DNA from: Balneolaceae bacterium
Lineage (GTDB): Bacteria > Bacteroidota > Rhodothermia > Balneolales > Balneolaceae
NCBI GenBank assembly: GCA_007693395.1
Contig: REDS01000115.1
Span: 1-44,071, forward strand
Direction of reading: 5' to 3'
DNA: 44,071 bases
Part shown: piece after piece, positions 1-44,071 of the stretch
Layout of the letters: the number at the start of each line of letters is the position of its first letter
Position numbering within the stretch: position 1 is the first letter of the stretch
Program-made: the position numbers and the translations under genes
The notes under the pieces: generated by a model
What the model saw: only the letters and a program-made list of their open reading frames with translations
Told to the model about the DNA's origin: nothing
Databases searched by the model: none

Positions 1-177
1 AATAAACGAGGAATGAAATGGCGAAATCTCGGGCTCAAAGATAAAAACCTTTCTGATAATGAACTGTTTGACGTATTGCTCGAGCATCAAACTATGATAA
101 AAAGGCCGGTAGTAATTAAAGATGAAGCAATTCTTGTAGGATATGATGAAGAGGCTTTTGAAGCATTTGTTGAGTAG
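1..177 (+). CDS. ArsC/Spx-family thioredoxin-fold protein, C-terminal part
   Basis: This is the last 58 codons of a gene that starts left of the window, read in frame 1 and ending in TAG. The piece contains NKRGMKWR, then a helix-rich stretch, then MIKRPVV followed by ILVGYDEE. The IKRP-(V/I)-V segment followed by a Val-Gly-(Tyr/Phe) turn is typical of the C-terminal half of ArsC/Spx/YffB-type arsenate reductase-like proteins. The N-terminal cysteine motif is outside the window, so a true arsenate reductase cannot be told from a regulator of the same fold. Its last 35 bases overlap the start of the next gene, which suggests cotranscription. Confidence 0.8.
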   Translation, partial: NKRGMKWRNLGLKDKNLSDNELFDVLLEHQTMIKRPVVIKDEAILVGYDEEAFEAFVE

Positions 178-961
178 TTATTTCGTTCTATTTCTGTTTT
201 TTCTGCATGGTTCTGTCTTCGCCCAAAGTGAATTTACGTTTGATCGGGATGAGCCGCCAACAATGCAGATGTTAATTGATGCACGTGAAGTATTTGAATA
301 TGAGGTAAGCTACGGCTTCTTTACACTTGGCTGGGTAGAAGTTGAACTGCTACCGGATACTACAATCAATGGTGAAACAGCATATCACCTGAGAACCAGA
401 ATCCGCTCAAACCGCAGAGTGCCATTTGTGGGAACCCGCATTGTAAACTATGAAAGTATTTTTCAGTTTAATGATGAATTTCCTTTCAGCCACTATTTCT
501 GGCGCGATGACATCCACGACGAAGAGTACGAAAGTGTGAGAATTGTATTAGATCGCGAAGAAAATAAGGTTCATTTTTACGAGTATGGTGAATATGATAC
601 TTCTCTCGATTTGGTAGAACCGGCAAGTGGGGGAGACATCATCTTCTTCTATTCGCGTTTATTTGCAGGACTCGAAAAGCCGTATGAATTGCCCGCATAT
701 ATTGAAGGGGATATGGGTAAAGTTACAGCGAGCAGCAGCAAAAATACAGAGCGCAGAAGTTACGATGCATTTGATGAACCTATCGAAACTTATTTAAGCG
801 AAGGAACCGCTGATGTGGATGGCCCGTTTGGGTTCAGGGGAAGTTTCAGGTCGTGGTTTGCTACTGACGATCTTCGTGTTCCCGTTGAAGCACATGTACG
901 TGTAATATTTGGAAATGTAAAAGTGAGGCTTATCTCTTATGAGCGAAACGGGTCGGATTAA
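143..961 (+). CDS. DUF3108 domain-containing secreted protein
   Basis: This 272-residue protein begins with a clear signal peptide: Lys/Arg at residues 3-7, a Leu/Phe-rich core, and cleavage after a Val-Phe-Ala-Gln end near residue 28. The mature part starts its fold with [19 protein letters not shown] and has a later [12 protein letters not shown] segment, which matches the beta-rich DUF3108 family. Members are secreted or periplasmic and have no assigned reaction. The start is chosen at the first of two adjacent ATGs because only there does the signal peptide have its positive N-terminus, even though it overlaps the preceding gene by 35 bases. The 3' end overlaps dut by 23 bases, so the genes are probably translated from one message. 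Confidence 0.8.
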
Positions 962-1400
962 ATTGTTCTTCCAGAAACTGGAAAATCTTGGTGACTTGCC
1001 GCTTCCGGAATATGAAACGCCACACTCAGCAGGTATGGATGTGCGCGCAGCAATTCAAAAACCTGTAGAATTGCAACCGGGCAGCAGAACACTCATTCCA
1101 ACAGGATTTAAAATGGCACTACCACCCGGTTATGAAGCACAAATAAGACCCAGAAGTGGCCTCGCATTTCGAAATGGTATTACCATGCTTAACTCACCGG
1201 GCACCATCGATGCAGACTACAGGGGTGAGGTAAAGGTTATCGCCATAAATCATGGCGATGAAACATTTATCATTCATCACGGCGACAGAATTGCCCAAAT
1301 GGTTATTGCGCCGATCTTGCAGGTTGATGCATCAGTTGTTGAGGAGCTTCCTGAATCTTCCCGGGGTGAAGGTGGTTTTGGAAGTACCGGAGTGAAATAG
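939..1400 (+). CDS. dut: dUTP diphosphatase (dUTPase)
   Basis: The enzyme hydrolyses dUTP to dUMP and pyrophosphate, which keeps uracil out of DNA and supplies dUMP for thymidylate synthesis. It has 153 residues, normal for the trimeric family, and all five motifs are visible: SAGMDVRA near residues 30-37, PRSGLA at 71-76, [10 protein letters not shown] at 88-97 with the catalytic Asp at about 91, GDRIAQMVI at 115-123, and [10 protein letters not shown] at 142-151 (the C-terminal arm that closes over the substrate). The ATG start overlaps the end of the DUF3108 gene by 23 bases. I see nothing missing or unusual. Confidence 0.97.
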
Positions 1401-1470
1401 CCGCCAGTTTTGTTACTCCTCAAATAAAGCAACAAGAGATCTCTCTCTTTCTTAATCACCTCTTACAGCA

Positions 1471-2766
1471 GTGAAAAATAAAATTAAGCCATATACTGAT
1501 CTGGTTCGAAATAACGTCAATTACAGGCGTTTGTGGCTTGCCCAGATTATATCCAATTTTGGGGATTGGTTCGGCATTCTTGCTGTCTATGCAATCATTC
1601 AAAAATATAGTGGATCGGAATTTTTATTAGGGCTCATTATTGTAGTAAAGATGCTGAGTCTTGCATTTTCATCACCACTGGCAGGCTATATAACCGATAG
1701 ATTTAACCGCCGCCACCTGATGTTTATGAGTGATATAGCCCGCGGGGTGCTGGTTCTCTGTTTTATTTTTATCACTACTTCAGAACTGCTTTGGCTTGCC
1801 TATGTAATTACGGCACTTCAAATGGTTTTCTCCGCTATATTTGAACCTGCAAAAACCTCCTCCATTCCCAATGTTACAACCGACAAAGAACTGGTAGTAG
1901 CAAATATTCTTTCAGCAGCTTCATGGAGTATCATCTTTACCAGTGGAATGGCCATTGGCGGGTTTGCAACCGCCTATCTCGGTACAGATCTTGTCTTTAT
2001 CATAAATGGGATCAGTTATGGGTTGTCTTCGGTTTTTATATATCGTGCATCCATTCCCCAAAAAATGATGAGTGACTCTGAAAAGGCACGTACAGCAAAT
2101 CCATTAACAGGTATTTCCGAAGGTTTCTCATATCTGAACAATAACAGACACGTGTTGAGGCCGGCAATGGCAAAAGGTACATTTACCATGTGTGTTGGTG
2201 CGATGGTTTACATGCTCATTATTATCGCAGAAGAAGTGCTGATGCTTGGCAGTATAGGCCTGGGAATATTATACGCGGCCAGGGGAGTAGGCACCGGTCT
2301 GGGGCCTGTTGCAGGGCGCAGAATCTTTAAGCGTGAATCCGGCTGGATACGGGCCATTGGTTTTTTTATGATTATTTGCGGATTGATGTACGGCTTGGTG
2401 AGCAGCATGAACTCAATTGTTTTAATGAGCCTTTTTGTGATGCTGGCCCATATGGCATCAGGATCGAACTGGGTATTCAGCACGGTTCTTCTTCAGCGCA
2501 GAGCTCCCGATACTTTCAGGGGGCGGGTGTTTAGCATTGAATGGTTGATTTTTACGGTAGCCCAGTCTGTCTCTGTAATGGCAGCTGCGCTTATTCTTGA
2601 ATTTGAACTTCTATCAATCAGGCAGACAATGGCACTTTTTGCAGGATTACTGGTGGTTTCAGGAATTGCCTGGCTCTCTCTTGTGGTGCCTGGAGAGAAT
2701 ACCTACACAGAGGATGTAAGTAAATTATCCGCAGCGGGGAAAACATCTATGTCACAGCCGGTGTAA
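1471..2766 (+). CDS. MFS transporter (MFS_3/EntS-like exporter)
   Basis: This 431-residue integral membrane protein has about 10-12 hydrophobic helices. It opens with an NYRRLWLAQIISNFGDWF segment typical of the MFS_3/enterobactin-exporter type. The MFS signature loop between helices 2 and 3 is present as GYITDRFNRRHL (around residues 77-88). These proteins are proton-driven exporters of drugs, siderophores or metabolites; the substrate cannot be read from the sequence. The start is GTG, and no ATG lies at a suitable place. It follows dut after a 70-base gap and converges on the exosortase gene, with a 20-base overlap of the two 3' ends. Confidence 0.88.
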   Translation: MKNKIKPYTDLVRNNVNYRRLWLAQIISNFGDWFGILAVYAIIQKYSGSEFLLGLIIVVKMLSLAFSSPLAGYITDRFNRRHLMFMSDIARGVLVLCFIFITTSELLWLAYVITALQMVFSAIFEPAKTSSIPNVTTDKELVVANILSAASWSIIFTSGMAIGGFATAYLGTDLVFIINGISYGLSSVFIYRASIPQKMMSDSEKARTANPLTGISEGFSYLNNNRHVLRPAMAKGTFTMCVGAMVYMLIIIAEEVLMLGSIGLGILYAARGVGTGLGPVAGRRIFKRESGWIRAIGFFMIICGLMYGLVSSMNSIVLMSLFVMLAHMASGSNWVFSTVLLQRRAPDTFRGRVFSIEWLIFTVAQSVSVMAAALILEFELLSIRQTMALFAGLLVVSGIAWLSLVVPGENTYTEDVSKLSAAGKTSMSQPV

Positions 2767-3292
2767 GTCCGCTGTCACTTTTTTTGGTTGGAGTGAATGT
2801 CTCTCCATAGTTGGCCCAGATCATCCATAAAATAAAAATGATGATGTAGAAAATGGCAGTGGTTGAGTAATCATGGGCAAAATCAAAAACCTGTGGCCAG
2901 TAGGCTTGAATATATGTTAAGGTGACGATTCTGGCTACGTTAACGATGTAAATCACCAGAATACCAAAAATTGAAAAGAGTATTCTTGGGGTCCATTTAC
3001 CGGGATAGGCAATAATAAAACCGAGGAAGAGGCCAATTGCAGCGATACCATTACAGCCATCAACAATTTCAATTCCCCTCAGGCCGGTTATACCTACAAC
3101 TCTGTCGTAAACAAAAACAGTTTCACCAAAAAAGGATAGAATCCCGGCGCTAACAGATACAATATTTCGGGAGAGAGGCTCGTCAATATACCCATTAGGC
3201 ATAACCCAAAGCTCATAAACAATGTACCATATGATATAGATGGCAAAAACCTTGAGGAGAAATTTGGCAATGTCTGACTGTAAAAACTTCAT
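2747..3292 (-). CDS. Exosortase/archaeosortase-family membrane protein
   Basis: This 181-residue protein is almost wholly transmembrane. It carries the three conserved spots of exosortases in order: Cys in EIVDGCNGIAA (about residue 80), Arg in IVNVARI, and His in FDFAHDYST. Family members are thought to be cysteine transpeptidase-like enzymes that cut proteins at a C-terminal tripartite sorting signal and pass them to the cell surface. It is shorter than the classical EpsH-type exosortases and lacks their extra C-terminal domain, like the small Bacteroidota forms. No target protein with a matching C-terminal signal is in the window. It converges on the MFS gene, and its 5' side faces the BatB-like gene across 148 bases. 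The subfamily is not resolved. Confidence 0.85.
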   Translation of the reverse strand: MKFLQSDIAKFLLKVFAIYIIWYIVYELWVMPNGYIDEPLSRNIVSVSAGILSFFGETVFVYDRVVGITGLRGIEIVDGCNGIAAIGLFLGFIIAYPGKWTPRILFSIFGILVIYIVNVARIVTLTYIQAYWPQVFDFAHDYSTTAIFYIIIFILWMIWANYGETFTPTKKSDSGLTPAVT

Positions 3293-3407
3293 GCAATGTT
3301 CGCTTAATTACGGCAACAATATCTTCGGTCAAGATAATGGTTTAAAAAGAAAAAAATTGTTGATTCGTTAACCTGACTGAAAAACTTCACTTCAATGAAT
3401 TTAGTGT

Positions 3408-3415
3408 TATCTTTA
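3408..3415 (+). promoter_or_regulatory. Candidate -7 promoter box before batB-like gene
   Basis: TATCTTTA differs by one base from the Bacteroidota -7 consensus TAnnTTTG. It lies 25 bases before the ATG of the VWA gene. Only a weak TTCA stands in for the -33 TTTG box upstream, so this is a tentative call. Confidence 0.3.
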
Positions 3416-3440
3416 GCCCCAATTAAGATAAATGTGAACT

Positions 3441-4505
3441 ATGATTTGGGAAAACAGCACATATTTGTGGTTACTCCTTTTGCTGCCATTGATTTATGCC
3501 GGGTACTATTGGTATAAAAAATATCAGGTAAAAAAGAGGTCCGGCTATTTTGATGATCGGCTGATTAGCCAGCTCAGAAAAAATTACTGGAATCTGGGGG
3601 ATAAAGTTCGCCTTATATCACTCACAATTGCTTCAGCACTTTTTATTATAGCTCTTGCCGGGCCAAAAATTGGTACTGAAGTTCGTGAGGTACAGAGGAA
3701 AGGCGTGAACATGATTGTTGCATTAGATCTTTCCCGAAGTATGAATGCTGAGGATGTACGCCCAAGCAGGCTCGATAAGGCAAAGTTCGAAATCAACAGG
3801 CTGATAAACCGGTTGCAGGGAGATCGCGTAGGATTGATTGTGTTTACGGATGAGGCTTTTATGCAGGTACCTCTCACCACAGATTATTCAGCGTTTCGCA
3901 TGCTTCTGGATATATCGAATACCGATCAGATGCCTTCAAGCGGAACAAATTTCTATTCTGCCATGGAATTGGCAAGAGAAACATTCCAAAATATTGACAA
4001 TCAGAACAATGCAGCCAATGTACTCCTTTTCGTCGCTGATGGGGAAAATCACGGTCCTTCGTACCAATCTGCTTTGCGAGATCTCGGAAATGATGGCGTA
4101 ACCATTTTTTCTGTAGGTATTGGAACGAGAGAAGGTGCTCCCATTCCTATTTACAATCAAAATGGCCAACTCACAGGGTATCATCGTGATGCAGAGGGGA
4201 GAACAGTTACTACCCGATTGGGTTCAGATTCTATGGAAGATATCGCGAGACAAGGTGGGGGTGAATATTATGAAATCCGCTCCGGAAGTGACAACATCGA
4301 GCCATTCTTCTCAAAACTGGATGAGCTTGAACGCGGTGAGTTTTCCACCCAGGAATTCGCAGACTATAAAAATCAGTATCAATTTCTGCTTTTTTTCGGC
4401 ATGCTCTTTTTTATGGTAACCCTGTTTTTCCCGGATAACATCAGCGAGAAATCAATCATAAACCGATGGCTTTCAGGCTTCAATCAACAATCAGAAGATG
4501 ATTAA
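3441..4505 (+). CDS. batB: BatB-like VWA domain membrane protein
   Basis: This 354-residue protein has two N-terminal transmembrane helices (about residues 8-27 and 57-75), a von Willebrand factor A domain, and a final transmembrane helix near residues 313-330. The MIDAS metal site reads ALDLSRSMNAED, with Asp96, Ser98 and Ser100 as the DxSxS ligands. Later TTD and VADGEN segments complete the fold. This layout matches BatA/BatB proteins of the Bacteroides aerotolerance locus, which are envelope-associated and proposed to work with MoxR ATPases. The other Bat-type genes lie 25 kb away, so it is a separated member. Its stop overlaps the next start by 8 bases. Confidence 0.85.
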   Translation: MIWENSTYLWLLLLLPLIYAGYYWYKKYQVKKRSGYFDDRLISQLRKNYWNLGDKVRLISLTIASALFIIALAGPKIGTEVREVQRKGVNMIVALDLSRSMNAEDVRPSRLDKAKFEINRLINRLQGDRVGLIVFTDEAFMQVPLTTDYSAFRMLLDISNTDQMPSSGTNFYSAMELARETFQNIDNQNNAANVLLFVADGENHGPSYQSALRDLGNDGVTIFSVGIGTREGAPIPIYNQNGQLTGYHRDAEGRTVTTRLGSDSMEDIARQGGGEYYEIRSGSDNIEPFFSKLDELERGEFSTQEFADYKNQYQFLLFFGMLFFMVTLFFPDNISEKSIINRWLSGFNQQSEDD

Positions 4506-5241
4506 ACTTTTTGTAACCGATCTTGACGGTTGTATTTCCTACCCATTTAAAACACCACGCTGGGATTCGATCAATAAAATCAGAGAACTAAACATTGCGA
4601 GCCGTCAGGATAACCATGTTCCGCCACTCACCATCTGTACTGGCCGGCCATACCCTTATGCTGAGGCGGTTGCGCAATGGCTCGATGTAAGGCTCCCGTT
4701 TGTTTTTGAAAGTGCCGGGCTGTTTATAACCGAAGAGTACAGGGTTCATTCCGCACTTGGGCAGAATAACGGCATTCTTGATTCCATAAAAGAGATGAGA
4801 ACATGGATGGAGGAGAGTGTAATACCAAAATTCCCGTCTGCCATGATTGAATTTACCAAGCGAATGGATGCCGGAATTGTAGCAACCGATAAAGATGTAA
4901 TAGATGCCATTATTCCCGTTGTGAAAGAAAAAATGGAAACCGATTACCCTCATCTCGAAATGCACGTTACTGATGTGTCAGTAAATGTTTTGGTTGGAGG
5001 CAATAACAAACTGCAGGGGATGAAACTGCTTGCCGAGCATCTGAATATTACCCTTGATGAAATTGCTTATATCGGCGATACCGGTGGGGACTTGGTGGCA
5101 CTCAAAGAAGTTAAGATGCCATTCGCGCCCAAAAATGCTACCGCAGCAGTGAGAAAAAACAGCATTACCATTAACTCTGAAACTACAGATGCTGTTTTGG
5201 AGGCTTATGAGCAGGTGGTTAAATATAACCGTTCACTGTAA
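4498..5241 (+). CDS. HAD-superfamily phosphatase (Cof/IIB-like)
   Basis: This 247-residue protein carries the four HAD motifs. Motif I is TDLDGC, with the nucleophile Asp8 and acid/base Asp10. Motif II is ICTGRP. The motif III Lys is in NNKLQGMKLL, and motif IV is YIGDTGGDLVAL. Between motifs II and III sits a long insert, as in class IIB Cof-type phosphatases such as phosphoglycolate phosphatase or sugar-phosphate phosphatases. The substrate cannot be read from sequence. The ATG overlaps the end of the VWA gene by 8 bases, which implies coupled translation, although a functional link is not obvious. The following gene is convergent with a gap of three bases. Confidence 0.85.
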   Translation: MIKLFVTDLDGCISYPFKTPRWDSINKIRELNIASRQDNHVPPLTICTGRPYPYAEAVAQWLDVRLPFVFESAGLFITEEYRVHSALGQNNGILDSIKEMRTWMEESVIPKFPSAMIEFTKRMDAGIVATDKDVIDAIIPVVKEKMETDYPHLEMHVTDVSVNVLVGGNNKLQGMKLLAEHLNITLDEIAYIGDTGGDLVALKEVKMPFAPKNATAAVRKNSITINSETTDAVLEAYEQVVKYNRSL

Positions 5242-5244
5242 CGT

Positions 5245-6006
5245 TCAAAGAAAGCTGCCGCATCCGGTTAAATTAGTGCTTCCAATCTGCAGGTTTACGT
5301 TATGTGAAAACATAAAACCGCTCATGGAATCGAGGCAATTTTCAGGGGCTATCTCTAAGATTGCAGATTCATTTTCTAACTCAAAAGAGATGCGGATTTC
5401 AGCAGATTCTGAATCAAAAGCTGAAAGCTGACTGCTTAACTGCTGATTAGGTGTTTCATAGGTAATTGTATTGTATGCATTTACCTGAATATTCCAAAAA
5501 GGTTCATTGCCAGAGGCTTTAAAAACTATCCCTTCAGATTTCAATCTCTTATGATGTTGCATGATCGAAGTGAAATCAGCATTTAAAACCACTGTAAACC
5601 CGACTGGAAGCACCCCTTTTGATTGTTCAGTTTTTTCTACCAGAACAAGCTCATCATCAACAATCTCAAATCGCTTAATCAACTCTCCCTCTTCATTTAG
5701 CAAATGTAGATGCCCTTCAAACTGCTCTTGGACACCCTCATTTGTTAACTGTTCAGAATCAGCCATCATATACACTTCTGTAAAATAGCCATCAGAAAGT
5801 AAAAGTGAGTAGTGAACTATATTGCCTTCAGAATCAGCAAACTGCCCGCTGAATCCCGATGGGACCTCTGTTTTGGTTTGTGTGGCCGTTTCATCAGAAC
5901 CAGTTGATTCTGATTTATTAAGCTGTTCGCAAGCAATACTAAGCCTGATCGAAATAAAAATAACCAGCAGAAGCAGAATGGTTATGTTGATGATTTTATT
6001 CTTCAT
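5245..6006 (-). CDS. GNEPFW-motif (COG3650-like) lipoprotein
   Basis: This 253-residue protein has a Lys-rich start, a hydrophobic run, and a lipobox-like LSIAC that puts the lipidated Cys at about residue 26. The mature start is Ser/Glu/Thr-rich and probably disordered. The C-terminal half has FKASGNEPFWNIQV and ends with a conserved cysteine pair, ENCLDSMSG and LTGCGSFL. That combination is typical of the COG3650-type domain found in secreted and lipid-anchored proteins of unknown function, often beside META-domain proteins. It faces away from purE's 3' end with a 14-base gap, so it is likely cotranscribed behind purE. No biochemical role is claimed. Confidence 0.72.
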   Translation of the reverse strand: MKNKIINITILLLLVIFISIRLSIACEQLNKSESTGSDETATQTKTEVPSGFSGQFADSEGNIVHYSLLLSDGYFTEVYMMADSEQLTNEGVQEQFEGHLHLLNEEGELIKRFEIVDDELVLVEKTEQSKGVLPVGFTVVLNADFTSIMQHHKRLKSEGIVFKASGNEPFWNIQVNAYNTITYETPNQQLSSQLSAFDSESAEIRISFELENESAILEIAPENCLDSMSGFMFSHNVNLQIGSTNLTGCGSFL

Positions 6007-6020
6007 CGAAAAGGCAGCGT

Positions 6021-6509
6021 TTAGCTGAGATTATTCGTTTTTTTTAAACTCTCATCCGCCATCTCTTTTTGATACGTCTTGAGTTTACCAGCAAGGTTTT
6101 CATCAAACATTCCAAGCATACGCACTGCAAGCAGCCCTGCATTCAACGCTTTATCGATGGCTACGGTTGCTACCGGCACACCATTCGGCATCTGAACAAT
6201 TGAGTAGAGGCTGTCAACGCCCGATAATGCTGTAGTTTTTACCGGTACGCCAATTACAGGTAGTGTTGTATGCGATGCGAGCATGCCGGGAAGATGGGCT
6301 GCGCCACCGGCACCTGCAATGATTATTTTAAGCCCTCTCTGTTTTGCGGTGCGCCCATATTCAGCCATCAGGTCGGGTGTGCGGTGGGCTGATACCACCT
6401 GCTTTTCATAAGACACACCAAATTTTTCAAGAATAGTTGCAGCTTCTTTCATTACCAGCCAGTCGCTGTCGCTGCCCATTACTACACCCACAATTGCTTT
6501 ATCAGCCAT
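6021..6509 (-). CDS. purE: 5-(carboxyamino)imidazole ribonucleotide mutase
   Basis: The class I PurE enzyme moves the carboxylate of N5-CAIR to make CAIR in purine synthesis; it normally works after PurK. The 162-residue length is standard. The phosphate- and substrate-binding motifs are all present: VMGSDSDW near residue 11, VVSAHRTPD (catalytic His) near residue 40, and the glycine-rich [12 protein letters not shown] near residues 66-77. purK is not next to it. The upstream 265-base divergent region carries a strong palindrome that may regulate it. Confidence 0.97.
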
Positions 6510-6604
6510 TTCAGAAATTTTATGTTCGTTGATTGATCGATTTCAAAAGATATAGATTATCAGTCTCATTCTCTTCGATAAATTCTATATGCAGATTCAT
6601 TCAA

Positions 6605-6626
6605 AATTGTTTAACATTAAACAATT
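6605..6626. promoter_or_regulatory. 22-bp palindrome between purE and LLM genes (operator candidate)
   Basis: Two perfect 10-base arms, AATTGTTTAA and TTAAACAATT, are separated only by CA. The site lies 96 bases before the purE start and 149 bases before the LLM oxidoreductase start, inside their shared divergent region. The short spacing and two-fold symmetry look like the site of a dimeric regulator rather than a hairpin terminator, since there is no GC-rich stem and no T-tract. The regulator is unknown. Confidence 0.5.
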
Positions 6627-6670
6627 AAAGATAAATAGCGAAAAATCGATTTAACAGTTATGAGTATCGA

Positions 6671-6724
6671 CAGCCTGAACTGCACCTGTCTGCCGACGAG
6701 ACAGGCTCAATATGACGGGTTCAG
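6671..6724. repeat. Compound palindromic (REP-like) element
   Basis: Inside the purE/LLM divergent region there is a GC-richer patch unlike its AT-rich surroundings. CCTGTCT and AGACAGG (6685-6691 and 6699-6705) form a hairpin around a 7-base loop. An outer pair, CTGAAC (6675-6680) and GTTCAG (6719-6724), encloses it. Such nested palindromes are common as dispersed intergenic repeats. I see only one copy in this window, so its repetitive nature is an inference. Confidence 0.4.
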
Positions 6725-6774
6725 TCATGTTGTTCATTTTTAAATCGAATACGCACTAAACAATATATTTAGTT

Positions 6775-7848
6775 ATGGAACTGGGTATTTACACATTCGT
6801 GGAAAACACGCCAATTGCAGGGAGCAATGATACATTACATCCTGCTGAACGGGTTGAAAATCTACTGGAAGAAGCTCAACTGGCTGATGAACTCGGGCTG
6901 GACATATTTGCCGTTGGCGAACATCACCGTGAAGAGTATGTAGCATCTGCACCATCGGTATTATTGGCCGCTATAGCTGCAAGAACAAAACAGATAAAAT
7001 TATCGAGTGCTGTAACGGTACTTGGTTCTGAAGATCCTGTGAGAGTATATCAGCAGTTTGCAACACTCGATCTGCTCTCAAAAGGCCGTGCTGAGATAAT
7101 GGTAGGTAGGGGATCGTTCATCGAGTCATTTCCCCTTTTTGGATATAATCTTAATGATTACGAAGAGCTATTTTCCGAAAAACTTGAACTGTTGATGCAA
7201 TTACGTGAGAACGAGATAATCAATTGGCAAGGCAAGCACAGGCCGGCAATAAATAATCGCGGAATTTATCCACAACCACTTCAGGAAAAGCTGCCGGTAT
7301 GGAGAGCTGTAGGAGGAACTCCGCAATCAGCGTACCATGCAGGAGCAAACGGTATACCTATGGCACTGGCAATTATTGGTGGATATCCGGAACAGTTTAA
7401 GCCTATGGCAGAAGTGCACAGGCGGGGAGCTGTTGACCATAACAGGAAAGTACCCCCTATAAGTATCAATTCTCACGGGTTTATCGCAGATAGTGCAGAA
7501 GAGGCAGTTGATATCTCCTTCCCGGCATTTAAATTCACGATGGATAAAATCGGAAGGGAGAGAGGCTGGCCACCCATGAGCAGGCCTCAGTTTGAAGCAT
7601 CTATACAGTTGAGAGGTGCGAATATTGTTGGCAGTCCACAACAGATAATCGAGAAAATTCTTTATCAGCATAAAATTTTCGGTCACAGCCGGTTTATGCT
7701 TCAGATGAGTGTTGGCTCCATTCCTCACCACAAACTACTTCGCTCAATTGAACTTTTTGCCACAAAAGTTGCACCGGCTATCCGTGCAGAGTTGGGAACG
7801 TCTAAAGAGAATGAAATAGATGATAAAGAAGAACTACAAAATTCCTGA
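6775..7848 (+). CDS. LLM-class flavin-dependent oxidoreductase
   Basis: This 357-residue TIM-barrel protein belongs to the bacterial luciferase-like family. It begins with MELGIYTFVE and has DIFAVGEHHREEY near residues 43-56. The segment QQFATLDLLSKGRAEIMVGRGS near residues 93-115 is the flavin-binding turn region of the family, and HKIFGHSRFML is near the C-terminus. Members use FMN or F420 to oxidise varied substrates with or without oxygen; the substrate here is not known. The gene overlaps the following VOC gene by 29 bases in another frame, which suggests coupled expression. A glyoxalase/dioxygenase partner is compatible with breakdown of small organic molecules, but that is an inference. 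Confidence 0.87.
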   Translation: MELGIYTFVENTPIAGSNDTLHPAERVENLLEEAQLADELGLDIFAVGEHHREEYVASAPSVLLAAIAARTKQIKLSSAVTVLGSEDPVRVYQQFATLDLLSKGRAEIMVGRGSFIESFPLFGYNLNDYEELFSEKLELLMQLRENEIINWQGKHRPAINNRGIYPQPLQEKLPVWRAVGGTPQSAYHAGANGIPMALAIIGGYPEQFKPMAEVHRRGAVDHNRKVPPISINSHGFIADSAEEAVDISFPAFKFTMDKIGRERGWPPMSRPQFEASIQLRGANIVGSPQQIIEKILYQHKIFGHSRFMLQMSVGSIPHHKLLRSIELFATKVAPAIRAELGTSKENEIDDKEELQNS

Positions 7849-8317
7849 TAAAACAACCATCGGCCACGTTCATTTGAAGGTTACTAACCTTGAGCGGGCG
7901 CTCTCTTTTTATTGCGAACTGCTCGGTTTTGAAATTACTACACGGTATGGTTCACAAGCTGTGTTTATTTCAGCCGGTGGTTATCATCATCACATTGGTT
8001 TAAACACATGGCACTCCAAAGGTGGCAGTACCGCTCAAAAAAACAGTGCAGGTTTGTATCATATTGCAATTTTATATCCCACAAGAAGGGATCTTGCAGA
8101 AATTGTGAAACGATTGATAGATCATGGTTACCCGATTACAGGCGCAAGTGATCATGGTGTATCAGAAGCTGTTTATCTGGACGATCCGGACGGAAATGGA
8201 GTAGAATTATATTGTGACAGGCCTTCTGATCAATGGAAATACAAGCCTGACGGATCAGTAGAAATGGTTACGTTACCACTTGATCTGAAAGATTTGTTAA
8301 ATGAACTCAACAACTAA
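7820..8317 (+). CDS. VOC-family (catechol 2,3-dioxygenase-like) protein
   Basis: This 165-residue protein has the paired beta-alpha-beta-beta-beta modules of the vicinal oxygen chelate fold. Likely metal ligands are His in IGHVHLKV (N-terminal), His in GLYHIAILYP, and Glu in DGNGVELYCDRP near residue 130. The last segment closely resembles the CatE/catechol 2,3-dioxygenase branch. A third histidine cluster (GGYHHHIGLN) lies between them, as in that branch. The start ATG lies inside the LLM gene, giving a 29-base overlap. The reaction could be ring cleavage or another VOC chemistry. The 3' end meets rsgA convergently with only five bases between. Confidence 0.86.
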   Translation: MIKKNYKIPDKTTIGHVHLKVTNLERALSFYCELLGFEITTRYGSQAVFISAGGYHHHIGLNTWHSKGGSTAQKNSAGLYHIAILYPTRRDLAEIVKRLIDHGYPITGASDHGVSEAVYLDDPDGNGVELYCDRPSDQWKYKPDGSVEMVTLPLDLKDLLNELNN

Positions 8318-8322
8318 GCAGA

Positions 8323-9246
8323 TCAGTCGAGGGATTCTAAAATATTGAGATAGGAGTTGTATCTCTCGGCATCAATTTTACCCTCCTCATACGCTTCTGA
8401 AACACCGCATCCCGGTTCATGATAATGTGTGCAATTATAGAATTTACAATTGTTTCGGGGCTCTGCCATTTCGGGAAAGAAGAGCGAGAGTTCGCTCTTT
8501 TCTATATTAACCATGCCAAACTCCCTGATGCCGGGAGTATCCGCGATAAAGCCGCCATATTTAAGCGGTACAAGGCGTGCAAATGTGGTGGTGTGCTTTC
8601 CTTTCTGGGTTTTTGATGATACTTCACCTACCCTCAACCCAAGACCGGGGTCAACAGCGTTTAGTAAACTTGTTTTACCTGCACCCGATGGACCTATGAA
8701 AACTGAAGTCTTATCTCTCAGTTTTTCTGAAAGATGTTCGATAGACTTTTCGTCTTCAATAGAAGTTAAAACAATGTCATAGCCAATTTCTTTGTATAAC
8801 TCAACGAGGTGCTCTACAAACTGCTGATCTCTGTTTTTTGCGAGATCCATTTTGTTTATGATTATTCCCGGATGAACTTCATATGCCTCGCAGGTTACCA
8901 AAAAACGGTCGATGAAGCCCGTGTTGAGTTTTGGCTGGCGGACCGATTGCACAACCCACGCTTTATCTATGTTGGCAACAAGAATCTGTTCACCACGCCG
9001 CCCGTGTGTAGCCTGCCGTGGCACATAGTTTTCCCGTTGATAAATTTCGGTTATTGTACCCGTTCCGTCACTACCAGTTACAACATCAACGTAGTCGCCA
9101 ACGGCAACCGGGTTTGTAACTTCTTTTTTATCAAGGCGGAATTTACCCGGAAGCCGGCATTCAATAACATCTCCATTGGGTGAGGCAACTTTGTACCATT
9201 TGCCGGTAGACTGAATTACCCTGAAGGAATGTCTCATATCATTCAC
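8323..9246 (-). CDS. rsgA: Ribosome small subunit-dependent GTPase A
   Basis: RsgA is a GTPase that helps mature and check the 30S subunit. The 307-residue protein has an N-terminal OB-fold, then the circularly permuted GTPase order: G4 as IINKMDLA, G1 as GPSGAGKTSLLN, then G3 as DTPGIREFG. The C-terminal zinc site follows as CKFYNCTHYHEPGC, with the Cys/Cys/His/Cys spacing of the family. The ORF sits downstream of lon on the same strand after a 53-base gap. All expected parts are present. Confidence 0.96.
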   Translation of the reverse strand: MNDMRHSFRVIQSTGKWYKVASPNGDVIECRLPGKFRLDKKEVTNPVAVGDYVDVVTGSDGTGTITEIYQRENYVPRQATHGRRGEQILVANIDKAWVVQSVRQPKLNTGFIDRFLVTCEAYEVHPGIIINKMDLAKNRDQQFVEHLVELYKEIGYDIVLTSIEDEKSIEHLSEKLRDKTSVFIGPSGAGKTSLLNAVDPGLGLRVGEVSSKTQKGKHTTTFARLVPLKYGGFIADTPGIREFGMVNIEKSELSLFFPEMAEPRNNCKFYNCTHYHEPGCGVSEAYEEGKIDAERYNSYLNILESLD

Positions 9247-9299
9247 TATGAGCGTTCAGTTTTCCAATAATCAGGGCAGATGCAGTCATAAGGCAATCA

Positions 9300-11840
9300 T
9301 CAATCCATTACAGCTATTTCTTCCATGCTGTCTTTCTTTCTGTTATTCGCCTTTACCTGGCGTTTGTGAGCCTCAGGTACTTCAAAGAAAGATTTTGGAT
9401 CATTTTCAGGTTTTTCTTCGAGAATTAAATCAAGAATTGGGTCCATTCTTTCAAGGTATTGAACCTCAAGATTGCCAATTACCTCACTCTCAATTTCGTC
9501 CACATCTTTTTCATTCTTTATGGGCAGAAACACCCTCTGAATGCCAGCTCGTTTAGCTGCCAGAACTTTCTCTTTGATGCCTCCAACCGGCAGTACAAGG
9601 CCACGAAGTGTAATTTCTCCGGTCATAGCAATGGTGCCTTTCACTTTTCTTTGTGTAAAGATAGAAGCTACAGCAGACAAGAGTGCCACACCTGCTGATG
9701 GGCCGTCTTTAGGAACCGCACCTTGCGGAACGTGAATGTGAAGATCCCAGAATTTAAAAGCATCTTCCGGGATGTTAAGCTCTTTGTAGCGTGCTCTGAG
9801 ATAGCTGATTGCCAGCATTGCAGACTCTTTCATCACTTCGCCAAGCTGGCCTGTAATGTGAAGTTTACCGGTGCCGCGGGATACGCTTGCCTCAATAAAA
9901 AGAATATCACCGCCATATGGAGTCCAGGCAAGTCCCGTAGATACTCCGGGCACAGTTGTTCGTTCAGCCACGTCGGAGAAAAATTTGCGCTTCCCGAGAA
10001 TTTCGGGGATATCATTCACTCCAACACTCATGCTTTTAATCTCATCTCCGGCAATTTTTGCAGCCACGCTTCGGCAAACGGCACCAACCTGGCGCTCGAG
10101 GTTTCTCACCCCGGATTCCCTCGTGTACTCATCAATAATTTTATCGATAGCTGCCTTTGATATCTTTATTTGCTTATTGGTAAGCCCGTTTTCGGCAATT
10201 TGTTTTGGAATGAGATATTTTCTTGCGATCTCAATTTTCTCTTCTTGGGTGTACCCGCTAATGTTGATGATCTCCATTCTGTCGCGCAGCGGAGCAGGAA
10301 TTGTATCAAGTGAATTTGCTGTGGCAATAAACATCACCTTGGAAAGATCATATTCAATCTCAAGGTAGTTATCAGCAAACGAATCGTTCTGCTCGGGGTC
10401 AAGAACTTCAAGCAGTGCAGAAGTTGGGTCACCGCGAAAATCGGAGCCAACTTTATCAATCTCATCAAGCATAATAACCGGATTGCCCTTACCGGCTTTC
10501 TTCATGGAGCGCAAAATGCGTCCGGGCAGTGCCCCGATGTACGTTCTTCTGTGGCCTCTAATTTCTGCCTCATCATGGATGCCACCAAGGCTAAACCGCT
10601 CAAACTCTCTGTTGAGTGCACGGGCAATAGATTTTCCAAGTGATGTTTTTCCAACTCCCGGAGGGCCATAAAAGCAGAGGATTGGTGCTTTCATATCCTC
10701 TTTTAGCTTCAGCACAGCGAGGTACTCAATAATTCGCTTCTTTACTTTCTCAAGGCCGTAATGGTCTTCATCAAGAATCTTTCTGGCCCGTTTCAGGTCA
10801 AGCTTGTCTTTCGAATAATCTCCCCAGGGCAGGTCAAGAATCCACTCTACATAATTATAGATAATTCCGTAGTTAGGCGATGCACTCGGTGTCATTTCAA
10901 GACGCTGAATCTCTTTTTCAGCCTCTTTGATTACCTCTTTGGGAACATTTTTCTTCGCTTCCAGGCGCTGCCTTAACTTGGCAACATCCTGTTGTTCACT
11001 GTCTTCACCAAGTGCCTCTTGTATCGCCTTCATTTGCTGGCGGAGGTAGAAATCGCGCTGTTGATCGTCAATATCTGTCTTAACCTTGGTGCGAATCTCT
11101 TCGCTGAGATTCAACACCTGAAGCTCTTTGTTGAGGTGCTCCATCACTTTATCAAGCCGCTTCGAAAAATCATCAATTTCAAGCAGATGCTGTTTATCTG
11201 CAATGGAAACCTGCAGGTTTGAAGAGATGAAATTCAGCAAAAAAGACGGGCTGCTGATATTGTTAATAGCAATTGAAGCCTCAGAAGGAATGTTCGGTGA
11301 AAGGTTAACAATTTTTGTTGCAGTCTCTTTTACCGATCTCATGGAAGCATCGAGCTCTATTCCAACCAGATCCATATTCTGTTTTATCGGTGTGATGGCT
11401 GCTTTAAAATAAGGATCGGTTTGTGTGAACTCTTCAACCTGAAAAATACTTTTGCCCTGGATAACAATACTTTTGCTGCCATCAGGCATCTTTATGAGTT
11501 TTAGAATCTGTGCTACTGTACCAACCTGAAAAAGATCATCAGTTTCGGGGTCTTCAACAGATTCATCTTTTTGGGCTACAACACCAATTGTTTTATCTGT
11601 CTCGTAAGCTTCTTTTACAAGTGCAAGAGAACGGTCTCTGCCTACAGTTATCGGTACAACTACACCGGGAAACAGAACTGTATTTTTGAGTGGTAAAATT
11701 GGAAGTTGGTCAGGTACGATGGATTCCGTAAGCTTTCTCTCTTCTTCCTCACTCATCAGGGGAATAGCCTGTTCAAAATCATCAAAACCTTCATTTTGAT
11801 CATCATAGGCCGTCTGTATTTTTAATCGTGAATCGAACAT
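9300..11840 (-). CDS. lon: ATP-dependent protease Lon
   Basis: Lon is a cytoplasmic AAA+ protease that degrades misfolded and regulatory proteins. This 846-residue copy has the N-terminal substrate-binding LON domain (about residues 45-250), a coiled-coil linker, and the AAA+ module with Walker A GPPGVGKT at 392-399 and Walker B VIMLDEID near 455-462. The protease domain has the catalytic dyad Ser715 in KDGPSAGVA and Lys758 in [11 protein letters not shown]. About 35 charged residues extend past the usual C-terminus. It follows the outer-membrane protein gene after a 254-base gap that holds a promoter-like pair of boxes. No CIRCE-type heat-shock operator is seen upstream. Confidence 0.97.
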
Positions 11841-11861
11841 AAACTGGATTAGATAATTATA

Positions 11862-11894
11862 AAATTCTATTCTTTCACAGCTTTATTTTGCAAA
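11862..11894 (-). promoter_or_regulatory. Candidate lon promoter (-33/-7 type)
   Basis: On the minus strand TTTG (11891-11894) is followed after 21 bases by TAGAATTT (11862-11869), about 22 bases before the lon ATG. The first box matches the Bacteroidota -33 element. The second is a partial match to TAnnTTTG. Confidence 0.3.
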
Positions 11895-12094
11895 TAGAGA
11901 GCCAAAGAAGAGCTTGCTACCATAACGTCAGAACTTAAATCAGGGTTCTGCCAAATTGAATGATGATCTGTTTGGTCTGCCACATGGGCATAGTAACAAA
12001 ATGGTTCTGTTCCTATCCCCATTTATACCGATTCCTGAAAAAGAGATAATCCCTGCATTCAATCAATAACAAAAAAACAGTAATTGCAAGCAGA

Positions 12095-13618
12095 TTAAAG
12101 ATACAGTTTAACGCCAACTACGGAGGCACCGAGTAATTCAGATGTAGGGCCACCGCGCCGGCTTTTTAATTGAAATGCAGCAAGAATATCGAAACGATCG
12201 GTTTCTAAACCGCTACCAAAACTTAAATATCCCGGTAAACCAGGTGTTAGGCGTGTACCTGCACGAATGGGTAAATAGGAGAGAGGCCTTAGTTCAAAAC
12301 CGGAAAACAAAGTAAATCCGGATGGTTTAAAGGCGTTATCAACAATGGTATAACTTACATCACCCATTAGTTTAAATCTGTTGTATTGAAACAGTGCTCC
12401 GGCCTGAACAGACGCCGGCAGCGAAACCTCAATGGCTTGTTCGCGCACAGCAAACGAAGAAAATGCGGAAGGATCAAAATAATCTGCAAGGAATGAGAAG
12501 TGCTCATTTGGTGCTCCCTGAAAGAGCAGATCAGTTACAGTGCCGGTTTCTTCCTGTTCTGATGTTTGCGGTTCTATATCAAACTCAAATGGTTTTGTAG
12601 TTTGATAAACCATGCCTATATCCGTTACAGAGAGGCTGATTCTAAGCGATTTTTCGGTCAGATCATCTTCATGCCTTAGCACGGAAAGGTCATCTCCAAA
12701 TGTGATGAGATAGGTTATTCCCGCATCAATACCAAAACCAATTCCTGTAGGGCGCAGTAGATCGCTGGCACTATAATCAGGGCTTTCCGGATTGATCTGT
12801 GGAAAGAAAAAGTTTTCGGCCCTGTCGGTCAACACTCCGGTCGATTGCTGGTTGTATGCTATTTCATTATCCCATAACCCGGTTTGGTTGTTCAGTGTAT
12901 ATCGGTTTCTGAACTGTACATCCAAAAAGCTGCCGGGTACAACCAGTTTTGGAGCAATTCCAACAATAAATTCAGAGAGGCTCGGAGTAAGGCCATTCAG
13001 ATAAGTGAATGATTCAGCGTAACCAAATGAAATTTCATGTAATACCTGGTACTGATGTGTGAATGATTGGTTGATTAGAAATGAGTCGCTGCGGTCGAGC
13101 GGAGTGGCAGAGTATAAACCCTTTCCAAGCCTGTAACGGCTGCCAATTCGGGTGCGGGCGGCTACGGCAAAGCTTTTTTCGGGACGTGCCCATTTTATTC
13201 CAAACCAATTAATTTCGGTTTGGTTTAGAAAATATGCATTCGACCTGTTTTCAAAAAAGCTCCTGTCTATCAATTCTTCACGATTGGAAATCATCTGATC
13301 TAAATCACTATTATAAGGAGCCATAAGATCCAGATAACGGCCGAATCGGTTTTGCAAATCGGAAATTGGCTCAAGGGAATCGAAATAGTAGCCGGACTGA
13401 AGAAGCGAAACCTGGAAGGTATAGTTTTTTTCCTGAATCAGAAGATTTGCGGGATTTACAAAAAGTGCTTCAAAGCCGGTCAGGTAAGCTGTGCCGCCTC
13501 CGCCAAGAGCCATACTTTCCGGAGAGTAGGAGAGTTGGGCACTGCTTTTAGTTGGGAAAAAGCATAAAAGACCTGTCATCAAAAAAAGTGAAACAGATAT
13601 GTATTTGGCAACCTGCAA
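12095..13618 (-). CDS. Outer-membrane beta-barrel protein of unknown function (PorV/FadL-like start)
   Basis: This 507-residue protein has a signal peptide ending near SSAQL (about residue 28). The mature N-terminus carries SMALGGGGTAYLTGFEALFVNPANLL. This resembles the MGGAG...NPAGL start of FadL/PorV/UPF0164-type barrels, in which the first strand is followed by an Asn-Pro turn. The rest alternates polar and hydrophobic residues and has many aromatic strand ends. It ends in VVGVKLYL, compatible with a last barrel strand recognised by the BAM machinery. It lies 12 bases after the helicase gene on the same strand. Cargo or role is not known. Confidence 0.65.
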   Translation of the reverse strand: MQVAKYISVSLFLMTGLLCFFPTKSSAQLSYSPESMALGGGGTAYLTGFEALFVNPANLLIQEKNYTFQVSLLQSGYYFDSLEPISDLQNRFGRYLDLMAPYNSDLDQMISNREELIDRSFFENRSNAYFLNQTEINWFGIKWARPEKSFAVAARTRIGSRYRLGKGLYSATPLDRSDSFLINQSFTHQYQVLHEISFGYAESFTYLNGLTPSLSEFIVGIAPKLVVPGSFLDVQFRNRYTLNNQTGLWDNEIAYNQQSTGVLTDRAENFFFPQINPESPDYSASDLLRPTGIGFGIDAGITYLITFGDDLSVLRHEDDLTEKSLRISLSVTDIGMVYQTTKPFEFDIEPQTSEQEETGTVTDLLFQGAPNEHFSFLADYFDPSAFSSFAVREQAIEVSLPASVQAGALFQYNRFKLMGDVSYTIVDNAFKPSGFTLFSGFELRPLSYLPIRAGTRLTPGLPGYLSFGSGLETDRFDILAAFQLKSRRGGPTSELLGASVVGVKLYL

Positions 13619-13630
13619 ACGGTGGTTTTA

Positions 13631-15913
13631 CTATTGGTTAATGAGGCTCAGGTTCGCTGCTCGAAGCATTAAAGTTTTCTGGCCTCTGTTTTTAAAAAAT
13701 ACAACAACCCTGGTGTCTTTACCCGATCCATTTCGCTGAACAATTTTCCCGGCACCAAAAGTAGGATGCATCACAAGCGCACCCGGCATAAATGGGTCGT
13801 CATCGTATTCGTAGGTGTAAGATGAAGCAGAGGCACTTGGTTTCTTTGTGGTAATAGGGCTTTTCCAGTCGTACTCAATCTCCATGCCCGATCTGCCCTG
13901 GCTGTCATCATCATCATTTCGTGTTTGATAGATGGTTGCCCCTGTTTCGGTTCGTACAACGCCGGAGTCAACCTCGTTCAAAAAGCGAGAACGAGCCTGC
14001 CGTTGCTCTTCACCAAATTTAAATCTCATTTTACTGAAACTGAAGAAGAGATGCTTCTGAGCTCTGGTGATTGCCACATAAAAAAGCCGGCGTTCTTCTT
14101 CAATGTTTGCTTCTTCGCCATCTCTTGCACCCATAGGAAAAAGATTTTCTTCAAGCCCCACGATGAATACAGCCGGAAACTCAAGACCTTTTGAGGCGTG
14201 AACCGTCATCAGGGTAACTGCCGGTTTATTCTCATCATATTTATCGGTATCTGTGATCAGGCTTATCTCCTGCAAAAACGATGCAAGATTAGGGTTTTTT
14301 GTATTCTGCTGATAGTAAGCGATGGCATTTTGAAGTTCCAGTACGTTATCCCGGCGGGTTAGCGATTGCGCACTATTCTCCTCAACCAGATCTTTCATAT
14401 ACCCGCTCTGTTCGAGAATCATTTTGGTAACTTCAAGCAGGGAAACGCCTGCTTCAAGTTCATCACGCAGCCTGTTTATCATGTTTACAAATTGCCCGAT
14501 TCTCTGTTTTGCCGGTTTATAGAGATCGGCTGTTTCAACATTGCTTACAATATTCCAAACCCTCTTGCCTTCGCTGCGCGCTTTTTTGATGACATCATTC
14601 AGTGTTTTATTACCAATTCCCCTGCTCGGTTCATTTATTATACGAAGCAGAGCCTGTTCATCCTCAGGGTTTACGAGTAGCGTTAGGTAAGCCAGCACAT
14701 CTTTCACCTCTTTTCGCTGATAGAAAGAGAGGCCCCCAACAAGCTGATACGCAATATTTTTTCTGCGAAATGCCTCTTCAAAAATCCTGCTCTGATAATT
14801 TGTTCTGTAAAGCACTGCAAAATCGTTATTCTGGTAGCCATGCCTCAGCTTGATGTTATTAATGTGATTAACAATTCTGTTGGCTTCATCCCGTTCATCA
14901 AAATTTTCGAGCAGTGTGATGGTCTCACCATCAGCATTATCAGTCCACAGCGTTTTTTTGATCTGTTTCTCATTGCGTTTGATGACTGAATCGGCACATT
15001 GAAGGATAAATTTAGTTGATCTGTAGTTCTGCTCAAGCGGTACTTCTACTGCATTTTCATAATCTGATTTAAAGTTTAGGATATTGGAGATATCAGCCCC
15101 TCGAAATGAGTAGATACTCTGAGCATCGTCACCCACCACACAGATATTTTTATATTTGGCAGCCAGTAGTTGTGTCACTTTGTATTGAGCGTGATTGGTA
15201 TCCTGGTATTCATCAATCAAAATATATTTAAATCTGTCCTGATACTTCTCCAGCACATCGGGATGGTCTTGAAAAAGCTTAACCGGTTTGATGAGGAGAT
15301 CATCAAAATCCATTGCGTTGGTTTGGCGCATACGCACTTCATAAATTTCAAAAACACGTGCTGTAATGTCATCGAGTGTACTGTTAATAAACCTTGATTT
15401 ATACGTGCTGGGGTTAATCAGCTGATTTTTGGCATCACTTATTTTTCGGTGAATAGTTTTAGGCTTGATCTCTTTTGGATCAAAATTGAGCTCTTTGAGA
15501 ATGAGTTTGATTGCATTCTCTGAGTCGCTTGTATCGTAAATAGAGAAATTCGAATTATATCCGATTTTTTCTGCTTCGAACCGCAAAATTTTTGAAAAAA
15601 TAGAGTGAAATGTACCCATCCATAAACCGGAAGCCCGCTCACCGATTAAGTTTTGAATGCGCTCCTGCATTTCTCTGGCAGCTTTGTTGGTAAACGTGAG
15701 GGCAAGAATATTCTGTGGCAGGGCGTGGTGTTGTTGCAGCAGGTAGGCTATACGGTATGTAAGCACTCTTGTTTTACCGCTGCCAGCACCGGCCACAATA
15801 AGCAACGGACCGTTAACATGGGTAACTGCCTCATATTGCTGTTTATTCAGCTGTTTTAGGAAATTAGTTTTTACAGGCTTTGGTGAATCTGGCTGTAGTC
15901 TGAATTGCTGCAT
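13631..15913 (-). CDS. pcrA: UvrD/PcrA-type ATP-dependent 3'-5' DNA helicase
   Basis: This superfamily 1A helicase acts in nucleotide-excision and replication-linked repair. The 760-residue protein shows the ordered motifs: Q-motif LNKQQYEAV, Walker A VAGAGSGKT (about residues 40-48), motif Ia LTFTNKAA, motif II DEYQDTN, motif III VGDDAQSIYSFRGA, motif IV region EQNYRST, motif V TVHASKGLEF and motif VI FYVAITRAQ. The C-terminus has a Tudor-like segment, GALVMHPTFGAGKIV, as in PcrA proteins that bind RNA polymerase. It is followed directly by the barrel-protein gene. The assignment between PcrA and UvrD is by resemblance only. Confidence 0.95.
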   Translation of the reverse strand: MQQFRLQPDSPKPVKTNFLKQLNKQQYEAVTHVNGPLLIVAGAGSGKTRVLTYRIAYLLQQHHALPQNILALTFTNKAAREMQERIQNLIGERASGLWMGTFHSIFSKILRFEAEKIGYNSNFSIYDTSDSENAIKLILKELNFDPKEIKPKTIHRKISDAKNQLINPSTYKSRFINSTLDDITARVFEIYEVRMRQTNAMDFDDLLIKPVKLFQDHPDVLEKYQDRFKYILIDEYQDTNHAQYKVTQLLAAKYKNICVVGDDAQSIYSFRGADISNILNFKSDYENAVEVPLEQNYRSTKFILQCADSVIKRNEKQIKKTLWTDNADGETITLLENFDERDEANRIVNHINNIKLRHGYQNNDFAVLYRTNYQSRIFEEAFRRKNIAYQLVGGLSFYQRKEVKDVLAYLTLLVNPEDEQALLRIINEPSRGIGNKTLNDVIKKARSEGKRVWNIVSNVETADLYKPAKQRIGQFVNMINRLRDELEAGVSLLEVTKMILEQSGYMKDLVEENSAQSLTRRDNVLELQNAIAYYQQNTKNPNLASFLQEISLITDTDKYDENKPAVTLMTVHASKGLEFPAVFIVGLEENLFPMGARDGEEANIEEERRLFYVAITRAQKHLFFSFSKMRFKFGEEQRQARSRFLNEVDSGVVRTETGATIYQTRNDDDDSQGRSGMEIEYDWKSPITTKKPSASASSYTYEYDDDPFMPGALVMHPTFGAGKIVQRNGSGKDTRVVVFFKNRGQKTLMLRAANLSLINQ

Positions 15914-16040
15914 TTAAAAATGAGTATAAAATCGTAATTCGAATGAATCGAAAAATTACGAATTAATTAAGATGTGATTGGGCTTAATTTAGTTAAGAAC
16001 ATAGCCCGATGTCTGTCAAGAAAACAGGAGGCTGATAGCC

Positions 16041-17024
16041 TTAATTTCTATAACTGATCGCATTTTCATCACCATACTGAGCTTCTTTGAACATCAGGTA
16101 CTCTTCAGGGGTAATATCAGCAATCATAAACTGTAGAGGGTCTGTTTGTCGCCCGTTTTTCAGAACTTCATAGTGCAGGTGAGGGCCCTGAGTTAAACCT
16201 GTTGAACCGGAAAATGCCACCAGGTCTCCACGCTCAACTTTTGCTCCAACCCTTATCCCATCGGCGAAACTGTTGAGGTGGGCATATCTTGTAACGATAC
16301 CAAAACCGTGATCAATTTCAAGAAGATTGCCAAATGTGCCCCTGCGACCCGCAAATTTAACAACGCCGTTGCCTGTTGCAAATACTTCGGAATTTACTTC
16401 TGCCCTGAAATCAACGCCTTCGTGCATTCTTCGATAGCCAAGTACAGGGTGTGGCCGCATACCGTAACCACTAATAATAATCCCATTTACAGGTTTGATT
16501 GCCGGTACATTTCGCAACCTGTTCTGGTTTGAATTATAGTAACTTTTAATCTCTTCGAATGATAGTTTTTGAACACCGATGCGTCTTTCAAGGCGGTCTA
16601 AACGGGCAGCGGTACTTCTTAAAATTTCAGAGGCTTCTTTGCTGTGATAATCAAATTCAGAATAGATATCAGCACCACCAACACCTGCCATTCGTAAATC
16701 TTCTGAAAGCGGATCGAGGCCAAGAATGGAGCGATACATCTCATTATCGAGCTCAGCAATCTGTTCAAGCTGATGTTCAATTTCTGTTATAGATAACTCA
16801 GCTGTTTTTAACTGATTGATCAATGCGCGGTTCTCGTACTTCAGTGCAATTTCAGCTGGCGTGGCAATAAGCTTTGTTAAAAGAGAGAGGCCAATTACAG
16901 CAAAAACAATACCATTAATCAACCAAAAAGAGAGGGAGTGTATTAACTTGTTTTTTGTGTTGTATTCTACCGGTACAAATTCACACTTCTCTGAATCGTA
17001 ATAGTAATGGTTATTTTGTGGCAT
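16041..17024 (-). CDS. M23 peptidase with coiled coil, membrane-anchored
   Basis: This 327-residue protein has a short cytoplasmic start rich in Tyr/Asn, one transmembrane helix (about residues 29-52), and a periplasmic coiled coil (about 57-100, with another helical stretch to 150). A LytM/M23 domain follows at about 175-300. Zinc and catalytic residues are intact: His201 and Asp205 in HEGVDF, His249 in RYAHL, and His282 and His284 in PHLHYEV. It probably cuts peptidoglycan cross-bridges, and the coiled coil suggests protein-protein control, as in NlpD/EnvC-type proteins. It lies downstream of hprK on the same strand after 81 bases, with a weak hairpin just past its stop. Confidence 0.9.
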   Translation of the reverse strand: MPQNNHYYYDSEKCEFVPVEYNTKNKLIHSLSFWLINGIVFAVIGLSLLTKLIATPAEIALKYENRALINQLKTAELSITEIEHQLEQIAELDNEMYRSILGLDPLSEDLRMAGVGGADIYSEFDYHSKEASEILRSTAARLDRLERRIGVQKLSFEEIKSYYNSNQNRLRNVPAIKPVNGIIISGYGMRPHPVLGYRRMHEGVDFRAEVNSEVFATGNGVVKFAGRRGTFGNLLEIDHGFGIVTRYAHLNSFADGIRVGAKVERGDLVAFSGSTGLTQGPHLHYEVLKNGRQTDPLQFMIADITPEEYLMFKEAQYGDENAISYRN

Positions 17025-17105
17025 AATTATGTTTGAGCAGGTAGTTTATAACCAAATAAAAATAGGGCTAAACGGTGAGAAGTAAAAACCAAATGGGGTA
17101 AAAAA

Positions 17106-18134
17106 TTACTCAAAGTCTCCTTCAAAGTATTCAACTGCCCTTTTTGGCATTTCAGTTCTGCTTTTTTTGTTAGCAATATGCGATTTAATTTTATTCTGAA
17201 ATGCTTTAGCTGCGTCGTATCCGTAGTGTTTCAGCAGGTAGTTCATAGCAATAACTTCAGCTATTACCGTGATATTCTTTCCAGGTGTAATTGGTAAGTG
17301 GATAAGAGGAATTTTAGTTCCGAGAATTTCTACCGTGTCGTGGTCAAGTCCGGTGCGGTTTATATTTTCAGCGTCTTCCCAGAGGGAAAGCTCCAAAACT
17401 ACTTCAAGGCGTTTTTGATAGCGAATTGCCCGTATTCCAAACATCGACATTACATCCACAATACCCAGCCCGCGAATCTCCATAAAGTGTTTGTTCATTT
17501 CTGTAGCCGAAGCAAGCAGAACATTACTTTTTCTGGTAAGCATTACTACATCGTCTGATACAAGGCGGTGACCGCGCTCAATCAGGTCGAGTGCCACCTC
17601 ACTTTTACCCAGCCCCGATTTCCCGCTTATTAAAATTCCGATGCCGTAAACATCAACCATTGTACCGTGCAACATGGTTTGGAGGGCAAAATAGTCTTCC
17701 AGAAAGTCTCTCAGAAGAAACATAAATTTTGTTGTCTCAAGTTCTGTCCGGTAAACGGGAATTTTTTTCTCATCTGCTTTTTTCAGGAGCTTTTTGTCGA
17801 GCGTGTTATTGTCGGTGAGAAAAATTACGGGTATATCAAATGAAACCAGCTTGCTAAATACATCAATCTGCCCGCTTAGAGGTAAATTATTTAGGAAATT
17901 ACACTCCGTGTTGCCGATTATCTGTATTCGCTGATGGGTAAACAAATCCACATAACCTGCGAGTGCAAGCCCGGGGCGGTGAAGGTCGGCTTCTGTGACG
18001 AGTTTCGTTTCGGTACTTGATTCCGCTGCGCAAGGCTCAAACTCTATCTGAAGGCGCTCAGAAAATTTACTAATCAGTTGCGATACCTGAATATTCTCCC
18101 TGATGGGGATGGCTTCCTGATTTTTAAATGGCAT
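17106..18134 (-). CDS. hprK: HPr kinase/phosphorylase
   Basis: HprK phosphorylates and dephosphorylates the regulatory serine of HPr. The 342-residue protein has an N-terminal MurF-like domain (to about 135), then the kinase domain. The conserved His is in MLHGTMV (about 156), the P-loop is GKSGLGKS at 171-178, VSDDVV follows, and the family signature is MEIRGLGIVD at 218-227. A final ITPGKNITVIAEVIAM segment completes the fold. It sits just after hpf, a pairing seen in many Gram-negative genomes that use HPr for regulation instead of sugar uptake. No HPr or PTS gene is in this window. A clear AAGGAG stands 7 bases before the ATG. Confidence 0.96.
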   Translation of the reverse strand: MPFKNQEAIPIRENIQVSQLISKFSERLQIEFEPCAAESSTETKLVTEADLHRPGLALAGYVDLFTHQRIQIIGNTECNFLNNLPLSGQIDVFSKLVSFDIPVIFLTDNNTLDKKLLKKADEKKIPVYRTELETTKFMFLLRDFLEDYFALQTMLHGTMVDVYGIGILISGKSGLGKSEVALDLIERGHRLVSDDVVMLTRKSNVLLASATEMNKHFMEIRGLGIVDVMSMFGIRAIRYQKRLEVVLELSLWEDAENINRTGLDHDTVEILGTKIPLIHLPITPGKNITVIAEVIAMNYLLKHYGYDAAKAFQNKIKSHIANKKSRTEMPKRAVEYFEGDFE

Positions 18135-18141
18135 GATATGG

Positions 18142-18147
18142 CTCCTT
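18142..18147 (-). promoter_or_regulatory. Strong ribosome binding site of hprK
   Basis: On the minus strand AAGGAG lies 7 bases before the hprK ATG. Most genes in this window lack a Shine-Dalgarno match, so this one stands out and fixes the start. Confidence 0.7.
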
Positions 18148-18174
18148 ACGGATTATTGTTCTGAAGAGGTGAGA

Positions 18175-18226
18175 GAAAAAATCCCCGTTGCCTGTATTTT
18201 ATAAAAAAAACAGTGAGCAACGGGGA
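18175..18226 (-). terminator. Rho-independent terminator after hpf
   Basis: Ten-base perfect arms TCCCCGTTGC (18182-18191) and GCAACGGGGA (18217-18226) enclose a loop with a further CTGT/ACAG pair. On the minus strand the stem is followed by six T residues, so it ends transcripts of xerC-hpf. No T-tract follows on the other side, so it works in one direction only. It separates the xerC-hpf unit from hprK. Confidence 0.82.
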
Positions 18227-18241
18227 GAAGTTTGCAACTAA

Positions 18242-18541
18242 TTAGTGATGCTCATAGTGCTTGGTCTTGTACTTTCTTAGCTGACGAACAGCATTATCAA
18301 CGGCATTGCCTATAGCTTGTTCGTAGCTTGGTGCTGCCTCTGAGACATTGATGAGTGTTTTAGGCACTTTAACATTCAATTCTGCGATTGAAGGGTTGTC
18401 ATCATCCTGTCCGGGACGAAGAACGATATCGCACACAACGATTTTTTCAAAGAATTGTTCTAATTTTTCAACGGCAGCAAGGCTGAATTCCTTAAGCTCC
18501 GCGCTGCATTCAAAATGTCGTGCTGTGAAAGTGGTTTTCAT
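18242..18541 (-). CDS. hpf: Ribosome hibernation promoting factor (short form)
   Basis: This 99-residue protein of the HPF/YfiA (RaiA) family begins MKTTFTARHFECSAELKEFSLAAVEKLE-like and has a central DIVLRP segment and an ELNVKVP strand. Binding of such proteins in the mRNA channel of the 30S subunit puts ribosomes to sleep in starved cells. The length is that of the short form, with no C-terminal dimerisation domain. It follows xerC by 17 bases and has a full AGGAGG Shine-Dalgarno sequence. A terminator lies just downstream of its stop. Confidence 0.92.
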   Translation of the reverse strand: MKTTFTARHFECSAELKEFSLAAVEKLEQFFEKIVVCDIVLRPGQDDDNPSIAELNVKVPKTLINVSEAAPSYEQAIGNAVDNAVRQLRKYKTKHYEHH

Positions 18542-18545
18542 GTTT

Positions 18546-18551
18546 CCTCCT
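18546..18551 (-). promoter_or_regulatory. Strong ribosome binding site of hpf
   Basis: A complete AGGAGG lies four bases before the hpf ATG on the minus strand. It is one of the best matches in the window and suggests high translation of this small protein. Confidence 0.7.
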
Positions 18552-18558
18552 ATAGGAT

Positions 18559-19485
18559 TTATTTTTCTGCCCTTGGATGGGCTTGATTATACACATTTTT
18601 TAATCTTTCCACGCTTGTGTGCGTGTAAACCTGAGTGGATGCCAGACTGGCATGTCCCAAAAATTCTTTAATCAATCTTATGTCGGCTCCGGCATCGAGC
18701 ATGTGCGTGGCAAAACTGTGCCGCAAAGTGTGTGGACTCTTGTTTGATGATTCACTTGCCCGCATCAAATAATCTTTAATAATTCGCTGCACCTTACGCT
18801 GATACATTCTACCGCCTCTCGGTGCAATAAAAAAGGCTAAGCGTGCATCGTTGTCACTTTTTTCCGTCAGAAGCTGCATTCGTGATTCAAGATGTTTTTT
18901 ACACCACTGCAAGGCTTCATCACCGAGTGGCACTGTACGCTGTTTTTTGCCTTTTCCAAATACGGTAACCTGTTTTTGCCTCAAATCAACGTCTGAAATA
19001 TTCAGCCCGGTTAGTTCGCTTAATCGTATTCCTGTGGAGTAAAATAGTTCCATGATGGTTCGTTCCTGAACGGATTCAGGCTCGGAGCCATCAGCAAGAT
19101 CCATCATGTTGCTCACCTCACTTAACTGAAGTGTTTTTGGTAAACGGATTTCTTTTTTGGGGACAATAAGCAACTGAGCGGGATTTTGTTCAACATAACC
19201 TCTTTTAAAACAGTACTTATAAAATGAACGCACCGCAGCCACTTTGCGTGCCACAGTATTCCTGGCTACCCCTTTATCAGCCAGGCTGCCAAGCCACAAG
19301 CGGATTGTGAGCCTGTCGATATCCCCTGCGGAAACGGCTTCCGGTTTTTTAACGAACTCATCAGCGGCAAATTCAAGCAGTTGCAGCAAGTCGTTTTTAT
19401 AGGAAGTGAGCGTATGCTCCGAGGCGTTTCTTTCCGTTCTTAGCGTAAGTATAAATTTAGAAATCAACTCTGTCATCTCACTCAA
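18559..19485 (-). CDS. xerC: Tyrosine recombinase XerC/XerD
   Basis: This site-specific recombinase resolves chromosome dimers at dif. The 308-residue protein has an N-terminal SAM-like DNA-binding domain (about 1-95) and a C-terminal catalytic domain. The active-site residues are Arg154 in STGIRLSEL, a Lys near 178-180 in FGKGKKQR, His252 and Arg255 in PHTLRHSF, His278 in LGHAS, and the nucleophile Tyr287 in QVYTH. Unlike the integrase at the right end of the window it lacks the additional IntI segment. It is the first gene of a two-gene unit with hpf. Confidence 0.93.
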   Translation of the reverse strand: MSEMTELISKFILTLRTERNASEHTLTSYKNDLLQLLEFAADEFVKKPEAVSAGDIDRLTIRLWLGSLADKGVARNTVARKVAAVRSFYKYCFKRGYVEQNPAQLLIVPKKEIRLPKTLQLSEVSNMMDLADGSEPESVQERTIMELFYSTGIRLSELTGLNISDVDLRQKQVTVFGKGKKQRTVPLGDEALQWCKKHLESRMQLLTEKSDNDARLAFFIAPRGGRMYQRKVQRIIKDYLMRASESSNKSPHTLRHSFATHMLDAGADIRLIKEFLGHASLASTQVYTHTSVERLKNVYNQAHPRAEK

Positions 19486-19530
19486 TATGCAATCTCTTTT
19501 GCTAAAAATAAACTCTTTAAGTTAGATGAT

Positions 19531-20706
19531 TTACACTTTTCTGCCTTTCCACTCCGATTTTCTTTCAAACAGATGATCAACGATTTTGATGATTCCCAGT
19601 TTTTGAAACCAAAGCACCCCCACAGGGTGTGTAAACGCAAAAAGCGGATCCCATTGAAACCACCCTGCAAGCAGAAGCCGGTGCAATAATATCAAACCAA
19701 CTGAAGCAATTGAAAGGAAGAAGATTACAGTATCAAAAGTGAATAAGGCAGCGAGAAGTGTGGCAAAGGGAAGAATGAATACAGCAAAATGGATGATCGC
19801 AAAGAGAATAAACAGAGGCAGCGAATTGTTGAAACCCTGAAGAAAGTTCTTTCGCAATCCTTCAAACATCTCAGCTTCGTTTCTGTACATTCGGCAGCTA
19901 ATTGCCCCCACACCATGATACATTCGCAATGAAAAACCATCTTTTTTGATGCGTTTTGCAAGCTCTACATCCTCTACGATCTCATTTTTTACAGCCGAGT
20001 GTCCTCCAATTTTTTCGTACACCACCTTTTTCATTGCAATGCATTGGCCGCACGCCGCGGCGAAAATGTGCCTGAACTTTTTATGACCAAACGAGGGCAT
20101 CCAGCGGGGCTTTCTATAAACATAAATAGCGGGTAGAAGCGTAACAAGGGCATAGTATATAAGGGGAATAACGGTTTTCTCCCAAAACGAGCCTACTATC
20201 TGTCGTGGCCAAACGGTAACCATATCCACTGCATCTTCTGTAAAAGAGGCGTTTATTTGTTCAAGCATATCCGGCTGAACTACAGTATCTGCATCCAAGA
20301 AAAGAAGAATTTCTCCATCACACATAGTGCCAAGCTGGTTGCAAGCCCACGGTTTGCCAAGCCATCCATCAGGTTTCGGTTTACCGCTGTGTATGTGAAA
20401 TCTTTCCGGGTTTTTCTCTCTATAATGCAGGGCAATTTCTTGCGTTTTATCTGTTGATTGGTCATCAAGCAGGTGTACATCAAACGGTTCATATGTTTGA
20501 TTCTGGAGGGATTCGAGAAGTGTACCAATATTTTTTTCTTCGTTCCTCGCGGGTATGCAAACCGAAATCTTCCTATTTTGTGAATCTGCAATAGAAGCTG
20601 TGCGAAGAGCGGTCAGCTCAAATCGATTTCTTATTAAAATGAAAGATGTAATCAACAGGTAAAAAAGAGAAAAAAACAGAAGCCAGGTAATAGCATGCTC
20701 AAGCAT
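19531..20706 (-). CDS. Glycosyltransferase family 2, CrtQ-like
   Basis: This 391-residue membrane protein has one N-terminal helix (about 5-25), a GT-A domain and three C-terminal helices (about 295-365). The GT-A domain carries CIPARNEEKNIGTLL near 50-64, LDDQSTDKT near 80-88 and the metal-binding LFLDADT at 135-141. Details agree with the carotenoid glycosyltransferase CrtQ (4,4'-diaponeurosporenoate glycosyltransferase): GKPWACNQ after the nucleotide site, RMYRNEAEMFEGLRKN in the acceptor region, a late THP motif before a last amphipathic helix, and a WKGR C-terminus. The divergent neighbour is a CrtC-like gene, which fits carotenoid glycosylation. HpnB/HpnI-like lipid glycosyltransferases are the alternative. 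Confidence 0.8.
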   Translation of the reverse strand: MLEHAITWLLFFSLFYLLITSFILIRNRFELTALRTASIADSQNRKISVCIPARNEEKNIGTLLESLQNQTYEPFDVHLLDDQSTDKTQEIALHYREKNPERFHIHSGKPKPDGWLGKPWACNQLGTMCDGEILLFLDADTVVQPDMLEQINASFTEDAVDMVTVWPRQIVGSFWEKTVIPLIYYALVTLLPAIYVYRKPRWMPSFGHKKFRHIFAAACGQCIAMKKVVYEKIGGHSAVKNEIVEDVELAKRIKKDGFSLRMYHGVGAISCRMYRNEAEMFEGLRKNFLQGFNNSLPLFILFAIIHFAVFILPFATLLAALFTFDTVIFFLSIASVGLILLHRLLLAGWFQWDPLFAFTHPVGVLWFQKLGIIKIVDHLFERKSEWKGRKV

Positions 20707-20738
20707 AGATGTAACTAATCATTATTTGTGACCGCTAA

Positions 20739-20750
20739 AACGATATCGTT
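20739..20750. promoter_or_regulatory. 12-bp perfect palindrome in divergent promoter region
   Basis: AACGATATCGTT is its own reverse complement. It is in the middle of the 66-base gap between the divergently transcribed glycosyltransferase and CrtC-like genes, about 33 and 23 bases from the two starts. That position suits an operator acting on both genes. Confidence 0.4.
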
Positions 20751-20772
20751 GATTTTACCATTCAGCTAATTC

Positions 20773-21843
20773 ATGAATATACTGACGGATTTTAAACAAG
20801 ATGTAAATACTCAAAAACCCATTCCGGGAAGCTATGAGTGGTGGTACTTCGATGCACAATCCATTGACGGATACAGCATTGTAGTCATTTTTTATGAAGG
20901 TAATCCATTTTCTAAACGATACATAAAAGCAATTGCTGAAGGCAAGCATAATCTGGCATCTCATTTCCCGGCAGTAAGTATCTCCTTATATAAAGATGGA
21001 CGCCCGCTTTTCTATGCTTTTGAAGAGTTTACAGACGATAAGTGCAGTTTTTCGGCTAAAAACCCTCAGGGGAATGCCGGTAAGAACCTCTTTACAGGTA
21101 AGAAAGATGGTGGAAATCTTGTCTATCGGGTTGATTTGAATCAGGCGGTTGCAAACGGCGACTCTGTTAAAGGAACTCTTGAGTTCAGATCGGTTGATAT
21201 TTCTTTTCAACTAAACGGGAAAGACAAAGGAAACGCAGATTCCGCCCATCGATGGAATTTGATTCAGCCAAAAGCCACTGTAACCGGAGAACTGCAGCTG
21301 AGCGGTTCATTAGCTGAAAACATACCTTTTAAAGGTACCGGTTATCACGATCATAATTTTGGTTCTGAACCAATGAAAGATACGTTTGATGAGTGGTACT
21401 GGGGCAGATACCATTTAGGAAATGCTACCCTTATTTACTACCTGATGCGCGTAAATAACAACTGGGAGAAAAAAGCGTGGCTTCTTTCAGAGGTCGGTGA
21501 AGTCCGGTATATCCCAGATGATGGTATAACATTTGATCAAAATCAACTATCGCTTTTTGCACTCTCATCTGCAAGAGTTTTGAAGTTTGAGAATGGTGAT
21601 TTTAATGCTCACCTACAACTGGATAGGTTAACAGATAACGGGCCATTTTATCAACGGTTTGAGGGGCGAATTATCGCCACTATTGGTGACAAAGCGGTAC
21701 AATCGAGAGGTATTAGTGAATACATCAAACCTAAAAGGATTTATAAAAAGCTGTTTTGGCCACTTGTTGATATGAGAATTAAATATCCAGGGAGAGCACA
21801 TTGGGTGCAAAAAAGTAAAACACTCTATAAGTGGACCTGGTAA
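20773..21843 (+). CDS. CrtC/AttH-like (carotenoid 1,2-hydratase family) protein
   Basis: This 356-residue protein has no signal peptide. It starts with GSYEWWYFDAQS (EWWYFD at 22-27) and has GYHDHNFGSEP near residue 190 followed by FDEWYWGRYHLG. These paired motifs define the CrtC/AttH double-lipocalin family, whose best-known members add water to the psi-end of acyclic carotenoids. The gene starts 66 bases from the divergent CrtQ-like glycosyltransferase. Hydration followed by glycosylation would give a tertiary or end-group carotenoid glycoside, but no crtB or crtI is in the window and AttH proteins with other roles exist, so the substrate is an inference. Confidence 0.78.
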   Translation: MNILTDFKQDVNTQKPIPGSYEWWYFDAQSIDGYSIVVIFYEGNPFSKRYIKAIAEGKHNLASHFPAVSISLYKDGRPLFYAFEEFTDDKCSFSAKNPQGNAGKNLFTGKKDGGNLVYRVDLNQAVANGDSVKGTLEFRSVDISFQLNGKDKGNADSAHRWNLIQPKATVTGELQLSGSLAENIPFKGTGYHDHNFGSEPMKDTFDEWYWGRYHLGNATLIYYLMRVNNNWEKKAWLLSEVGEVRYIPDDGITFDQNQLSLFALSSARVLKFENGDFNAHLQLDRLTDNGPFYQRFEGRIIATIGDKAVQSRGISEYIKPKRIYKKLFWPLVDMRIKYPGRAHWVQKSKTLYKWTW

Positions 21844-21863
21844 AAGGCAGAGAAGGGTAATAG

Positions 21864-22025
21864 TTAGCTAATCTCGTGAAGATATACAATATCTGCACTC
21901 GTTATAACTGAATGCGGTGTAGAGAGATCGGGGGATTTAGAATCTGAAGGTTTGTCTTCGCTTGTGCATCCAATACCAATTAAAACTACAGTTATCAGGA
22001 ATAAAGAGAGTTTTATTTTTTTCAT
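21864..22025 (-). CDS. Small putative lipoprotein, 53 residues
   Basis: This 54-codon reading frame begins ATG with Lys at residues 2, 3 and 5, then a 14-residue hydrophobic run and GIGC, with the Cys at about residue 19. After the Cys comes TSEDKPSDSKSPD, a Ser/Asp/Glu-rich tether like those of surface lipoproteins in this group. The lipobox has Gly where Leu is usual, so the call is only moderate. It ends 21 bases from the CrtC-like stop and lies behind the fasciclin terminator, so it would need its own promoter. I recognise no homologous family. Confidence 0.5.
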   Translation of the reverse strand: MKKIKLSLFLITVVLIGIGCTSEDKPSDSKSPDLSTPHSVITSADIVYLHEIS

Positions 22026-22091
22026 GGTGCTGGATATTTTGTTGTTAAAAGTTGTAACAATAACTGTAAGAAAATCAATATAATTCCCAAT

Positions 22092-22129
22092 AAAAAAAGG
22101 CAGCTTTTTTAGGGCTGCCTTTCTTTTTT
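22092..22129. terminator. Bidirectional Rho-independent terminator
   Basis: AAAGGCAGC (22096-22104) and GCTGCCTTT (22114-22122) are perfect nine-base arms around a nine-base loop. Flanking A and T tracts lie on both sides, so it can end the fasciclin transcript (minus strand) and anything coming the other way. It lies 24 bases past the fasciclin stop. Confidence 0.88.
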
Positions 22130-22145
22130 AATGGGGTAGAATCTC

Positions 22146-23504
22146 TTATTCGAGGAAGCTTGGTGGAACGAGTACAGCGTCAATGATGTGTACAACGCCA
22201 TTCGAACCTGCAAGATCTACAGTGATAACTTCTGACTCATTGATTAATACCTGATCTCCAAGTGTTACCACTATCTCTTCACCTTGTAATGTTTCAACAG
22301 TTGCTCCATCAGATAGATCTGACGAAAATACTGCAGAAGTTAGTACGTGGTAAGTAAGAATTTCTGTGATTTGCTCATCAGTTAAATCTGGGAATGCAGC
22401 GAGAGCAGCTTCGAAAGCTTCATTCGTTGGAGCAAATACGGTTAACTCTGCATCAGGATCACTAAGGGCGGCTACGATATCCGGTCTTTCGGCTGCTACT
22501 GAAAATAGTGTTGAGAGCATATAGTTTTTGGCTATTACACCAGTTACAGGAGTAAAGGCATTAGGAAGCAGAACCTGATCAACAACATGAATGACACCAT
22601 TTGCTGCATCAACGTCAGGTGTTACTACATTAGAAGTTCCGTTCACTCGTACACCTGCATCGTCAGCGGTGATGTAAATTGGCTCTGTAGCAGCAGTTTC
22701 AACAGTTTGTGTTGGCTCAAGCATATCGGATGTTACTTCCGCACCTGCAATTACATGGTATGTAAGGATGAATGCAATTTGCTCTCCGGTTAAACTTGCC
22801 GAATCAACTGACTCAAAAAGAGTCGCGAATGCATCATCGGTTGGAGCGAATGCAGTATATGGGCCTAAGAACTGGAGTGTTGTTGTAAGGCCTACAGTCT
22901 CAGTAAGGTCGAGAAGGGTATTGAATGCACCTGCTTCCTGTGCTACTTCTACAAGGCTTGGCCCTTCAATAGCTACTCTGTACTGAGTTGGAAGTAATAC
23001 CTGGTCAATAGCGTGAATTACTCCATTTGAAGCTACAAGATCGGCTTCAACAACGTCTGCTCTGTTATTAACTCGTACGCCTGCTGCACTTGCTTGTATA
23101 AGTGTTCTCTCACCTAATACCATTTCTACGTCTTGCTGAGCACCAAGATCGCTTGAAAGAATTGTACCTGCTGTGAGGTGATAAATTACTATATCAGTAA
23201 GATCTTCGTTTGAAAGTGTGGGTATGATTTCGCTTATCGCTTCGAAAGCAGCGTTGGTTGGGGCGAAAACAGTTAACTCTTCGTTAGCTAATACATCAAC
23301 TAAGTCAAGGTCAACAACCAGGCTTACTAATGTGCTGAAATTTTCATCGCTTTGGGCAAGCTCTACCAAATTTGGTTCTTCCGGTTCTGGCTCCGGTCCG
23401 GGTGTTACAATGCCGCCATTGTCATCGTCACTGCATGCAGTGATCATGCTCAAACTTACTACGGCCATTAGAATCAGAATGAGGTATCTGTTTAATAGTT
23501 TCAT
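22146..23504 (-). CDS. Lipoprotein with three fasciclin (FAS1) domains
   Basis: This 452-residue protein has a signal peptide with lipobox ITAC and a mature start of CSDDD. Three FAS1 domains follow (about 48-170, 185-310, 318-450). Each has an H1 box, TVFAPTNAAF, TAFAPTDDAF or TVFAPTNEAF, a YH turn about 45 residues later, and an H2 box such as NGVIHAIDQVLLP or NGVVHIIDAVLVP. FAS1 domains act in cell adhesion and matrix contact. The SDDD run right after the lipid Cys fits the Bacteroidota lipoprotein export signal, which would put it on the outer face. It is likely monocistronic, between its own promoter and a strong terminator. The acidic, Lys-poor composition is notable. Confidence 0.93.
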   Translation of the reverse strand: MKLLNRYLILILMAVVSLSMITACSDDDNGGIVTPGPEPEPEEPNLVELAQSDENFSTLVSLVVDLDLVDVLANEELTVFAPTNAAFEAISEIIPTLSNEDLTDIVIYHLTAGTILSSDLGAQQDVEMVLGERTLIQASAAGVRVNNRADVVEADLVASNGVIHAIDQVLLPTQYRVAIEGPSLVEVAQEAGAFNTLLDLTETVGLTTTLQFLGPYTAFAPTDDAFATLFESVDSASLTGEQIAFILTYHVIAGAEVTSDMLEPTQTVETAATEPIYITADDAGVRVNGTSNVVTPDVDAANGVIHVVDQVLLPNAFTPVTGVIAKNYMLSTLFSVAAERPDIVAALSDPDAELTVFAPTNEAFEAALAAFPDLTDEQITEILTYHVLTSAVFSSDLSDGATVETLQGEEIVVTLGDQVLINESEVITVDLAGSNGVVHIIDAVLVPPSFLE

Positions 23505-23538
23505 GATGGGTTGATTTTTTTTTTGGGGTTGAATTCTG

Positions 23539-23567
23539 AAAATTTAAGTTTCATGTATGCCATCAAA
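23539..23567 (-). promoter_or_regulatory. Candidate fasciclin promoter (-33/-7 type)
   Basis: On the minus strand TTTG (23564-23567) is followed after 17 bases by TAAATTTT (23539-23546), one base off the TAnnTTTG consensus. The expected start of transcription is about 28 bases before the ATG. Confidence 0.42.
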
Positions 23568-23656
23568 ACATGAAAGAATTAAAAAATCGTTTGCCATTAC
23601 ATTTAAAAAAATTGTAAAAACAAAAAAACGCCTCTAACTACTTGCAATCAGGGATT

Positions 23657-24595
23657 TTAGCTGCTTGAAGCCCTCGAAATCCTGTCTTTCAGTGCAAAAA
23701 GAATAGAAGAATTTTCATCATTCGGTAGTTTTTCGATGAAAATTTGAGAGTGGCCAAGGTAATCTGCCTGCCGGAAGTGGTCATAAAGATTATGCGCCAG
23801 TTTATCAAAGTCTCCCATATAGTTATAAATACCCTCTCCGGATTTTAGCTCATTTGCAGAGTGAAAGATATACGTGGAATTGCTTTTCAATACCGATGGA
23901 ACTTCATCAATTAAACTCACATTCGCAGTTGGTTTGTAGTGTGTATATCGCATTCCGGGGCTATGTTTATCCGAGTCTGATTTTTTCTCTGATGACTGAA
24001 CTTTAAAACCGGTTCGGCTCTCAATCATTTCAGCGGTTACTGAACCCGGCCGCAGGATAGTAAATGGTTCCTCTCTGATATCGAGTACTGTTGATTCAAT
24101 ACCAAGTGATGGCGCTTGCCCTGTAAGTATTGGGAAATCAACACCAAAATCGTGCTCGATATGTGTAGCACGGGTGGCACTTGGTGAACCGGATCTGTTC
24201 GCACTGGGAGCAGTAAGAGGCCCTGTTCTATTGATGAGGGCCAATGTTTCGGGGTTATCAGGCATTCGTACGGCTACAGAGTTGAGCCCGCCTGTAACCA
24301 CATCCGGAACGTTAGCTCTCTTATGAACAACAATGGTAAGCGGACCTGGCCAAAAAGATTCTGTAATTGTTTTAGCCGCATCAGAAACGGAATCGGTTAG
24401 CATTTCCAGTTGGCCTGACCCGCTAATGTGCACTATTAAAGGGTTATCTGAAGGCCGGTCTTTTTGCTGAAATGTCTTTTTTACGGCATCAACATTAAAT
24501 GCATCAGCTGCGAGGCCGTATACTGTTTCTGTAGGAATAGCTACAAGATCTCCATTAGTTATAATTTCGACCGCTTTTTCCACCGAAACGATCAT
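23657..24595 (-). CDS. tsaC: L-threonylcarbamoyladenylate synthase (Sua5 type)
   Basis: The enzyme makes threonylcarbamoyl-AMP from threonine, bicarbonate and ATP, the first step of t6A37 tRNA modification. The 312-residue length and the tail (SPGMRYTHYKP linker near residue 215 and a Rossmann-like end) mark the longer Sua5 form rather than short TsaC. The N-terminal YrdC domain shows VAIPTETVYGLAADAFN near 18-34, the KxR-type KDRPSDNPLIVHI near 41-53, and PLTAPSANRSGSPSATRA near 130-147. The start overlaps the end of mfd by four bases (ATGA), so translation is likely coupled. Confidence 0.94.
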   Translation of the reverse strand: MIVSVEKAVEIITNGDLVAIPTETVYGLAADAFNVDAVKKTFQQKDRPSDNPLIVHISGSGQLEMLTDSVSDAAKTITESFWPGPLTIVVHKRANVPDVVTGGLNSVAVRMPDNPETLALINRTGPLTAPSANRSGSPSATRATHIEHDFGVDFPILTGQAPSLGIESTVLDIREEPFTILRPGSVTAEMIESRTGFKVQSSEKKSDSDKHSPGMRYTHYKPTANVSLIDEVPSVLKSNSTYIFHSANELKSGEGIYNYMGDFDKLAHNLYDHFRQADYLGHSQIFIEKLPNDENSSILFALKDRISRASSS

Positions 24596-27500
24596 ACTTC
24601 AAGCTCCACCTCTTCAGAAACAGTGTGGTAAAGATTCTGCAAATAATCACATGCTTCTTCAATGTTTTTCAGGTTTTTGACCACAAATGTAACCACATCA
24701 TTTTTTTGCACTACCTGACAGGGATGGTCTTCATCAGCCTGAAATTGGTTCAGCATCTTTTGGAAATAACCATTTTCGTAGAAATAGCTGCCAAGTTTCG
24801 AATCATTTTTGGGGCAAACCAGCCAGGCTCTTTCTGCACGCACTGTAACTTTGGTAAGAAACAGTTTTGATGCGAACAATTTTAATTTGGCTGCTTTAAC
24901 AAGATTTGCACCGCTGTCAGGCAGTTTTCCAAATCGGTCGGTCATTTCATTTTCCCACTCTTCAATTTGCACAACGGTAGAAGCTTCCGATAACTTTCTG
25001 TAGAGATTTAGCCGTTCAACACTATCCTGCACGTAGTTACTGTCAAGATAGGCAGAAAGATCAAACTCAACGGTAGTATCGGGCAGATCAATCGTGGCGG
25101 GTTCAGCAGTAAATAGCGAGCTAAACTCACTCTCTTTGAGTTCGCGAACGGCGTCGTTCAAAATTTTTGTGTACAGCTCAAACCCAATGTCAGAAATATA
25201 TCCGCTCTGTTCTGCGCCCAAAATATCGCCTGCACCGCGTATATCGAGATCGCGCATGGCAATGTTAAATCCTGAACCCAGATCAGAATACTCCTCGAGT
25301 GCAGTTAAACGCTTACGTGCTTCGGTAGTGAGGCTGCTAATTTGCGGTGTGATCAAATAACAGAATGCTTTGCGATTAGACCGGCCAACCCTGCCACGAA
25401 GCTGGTGAAGTTCAGAAAGCCCAAACTGATTGGCATTGTTTATGATGATGGTATTGGCATTAGATATATCAATTCCATTTTCAACGATATTGGTTGAGAC
25501 AAGTACATCGTATTTATGATGATAAAAATCGCTGATGATCTTCTCGAGCCGTGCAGGCTGCATTTGCCCGTGAGCATGACGTACCCGTATGTCCGGCACA
25601 AGTTCATTGATCATAGAGGTGACTTCATCGATGGTTTTTACACGATTGTGGATGAAAAAAACCTGCCCTCCGCGGGATGTTTCCTGAATAATCGCATCCC
25701 GGATGAGGCCGGCATCAAAACTGTGAATTTCGGTAAATACCGGCTGACGGTTTCGTGGCGGGGTATTGATGATGCTTAAATCGCGGGCGCCCATCAGAGA
25801 AAATTGCAGCGTGCGCGGTATTGGTGTTGCTGTTAGTGTGAGTACATCAACAGTAGCACGAAACGCTTTTAGCTTTTCTTTCACTGCAACGCCAAACCTC
25901 TGCTCTTCATCAATAACCAAAAGGCCAAGATTTTTGAATTCAACATCTTTAGAGATTAGCCGGTGAGTACCTATAAGAATGTCAACTTTTCCTGCTTTCA
26001 GATCTTCAATTACCTGCTTTTGTTCTGCTTTGCTTCTAAAACGAGAAATAACCTCTACATTAACAGGGAAATCCTTCATCCGCGATGAAAAGGTTTTATG
26101 GTGCTGATCTGCAAGAATTGTGGTAGGTACAAGAATGGCCACCTGCTTTTGATCCATCACCGCTTTAAAAGCTGCACGCACAGCAACTTCTGTTTTACCA
26201 AAACCAACATCACCGCAAACCAGCCTGTCCATAGGTTGCGATGATTCCAGGTCGTTCTTTACAGCATGTATTGCAGCGAGCTGGTCCGGTGTCTCTTCAT
26301 ATTCAAAACGTGCTTCCATTTCTGTTTGCCAGGCATTATCGGGCGAAAACTTAAATGCTGTTTGTGCCTTGCGCTTTGCATAGAGCTCAATCAAATCTTT
26401 GGCAATATCTTTTACTTTTTTCTTGGTTGTAGCCTTTTTTCTGGCCCACTCACCAGATCCGAGCTTGGTTATTCTCGGCTCTTTGCCCTCTTTACCGGAA
26501 TATTTTTGCAGTTTGTGAAGGCTCGAAACGTTCACATAGAGAATGGAGTCTTCTTTGTAGCGAACCACTGCCGCTTCCTGAACACTCCCTCTGACTTCAA
26601 TTCTTTTGAAGCCTGAAAATTTTCCAATGCCATAATCAACATGAACCACATAATCGCCAATGTTCAGTTCTTTCAGCTCTTTGAAAGAGATGCCACCGCG
26701 AACCTGCTTTCGTTTGATTTTTGGACGATGGTAACGGTTAAAAATCTGATGATCAGTAAGAACTGCAAGCGATTCATCCGGAAGAATAAATCCTTCGTGC
26801 AGATTTTGAATAACAATGGCGTAGTTGAACTCCTCTGATGGCTCCCCAAGCAACTCTTCGAACCGCTCTTTTTGCGTGATGTGATCCGTGAGAATCAGGG
26901 TGTTTATACCTTTTTCTGTCTGGCCTGAGATAAATTCTCTCAGCAACTTGAAACTTCCGTTAAAAGAGGGATGAGGCAACATCCGTACTGATTCTTCTGA
27001 ATCTGGTTTCACAGAGCTGCTGAAACTGCCAAGTGTAATTACACCAAAGCGCTTAATCGCATCATCCCACTCCTCTGCCTGCAGGTAGTGGAAGGATGGT
27101 GGTTTCCCGGTGTCATCATCAATTGCAGAAAACGTCTCTTCAGCTTCATTGAAAAACTCTTTAATGTGAGATTGTATCAGATCAGCATCTTCCGCAACAA
27201 TAGTTGTAAAATCGGGCATGTAGGCTACAATACTCTCTTTTTTCTCATTCTCTGAATGCCCGGCATTTGGTACAAGCCGTGTTTTGGAGAGAAAAGCGAT
27301 GGAGCGTTGCGAGTCGGGATCAAACTCCCGAATCGATTCTATCTCATCACCAAAAAATTCGAGTCGCACAGGATACTCACCCGAGAAGGGAAACACATCA
27401 AAAATACCACCTCGAATAGCAAACTCCCCCGGTTCATCCACAAATTTTGTCGGTTTGTATCCCTGTTCGGTTAACTGCTCAGCGAGATTATTCGGATCGG

Positions 27501-27939
27501 TAAGCTCACCTTTTTTTATCTCGATGGATGAACGATGAAACTCTTCTGCCGGAACCAGTTTCTCGGTGATTGCATCGGCCGATGCTACGATGATGGATGC
27601 TTTGCCATCATTCAGTTTTTCGAGTACCTCCGAGCGCTGAACCATAACCGACATATCCACAACCTTATCCTGATTGTACGGCTTTGTACGGGTAGGCGGA
27701 AATAGATATACCTCTTCACATCCAAGCTGTTCGAAATCAGAGGCTACAGATACAGCTTTTTCGAATGTAGGGGTGATGTATAGAAAGGTGCTGCCTTTCC
27801 GGTAAAATCCGGTTAAAAGAAGGGCAGGGGATGAGCCCACAAATCCCTTAAGGTGTACTTTTCTATTTTTCTGAATTGCTGATGCAAGTTTTTCAGAAGG
27901 AACAGCACGGTTTACTGCTGATGTGATGGTTTGAATCAT
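24592..27939 (-). CDS. mfd: Transcription-repair coupling factor Mfd
   Basis: Mfd removes stalled RNA polymerase and recruits UvrA to damaged template strands. The 1115-residue protein has an N-terminal UvrB-like module (with YNQDK...QRSEVLEKL), then the CarD/RNA polymerase-interacting domain starting at [17 protein letters not shown] near 420. The SF2 translocase follows, with Walker [17 protein letters not shown], motif [11 protein letters not shown] and the [14 protein letters not shown] motif VI region. A C-terminal TRCF domain ends the protein. It lies between batA (18-base gap) and tsaC (four-base overlap) on one strand, so the four genes batD-like, batA, mfd and tsaC may share a transcript. 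Confidence 0.97.
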
Positions 27940-27957
27940 AAAAAAGTTGTTCTCTGA

Positions 27958-28956
27958 TTACGGATGGAAGACCGATGAACGAGTAAAGAAGCGTTCGTTC
28001 AGGAAAGCAAGAAGCAAAAAAACAAGGCCACCCAAAAGATAGTTCGGGTAGCGGTCTTCAAAATCCACGTAAATAATTTCATCTATTTCACTACGCTCCA
28101 GACGGTCAATTTCCCGATAAATTTCAATCAGTTCTTCGAGATCGGTTGCCCGCCAATACTGCCCGCCGGTTTGTTCAGCAATTTGGATGAGCATCTCTTC
28201 ATCAATATTTACCTGAACATTTTGATAACGGCGCCCAAAAATCGGGTCATCAACCGGATAGGGGGCAGTGCCACGGGTGCCAATTCCGAGGGTGTAAACT
28301 CTAATGCCCATTGTTGCAGCCATTTCTCCGGCGGTTATAGGATCAATCTCCCCCGCATTGTTCATACCATCAGTCAAAAGAATAATAATTCGGCTTTCGG
28401 CATCACTGTCTCTAAGCCTGTTGATTGATGTAGCAATTCCCATACCAATTGCAGTGCCATCGCGAACCATTCCGAGGTCAACGGTTTCCAGCATGTTTTG
28501 AACAAGGTTGTGATCGAGTGTTGGGGGTACTACGGTAAAACTCTCTCTGGCAAAAACGTTGATCCCGATTCGGTCGGTTATTCGCTGGGCAATAAATTCT
28601 GAAGCTACATCTTTTGCGGCAATAAGCCTGTTTGGCTGAATATCCTCTGCCAGCATGGATGATGATATATCGATGCTAATCATGATATCAATACCCTCAG
28701 CTGACCGCTCAATTGTAGTGTTTTGAATTTGGGGTCGGGCTAACGCAAGTGTTAAAAGTGTGAAAGCAGCAGCATAAGCGAGAGGTGTTCCCCATACAAG
28801 GTATGCCCTGAAATTTCCTGGCAGATTACTTAGCGACACAGCAGATGAGAAGGTGATAGCAGCATTCTTTTTCGAAAAGTAGATCCAGATTTTATAGGCT
28901 ACAAAAATTGGCAGCAGTATTAAAAACCAAAGAAATTCAGGATTAGCCCAGCTCAT
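27958..28956 (-). CDS. batA: BatA-like VWA domain membrane protein
   Basis: This 332-residue protein has the Bat layout: an N-terminal helix (8-27), a second helix (about 55-74), a VWA domain, and a C-terminal helix near 307-323. The MIDAS motif reads SIDISSSMLAED with Asp96, Ser98 and Ser100, and LLTDGMNNAG gives the later ligand loop. It is the closest relative of the window's other VWA protein at 3441-4505. It directly follows the BatD-like gene, with four bases between. Bat proteins are membrane-associated and linked to envelope stress or oxygen tolerance, but their molecular action is unsettled. Confidence 0.9.
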   Translation of the reverse strand: MSWANPEFLWFLILLPIFVAYKIWIYFSKKNAAITFSSAVSLSNLPGNFRAYLVWGTPLAYAAAFTLLTLALARPQIQNTTIERSAEGIDIMISIDISSSMLAEDIQPNRLIAAKDVASEFIAQRITDRIGINVFARESFTVVPPTLDHNLVQNMLETVDLGMVRDGTAIGMGIATSINRLRDSDAESRIIILLTDGMNNAGEIDPITAGEMAATMGIRVYTLGIGTRGTAPYPVDDPIFGRRYQNVQVNIDEEMLIQIAEQTGGQYWRATDLEELIEIYREIDRLERSEIDEIIYVDFEDRYPNYLLGGLVFLLLAFLNERFFTRSSVFHP

Positions 28957-28960
28957 AATA

Positions 28961-29974
28961 TTATGCAGTAACCGTTTTTTCTGTGGTTTTATTCTCCGGG
29001 GTTATGCCGTGCTGTACTTCGTACTTATACTTCATGTAACGAATCTGATCGCGGTGAACTACCTCGGCGGTGTTTACAAACTCCCTTGCTTTTTCGTAGG
29101 CTTTTTTTGCCTGATCGTTGGTTGGCTGAAAATTTGCGAATTTTACAATATCAGCCTCATTTAGTACTGAACGTGTAATGGTTAATATTTCTGATGGAGC
29201 AAGTTCTTTCTGTAATTCGAGATTTATTTCGCGGGTAGTCATTTCAAGTGCTTGAAATTTGTACACTTTTTTGATGTAAAGGCGAATGGCGTCACCTATG
29301 GCAATATAAAACTGTTCGTAATCTTCTTTAGTTTGCAGTAATGAGATATTGGCGAGTTTAGCCAATGTATTTTTAAGTACCAGCAAGGGGTTTTCAAACG
29401 GTTTGGGCGGTGCAGCGGGAATTGGTTCAGGTATAGCAGCCGGCTCACTGTTCTTATGCCTTTGATAGATGTAGTAGATCAATGCCGCTGCGAGAAGTAT
29501 GAACAGAAGGTAAGGCCACCAAACTCTGGCAAAGTCGAAAATGGGTTTAAACGGCCGGAACTCATCGTCACCCTCAGCCAAAATGGTTTTAAAAAAAAGT
29601 GGTACAGGTGTTGTGTAAACGGTGGTGTCGCCCGCAGCTGTTTGCAGCTGAATAGCTTTCCTCCCTATGGTTACATCCTCAACAGCGAAAAACTGCAGCC
29701 GGTATACCAGGCTGTCCCTTCGTTCACTAAGCTGGAATCTCTGTCTTGAGATAAGCTCTATATCATCATCAGCTTCAAAAGCTGATGCATACGGATAAGC
29801 AACGGAACTGTACTCTCCATCAAAAACAATGGTGAACGTTACAATGTCGCCAACCCGAACGGAATCCTTATCTACATAGGTATGCACCGTTTGTGCAAAC
29901 CCGTGTGAAGTAAGAAAAAACAGAGTTAAAAAAGAGAAGTATAAACGTGCTTTCAAGCTGATATTTAGCATCAA
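28961..29974 (-). CDS. BatD/DUF4381-like membrane protein
   Basis: This 337-residue protein has a signal peptide ending near GFAQT, then an N-terminal Ig-like domain (about 30-145) of the kind found in BatD proteins. One transmembrane helix follows (WPYLLFILLAAALIYYIY, near 158-175), then a Pro-rich linker. The cytoplasmic helical region carries KEDYEQFYIAIGDAIRLYIKKVY and MTTREINLELQ, which resemble DUF4381-type partners of VWA/MoxR systems. The start is the first of two adjacent ATGs. Its place directly before batA matches the family context. The protein combines features of BatD and DUF4381, and I do not assign a single symbol. Confidence 0.78.
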   Translation of the reverse strand: MMLNISLKARLYFSFLTLFFLTSHGFAQTVHTYVDKDSVRVGDIVTFTIVFDGEYSSVAYPYASAFEADDDIELISRQRFQLSERRDSLVYRLQFFAVEDVTIGRKAIQLQTAAGDTTVYTTPVPLFFKTILAEGDDEFRPFKPIFDFARVWWPYLLFILLAAALIYYIYQRHKNSEPAAIPEPIPAAPPKPFENPLLVLKNTLAKLANISLLQTKEDYEQFYIAIGDAIRLYIKKVYKFQALEMTTREINLELQKELAPSEILTITRSVLNEADIVKFANFQPTNDQAKKAYEKAREFVNTAEVVHRDQIRYMKYKYEVQHGITPENKTTEKTVTA

Positions 29975-30146
29975 TTTCTAAAAAGTAACCCGCCGTTGGG
30001 AGGCAATGAATATACAAAATGCATGAACGAATGTTTATTCACTTTTCTTATAGTTTACAGCATTTTGATTATGATTAAATAATGCTAAACGTTATTTTCA
30101 CGATAATCATCTACAGTTCAATACTTTTCAAAATAAACCTTTTAGC

Positions 30147-31421
30147 ATGCTTAAAAAACTTATCGGAATAGGTTTGCTTCTCACTCTTTTGATTGTAGCC
30201 ATCTCAACATTAGGAAAGAGCGAAAAAACCTACCCCGACGAAGAGCCGGTAAATCTTCAAACGCTGAACGAAATTCCGGAACAGCCTCCTCTGGATACAT
30301 ACGGTATGAATGTTAAACTGTATGATGTTACTGAAGATCAAATACGCAGGAACGAGTCTTTATCTTTAATCCTAAACCGGCATGGCGTAGGTCCGGAAAC
30401 AATACATAACATTCAGCAGGAGGCACGGGGCAAGGTAAATCTTAACCGTATGATTCCGGGGCAGCGATACAGAATTTATAAGAATGATGATGGTACAGCC
30501 ACTACTTTTGTTTGGCACCGCAGTGCAACAGACTATACAACCTTTTCCTGGGGAGATGACTTACGCATCGAAAACGGCTCTATTCCCGAGCGAGTTTCTG
30601 TTGCATCCGTTTCAGGAACCATCAGAAGCTCACTCGCAAATGCAATACAGGCTAAGGGTGTTTCCCAAAGGCTGGTAGTAGAGCTCGCCAACATTTATGC
30701 CTGGACAGTTGATTTTTACAGCCTTCGTCAGGGCGACAATTTCAAAGCCATTTATGAAAACAGGCATGTTGAAGATACATATATAGGTATTGGCCGTATA
30801 AAAGCTGCTGAATTTGAACATCGCGGTAATGTTAGAAGGGCTTACTATTTTGAGTATGGCGACCAGGCCGGCTACTTCGATGCTGATGGAAACAGTATGC
30901 GCCGCACCATGATGAGAGTACCTTTTGAATACAACCCCAGGATTAGCTCTCATTTCTCCCATAACAGGCTTCACCCTATTCTCAATCAAAGAAGGCCTCA
31001 CTACGGTACAGATTATGCTGCCCCAACAGGCACACCAATTTTGGCTGCCGGTGATGGCGTTGTAACGGAAGCTCAGTACAGAGGTGGTAACGGTAATATT
31101 GTGCAGATTCGCCACAACAGTGTGTACAGAACAGCTTACTTACATATGAGCCGCTTTGCTCCGGGCATCAGGCCCGGGGTTACAGTGCAGCAAGGTCAGG
31201 TTATCGGTTATGTAGGGCAAACCGGCCTCGCAACCGGACCACATCTTTGCTACAGGCTTTATAAAAATAACACACCAATCAATTCGGTTACGTACGATTT
31301 TCCACCATCTGATGGTCTCAGCCCTGAGTATATGGATCAGTTTCTTGTGAGGGTGGAGCGTCTTGATGCAATGCTTGACGAACTTGGCAGTTCTGAAGCC
31401 GACAGGCTCGCAATGTATTAG
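30147..31421 (+). CDS. M23 peptidase with SH3/LysM-like N-terminal region and Cys in the HxH position
   Basis: This 424-residue protein has an N-terminal membrane helix (about 4-21) and an OapA/Csd3-like middle part (residues 60-245). The LytM domain (285-380) shows His285 and Asp289 in HYGTD, His333 in YLHMS, and His366 in GPHLC. The usual HxH ends in Cys368 instead of His, so the third zinc ligand is Cys; Cys can bind zinc, so activity may be kept. The gene sits between DUF58 and the BatD-like gene on the opposite strand. It probably cuts peptidoglycan cross-links. The 255 bases behind it hold no clear terminator. Confidence 0.86.
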   Translation: MLKKLIGIGLLLTLLIVAISTLGKSEKTYPDEEPVNLQTLNEIPEQPPLDTYGMNVKLYDVTEDQIRRNESLSLILNRHGVGPETIHNIQQEARGKVNLNRMIPGQRYRIYKNDDGTATTFVWHRSATDYTTFSWGDDLRIENGSIPERVSVASVSGTIRSSLANAIQAKGVSQRLVVELANIYAWTVDFYSLRQGDNFKAIYENRHVEDTYIGIGRIKAAEFEHRGNVRRAYYFEYGDQAGYFDADGNSMRRTMMRVPFEYNPRISSHFSHNRLHPILNQRRPHYGTDYAAPTGTPILAAGDGVVTEAQYRGGNGNIVQIRHNSVYRTAYLHMSRFAPGIRPGVTVQQGQVIGYVGQTGLATGPHLCYRLYKNNTPINSVTYDFPPSDGLSPEYMDQFLVRVERLDAMLDELGSSEADRLAMY

Positions 31422-31676
31422 TGAGCCTTAAATTTCTGCTCTCTTACGTGTTTACTGGCTGTAATTCCAATGCATCTACAGACCCTGTGGTAATGTTGCA
31501 TAAATGAATGTATGCAAGAAATTCTTTAGCAGATTCATTCCTTATTTGCCAAGAGTAGCACGTCATTAGTATTCGTTACTACCGGTAAGCTAAGCTATGC
31601 CGGGATTCATTTCTCTGTTTTAATACTGATTCGATGAGCCCGTGCTTTTCATATTAGTTCAATCTTGCACAGATGA

Positions 31677-32552
31677 TCAGAAACGGTTGATTCTTCTCTG
31701 GAAGAAATTGATTAGCGGGCGTATGTACGATTTGTTTGTGTACACATCAACAGAATCCATTTTGTTCTTTAAGAAATATTCTTTGAGATAAGCTTTTCGG
31801 TTAAGAACATTCTCTCTGTAAGCAGCCCTGATTTTCTTGCTCGACGTATCGAGTATGGTTTGCTCGCCGGTTTCAGGGTCCAGCAGCGGAACTACACCAA
31901 TATCCGGAAGTTCTTCTTCAAGTTCGTCATTTACAATCAGATTGACCAAGTCATGTTTACGGGCTGTAATTCTGTGTTGTTTCTCAAAATTTTGATCTTG
32001 AAAATCAGAAGCCAGGATGATGATAGATCTGCGGTTCAGCAACCGGTTAACGTAAGAGAGTGCATCAGCGATGGAAGTTTGTGATCCTCCCGGTTCTGTA
32101 GTGTATAGCTCGCGGATAAGGCGCAATACGTGCGTACGCCCTTTTTTTGGAGGCACCACTTTTTCGATTCGGTCACTGAAAAGTACCAAGCCAACTTTGT
32201 CGCCATTTTTAATAGCACTGAAAGCAAGAACTGCACAAATTTCGATAGCGAGTTCCATTTTAGTTTGTGATCTGCTCCCGAAGAAACCACTTGGAGAAAT
32301 ATCTACGCAGAGCATGAGAGTCTGTTCACGTTCTTCCTCAAAAACCTTTACATAAGGTTCCCCATTGCGGGCCGTAACGTTCCAGTCAATCTGCCGTATG
32401 TCATCACCAAACGTATATTCCCGTACTTCAGAAAATTCCATTCCACGGCCCTTGAACGCAGACTGATATTCTCCACCAAAAATGTTATTTACCAACCCTT
32501 TGGTGCGAATTTCAAGTTTTCTGACTTTTGATAAAATCTCTTTTGCAATCAT
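31677..32552 (-). CDS. DUF58 domain protein (MoxR/Bat-associated)
   Basis: This 291-residue soluble protein contains the DUF58 core: GRGMEFSEVREYTFGDDIRQIDWNVTAR-type text near 36-62, followed by a VWA-like fold with CVDISPSGF (Asp84, Ser86, Ser88) and later VGLVLFSD. DUF58 proteins are encoded next to MoxR AAA+ ATPases and VWA proteins and are thought to act with them. Here no moxR is in the window. The BatD-like and BatA genes lie 1.7 kb downstream on the same strand, past an oppositely oriented M23 gene. It has the normal family length. Confidence 0.9.
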   Translation of the reverse strand: MIAKEILSKVRKLEIRTKGLVNNIFGGEYQSAFKGRGMEFSEVREYTFGDDIRQIDWNVTARNGEPYVKVFEEEREQTLMLCVDISPSGFFGSRSQTKMELAIEICAVLAFSAIKNGDKVGLVLFSDRIEKVVPPKKGRTHVLRLIRELYTTEPGGSQTSIADALSYVNRLLNRRSIIILASDFQDQNFEKQHRITARKHDLVNLIVNDELEEELPDIGVVPLLDPETGEQTILDTSSKKIRAAYRENVLNRKAYLKEYFLKNKMDSVDVYTNKSYIRPLINFFQRRINRF

Positions 32553-32838
32553 GGCAAGTGCGTGGAATCAGTCTGAGTTTCTATTGAAGAAGAAGATAAC
32601 GAATTGAAGCCGTATTTCAGGAATATTTGAATCAATAATTATCCATTGCATCATTCAAACAAGATTAAATAATTAGTATACGGAAAAAGTTGATGGGCAG
32701 GGCAGTTTAATTTCTAAATTATTGATTATATTACAAAAATGTAATTCATACAGACGAATCAAAGCAATAAAATGACTTGCCAGACTTAGGAAAACGTTTT
32801 AACAGTATATCACTCTGATCATCGGAAAAATCTTACTC

Positions 32839-32866
32839 TTCGTTACATCTTTTAGCTCTAAGTTTG
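32839..32866 (+). promoter_or_regulatory. ald: Candidate ald promoter; rest of 32553-32913 shows no gene
   Basis: TAAGTTTG (32859-32866) matches the -7 consensus TAnnTTTG completely and lies 47 bases before the ald ATG. A weaker TTCG stands 16 bases upstream in place of TTTG. The remainder of this 361-base divergent gap between DUF58 and ald is AT-rich, with no reading frame or RNA that I recognise. Confidence 0.45.
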
Positions 32867-32913
32867 CTACCTTTACTGCCGAAATTTACCATAAAACAGA
32901 AGACAAGAAGATT

Positions 32914-34026
32914 ATGATTATTGGAGTTCCAAAAGAGATTAAAACACATGAGAATCGCGTATCGCTGCAACCGGGAGGTGTGCTTCAGTTAAAACGCAAT
33001 GGCCACACTGTTCTGGTTGAAAAAGGTGCCGGAAATGGCAGTGGATTTACGGATGAAATATATGTTGAGAGAGGTGCCACCATTGTTGATGATGTAGAAA
33101 AACTGTGGCAAGAAGCTGATATGATCATGAAGGTAAAAGAGCCCATTGAAAATGAATATCCGCGGATGCGTGAAGGACAAATCATCTTTACCTATTTCCA
33201 TTTTGCAGCGAGCGAAGCACTTACCAAAGCAGTGATCGATTCAAAGTGTATTGCTATTGCCTATGAAACCGTTGAGAAAGCTGACAGAAGCCTGCCACTC
33301 TTAGTACCTATGAGTGAGGTTGCCGGCCGTATGGCTCCACAGGAGGGAGCCAAGTACCTCGAAAAGGCTACCGGCGGACGCGGAGTACTCATGGGTGGTG
33401 TTCCCGGAGTGCCACCTGCAAATGTAATTGTATTGGGAGGTGGCATTGTGGGCGTGAATGCCGCAAAAATTGCCGCCGGTATGGGTGCTAACACCACTAT
33501 TTTAGACATCAGCATACCAAGACTCAGATATCTGGATGATGTGATGCCTAAAAACGTTCGAACTCTCTTCTCAACAGAAGGAGCAATAAGAAATCTTCTG
33601 CCAACAACTGACCTTGTTATTGGTGCAGTGTTAATTCCGGGGGCGAAAGCACCAAACCTTATCACCAGGGATATGCTGAAACTCATGAGGCCAGGCACTG
33701 TTATGGTTGATGTTGCCATAGATCAGGGTGGCTGCTTTGAGACATCCAAAGCAACCACTCACGATGACCCTATTTACATTATTGACGATGTGGTGCACTA
33801 CTGTGTGGCTAACATGCCGGGTGCGGTGCCGTATACATCAACACTTGGTCTTACCAATGCAACGCTGCCTTATGCAGTACAGATTGCCAATAAAGGCTGG
33901 AAACAGGCATTGTTAGATGATATGGAGCTTCTTAAAGGCCTGAATATTGCTGACGGAAAAATTGTGTACAAGGATGTTGCCGAAGCATTTGAGATGCCCT
34001 ACACAGAGATATCAGAAGTGCTTTGA
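32914..34026 (+). CDS. ald: Alanine dehydrogenase
   Basis: The enzyme reversibly converts L-alanine and NAD+ to pyruvate, ammonia and NADH. The 370-residue length is normal. The N-terminus reads MIIGVPKEIKTHENRVSLQPGGV, with a substrate-binding Arg in ENRVSL. A KVKEP segment follows near residue 75 and a YFHFAAS stretch near 94. The nucleotide-binding loop is VIVLGGGIVGVNAAKIAAGMG near 168-188, and the active-site segment DVAIDQGGCFETS is near 265-277. It is preceded by its own promoter-like box and followed by a terminator, so it is probably a single-gene unit. Confidence 0.97.
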   Translation: MIIGVPKEIKTHENRVSLQPGGVLQLKRNGHTVLVEKGAGNGSGFTDEIYVERGATIVDDVEKLWQEADMIMKVKEPIENEYPRMREGQIIFTYFHFAASEALTKAVIDSKCIAIAYETVEKADRSLPLLVPMSEVAGRMAPQEGAKYLEKATGGRGVLMGGVPGVPPANVIVLGGGIVGVNAAKIAAGMGANTTILDISIPRLRYLDDVMPKNVRTLFSTEGAIRNLLPTTDLVIGAVLIPGAKAPNLITRDMLKLMRPGTVMVDVAIDQGGCFETSKATTHDDPIYIIDDVVHYCVANMPGAVPYTSTLGLTNATLPYAVQIANKGWKQALLDDMELLKGLNIADGKIVYKDVAEAFEMPYTEISEVL

Positions 34027-34149
34027 TAGTGTATCAAATCATCTGTTTGAACTTCAGAAGGCTGTAAAAACTGGTTGTTGATTTTTTGGTGTTGAACTGC
34101 AAGTCTTTTTTAAAGACTGCTGCTTTAATCAACACTGCTTACCCAAATT

Positions 34150-34203
34150 GCCCGTGTATTTTTCAATCCCTATTCAGGGGTTGAGGATTCCCGGGCTTTT
34201 TTT
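34150..34203 (+). terminator. Terminator after ald
   Basis: GCCCG (34150-34154) pairs with CGGGC (34192-34196), enclosing a second CAATCCC/GGGGTTG stem, and is followed by seven T residues. It is 124 bases past the ald stop and suits termination on the plus strand. Confidence 0.55.
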
Positions 34204-34215
34204 GTCCTGTAAAAT

Positions 34216-34251
34216 AAAACAGCTCTTAGTTTTTTGGCTAAGAGCTGTTTT
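34216..34251. terminator. Bidirectional terminator between ald and the redoxin gene
   Basis: Perfect 14-base arms, AAAACAGCTCTTAG (34216-34229) and CTAAGAGCTGTTTT (34238-34251), flank an eight-base loop. A/T tracts lie on both sides. It can end both ald and the convergent redoxin-dsbD transcript. Confidence 0.85.
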
Positions 34252-34283
34252 TGAAATACACCGGCTGAATATCAAACGATCAC

Positions 34284-34910
34284 TTATTCATACTTTACCG
34301 TACAGCCGTAGGGAGTGTTTGTTGCTACTTCAACCGGCTCACCATTCAGCAGGCTGGTCATTGCTGCAACAACATAGTTGTGAGCTCCCTCAAGATCACG
34401 AGCTCTGGCAGTTGGGCGGTCATCAATGGCACCATTAAACTCTACAATGCCTTCGGGGTTTATAATGTACATGTGCGGGGTTACACGCGCATCGAAAGCT
34501 CGGCCCATGGTTCCGTCTACATCAAGTAAGATAGCTGTGGGAGCTGCTCCCTTCTCTTCGGCTGTTCGCAGTGTCTCTTCCGGCTCCATATATCCCTGGG
34601 TTCCAGGGGCCGAAGATACCACTGAAAGCCATACAACGCCTTTTTCAGTATATTTTCTTTGGAGTTCCTGCATGTTGTTGCCATCGTAATGCTTGCGGAC
34701 AAACGGGCAGCCGTGATTTAACCACTCTAAAATTACGAACTGTCCTTCAAAATCGCTGAGGCTGTGCATGTTGCCGTGAGCATCAACAACTGAGAAATCA
34801 GGTGCTTGTTGGCCGACTACTGCCCCGGCTCTTTCGCTATCTGATGATGTAAAGTTGAGTAACATCACAGAAGCCGCTATGATCAGAGAGAGAAACGCTG
34901 TTTTTTTCAT
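34284..34910 (-). CDS. Secreted thioredoxin-fold (redoxin) protein
   Basis: This 208-residue protein has an N-terminal signal-like helix (about 4-21) followed by a peroxiredoxin/redoxin fold: GQQAPDFSVVDAHG near 33-46, then EWLNHGCPFVRKHYD near 66-80 with a single active-site Cys, and RVTPHMYIINPEG near 140-152 with the cis-Pro. A second Cys is in the C-terminal PYGCTVKY. There is no CxxC, so it is more like a one-Cys or atypical thiol peroxidase/reductase than thioredoxin. Members with CPFV are common partners in the envelope. It lies 28 bases downstream of dsbD, which could reduce it. Confidence 0.85.
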   Translation of the reverse strand: MKKTAFLSLIIAASVMLLNFTSSDSERAGAVVGQQAPDFSVVDAHGNMHSLSDFEGQFVILEWLNHGCPFVRKHYDGNNMQELQRKYTEKGVVWLSVVSSAPGTQGYMEPEETLRTAEEKGAAPTAILLDVDGTMGRAFDARVTPHMYIINPEGIVEFNGAIDDRPTARARDLEGAHNYVVAAMTSLLNGEPVEVATNTPYGCTVKYE

Positions 34911-34938
34911 AGATTTGATTTTTTGTTTTAGTTGAAGT

Positions 34939-37101
34939 TTAAGAATCGGAAAATGTTAATGTCGTTCCACCTGAAACTTTTTCAAGTGCGTCCATTACAA
35001 TGCCGGGTGTTAAAAGTTCGGGCAAAATCATAGGTTCTTCTAGTGAGGGTGAATAGATAACATAAAGCGGAACGCCATTCCTGCCAAACGATTCTAATGC
35101 ACGGGTAATCTCGGGATTGCGATTTGTCCAGTCTGCCTTAACCATCACAAAATTAAGATCATTGAATTTATCTTTCACCCTGTCGGAGCTAAAAACAATT
35201 CGTTCATTTGCCTTGCAGGTAATACACCATGCCGCAGTAAAATCAATAAAAATATTATTACCTTCATCAATTTTTTGCTGCAGGCCGCTTTCTGAGTATG
35301 CTATCCAATCAATTCCGAAACCGTTTGAAGATGAGATTTCGTTTCCGGGTGATTCCGATCCGGCCTGAGGCACGGAGAATAAGAAACCACCTATTATAAT
35401 AGCGGTTGCAATGGAGCGGCTTACAATCCGGGCAGTTCCTGAAATTTGAACGGCTTTCCATCGGTGCAAAATCCAGATTCCCAAAGACAAAAGAAGTAAA
35501 CCTACAAGCAAGCGGGTAAGTCCGTCGATACCGGCCTGCTGGCCATACACCCAGATCAGCCAAATTGCTGTGGCAAAGAGTGGAAATGCCATCGCCTGTT
35601 TGAATGTCTCCATCCAGGCACCGGGTTTTGGCATGAATTTCATCAAAGCCGGGAAAGATGACAGTAATACATAAGGAGCAGCCATACCCAGGCCAAGAGC
35701 AGCAAAAATAATCAGTGACGTAGTTGCAGGCAGTGTAATTGCCACACCTATGGCAGTACCCATAAATGGTGCAGTACAGGGAGTTGCCAATACTGTAGCG
35801 AGAATTCCGCTGAAGAAAGAACCCCGCATACCTTCTCCAGTATTGGCCTTTCCCGCAACATTTATCAGTGAATTTCCGATTTCAAAAACTCCCATAAGGC
35901 TGAGCCCGAGGGCAAACATTAAAAATGTCATAAAAGCAATGAATGCCGGAGTCTGAAGCTGAAAGCCCCAGCCGAGTTCCTGGCCGCCTGCCCGTAGTCC
36001 AATCAAAAGCAGTGCAAGAAACAGAAACGAAAGCAGTACACCTGCACCGAACATGTAGCCATGCAGCCGCACTTTTTTTGGATCGTGCCCTGCCATCTGC
36101 ATAAAGTTCATCACCTTGATGGATAGTATGGGAAAAACACAAGGCATGAGATTAAGGATCATGCCACCTATGAATGCAAAAACGAGAATCAGCATAAAGC
36201 GGGATGAGAGAACCGGCATTGTGGCAACATCCGATGCAGCGACTGATTCCTCACCGGGGGATACGTCAACAATTATTGAGGGGATGGTGCCAGCTTCATC
36301 CCAGCCACTGGCGTTGTAAACAAGGCCCCAAAGCCGGTCAATATCACCCGATTTATAGGTAGATTTTTTGAGCTCGATAGTTATGGTATTTCCATCCACG
36401 TTAAAAGGCTGAGCAGCGCCATTTTCAATTTCTCCCTCTTCTTTTGCAAAATAGACGATTTCAGAGTAGTCCGGCAACGGAAATTCATCGGTTGAGAGTG
36501 TTAATGTGGCTCCGCTTGAATGGATTGTTGCTTCTGCCTTCCAGTAATCAAGCACAACCGGCAGCTGGGTGCGGGTATTGTTGAACAGCGCAAGATTGTC
36601 TTCATTATAGATCGGCTCTTCATCCGTAACCAGCAGGGTCAATTCCAAATCGGCATATTCCGGAATGCAGAGCACTTCACAGATCAGCCAGTCAGCTTCG
36701 GCCATTAGCGTATACTCTTCGCCGGGTATGAGGTCTTCCGGGGCAGTTGCCTCCATCATAAAGAGTACTGAACCGTAGTAACCGTGGCTTGCCATTCCTG
36801 CGGAAACATCAATCCAGAGGGGAGTAGGCCACTCTATGTCACCGATTTGAAAATCCTTATCGTGCACCCATTCCAGCATAAGAGGCATGCCGGAATCTCC
36901 CGGATTTCGGTAGTATACGTACCAGCCTTCCCGCAATTCCTGATGAACGCCTATCCAAAAAGTTTGTCCTGGCTGAATGGTTTTCTGTTCGGAAACAAGT
37001 TCAGTTACAGCATTTTCGGTAACCACAGGTTGTGCTGCCGTGTTTTGGAAAGGCAAAAAGAAGGTCAACAAGAGAAAAAACAGCAGTAGCCTGGTTTTCA
37101 T
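34939..37101 (-). CDS. dsbD: Thiol:disulfide interchange protein DsbD-like
   Basis: DsbD passes reducing power from cytoplasmic thioredoxin to periplasmic proteins. This 720-residue protein has a signal peptide and an N-terminal immunoglobulin-like domain with a cysteine pair at 141 and 145 (ICEVLC). The eight-helix CcdA-type core carries key cysteines 321 (LMPCVFP) and 442 (ATPCTAP). A C-terminal thioredoxin domain has AAWCITCK with Cys626 and Cys629. All three modules of the electron relay are present. The downstream redoxin-fold gene is a plausible client. The upstream gap holds a promoter-like pair and an inverted repeat. Confidence 0.94.
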   Translation of the reverse strand: MKTRLLLFFLLLTFFLPFQNTAAQPVVTENAVTELVSEQKTIQPGQTFWIGVHQELREGWYVYYRNPGDSGMPLMLEWVHDKDFQIGDIEWPTPLWIDVSAGMASHGYYGSVLFMMEATAPEDLIPGEEYTLMAEADWLICEVLCIPEYADLELTLLVTDEEPIYNEDNLALFNNTRTQLPVVLDYWKAEATIHSSGATLTLSTDEFPLPDYSEIVYFAKEEGEIENGAAQPFNVDGNTITIELKKSTYKSGDIDRLWGLVYNASGWDEAGTIPSIIVDVSPGEESVAASDVATMPVLSSRFMLILVFAFIGGMILNLMPCVFPILSIKVMNFMQMAGHDPKKVRLHGYMFGAGVLLSFLFLALLLIGLRAGGQELGWGFQLQTPAFIAFMTFLMFALGLSLMGVFEIGNSLINVAGKANTGEGMRGSFFSGILATVLATPCTAPFMGTAIGVAITLPATTSLIIFAALGLGMAAPYVLLSSFPALMKFMPKPGAWMETFKQAMAFPLFATAIWLIWVYGQQAGIDGLTRLLVGLLLLSLGIWILHRWKAVQISGTARIVSRSIATAIIIGGFLFSVPQAGSESPGNEISSSNGFGIDWIAYSESGLQQKIDEGNNIFIDFTAAWCITCKANERIVFSSDRVKDKFNDLNFVMVKADWTNRNPEITRALESFGRNGVPLYVIYSPSLEEPMILPELLTPGIVMDALEKVSGGTTLTFSDS

Positions 37102-37134
37102 ATATATTTACCCTGTGTTAGAAAATTTGTTTTA

Positions 37135-37163
37135 GTAAAGTAACTCGTATTTATCTCTCCAAA
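37135..37163 (-). promoter_or_regulatory. Candidate dsbD promoter (-33/-7 type)
   Basis: On the minus strand TTTG (37160-37163) is followed after 17 bases by TACTTTAC (37135-37142), about 33 bases before the dsbD ATG. Spacing equals that of the fasciclin promoter candidate. The -7 box fits TAnnTTTG at six of eight positions. Confidence 0.33.
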
Positions 37164-37211
37164 AATTGTAAGTAGTGCGATCGATAAAACGTTCTGTTTT
37201 ACTTTAAATTT

Positions 37212-37232
37212 TAAACAAGTTAATCTTGTTTA
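37212..37232. promoter_or_regulatory. Inverted repeat upstream of dsbD (operator candidate)
   Basis: Eight-base perfect arms TAAACAAG (37212-37219) and CTTGTTTA (37225-37232) are separated by TTAAT. An adjacent GTTTA-GT-TAAAC mini-palindrome overlaps the right arm. It lies about 50 bases upstream of the candidate promoter. TTGTTTA is also the core of the palindrome at 6605-6626. Confidence 0.4.
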
Positions 37233-37317
37233 GTTAAACATTAAAGTATTTGCTGTTAACGGCAAAGATAGCAGATTCATTTAAAATCTTTCAAAGGGCT
37301 AAATTTTTTTACAATAT

Positions 37318-37926
37318 CTACTCATGGCCCCATGGTGCGGGGGGCTCGTCAATGTGCTCAGTAAGATCAAATTGTACCATAATGTTCCATTCATCCTGCC
37401 AGATTGTACCGTATGTGTAGCGTTCGCCCGGGAAGAATTCTATTCTCCAACCCCTGAATTCGCCATCAGCCTGAGCAGTTCTCTCTTCTGATTGAAACCT
37501 CTGGATTTGTGCTGTGCCTTCATTAACCGAGAAGCCGCCGTACATGGTTACCTCATCGTCTGAACCATCGGGCATTCGGTGATCGTGTCGCAGCTCCAGG
37601 CCATTTTCGTGAAGTGTAATAATCCAGGTTCGGGATCTGTCCCACTCACCGGTCTCTTCATTTTCGATGTGAAACGGAATTTTCAGTTGATTTTCTGAGC
37701 ATTCACGAACGTGCATAGCCATCATTTCTGTGCCGGTGAACATATCAACGGTATCGGGCTGTACTAATAACCGGCCGGGATTGGCATCACCGCATTTTTT
37801 AGCGAGGGCATTGAAAAACTGAACGTACCCCGGTTCATCCGTAGTTGTTTCGATATCTTCGGAATTGGAGCAGGCTGTGATAAGCAATAAAATGAGTGAG
37901 ACAGCGAGGATTGATTTGAAAGTCAT
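37318..37926 (-). CDS. Putative lipoprotein of unknown function
   Basis: This 202-residue protein has a short signal peptide and lipobox LITAC, with the lipidated Cys at about 19. The mature end CSNSEDIETTTDEPG is acidic and resembles lipoprotein export signals. The remainder is a soluble, Trp- and Asp-rich domain with WDRSRTWIITLHENGLELRHDHRMPDGSDDEVTMYGG-type strands and two cysteines (AKKCGD and VRECSE). I do not recognise a named family. It overlaps lnt by four bases, so it is translated right after the enzyme that acylates lipoproteins. Confidence 0.75.
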   Translation of the reverse strand: MTFKSILAVSLILLLITACSNSEDIETTTDEPGYVQFFNALAKKCGDANPGRLLVQPDTVDMFTGTEMMAMHVRECSENQLKIPFHIENEETGEWDRSRTWIITLHENGLELRHDHRMPDGSDDEVTMYGGFSVNEGTAQIQRFQSEERTAQADGEFRGWRIEFFPGERYTYGTIWQDEWNIMVQFDLTEHIDEPPAPWGHE

Positions 37927-39488
37927 TGATCTATTTGTGGGGGTTTTGATTTCGGAGCAAATTTTAAAAAGATAAGCCCCAATAGCAAAGAGATGAGGCT
38001 GAGCGCGCCAATCCAGTCGCCATGCCGGCTGTAAAAGGTACGCTTCTCGGAATGGTAAATCGTGAACGGGAAGGCCGCTTCTGTCCAGTATTCCGTTTCA
38101 ACCTGTACTTTGCCATCAGGAGAAATAATTCCTGAGATGCCATTATTCGCCGACCGGGCAATCCACATTCTGTGTTCAATAGCCCTGAGCCTTGCGAATG
38201 CAAAGTGCTGGATGTGGCCGTGTGAATCGCCCCACCAACCATCGTTGGTGATGATTGTAAGAAAACCGGCGCCCTCCTGAACAAAACGATTCACCCAATT
38301 CGGGAATACAGAGTCGTAGCAGATGAGTGCGGGAGTTTTGGAGTCTGCAACTACAAACTGATCGGTTGTAGTCCCCAGGCCGTATCCCATAATATCACCC
38401 CAGTTTATCCAATTGAATATGTCGATTCGCTGGAAAAATTCCACAAAGGGAAACCGTTCAACAATAGGCACTAGCCGGCCTTTGCGGTAGATCTCGGAGG
38501 GGTCATCGGGTTGAAGAAAAACAGCTGCGTTGAATACATTATAAAATCGGCCATCTGTGGTTTGGCGGGTAACTGCGGGCCTGTCATCTTCTTCATAGAA
38601 TTCAAACAAGCCGGAACCGGTAATCAGTTTCGTATCCCAAACGGCAAGTGAGTCTCTAATGCGTTCGAAATACGGGCTGTTGATGGTTAACGATGTATCA
38701 AGCGCATTTTCGGGCCAGATTATCACATCCGTATTTTCTGTGCGTGCCTCATCAGAAAGGGTTAGAAGATGATCGAGCAGGGCATTGAGCGAGGGCAGAC
38801 CGCCGTATCGCTGGTATGAATCGGAATTGGGCTGAACAACAGCAACATTTACGGGATTGCCGGAGTAGCTGCTCAGGTTAATCATGGACAAAACCGAGAA
38901 TAGCGGGAAGGCAAAAAAGATGGCAATCGCACTGTAAAGATGTTTTTTCGACGGGATATTGAGATAGGCAAATATAAGAGAGGCCGTAAAAACCACCCAA
39001 AATGAGATGCCAAGAACCCCGGTATAGGTGATATACTGAATGGCCCCGGTCAGGTTTGCCCATCCGTTACCGAGTGTGAGCCAGGGCCAGGCGAGATCCC
39101 AGCGATGGTGCAGATATTCATAACTAACCCAGGCAGTGGCCGCAATGAATGCTGCAAAAATCAGATTTTTTCTGGAAAGAAAGAGCTGCCGCATAATCAA
39201 AAGCGGAATAAGCATGATAGCGGCATTGGCAATAATCGCTGCGAGACCACCTGCAACTGTGGCCATCATCAGCCAGTAAGTAGAAAACAGATTCCAGAGA
39301 ACGAATGCCGGATAGGCGTAAAACATGGTTTGTCGCTTTGTATTACATATTACAGCAAGCCTGAGTAGCAACACAAACGCCGGAATTTGCAGGATGGATG
39401 CATTAAACGGCGGGAAGGAGAGCGCCAGCAGAACAGGTGCAGTGAGGGCTAATGCCCATTTATGATCCCAGAATACAAATGATTTCAT
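37923..39488 (-). CDS. lnt: Apolipoprotein N-acyltransferase
   Basis: Lnt adds the third acyl chain to the N-terminal Cys of lipoproteins in the inner membrane. The 521-residue protein has a hydrophobic N-terminal third with several helices, then a periplasmic carbon-nitrogen hydrolase domain. The catalytic triad is Glu260 in VIIWPENA, Lys336 in YRKGRLVP and Cys390 in LICYDSVF. The WWGDSHG segment near 415-422 and a C-terminal helix are also typical. It starts ahead of a lipoprotein gene with which it overlaps, and three other lipoprotein genes in the window are likely clients. Confidence 0.94.
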   Translation of the reverse strand: MKSFVFWDHKWALALTAPVLLALSFPPFNASILQIPAFVLLLRLAVICNTKRQTMFYAYPAFVLWNLFSTYWLMMATVAGGLAAIIANAAIMLIPLLIMRQLFLSRKNLIFAAFIAATAWVSYEYLHHRWDLAWPWLTLGNGWANLTGAIQYITYTGVLGISFWVVFTASLIFAYLNIPSKKHLYSAIAIFFAFPLFSVLSMINLSSYSGNPVNVAVVQPNSDSYQRYGGLPSLNALLDHLLTLSDEARTENTDVIIWPENALDTSLTINSPYFERIRDSLAVWDTKLITGSGLFEFYEEDDRPAVTRQTTDGRFYNVFNAAVFLQPDDPSEIYRKGRLVPIVERFPFVEFFQRIDIFNWINWGDIMGYGLGTTTDQFVVADSKTPALICYDSVFPNWVNRFVQEGAGFLTIITNDGWWGDSHGHIQHFAFARLRAIEHRMWIARSANNGISGIISPDGKVQVETEYWTEAAFPFTIYHSEKRTFYSRHGDWIGALSLISLLLGLIFLKFAPKSKPPQIDQ

Positions 39489-39508
39489 GAACTGCTTTTG
39501 GAGTGATT

Positions 39509-40192
39509 TTATTCTGAATAATTTTTCCCTGCTACTACTACCACGATTTCGCCCTTTACGGATGGCCTCTGTCTGTAATCAGCAAGTATATCGTTCAATA
39601 AGCCGCGATTTATCTCTTCAAACTTTTTTGTGAGTTCACGCGCAACGCATACCCAACGGGCTTCGTCACAAAAATCGTCTAACATTTCTAAAAAACGAAC
39701 CAGTTTGTGGGGGCTCTCATAAACAACGGTGGTAATTTCTGAATCGGCAATGGCTTTTATACGTGTTTGCCGCCCTTTTTTGGGTGGAAGAAAGCCTTCA
39801 AAAGTAAATCTGTCGCTCGGCAAGCCGCTTGCTACAATGGCTGTGGTGATGGCATCGGGACCGGGGATAACCGTAACAGTGTGCCCGTTTTGATGTGCTG
39901 CCCTGATGGCAAGAAAACCTGGATCTGAAATACCAGGCATGCCCGCATCACTAATGATGGCCACGCTTTGCCCGCCGTTCAAAATATTGAGAATATGCTC
40001 TACCTTGTGATGCTCATTATGTTGGTGAAAAGAAAAAAGCGGCTTGTTTATACCGTAATGCTGCAGCAAAACGGATGAGGTGCGCGTATCTTCACACGCA
40101 ATGAGGTCTGTCAGGGAGAGGGTTTCAACTGCCCGGTGGGTAATATCACTGAGGTTGCCGATAGGTGTTGCTATGATGTATAAAACCGCCAA
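39509..40192 (-). CDS. rsmI: 16S rRNA (cytidine1402-2'-O)-methyltransferase
   Basis: RsmI methylates the ribose of C1402 in the decoding centre using S-adenosylmethionine. The protein of about 227 residues has LYIIATPIGNLSDIT at the start, ACEDTRTSSVLL near 32-43, ISDAGMPGISDPG near 75-87 and PGPDAITTAIVASGLPSDRFTFEGFLP near 103-129, all hallmarks. The start used here is TTG at 40192, where homology begins. A longer TTG-initiated reading at 40273 would add 27 residues unlike the family, and that TTG sits inside a promoter-like TATCTTTG box. The length fits the short Bacteroidota form. Confidence 0.9.
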   Translation of the reverse strand: MAVLYIIATPIGNLSDITHRAVETLSLTDLIACEDTRTSSVLLQHYGINKPLFSFHQHNEHHKVEHILNILNGGQSVAIISDAGMPGISDPGFLAIRAAHQNGHTVTVIPGPDAITTAIVASGLPSDRFTFEGFLPPKKGRQTRIKAIADSEITTVVYESPHKLVRFLEMLDDFCDEARWVCVARELTKKFEEINRGLLNDILADYRQRPSVKGEIVVVVAGKNYSE

Positions 40193-40270
40193 ATTGGAAT
40201 GCTTAGAAAGAGGAATTAATTGAAGTTCAATAAAATAGCATGGAAAATAAAGTTTTGCTGTTTCGAGGTA

Positions 40271-40278
40271 CAAAGATA
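40271..40278 (-). promoter_or_regulatory. rsmI: Candidate -7 promoter box of rsmI
   Basis: TATCTTTG on the minus strand is a complete match to the Bacteroidota -7 consensus TAnnTTTG. It lies about 80 bases before the TTG start used for rsmI. No TTTG box is found at the usual distance upstream. Confidence 0.4.
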
Positions 40279-40433
40279 GCAGGAAAACTTGTAGTTTATA
40301 ATGCTATGGAGCAAAAGAAAAAAAAGTTTACACGTTCTGCTAAATAGATAAGTTCGTCTTAACAAGAAAAGCATCATGACTCTTTTTTAAGAGACTGTTT
40401 AAAACCTAAAATCAAAACCATCATCAACGTTAT

Positions 40434-40820
40434 ATGAATTTTAAACCAACCGGCATCAATCACATGACCATTCGTGTGAACAGAATAGAGCGATCAAAAG
40501 AGTTTTATGGAGAAATTCTTGGATTTGAGCTTATTCGAACCATGGGCCAGAGCATGGCCGTGTATAAAATTGGTAAAGAAGATACCCTGGTTATTGTGGA
40601 GGCAGAAACAAGTTACGATCCCAACTCAAGAGATTTCAGGGTAGATCACATCGGTTTTTATCTGAACTCTGCCGATGAGGTGGACGAGATGGCAAAATAT
40701 TTGCGGGATAAAGAGGTGACAATTCTCAGCGGGCCGGCGAACAGAAAAAAAGGACGCTTTGTTTTTGCTTCTGATCCGGATGGGAATCTGATTGAGTTTT
40801 TCTTTGAATCCGAAGATTAA
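40434..40820 (+). CDS. VOC-family (glyoxalase-like) protein
   Basis: This 128-residue protein is a single VOC domain with two beta-alpha-beta-beta-beta modules. Likely metal ligands are His in INHMTIRV (about 10), His in VDHIGFYL near 79, and Glu in DGNLIEFFF near 122. Proteins of this size can be glyoxalase I-like or fosfomycin-resistance-like enzymes, or binding proteins; nothing further is shown. It stands alone, with a GC-rich hairpin some 130 bases past its stop. Confidence 0.83.
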   Translation: MNFKPTGINHMTIRVNRIERSKEFYGEILGFELIRTMGQSMAVYKIGKEDTLVIVEAETSYDPNSRDFRVDHIGFYLNSADEVDEMAKYLRDKEVTILSGPANRKKGRFVFASDPDGNLIEFFFESED

Positions 40821-40953
40821 TCGATTTAATGAATTGTCAAGAGATCCTGCTTTTGCAAAACGTACGATTGCAGTGAGGAGATCCCTGAAAGACCTAACAG
40901 AGTCTATTTTTTAGATCAAATGCGGATGTTTAGGCTGTGGGAGTTTCCGGGTT

Positions 40954-40977
40954 TGCGGCGCCTTGATTTACGCCGCA
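40954..40977. other. GC-rich hairpin before grpE
   Basis: TGCGGCG (40954-40960) and CGCCGCA (40971-40977) are perfect seven-base arms around a ten-base loop. It lies in the 289-base gap between the VOC gene and grpE. The T-run after it is weak (CAGTTTTATG), so it is only a possible terminator. Confidence 0.45.
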
Positions 40978-41048
40978 TCAGTTTTATGAAGGTGCAGTAA
41001 TTTGGATGTAAGGAAAAAATCAGCGAAAGATTGTCATTTATTACGGAG

Positions 41049-41063
41049 TGGCATGTTATTTGC
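41049..41063 (+). promoter_or_regulatory. Candidate sigma-54 (-24/-12) promoter of grpE-dnaJ
   Basis: TGGCATGTTATTTGC matches the sigma-54 consensus TGGCACG-N4-TTGC at all but one fixed position. The GG and GC pairs have the exact 10-base gap required. It predicts a transcription start near 41075, 35 bases before the grpE ATG. No enhancer site for a partner activator could be identified by eye. Confidence 0.5.
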
Positions 41064-41080
41064 TTCTATTAGAAATCAAA

Positions 41081-41110
41081 ATGAATAAACAGAAACTGAA
41101 GTTGAAGTAA
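41081..41110 (+). other. Nine-codon leader reading frame overlapping grpE start
   Basis: ATG at 41081 starts a nine-codon frame coding MNKQKLKLK whose stop TAA shares its last A with the ATG of grpE (TAATG). This arrangement permits re-initiation coupling. It is short enough to arise by chance and has no strong ribosome binding site. Confidence 0.25.
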
Positions 41111-41679
41111 TGAGTGTAAAATCAAAAGAAAAAAAGGCTCAGGCTGAAGAAAAAGAAGACATTAAGCAGCAGGAGCCGGTGGAAAATGAAACGAGCGATC
41201 TTGACTCCCTGCTTGAAGAGCAGCAGAAACGTATTGAAGAGCTTAACCAGGAGATTGTAAACATGAAAGATGCCCATCTCAGAAAAGCTGCTGAGATGGA
41301 TAATATGAGAAAAAGACTGCAGCGCGAGCGTGAACAGATCTACCGTTTTGCCAAGGAAGCAGCTGTTGAGGATTTTCTGCCGGTGAGCGATGACCTCGTA
41401 CGTACGCTGGACATGATGGAGAAAAACAATCCTGATTCCCCCTATCTGGACGGCATTAAGATGATTCTTAACAAGTTTGATGCTGTTCTCGAAAAAAATG
41501 GCGTAAAGCGAATTGATAAAGCAGGTGTGCCGTTTGATGTGAACATCCACGATGCGATGCTTATCCAGAAAGCGGAGGACGACTCCATCGAAAGCGGAAC
41601 AGTACTGCACGTTGTGGAAAACGGCTACATAATGGGCGAAAAAACCTTGCGCCATGCAAAAGTAATTGTAAGCGAATAA
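41110..41679 (+). CDS. grpE: Nucleotide exchange factor GrpE
   Basis: GrpE releases ADP from DnaK in the Hsp70 cycle. The 189-residue protein has an acidic, Lys/Glu-rich N-terminus, a long coiled coil (about 30-85) with MRKRLQREREQIYRFAKE, and the C-terminal beta-wing near 130-189 with GVKRID...FDVNIHDAML...VENGYIMGEKTLRHAKVIV-type strands. It is followed by dnaJ after nine bases, a frequent pairing. dnaK is not in this window. No CIRCE (HrcA) operator is visible; the only recognisable promoter is the sigma-54-like site upstream. Confidence 0.96.
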   Translation: MSVKSKEKKAQAEEKEDIKQQEPVENETSDLDSLLEEQQKRIEELNQEIVNMKDAHLRKAAEMDNMRKRLQREREQIYRFAKEAAVEDFLPVSDDLVRTLDMMEKNNPDSPYLDGIKMILNKFDAVLEKNGVKRIDKAGVPFDVNIHDAMLIQKAEDDSIESGTVLHVVENGYIMGEKTLRHAKVIVSE

Positions 41680-41688
41680 ACCAAATTC

Positions 41689-42855
41689 ATGTCTAAACGC
41701 GACTACTACGAAGTTTTAGGTGTTGACAAAAACGCCGGCGAAACCGAACTAAAAAAAGCCTACCGAAAACTTGCCATGAAGTATCACCCCGACCGAAACA
41801 AAGGGGATGCAAGTGCAGAGAAGAAATTTAAGGAGGCATCCGAAGCGTATGATGTGCTTCGCGATCCTCAAAAAAGGCAGCGGTACGATCAGTATGGCCA
41901 TGCCGGTGTGAACGGCGGCGGTTTTGGTGGCGGTTCTGATTTTGGCAGTGCTAACTTTGAGGATATCTTCAGTCACTTCAGTGATATTTTTGGAGGAGAT
42001 TTCTTTGGGGGTGACGCATTCGGGGGCAGATCTCAATCGCGCAGAAGGAGAGGGGCAGGCCAGGCCGGTGCCGACATGAAACTGCGTGTTGAGTTAACTC
42101 TTGAAGAGATTGCCGAAGGGGTAGAGAAAACCCTGAAAGTAAAAAAGCAGATTAAATGCGACGCCTGCAGCGGAACCGGCGCCGAAACCGATGCCGATTT
42201 TGAAACATGCTCGGCATGTAACGGCATGGGAGAAGTAAGGCAGGTTTCGCGAACCATGTTCGGCCAATTTGTAAATGTACAGCCATGCCACACTTGCCGC
42301 GGTGAGGGGAGAATTATTCGCAATAAATGTTCAAAGTGTTCGGGAGAGGGCAGGTATCGAAGCGATGAAAAGATCAAAATTAACATACCTTCAGGTGTTT
42401 CTAACGGTAACTATATAACCCTCCGTGGGCAAGGTAATGCCGGGGTACGAGGCGGCACACACGGCGATCTGATTGTACTGATTGAAGAGAAAGAGCATGA
42501 AAACTTTGAGCGTGAAGGCAACGATATCTATTACGATCTGCTCATCAGCATACCTGATGCAATTCTTGGTATCGAGGTGGAAGTGCCCACTCTGAAAGGG
42601 AAAGCCAAGGTTAAAATTGAACCTGGTACCCAGCCCGGTAAACTGTTGCGCATGCGCGAACGCGGTATTAAAGGGCTGAATAATTCCGGTACGGGTGATC
42701 AGTTTATCAAAGTGAACATGTATGTACCGAAAGACCTCACTTCTGAAGAGAGAAAACATGTAGAAGCTTTGCGGGGTGAAGACCACTTTGATCCTGCCAG
42801 CGCCAAAAAGCGGGAAAAGAGCTTCTTTTCGAAGATTAAGGATGTTTTTAGCTGA
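41689..42855 (+). CDS. dnaJ: Chaperone protein DnaJ
   Basis: DnaJ delivers unfolded clients to DnaK and stimulates its ATPase. The 388-residue protein has a J domain (1-70) with HPD at 33-35, a Gly/Phe-rich linker (about 75-115), and a zinc-binding region with four repeats: [24 protein letters not shown] and CSKCSGEG (about 158-225). A C-terminal substrate-binding and dimerisation part ends it. It is complete, with the class I domain order. The 3' end faces the integron integrase across 37 bases. Confidence 0.98.
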
Positions 42856-42892
42856 TGATCGAACAATCACAGCAATGCTAACAGGCTATAGT

Positions 42893-43852
42893 TCAGAAAT
42901 CAAGCGGGCTTTTTACACCGTGACCGCCCCTATTTAGAACATGAAGATAAATTGATGTGGTTTTCAGGCTTTTGTGTCCCAGAAGATCTTGCACAGTTCT
43001 TATATCATAACCTTTCTGAAGCAGATGGGTTGCAAATGAATGGCGAAATGTATGCAGTGTTACATGCTTGTTGATGCCGAGTGACTGAACAACGTTGTTT
43101 ACTTCCCTGCGTATTTCTGAAGAGTCGATATGATACCGGAAAAAGAGACCGGTTTTCGGGTCTTTACGGCGCTTCTTTGAAGGAAACAGATATTGCCAGT
43201 GAAATTGCTTATTTGCATTAGGATACTTTATGTGAAGAGCTTTAGGGAGTATAGCATGGCCAAACCCTTTTTCGAGATCAGCTTGATGCAGATGTTTAAC
43301 TTTTAAGATGTGGTTTTTCAGATCAGGCAAAAGAGATTCCGGAAGCATGGTTATTCTGTCTGTGTTGCCCTTTGCACGCCGAATGGTAAGTTGTTTGTAT
43401 GAAAAGTCGATATCAGCAATTCTTATTCTCAAAGCTTCTGATGTTCTCAGACCGGAGCCATAAAAAAGACTTACAATCAGCCGGGTTTTACCTTGTAATT
43501 TACTCAGGATAAGTTTCACCTCTTTATCGTTGAGTACAACCGGGAGCCTTTTTGGTTTCTTAGCCCTTTTTAAAGTCTTAAGTTCGTTAATTGGTTTTTT
43601 GATGATATGTTCATATAAAAAAACCAAGGCGCATAAAGCCTGATTTTGTGTTGATGCTGCAACATTTCTGTTTTCTGCAAGATAATTCAGAAACATTACA
43701 ACATGTTTACCATCCAGTTTTTCCGGGTGGGTAAGGTTATGAAAACGAATATACCGAACAATCCAGCTGCAGTACGATTTTTCGGTATTATAGCTGTAGT
43801 TTCTTCTCCTTATTTCAGATCGAACGCTATCCAGTAATTTACTTTTAGCCAT
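42893..43852 (-). CDS. intI: Integron integrase (IntI-type tyrosine recombinase)
   Basis: IntI catalyses capture and excision of gene cassettes at attI and attC sites. The protein has 319 residues from the ATG at 43852. Catalytic residues are Arg136 (SGLRTSEA), Lys161, His267 and Arg270 (LHTFRHSF), His293 (LLGH) and Tyr302 (SIYLHV). The diagnostic extra segment of integron integrases is present at about 203-222 (LPKALHIKYPNA followed by WQYLF), as are DPKTG near 231-235 and the C-terminal VLNRGGHGVKSPLD. An upstream TTG at 43900 could add 16 residues, but homology starts at KLLDSVRSEI and a promoter box sits just upstream of it. Orientation places attI and any cassettes to the right, beyond 43.9 kb. 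Confidence 0.95.
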   Translation of the reverse strand: MAKSKLLDSVRSEIRRRNYSYNTEKSYCSWIVRYIRFHNLTHPEKLDGKHVVMFLNYLAENRNVAASTQNQALCALVFLYEHIIKKPINELKTLKRAKKPKRLPVVLNDKEVKLILSKLQGKTRLIVSLFYGSGLRTSEALRIRIADIDFSYKQLTIRRAKGNTDRITMLPESLLPDLKNHILKVKHLHQADLEKGFGHAILPKALHIKYPNANKQFHWQYLFPSKKRRKDPKTGLFFRYHIDSSEIRREVNNVVQSLGINKHVTLHTFRHSFATHLLQKGYDIRTVQDLLGHKSLKTTSIYLHVLNRGGHGVKSPLDF

Positions 43853-43911
43853 GGTTCTTGTTTGTTCTGATTTCTTTACTGTATGAACCGAAAATGGCAA
43901 AAACCTTACAC

Positions 43912-43920
43912 CAAATAATA
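43912..43920 (-). promoter_or_regulatory. intI: Candidate intI promoter -7 region
   Basis: On the minus strand TATTATTTG is TA-N3-TTTG, one base longer than the usual TAnnTTTG. It lies about 60 bases before the intI ATG. The three TTATTCGG repeats begin four bases upstream and cover the place of the -33 element. Confidence 0.35.
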
Positions 43921-43923
43921 TTT

Positions 43924-43957
43924 TTATTCGGAGTTATTATTCGGAAAATTTATTCGG
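43924..43957. repeat. Three TTATTCGG direct repeats in 13-bp phase (attI region)
   Basis: The 8-mer TTATTCGG occurs at 43924, 43937 and 43950, each exactly 13 bases after the last, with different five-base spacers. It lies between the intI start and the presumed attI/cassette boundary, overlapping the likely intI promoter. Known attI sites have direct repeats that bind integrase; this array could play that part or act as an operator. Confidence 0.7.
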
Positions 43958-44031
43958 TAAAAATGAGATGTATGAAGAAAAGAACCTACTATGTAGTTGC
44001 CATTATTAGAGATTGGAGTTATACTAAATAA

Positions 44032-44065
44032 ATAATTATACCTTAAATTTTGCGGGTATAATTAT
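44032..44065. other. 11-bp inverted repeat at window end (attI or first attC candidate)
   Basis: ATAATTATACC (44032-44042) and GGTATAATTAT (44055-44065) are perfect arms around 12 bases. The last four bases of the window, GTTA, would begin a core site of the GTTRRRY type used by IntI, but the sequence stops before it can be read. The arms also contain TATAAT on both strands, so a promoter role is possible. Confidence 0.45.
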
Positions 44066-44071
44066 ATGTTA

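Follow-up and report, generated by a model that had tools for sequence, protein, structure and literature searches.

The integron integrase locus at the contig end

The window (the whole stretch of 44,071 nucleotides that was analysed) reaches the end of contig C188 of the draft genome G000, and the contig stops exactly at the GTTA of a putative attI crossover. Its terminal features are an integron integrase gene, intI, transcribed away from the contig end, the candidate intI promoter (PintI), an array of short repeats, a candidate cassette promoter (Pc) and an inverted pair of boxes beside the crossover (Table 1). The encoded protein scored 417.7 bits against TIGR02249 (cut-off 265), placing it among the integron-type integrases, and aligned over its full length to the structure of the V. 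cholerae integron integrase (2a3v, E 2.8e-81). An alternative in-frame TTG start at 43900, which would precede the region where transcription is predicted to begin, is less likely than the ATG. An intI gene was found in 50 of 92 genomes of the family, and the complete promoter motif TGTAAGG-N17-TCATAC was present without mismatch in 34 of 60 intI upstream regions.

Table 1. Features of the intI-attI region in window coordinates.
Feature	Position	Strand	Evidence or remark
intI, integron integrase, 319 aa from ATG (43852)	42893-43852	-	Matches to TIGR02249 and 2a3v
PintI -10-like TCATAC	43881-43886	-	Half of the TGTAAGG-N17-TCATAC motif
PintI -35-like TGTAAGG	43904-43910	-	CCTTACA in 53/60 intI upstream regions
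Box 0, inverted one-mismatch TTATTCGG copy: CCAAATAA, minus-strand TTATTTGG	43911-43918	-	Abuts PintI -35
Repeat 1, TTATTCGG	43924-43931	+	Direct sequence scan
Repeat 2, TTATTCGG	43937-43944	+	Sequence scan; lag 13 kept family-wide
Repeat 3, TTATTCGG	43950-43957	+	Direct sequence scan
Pc candidate TTGCCA-N17-TATACT	43997-44025	+	Same position best-scoring in most genus-level attI regions
Inverted box pair ATAATTATACC / GGTATAATTAT	44032-44065	.	Right arm is the crossover-proximal integrase site (L-box position)
attI crossover GTTA	44068-44071	+	Same GTTA, then cassette-like sequence, in the C78 copy and relatives

In most genus-level relatives the best-scoring promoter occupies the position of the Pc candidate, its -35 element at -69 to -71 and its -10 element at -46 to -48 relative to the crossover, with a spacer of 17, and the last 60 bases of the attI region are 82% identical in the closest relative, G062. 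The first cassette downstream of attI in G062 (L011) seemingly encodes a nucleotidyltransferase/HEPN-type pair, as judged by eye. A DNA match in G080 was set aside since the gene in which it falls, which looks like a helicase by eye, is unrelated.

The last 192 bases of the window recur at 98% identity on another contig of the same assembly, C78 (L005 4974-5165), as a second attI that retains the array, Pc and the crossover and runs on past GTTA with GTTAAGGCCCGGCA, which resembles the start of a cassette and is likewise present in relatives. Inspection of the sequence showed that only remnants of the two ends of its intI are left. The two attI sites are 98% identical while the intI coding remnants have diverged, which suggests gene conversion or recombination between the sites. 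Because C78 carries the only priA of the genome, it probably comes from the same organism, making contamination a less likely origin of the second attI. A further, decayed intI lies on contig C208 (L092 305-619) as a 105-aa N-terminal fragment that has kept the promoter motif; neither an attI nor an array was found upstream of it.

A 13-bp phased repeat array upstream of PintI

A sequence scan bore out the original prediction of three identical TTATTCGG copies in exact 13-bp phase, and the accompanying claim that they are too regular for chance held as well. When the gap was simulated 40,000 times each with a first-order and a second-order Markov model, an identical, equally spaced 8-mer triple turned up in 13 and 48 of the sequences, respectively, which puts the chance at about 3e-4 to 1e-3 under models that were both trained on the gap sequence including the repeats themselves. 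Among 399 window segments of 220 bases each, an 8-mer triple at one spacing was unique to this gap, and across the whole 3.56-Mb genome the pattern TTATTCGG-N5-TTATTCGG occurred only here and in the second attI.

The relation of the array to the promoter differs from what had been proposed. The -35 element is 13 bases away from the repeats, which hence do not cover position -33 of the intI promoter as predicted; only box 0, which continues the 13-bp phase of the three direct repeats, abuts it. The "TATTATTTG box" (43912-43920, minus strand) that had been taken for a promoter element is probably this inverted fourth copy instead, and its distance from repeat 1 is 3 bases rather than 4. A -33/-7 promoter of the Bacteroidota type at TATTATTTG was rejected, as the sequence departs from TAnnTTTG and the conservation is accounted for by TGTAAGG-N17-TCATAC. 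By eye, inverted boxes resembling box 0 are present in G062, in JAIUMA and, weakly, in G064.

Joint drift of the array and the crossover box in Balneolaceae

Conservation of the array was examined in 60 intI upstream regions gathered from Balneolaceae, which yielded 29 attI regions after dereplication. In these 29 regions direct repetition at lag 13 reached z = 11.6, compared with a null maximum of 3.36, and harmonics appeared at lags 25 and 26 (z = 4.1 and 4.9). The letters of the repeats vary from relative to relative (TTATTTAACC, TTTATCCGATC, TTATCAGGAA and TTATGCGACA among others), so that of the conservation anticipated in relatives that keep intI, the 13-bp architecture is there and the sequence itself is not. 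Nearly all relatives have the array immediately upstream of PintI, and the distance from the PintI -35 element to the crossover is nearly constant despite the changing letters, at 133-180 bp and mostly 145-166 bp.

The changes in the array are matched at the crossover. When read as its reverse complement, the crossover-proximal box fits the array of its own genome better than the arrays of other genomes, with none of 20,000 permutations reaching the observed value before dereplication and 4 of 20,000 after it. Two control segments around the Pc -35 element showed no preference for their own array (P about 0.15-0.7 by permutation), whereas segments closer to the crossover likewise matched their own array, which would fit the presence of further boxes. 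The integrase must recognise the crossover box, and because this box drifts jointly with the array, we most simply read the array as bound by IntI too. This reading leans on the family rather than on the window, because the likeness between the window's own crossover box and the TTATTCGG repeats is only moderate, with a self score of 7 when the arrays of some other genomes score 12. At the family level, the array consists of direct repeats that resemble the core boxes and are situated on the intI side of the crossover, as in accessory integrase sites.

A promoter motif common to intI and DNA-uptake genes

The PintI motif is not confined to integrase genes. G000 contains 15 exact copies of TGTAAGG-N17-TCATAC and none of the reversed control, and in a phylum-wide sample the motif was found in all 15 Balneolaceae genomes, compared with at most two copies per genome (the background level) in other families. 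Exact copies in G000 head recA, radC, comEC, comM/YifB, intI, the decayed intI and an ECF-sigma/anti-sigma-like pair, and copies with one mismatch head ssb, recQ, comF and comEA. The enrichment of exact sites is estimated at about 1e-7, a post hoc value given that the competence gene set was picked after the motif matches were seen. The arrangement is repeated in other genera: in four relatives the motif heads recA, radC, recN, ssb, comEC, comM, recQ and a recF-like gene (this one and recN judged by eye), such that one promoter is common to DNA-uptake and recombination genes, as in a competence regulon. Upstream of dprA, a search of four genomes with spacings of 16-18 and up to two mismatches returned no motif, apart from two weak, chance-like matches at the G003 locus.

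A candidate for the factor that reads these promoters is encoded within the same gene set. In G000 the sigma/anti-sigma-like pair directly follows radC, with the motif between the two genes, and the pairing of an ECF-like sigma gene with a motif-bearing anti-sigma-like gene is kept in three genera. The sigma match is weak, falling below the Pfam and NCBIfam cut-offs, and the best PDB match is an ECF sigma factor (E 3e-4). The candidate ECF sigma encoded between radC and the anti-sigma-like gene, on contig C47 of G000, is probably the one that reads PintI-type promoters.

The usual alternative is control by LexA. A search of the 2.7-kb intI locus for an E. coli-type LexA box (CTGT-N8-ACAG, at most one mismatch) gave no match, for a consensus that may not be that of Balneolaceae. 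LexA is present in 84 of 89 genomes of the family, on which ground its loss was rejected as the cause of the missing box, and some SOS input to intI is possible. From the company that its promoter keeps, intI probably belongs to a competence/recombination regulon rather than to the LexA regulon. The original prediction that something replaces LexA is thus probably right, with the difference that the replacement would be the ECF-like competence promoter itself and not a repressor bound to the repeats.

Proposed function of the array and its alternatives

We favor the interpretation, at a probability of roughly two in three, that the array represents accessory IntI sites within a long attI and that PintI belongs to a DNA-uptake/recombination regulon, probably read by an ECF sigma factor. 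The attI would be unusually long, about 165 bp from the intI promoter to the crossover, and would be occupied by IntI on the three direct sites, probably also on the inverted box 0 next to the promoter, and on the inverted pair at the crossover. The array may help the recombination complex to dock or to take up its orientation. IntI bound to the array or at box 0 may also dampen its own transcription, as the array borders on PintI. PintI itself would be one promoter of the family-specific regulon, probably served by the sigma factor encoded near radC, so that the integrase would be produced during DNA uptake or recombination rather than through a LexA box. The broader proposal, that throughout the family intI sits in a sigma-driven competence regulon instead of SOS, with the phased array abutting PintI coupling uptake, integrase supply and capture with feedback, is one to which we give slightly better than even odds.

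Of the origins suggested for the repeats at the outset (an accessory integrase-binding array of attI, autoregulation by IntI, or a regulator replacing LexA), the accessory array is thus the best supported, by the 13-bp architecture, by the co-drift and by the lack of any genomic copy outside attI sites. If the array were instead an operator through which IntI represses PintI, acting from box 0 at the -35 element and with little role in recombination, one could account for the abutment of box 0 in the common phase and for the array's position next to PintI, on its upstream side, in almost every relative. However, box 0 was seen in the closest relatives only, the three direct repeats are upstream of the -35 element and off the core promoter, and the second attI keeps the array without a working intI, although that copy is recent; we consider this explanation unlikely.

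Nor do we think it any likelier that the array binds a host regulator other than IntI, activating or repressing PintI, Pc or both. An arrangement of direct repeats upstream of a divergent promoter pair is typical of regulator sites, and the repeats, which span roughly -75 to -108 relative to the presumed Pc start, are well placed for control of Pc. Nevertheless, the occurrence of the array pattern at only two attI copies in the genome disfavors a genome-wide regulator, and joint drift of the motif with the crossover box is unexpected for a regulator with other targets. Neutral duplication or slippage in an AT-rich gap, to which the shortness of the repeats and the AT-rich sequence would lend themselves, is strongly disfavored by the simulations and by a 13-bp phase that has persisted family-wide through the change of letters, and we regard it as very improbable.

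Comparison with known integrons and competence regulons

The closest parallel to the accessory sites proposed here is attI1 of class 1 integrons, which has two accessory direct repeats, DR1 and DR2, within a 65-bp site (PMC12901181); like the proposed ones, these supplement the L and R boxes as sites for the integrase and are found on the side of the crossover that faces intI (PMC12901181, PMC8191803). The Balneolaceae array differs from the two repeats of attI1 in having three direct copies and one inverted copy in 13-bp phase, located 110-143 bp from the crossover, much farther than known attI accessory repeats, and in being family-wide, with species-specific letters, in apparently chromosomal integrons. 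Most attI sites are stated to lack DR-type repeats, among them attIA of Vibrio cholerae (PMC8191803, PMC8946536), which otherwise resembles the present site in belonging to a chromosomal integron in which PintI and Pc diverge around attI. The array bears on the proposal that accessory repeats were selected or acquired when integrons became mobile (PMC8191803), and the repeats and crossover boxes, which drift together and fast, provide natural material on the co-evolution of integrases and their sites.

With regard to expression, LexA and CRP boxes are present in the V. cholerae intI promoter, on which competence has an indirect effect by way of SOS, unlike the direct membership suggested here. 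SOS control resembles the arrangement proposed for Balneolaceae in tying integrase expression to DNA entry and recombination, and differs from it in that the present locus has no E. coli-type LexA box and shares its promoter with uptake and recombination genes. Competence regulons in which a single promoter type serves genes such as comEA, comEC, comF, comM, radC, recA and ssb include those of ComX/SigX in streptococci and CRP-S/Sxy in Haemophilus; here the promoter sequence is another one, specific to Balneolaceae and probably read by an ECF sigma factor, and intI is included. A survey of LexA control left an alternative intI regulator as an open possibility (PMC3108266). In the open-access literature we found no paper on Balneolaceae integrons and, by title or listing, none that assigns intI to a competence regulon. 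SOS control is the regulation described for integron integrases, and the family-wide promoter common to intI and uptake genes makes the question of a non-SOS trigger testable; it suggests that gene capture is switched on with DNA uptake and not by the usual DNA-damage alarm.

Other genes behind the motif

In several genera the motif repeatedly heads genes for 23S_rRNA_IVP-type four-helix proteins and GxxExxY (PDDEXK_3) proteins (L086, L091, L093, L112, L113, L118, L130, L132, L136 and L161), which may be linked to competence. In G027, genes resembling REP-associated transposases (Y1-type, by eye; L120 and L168) and a GIY-YIG endonuclease-like gene (by eye; L164) lie directly behind it.
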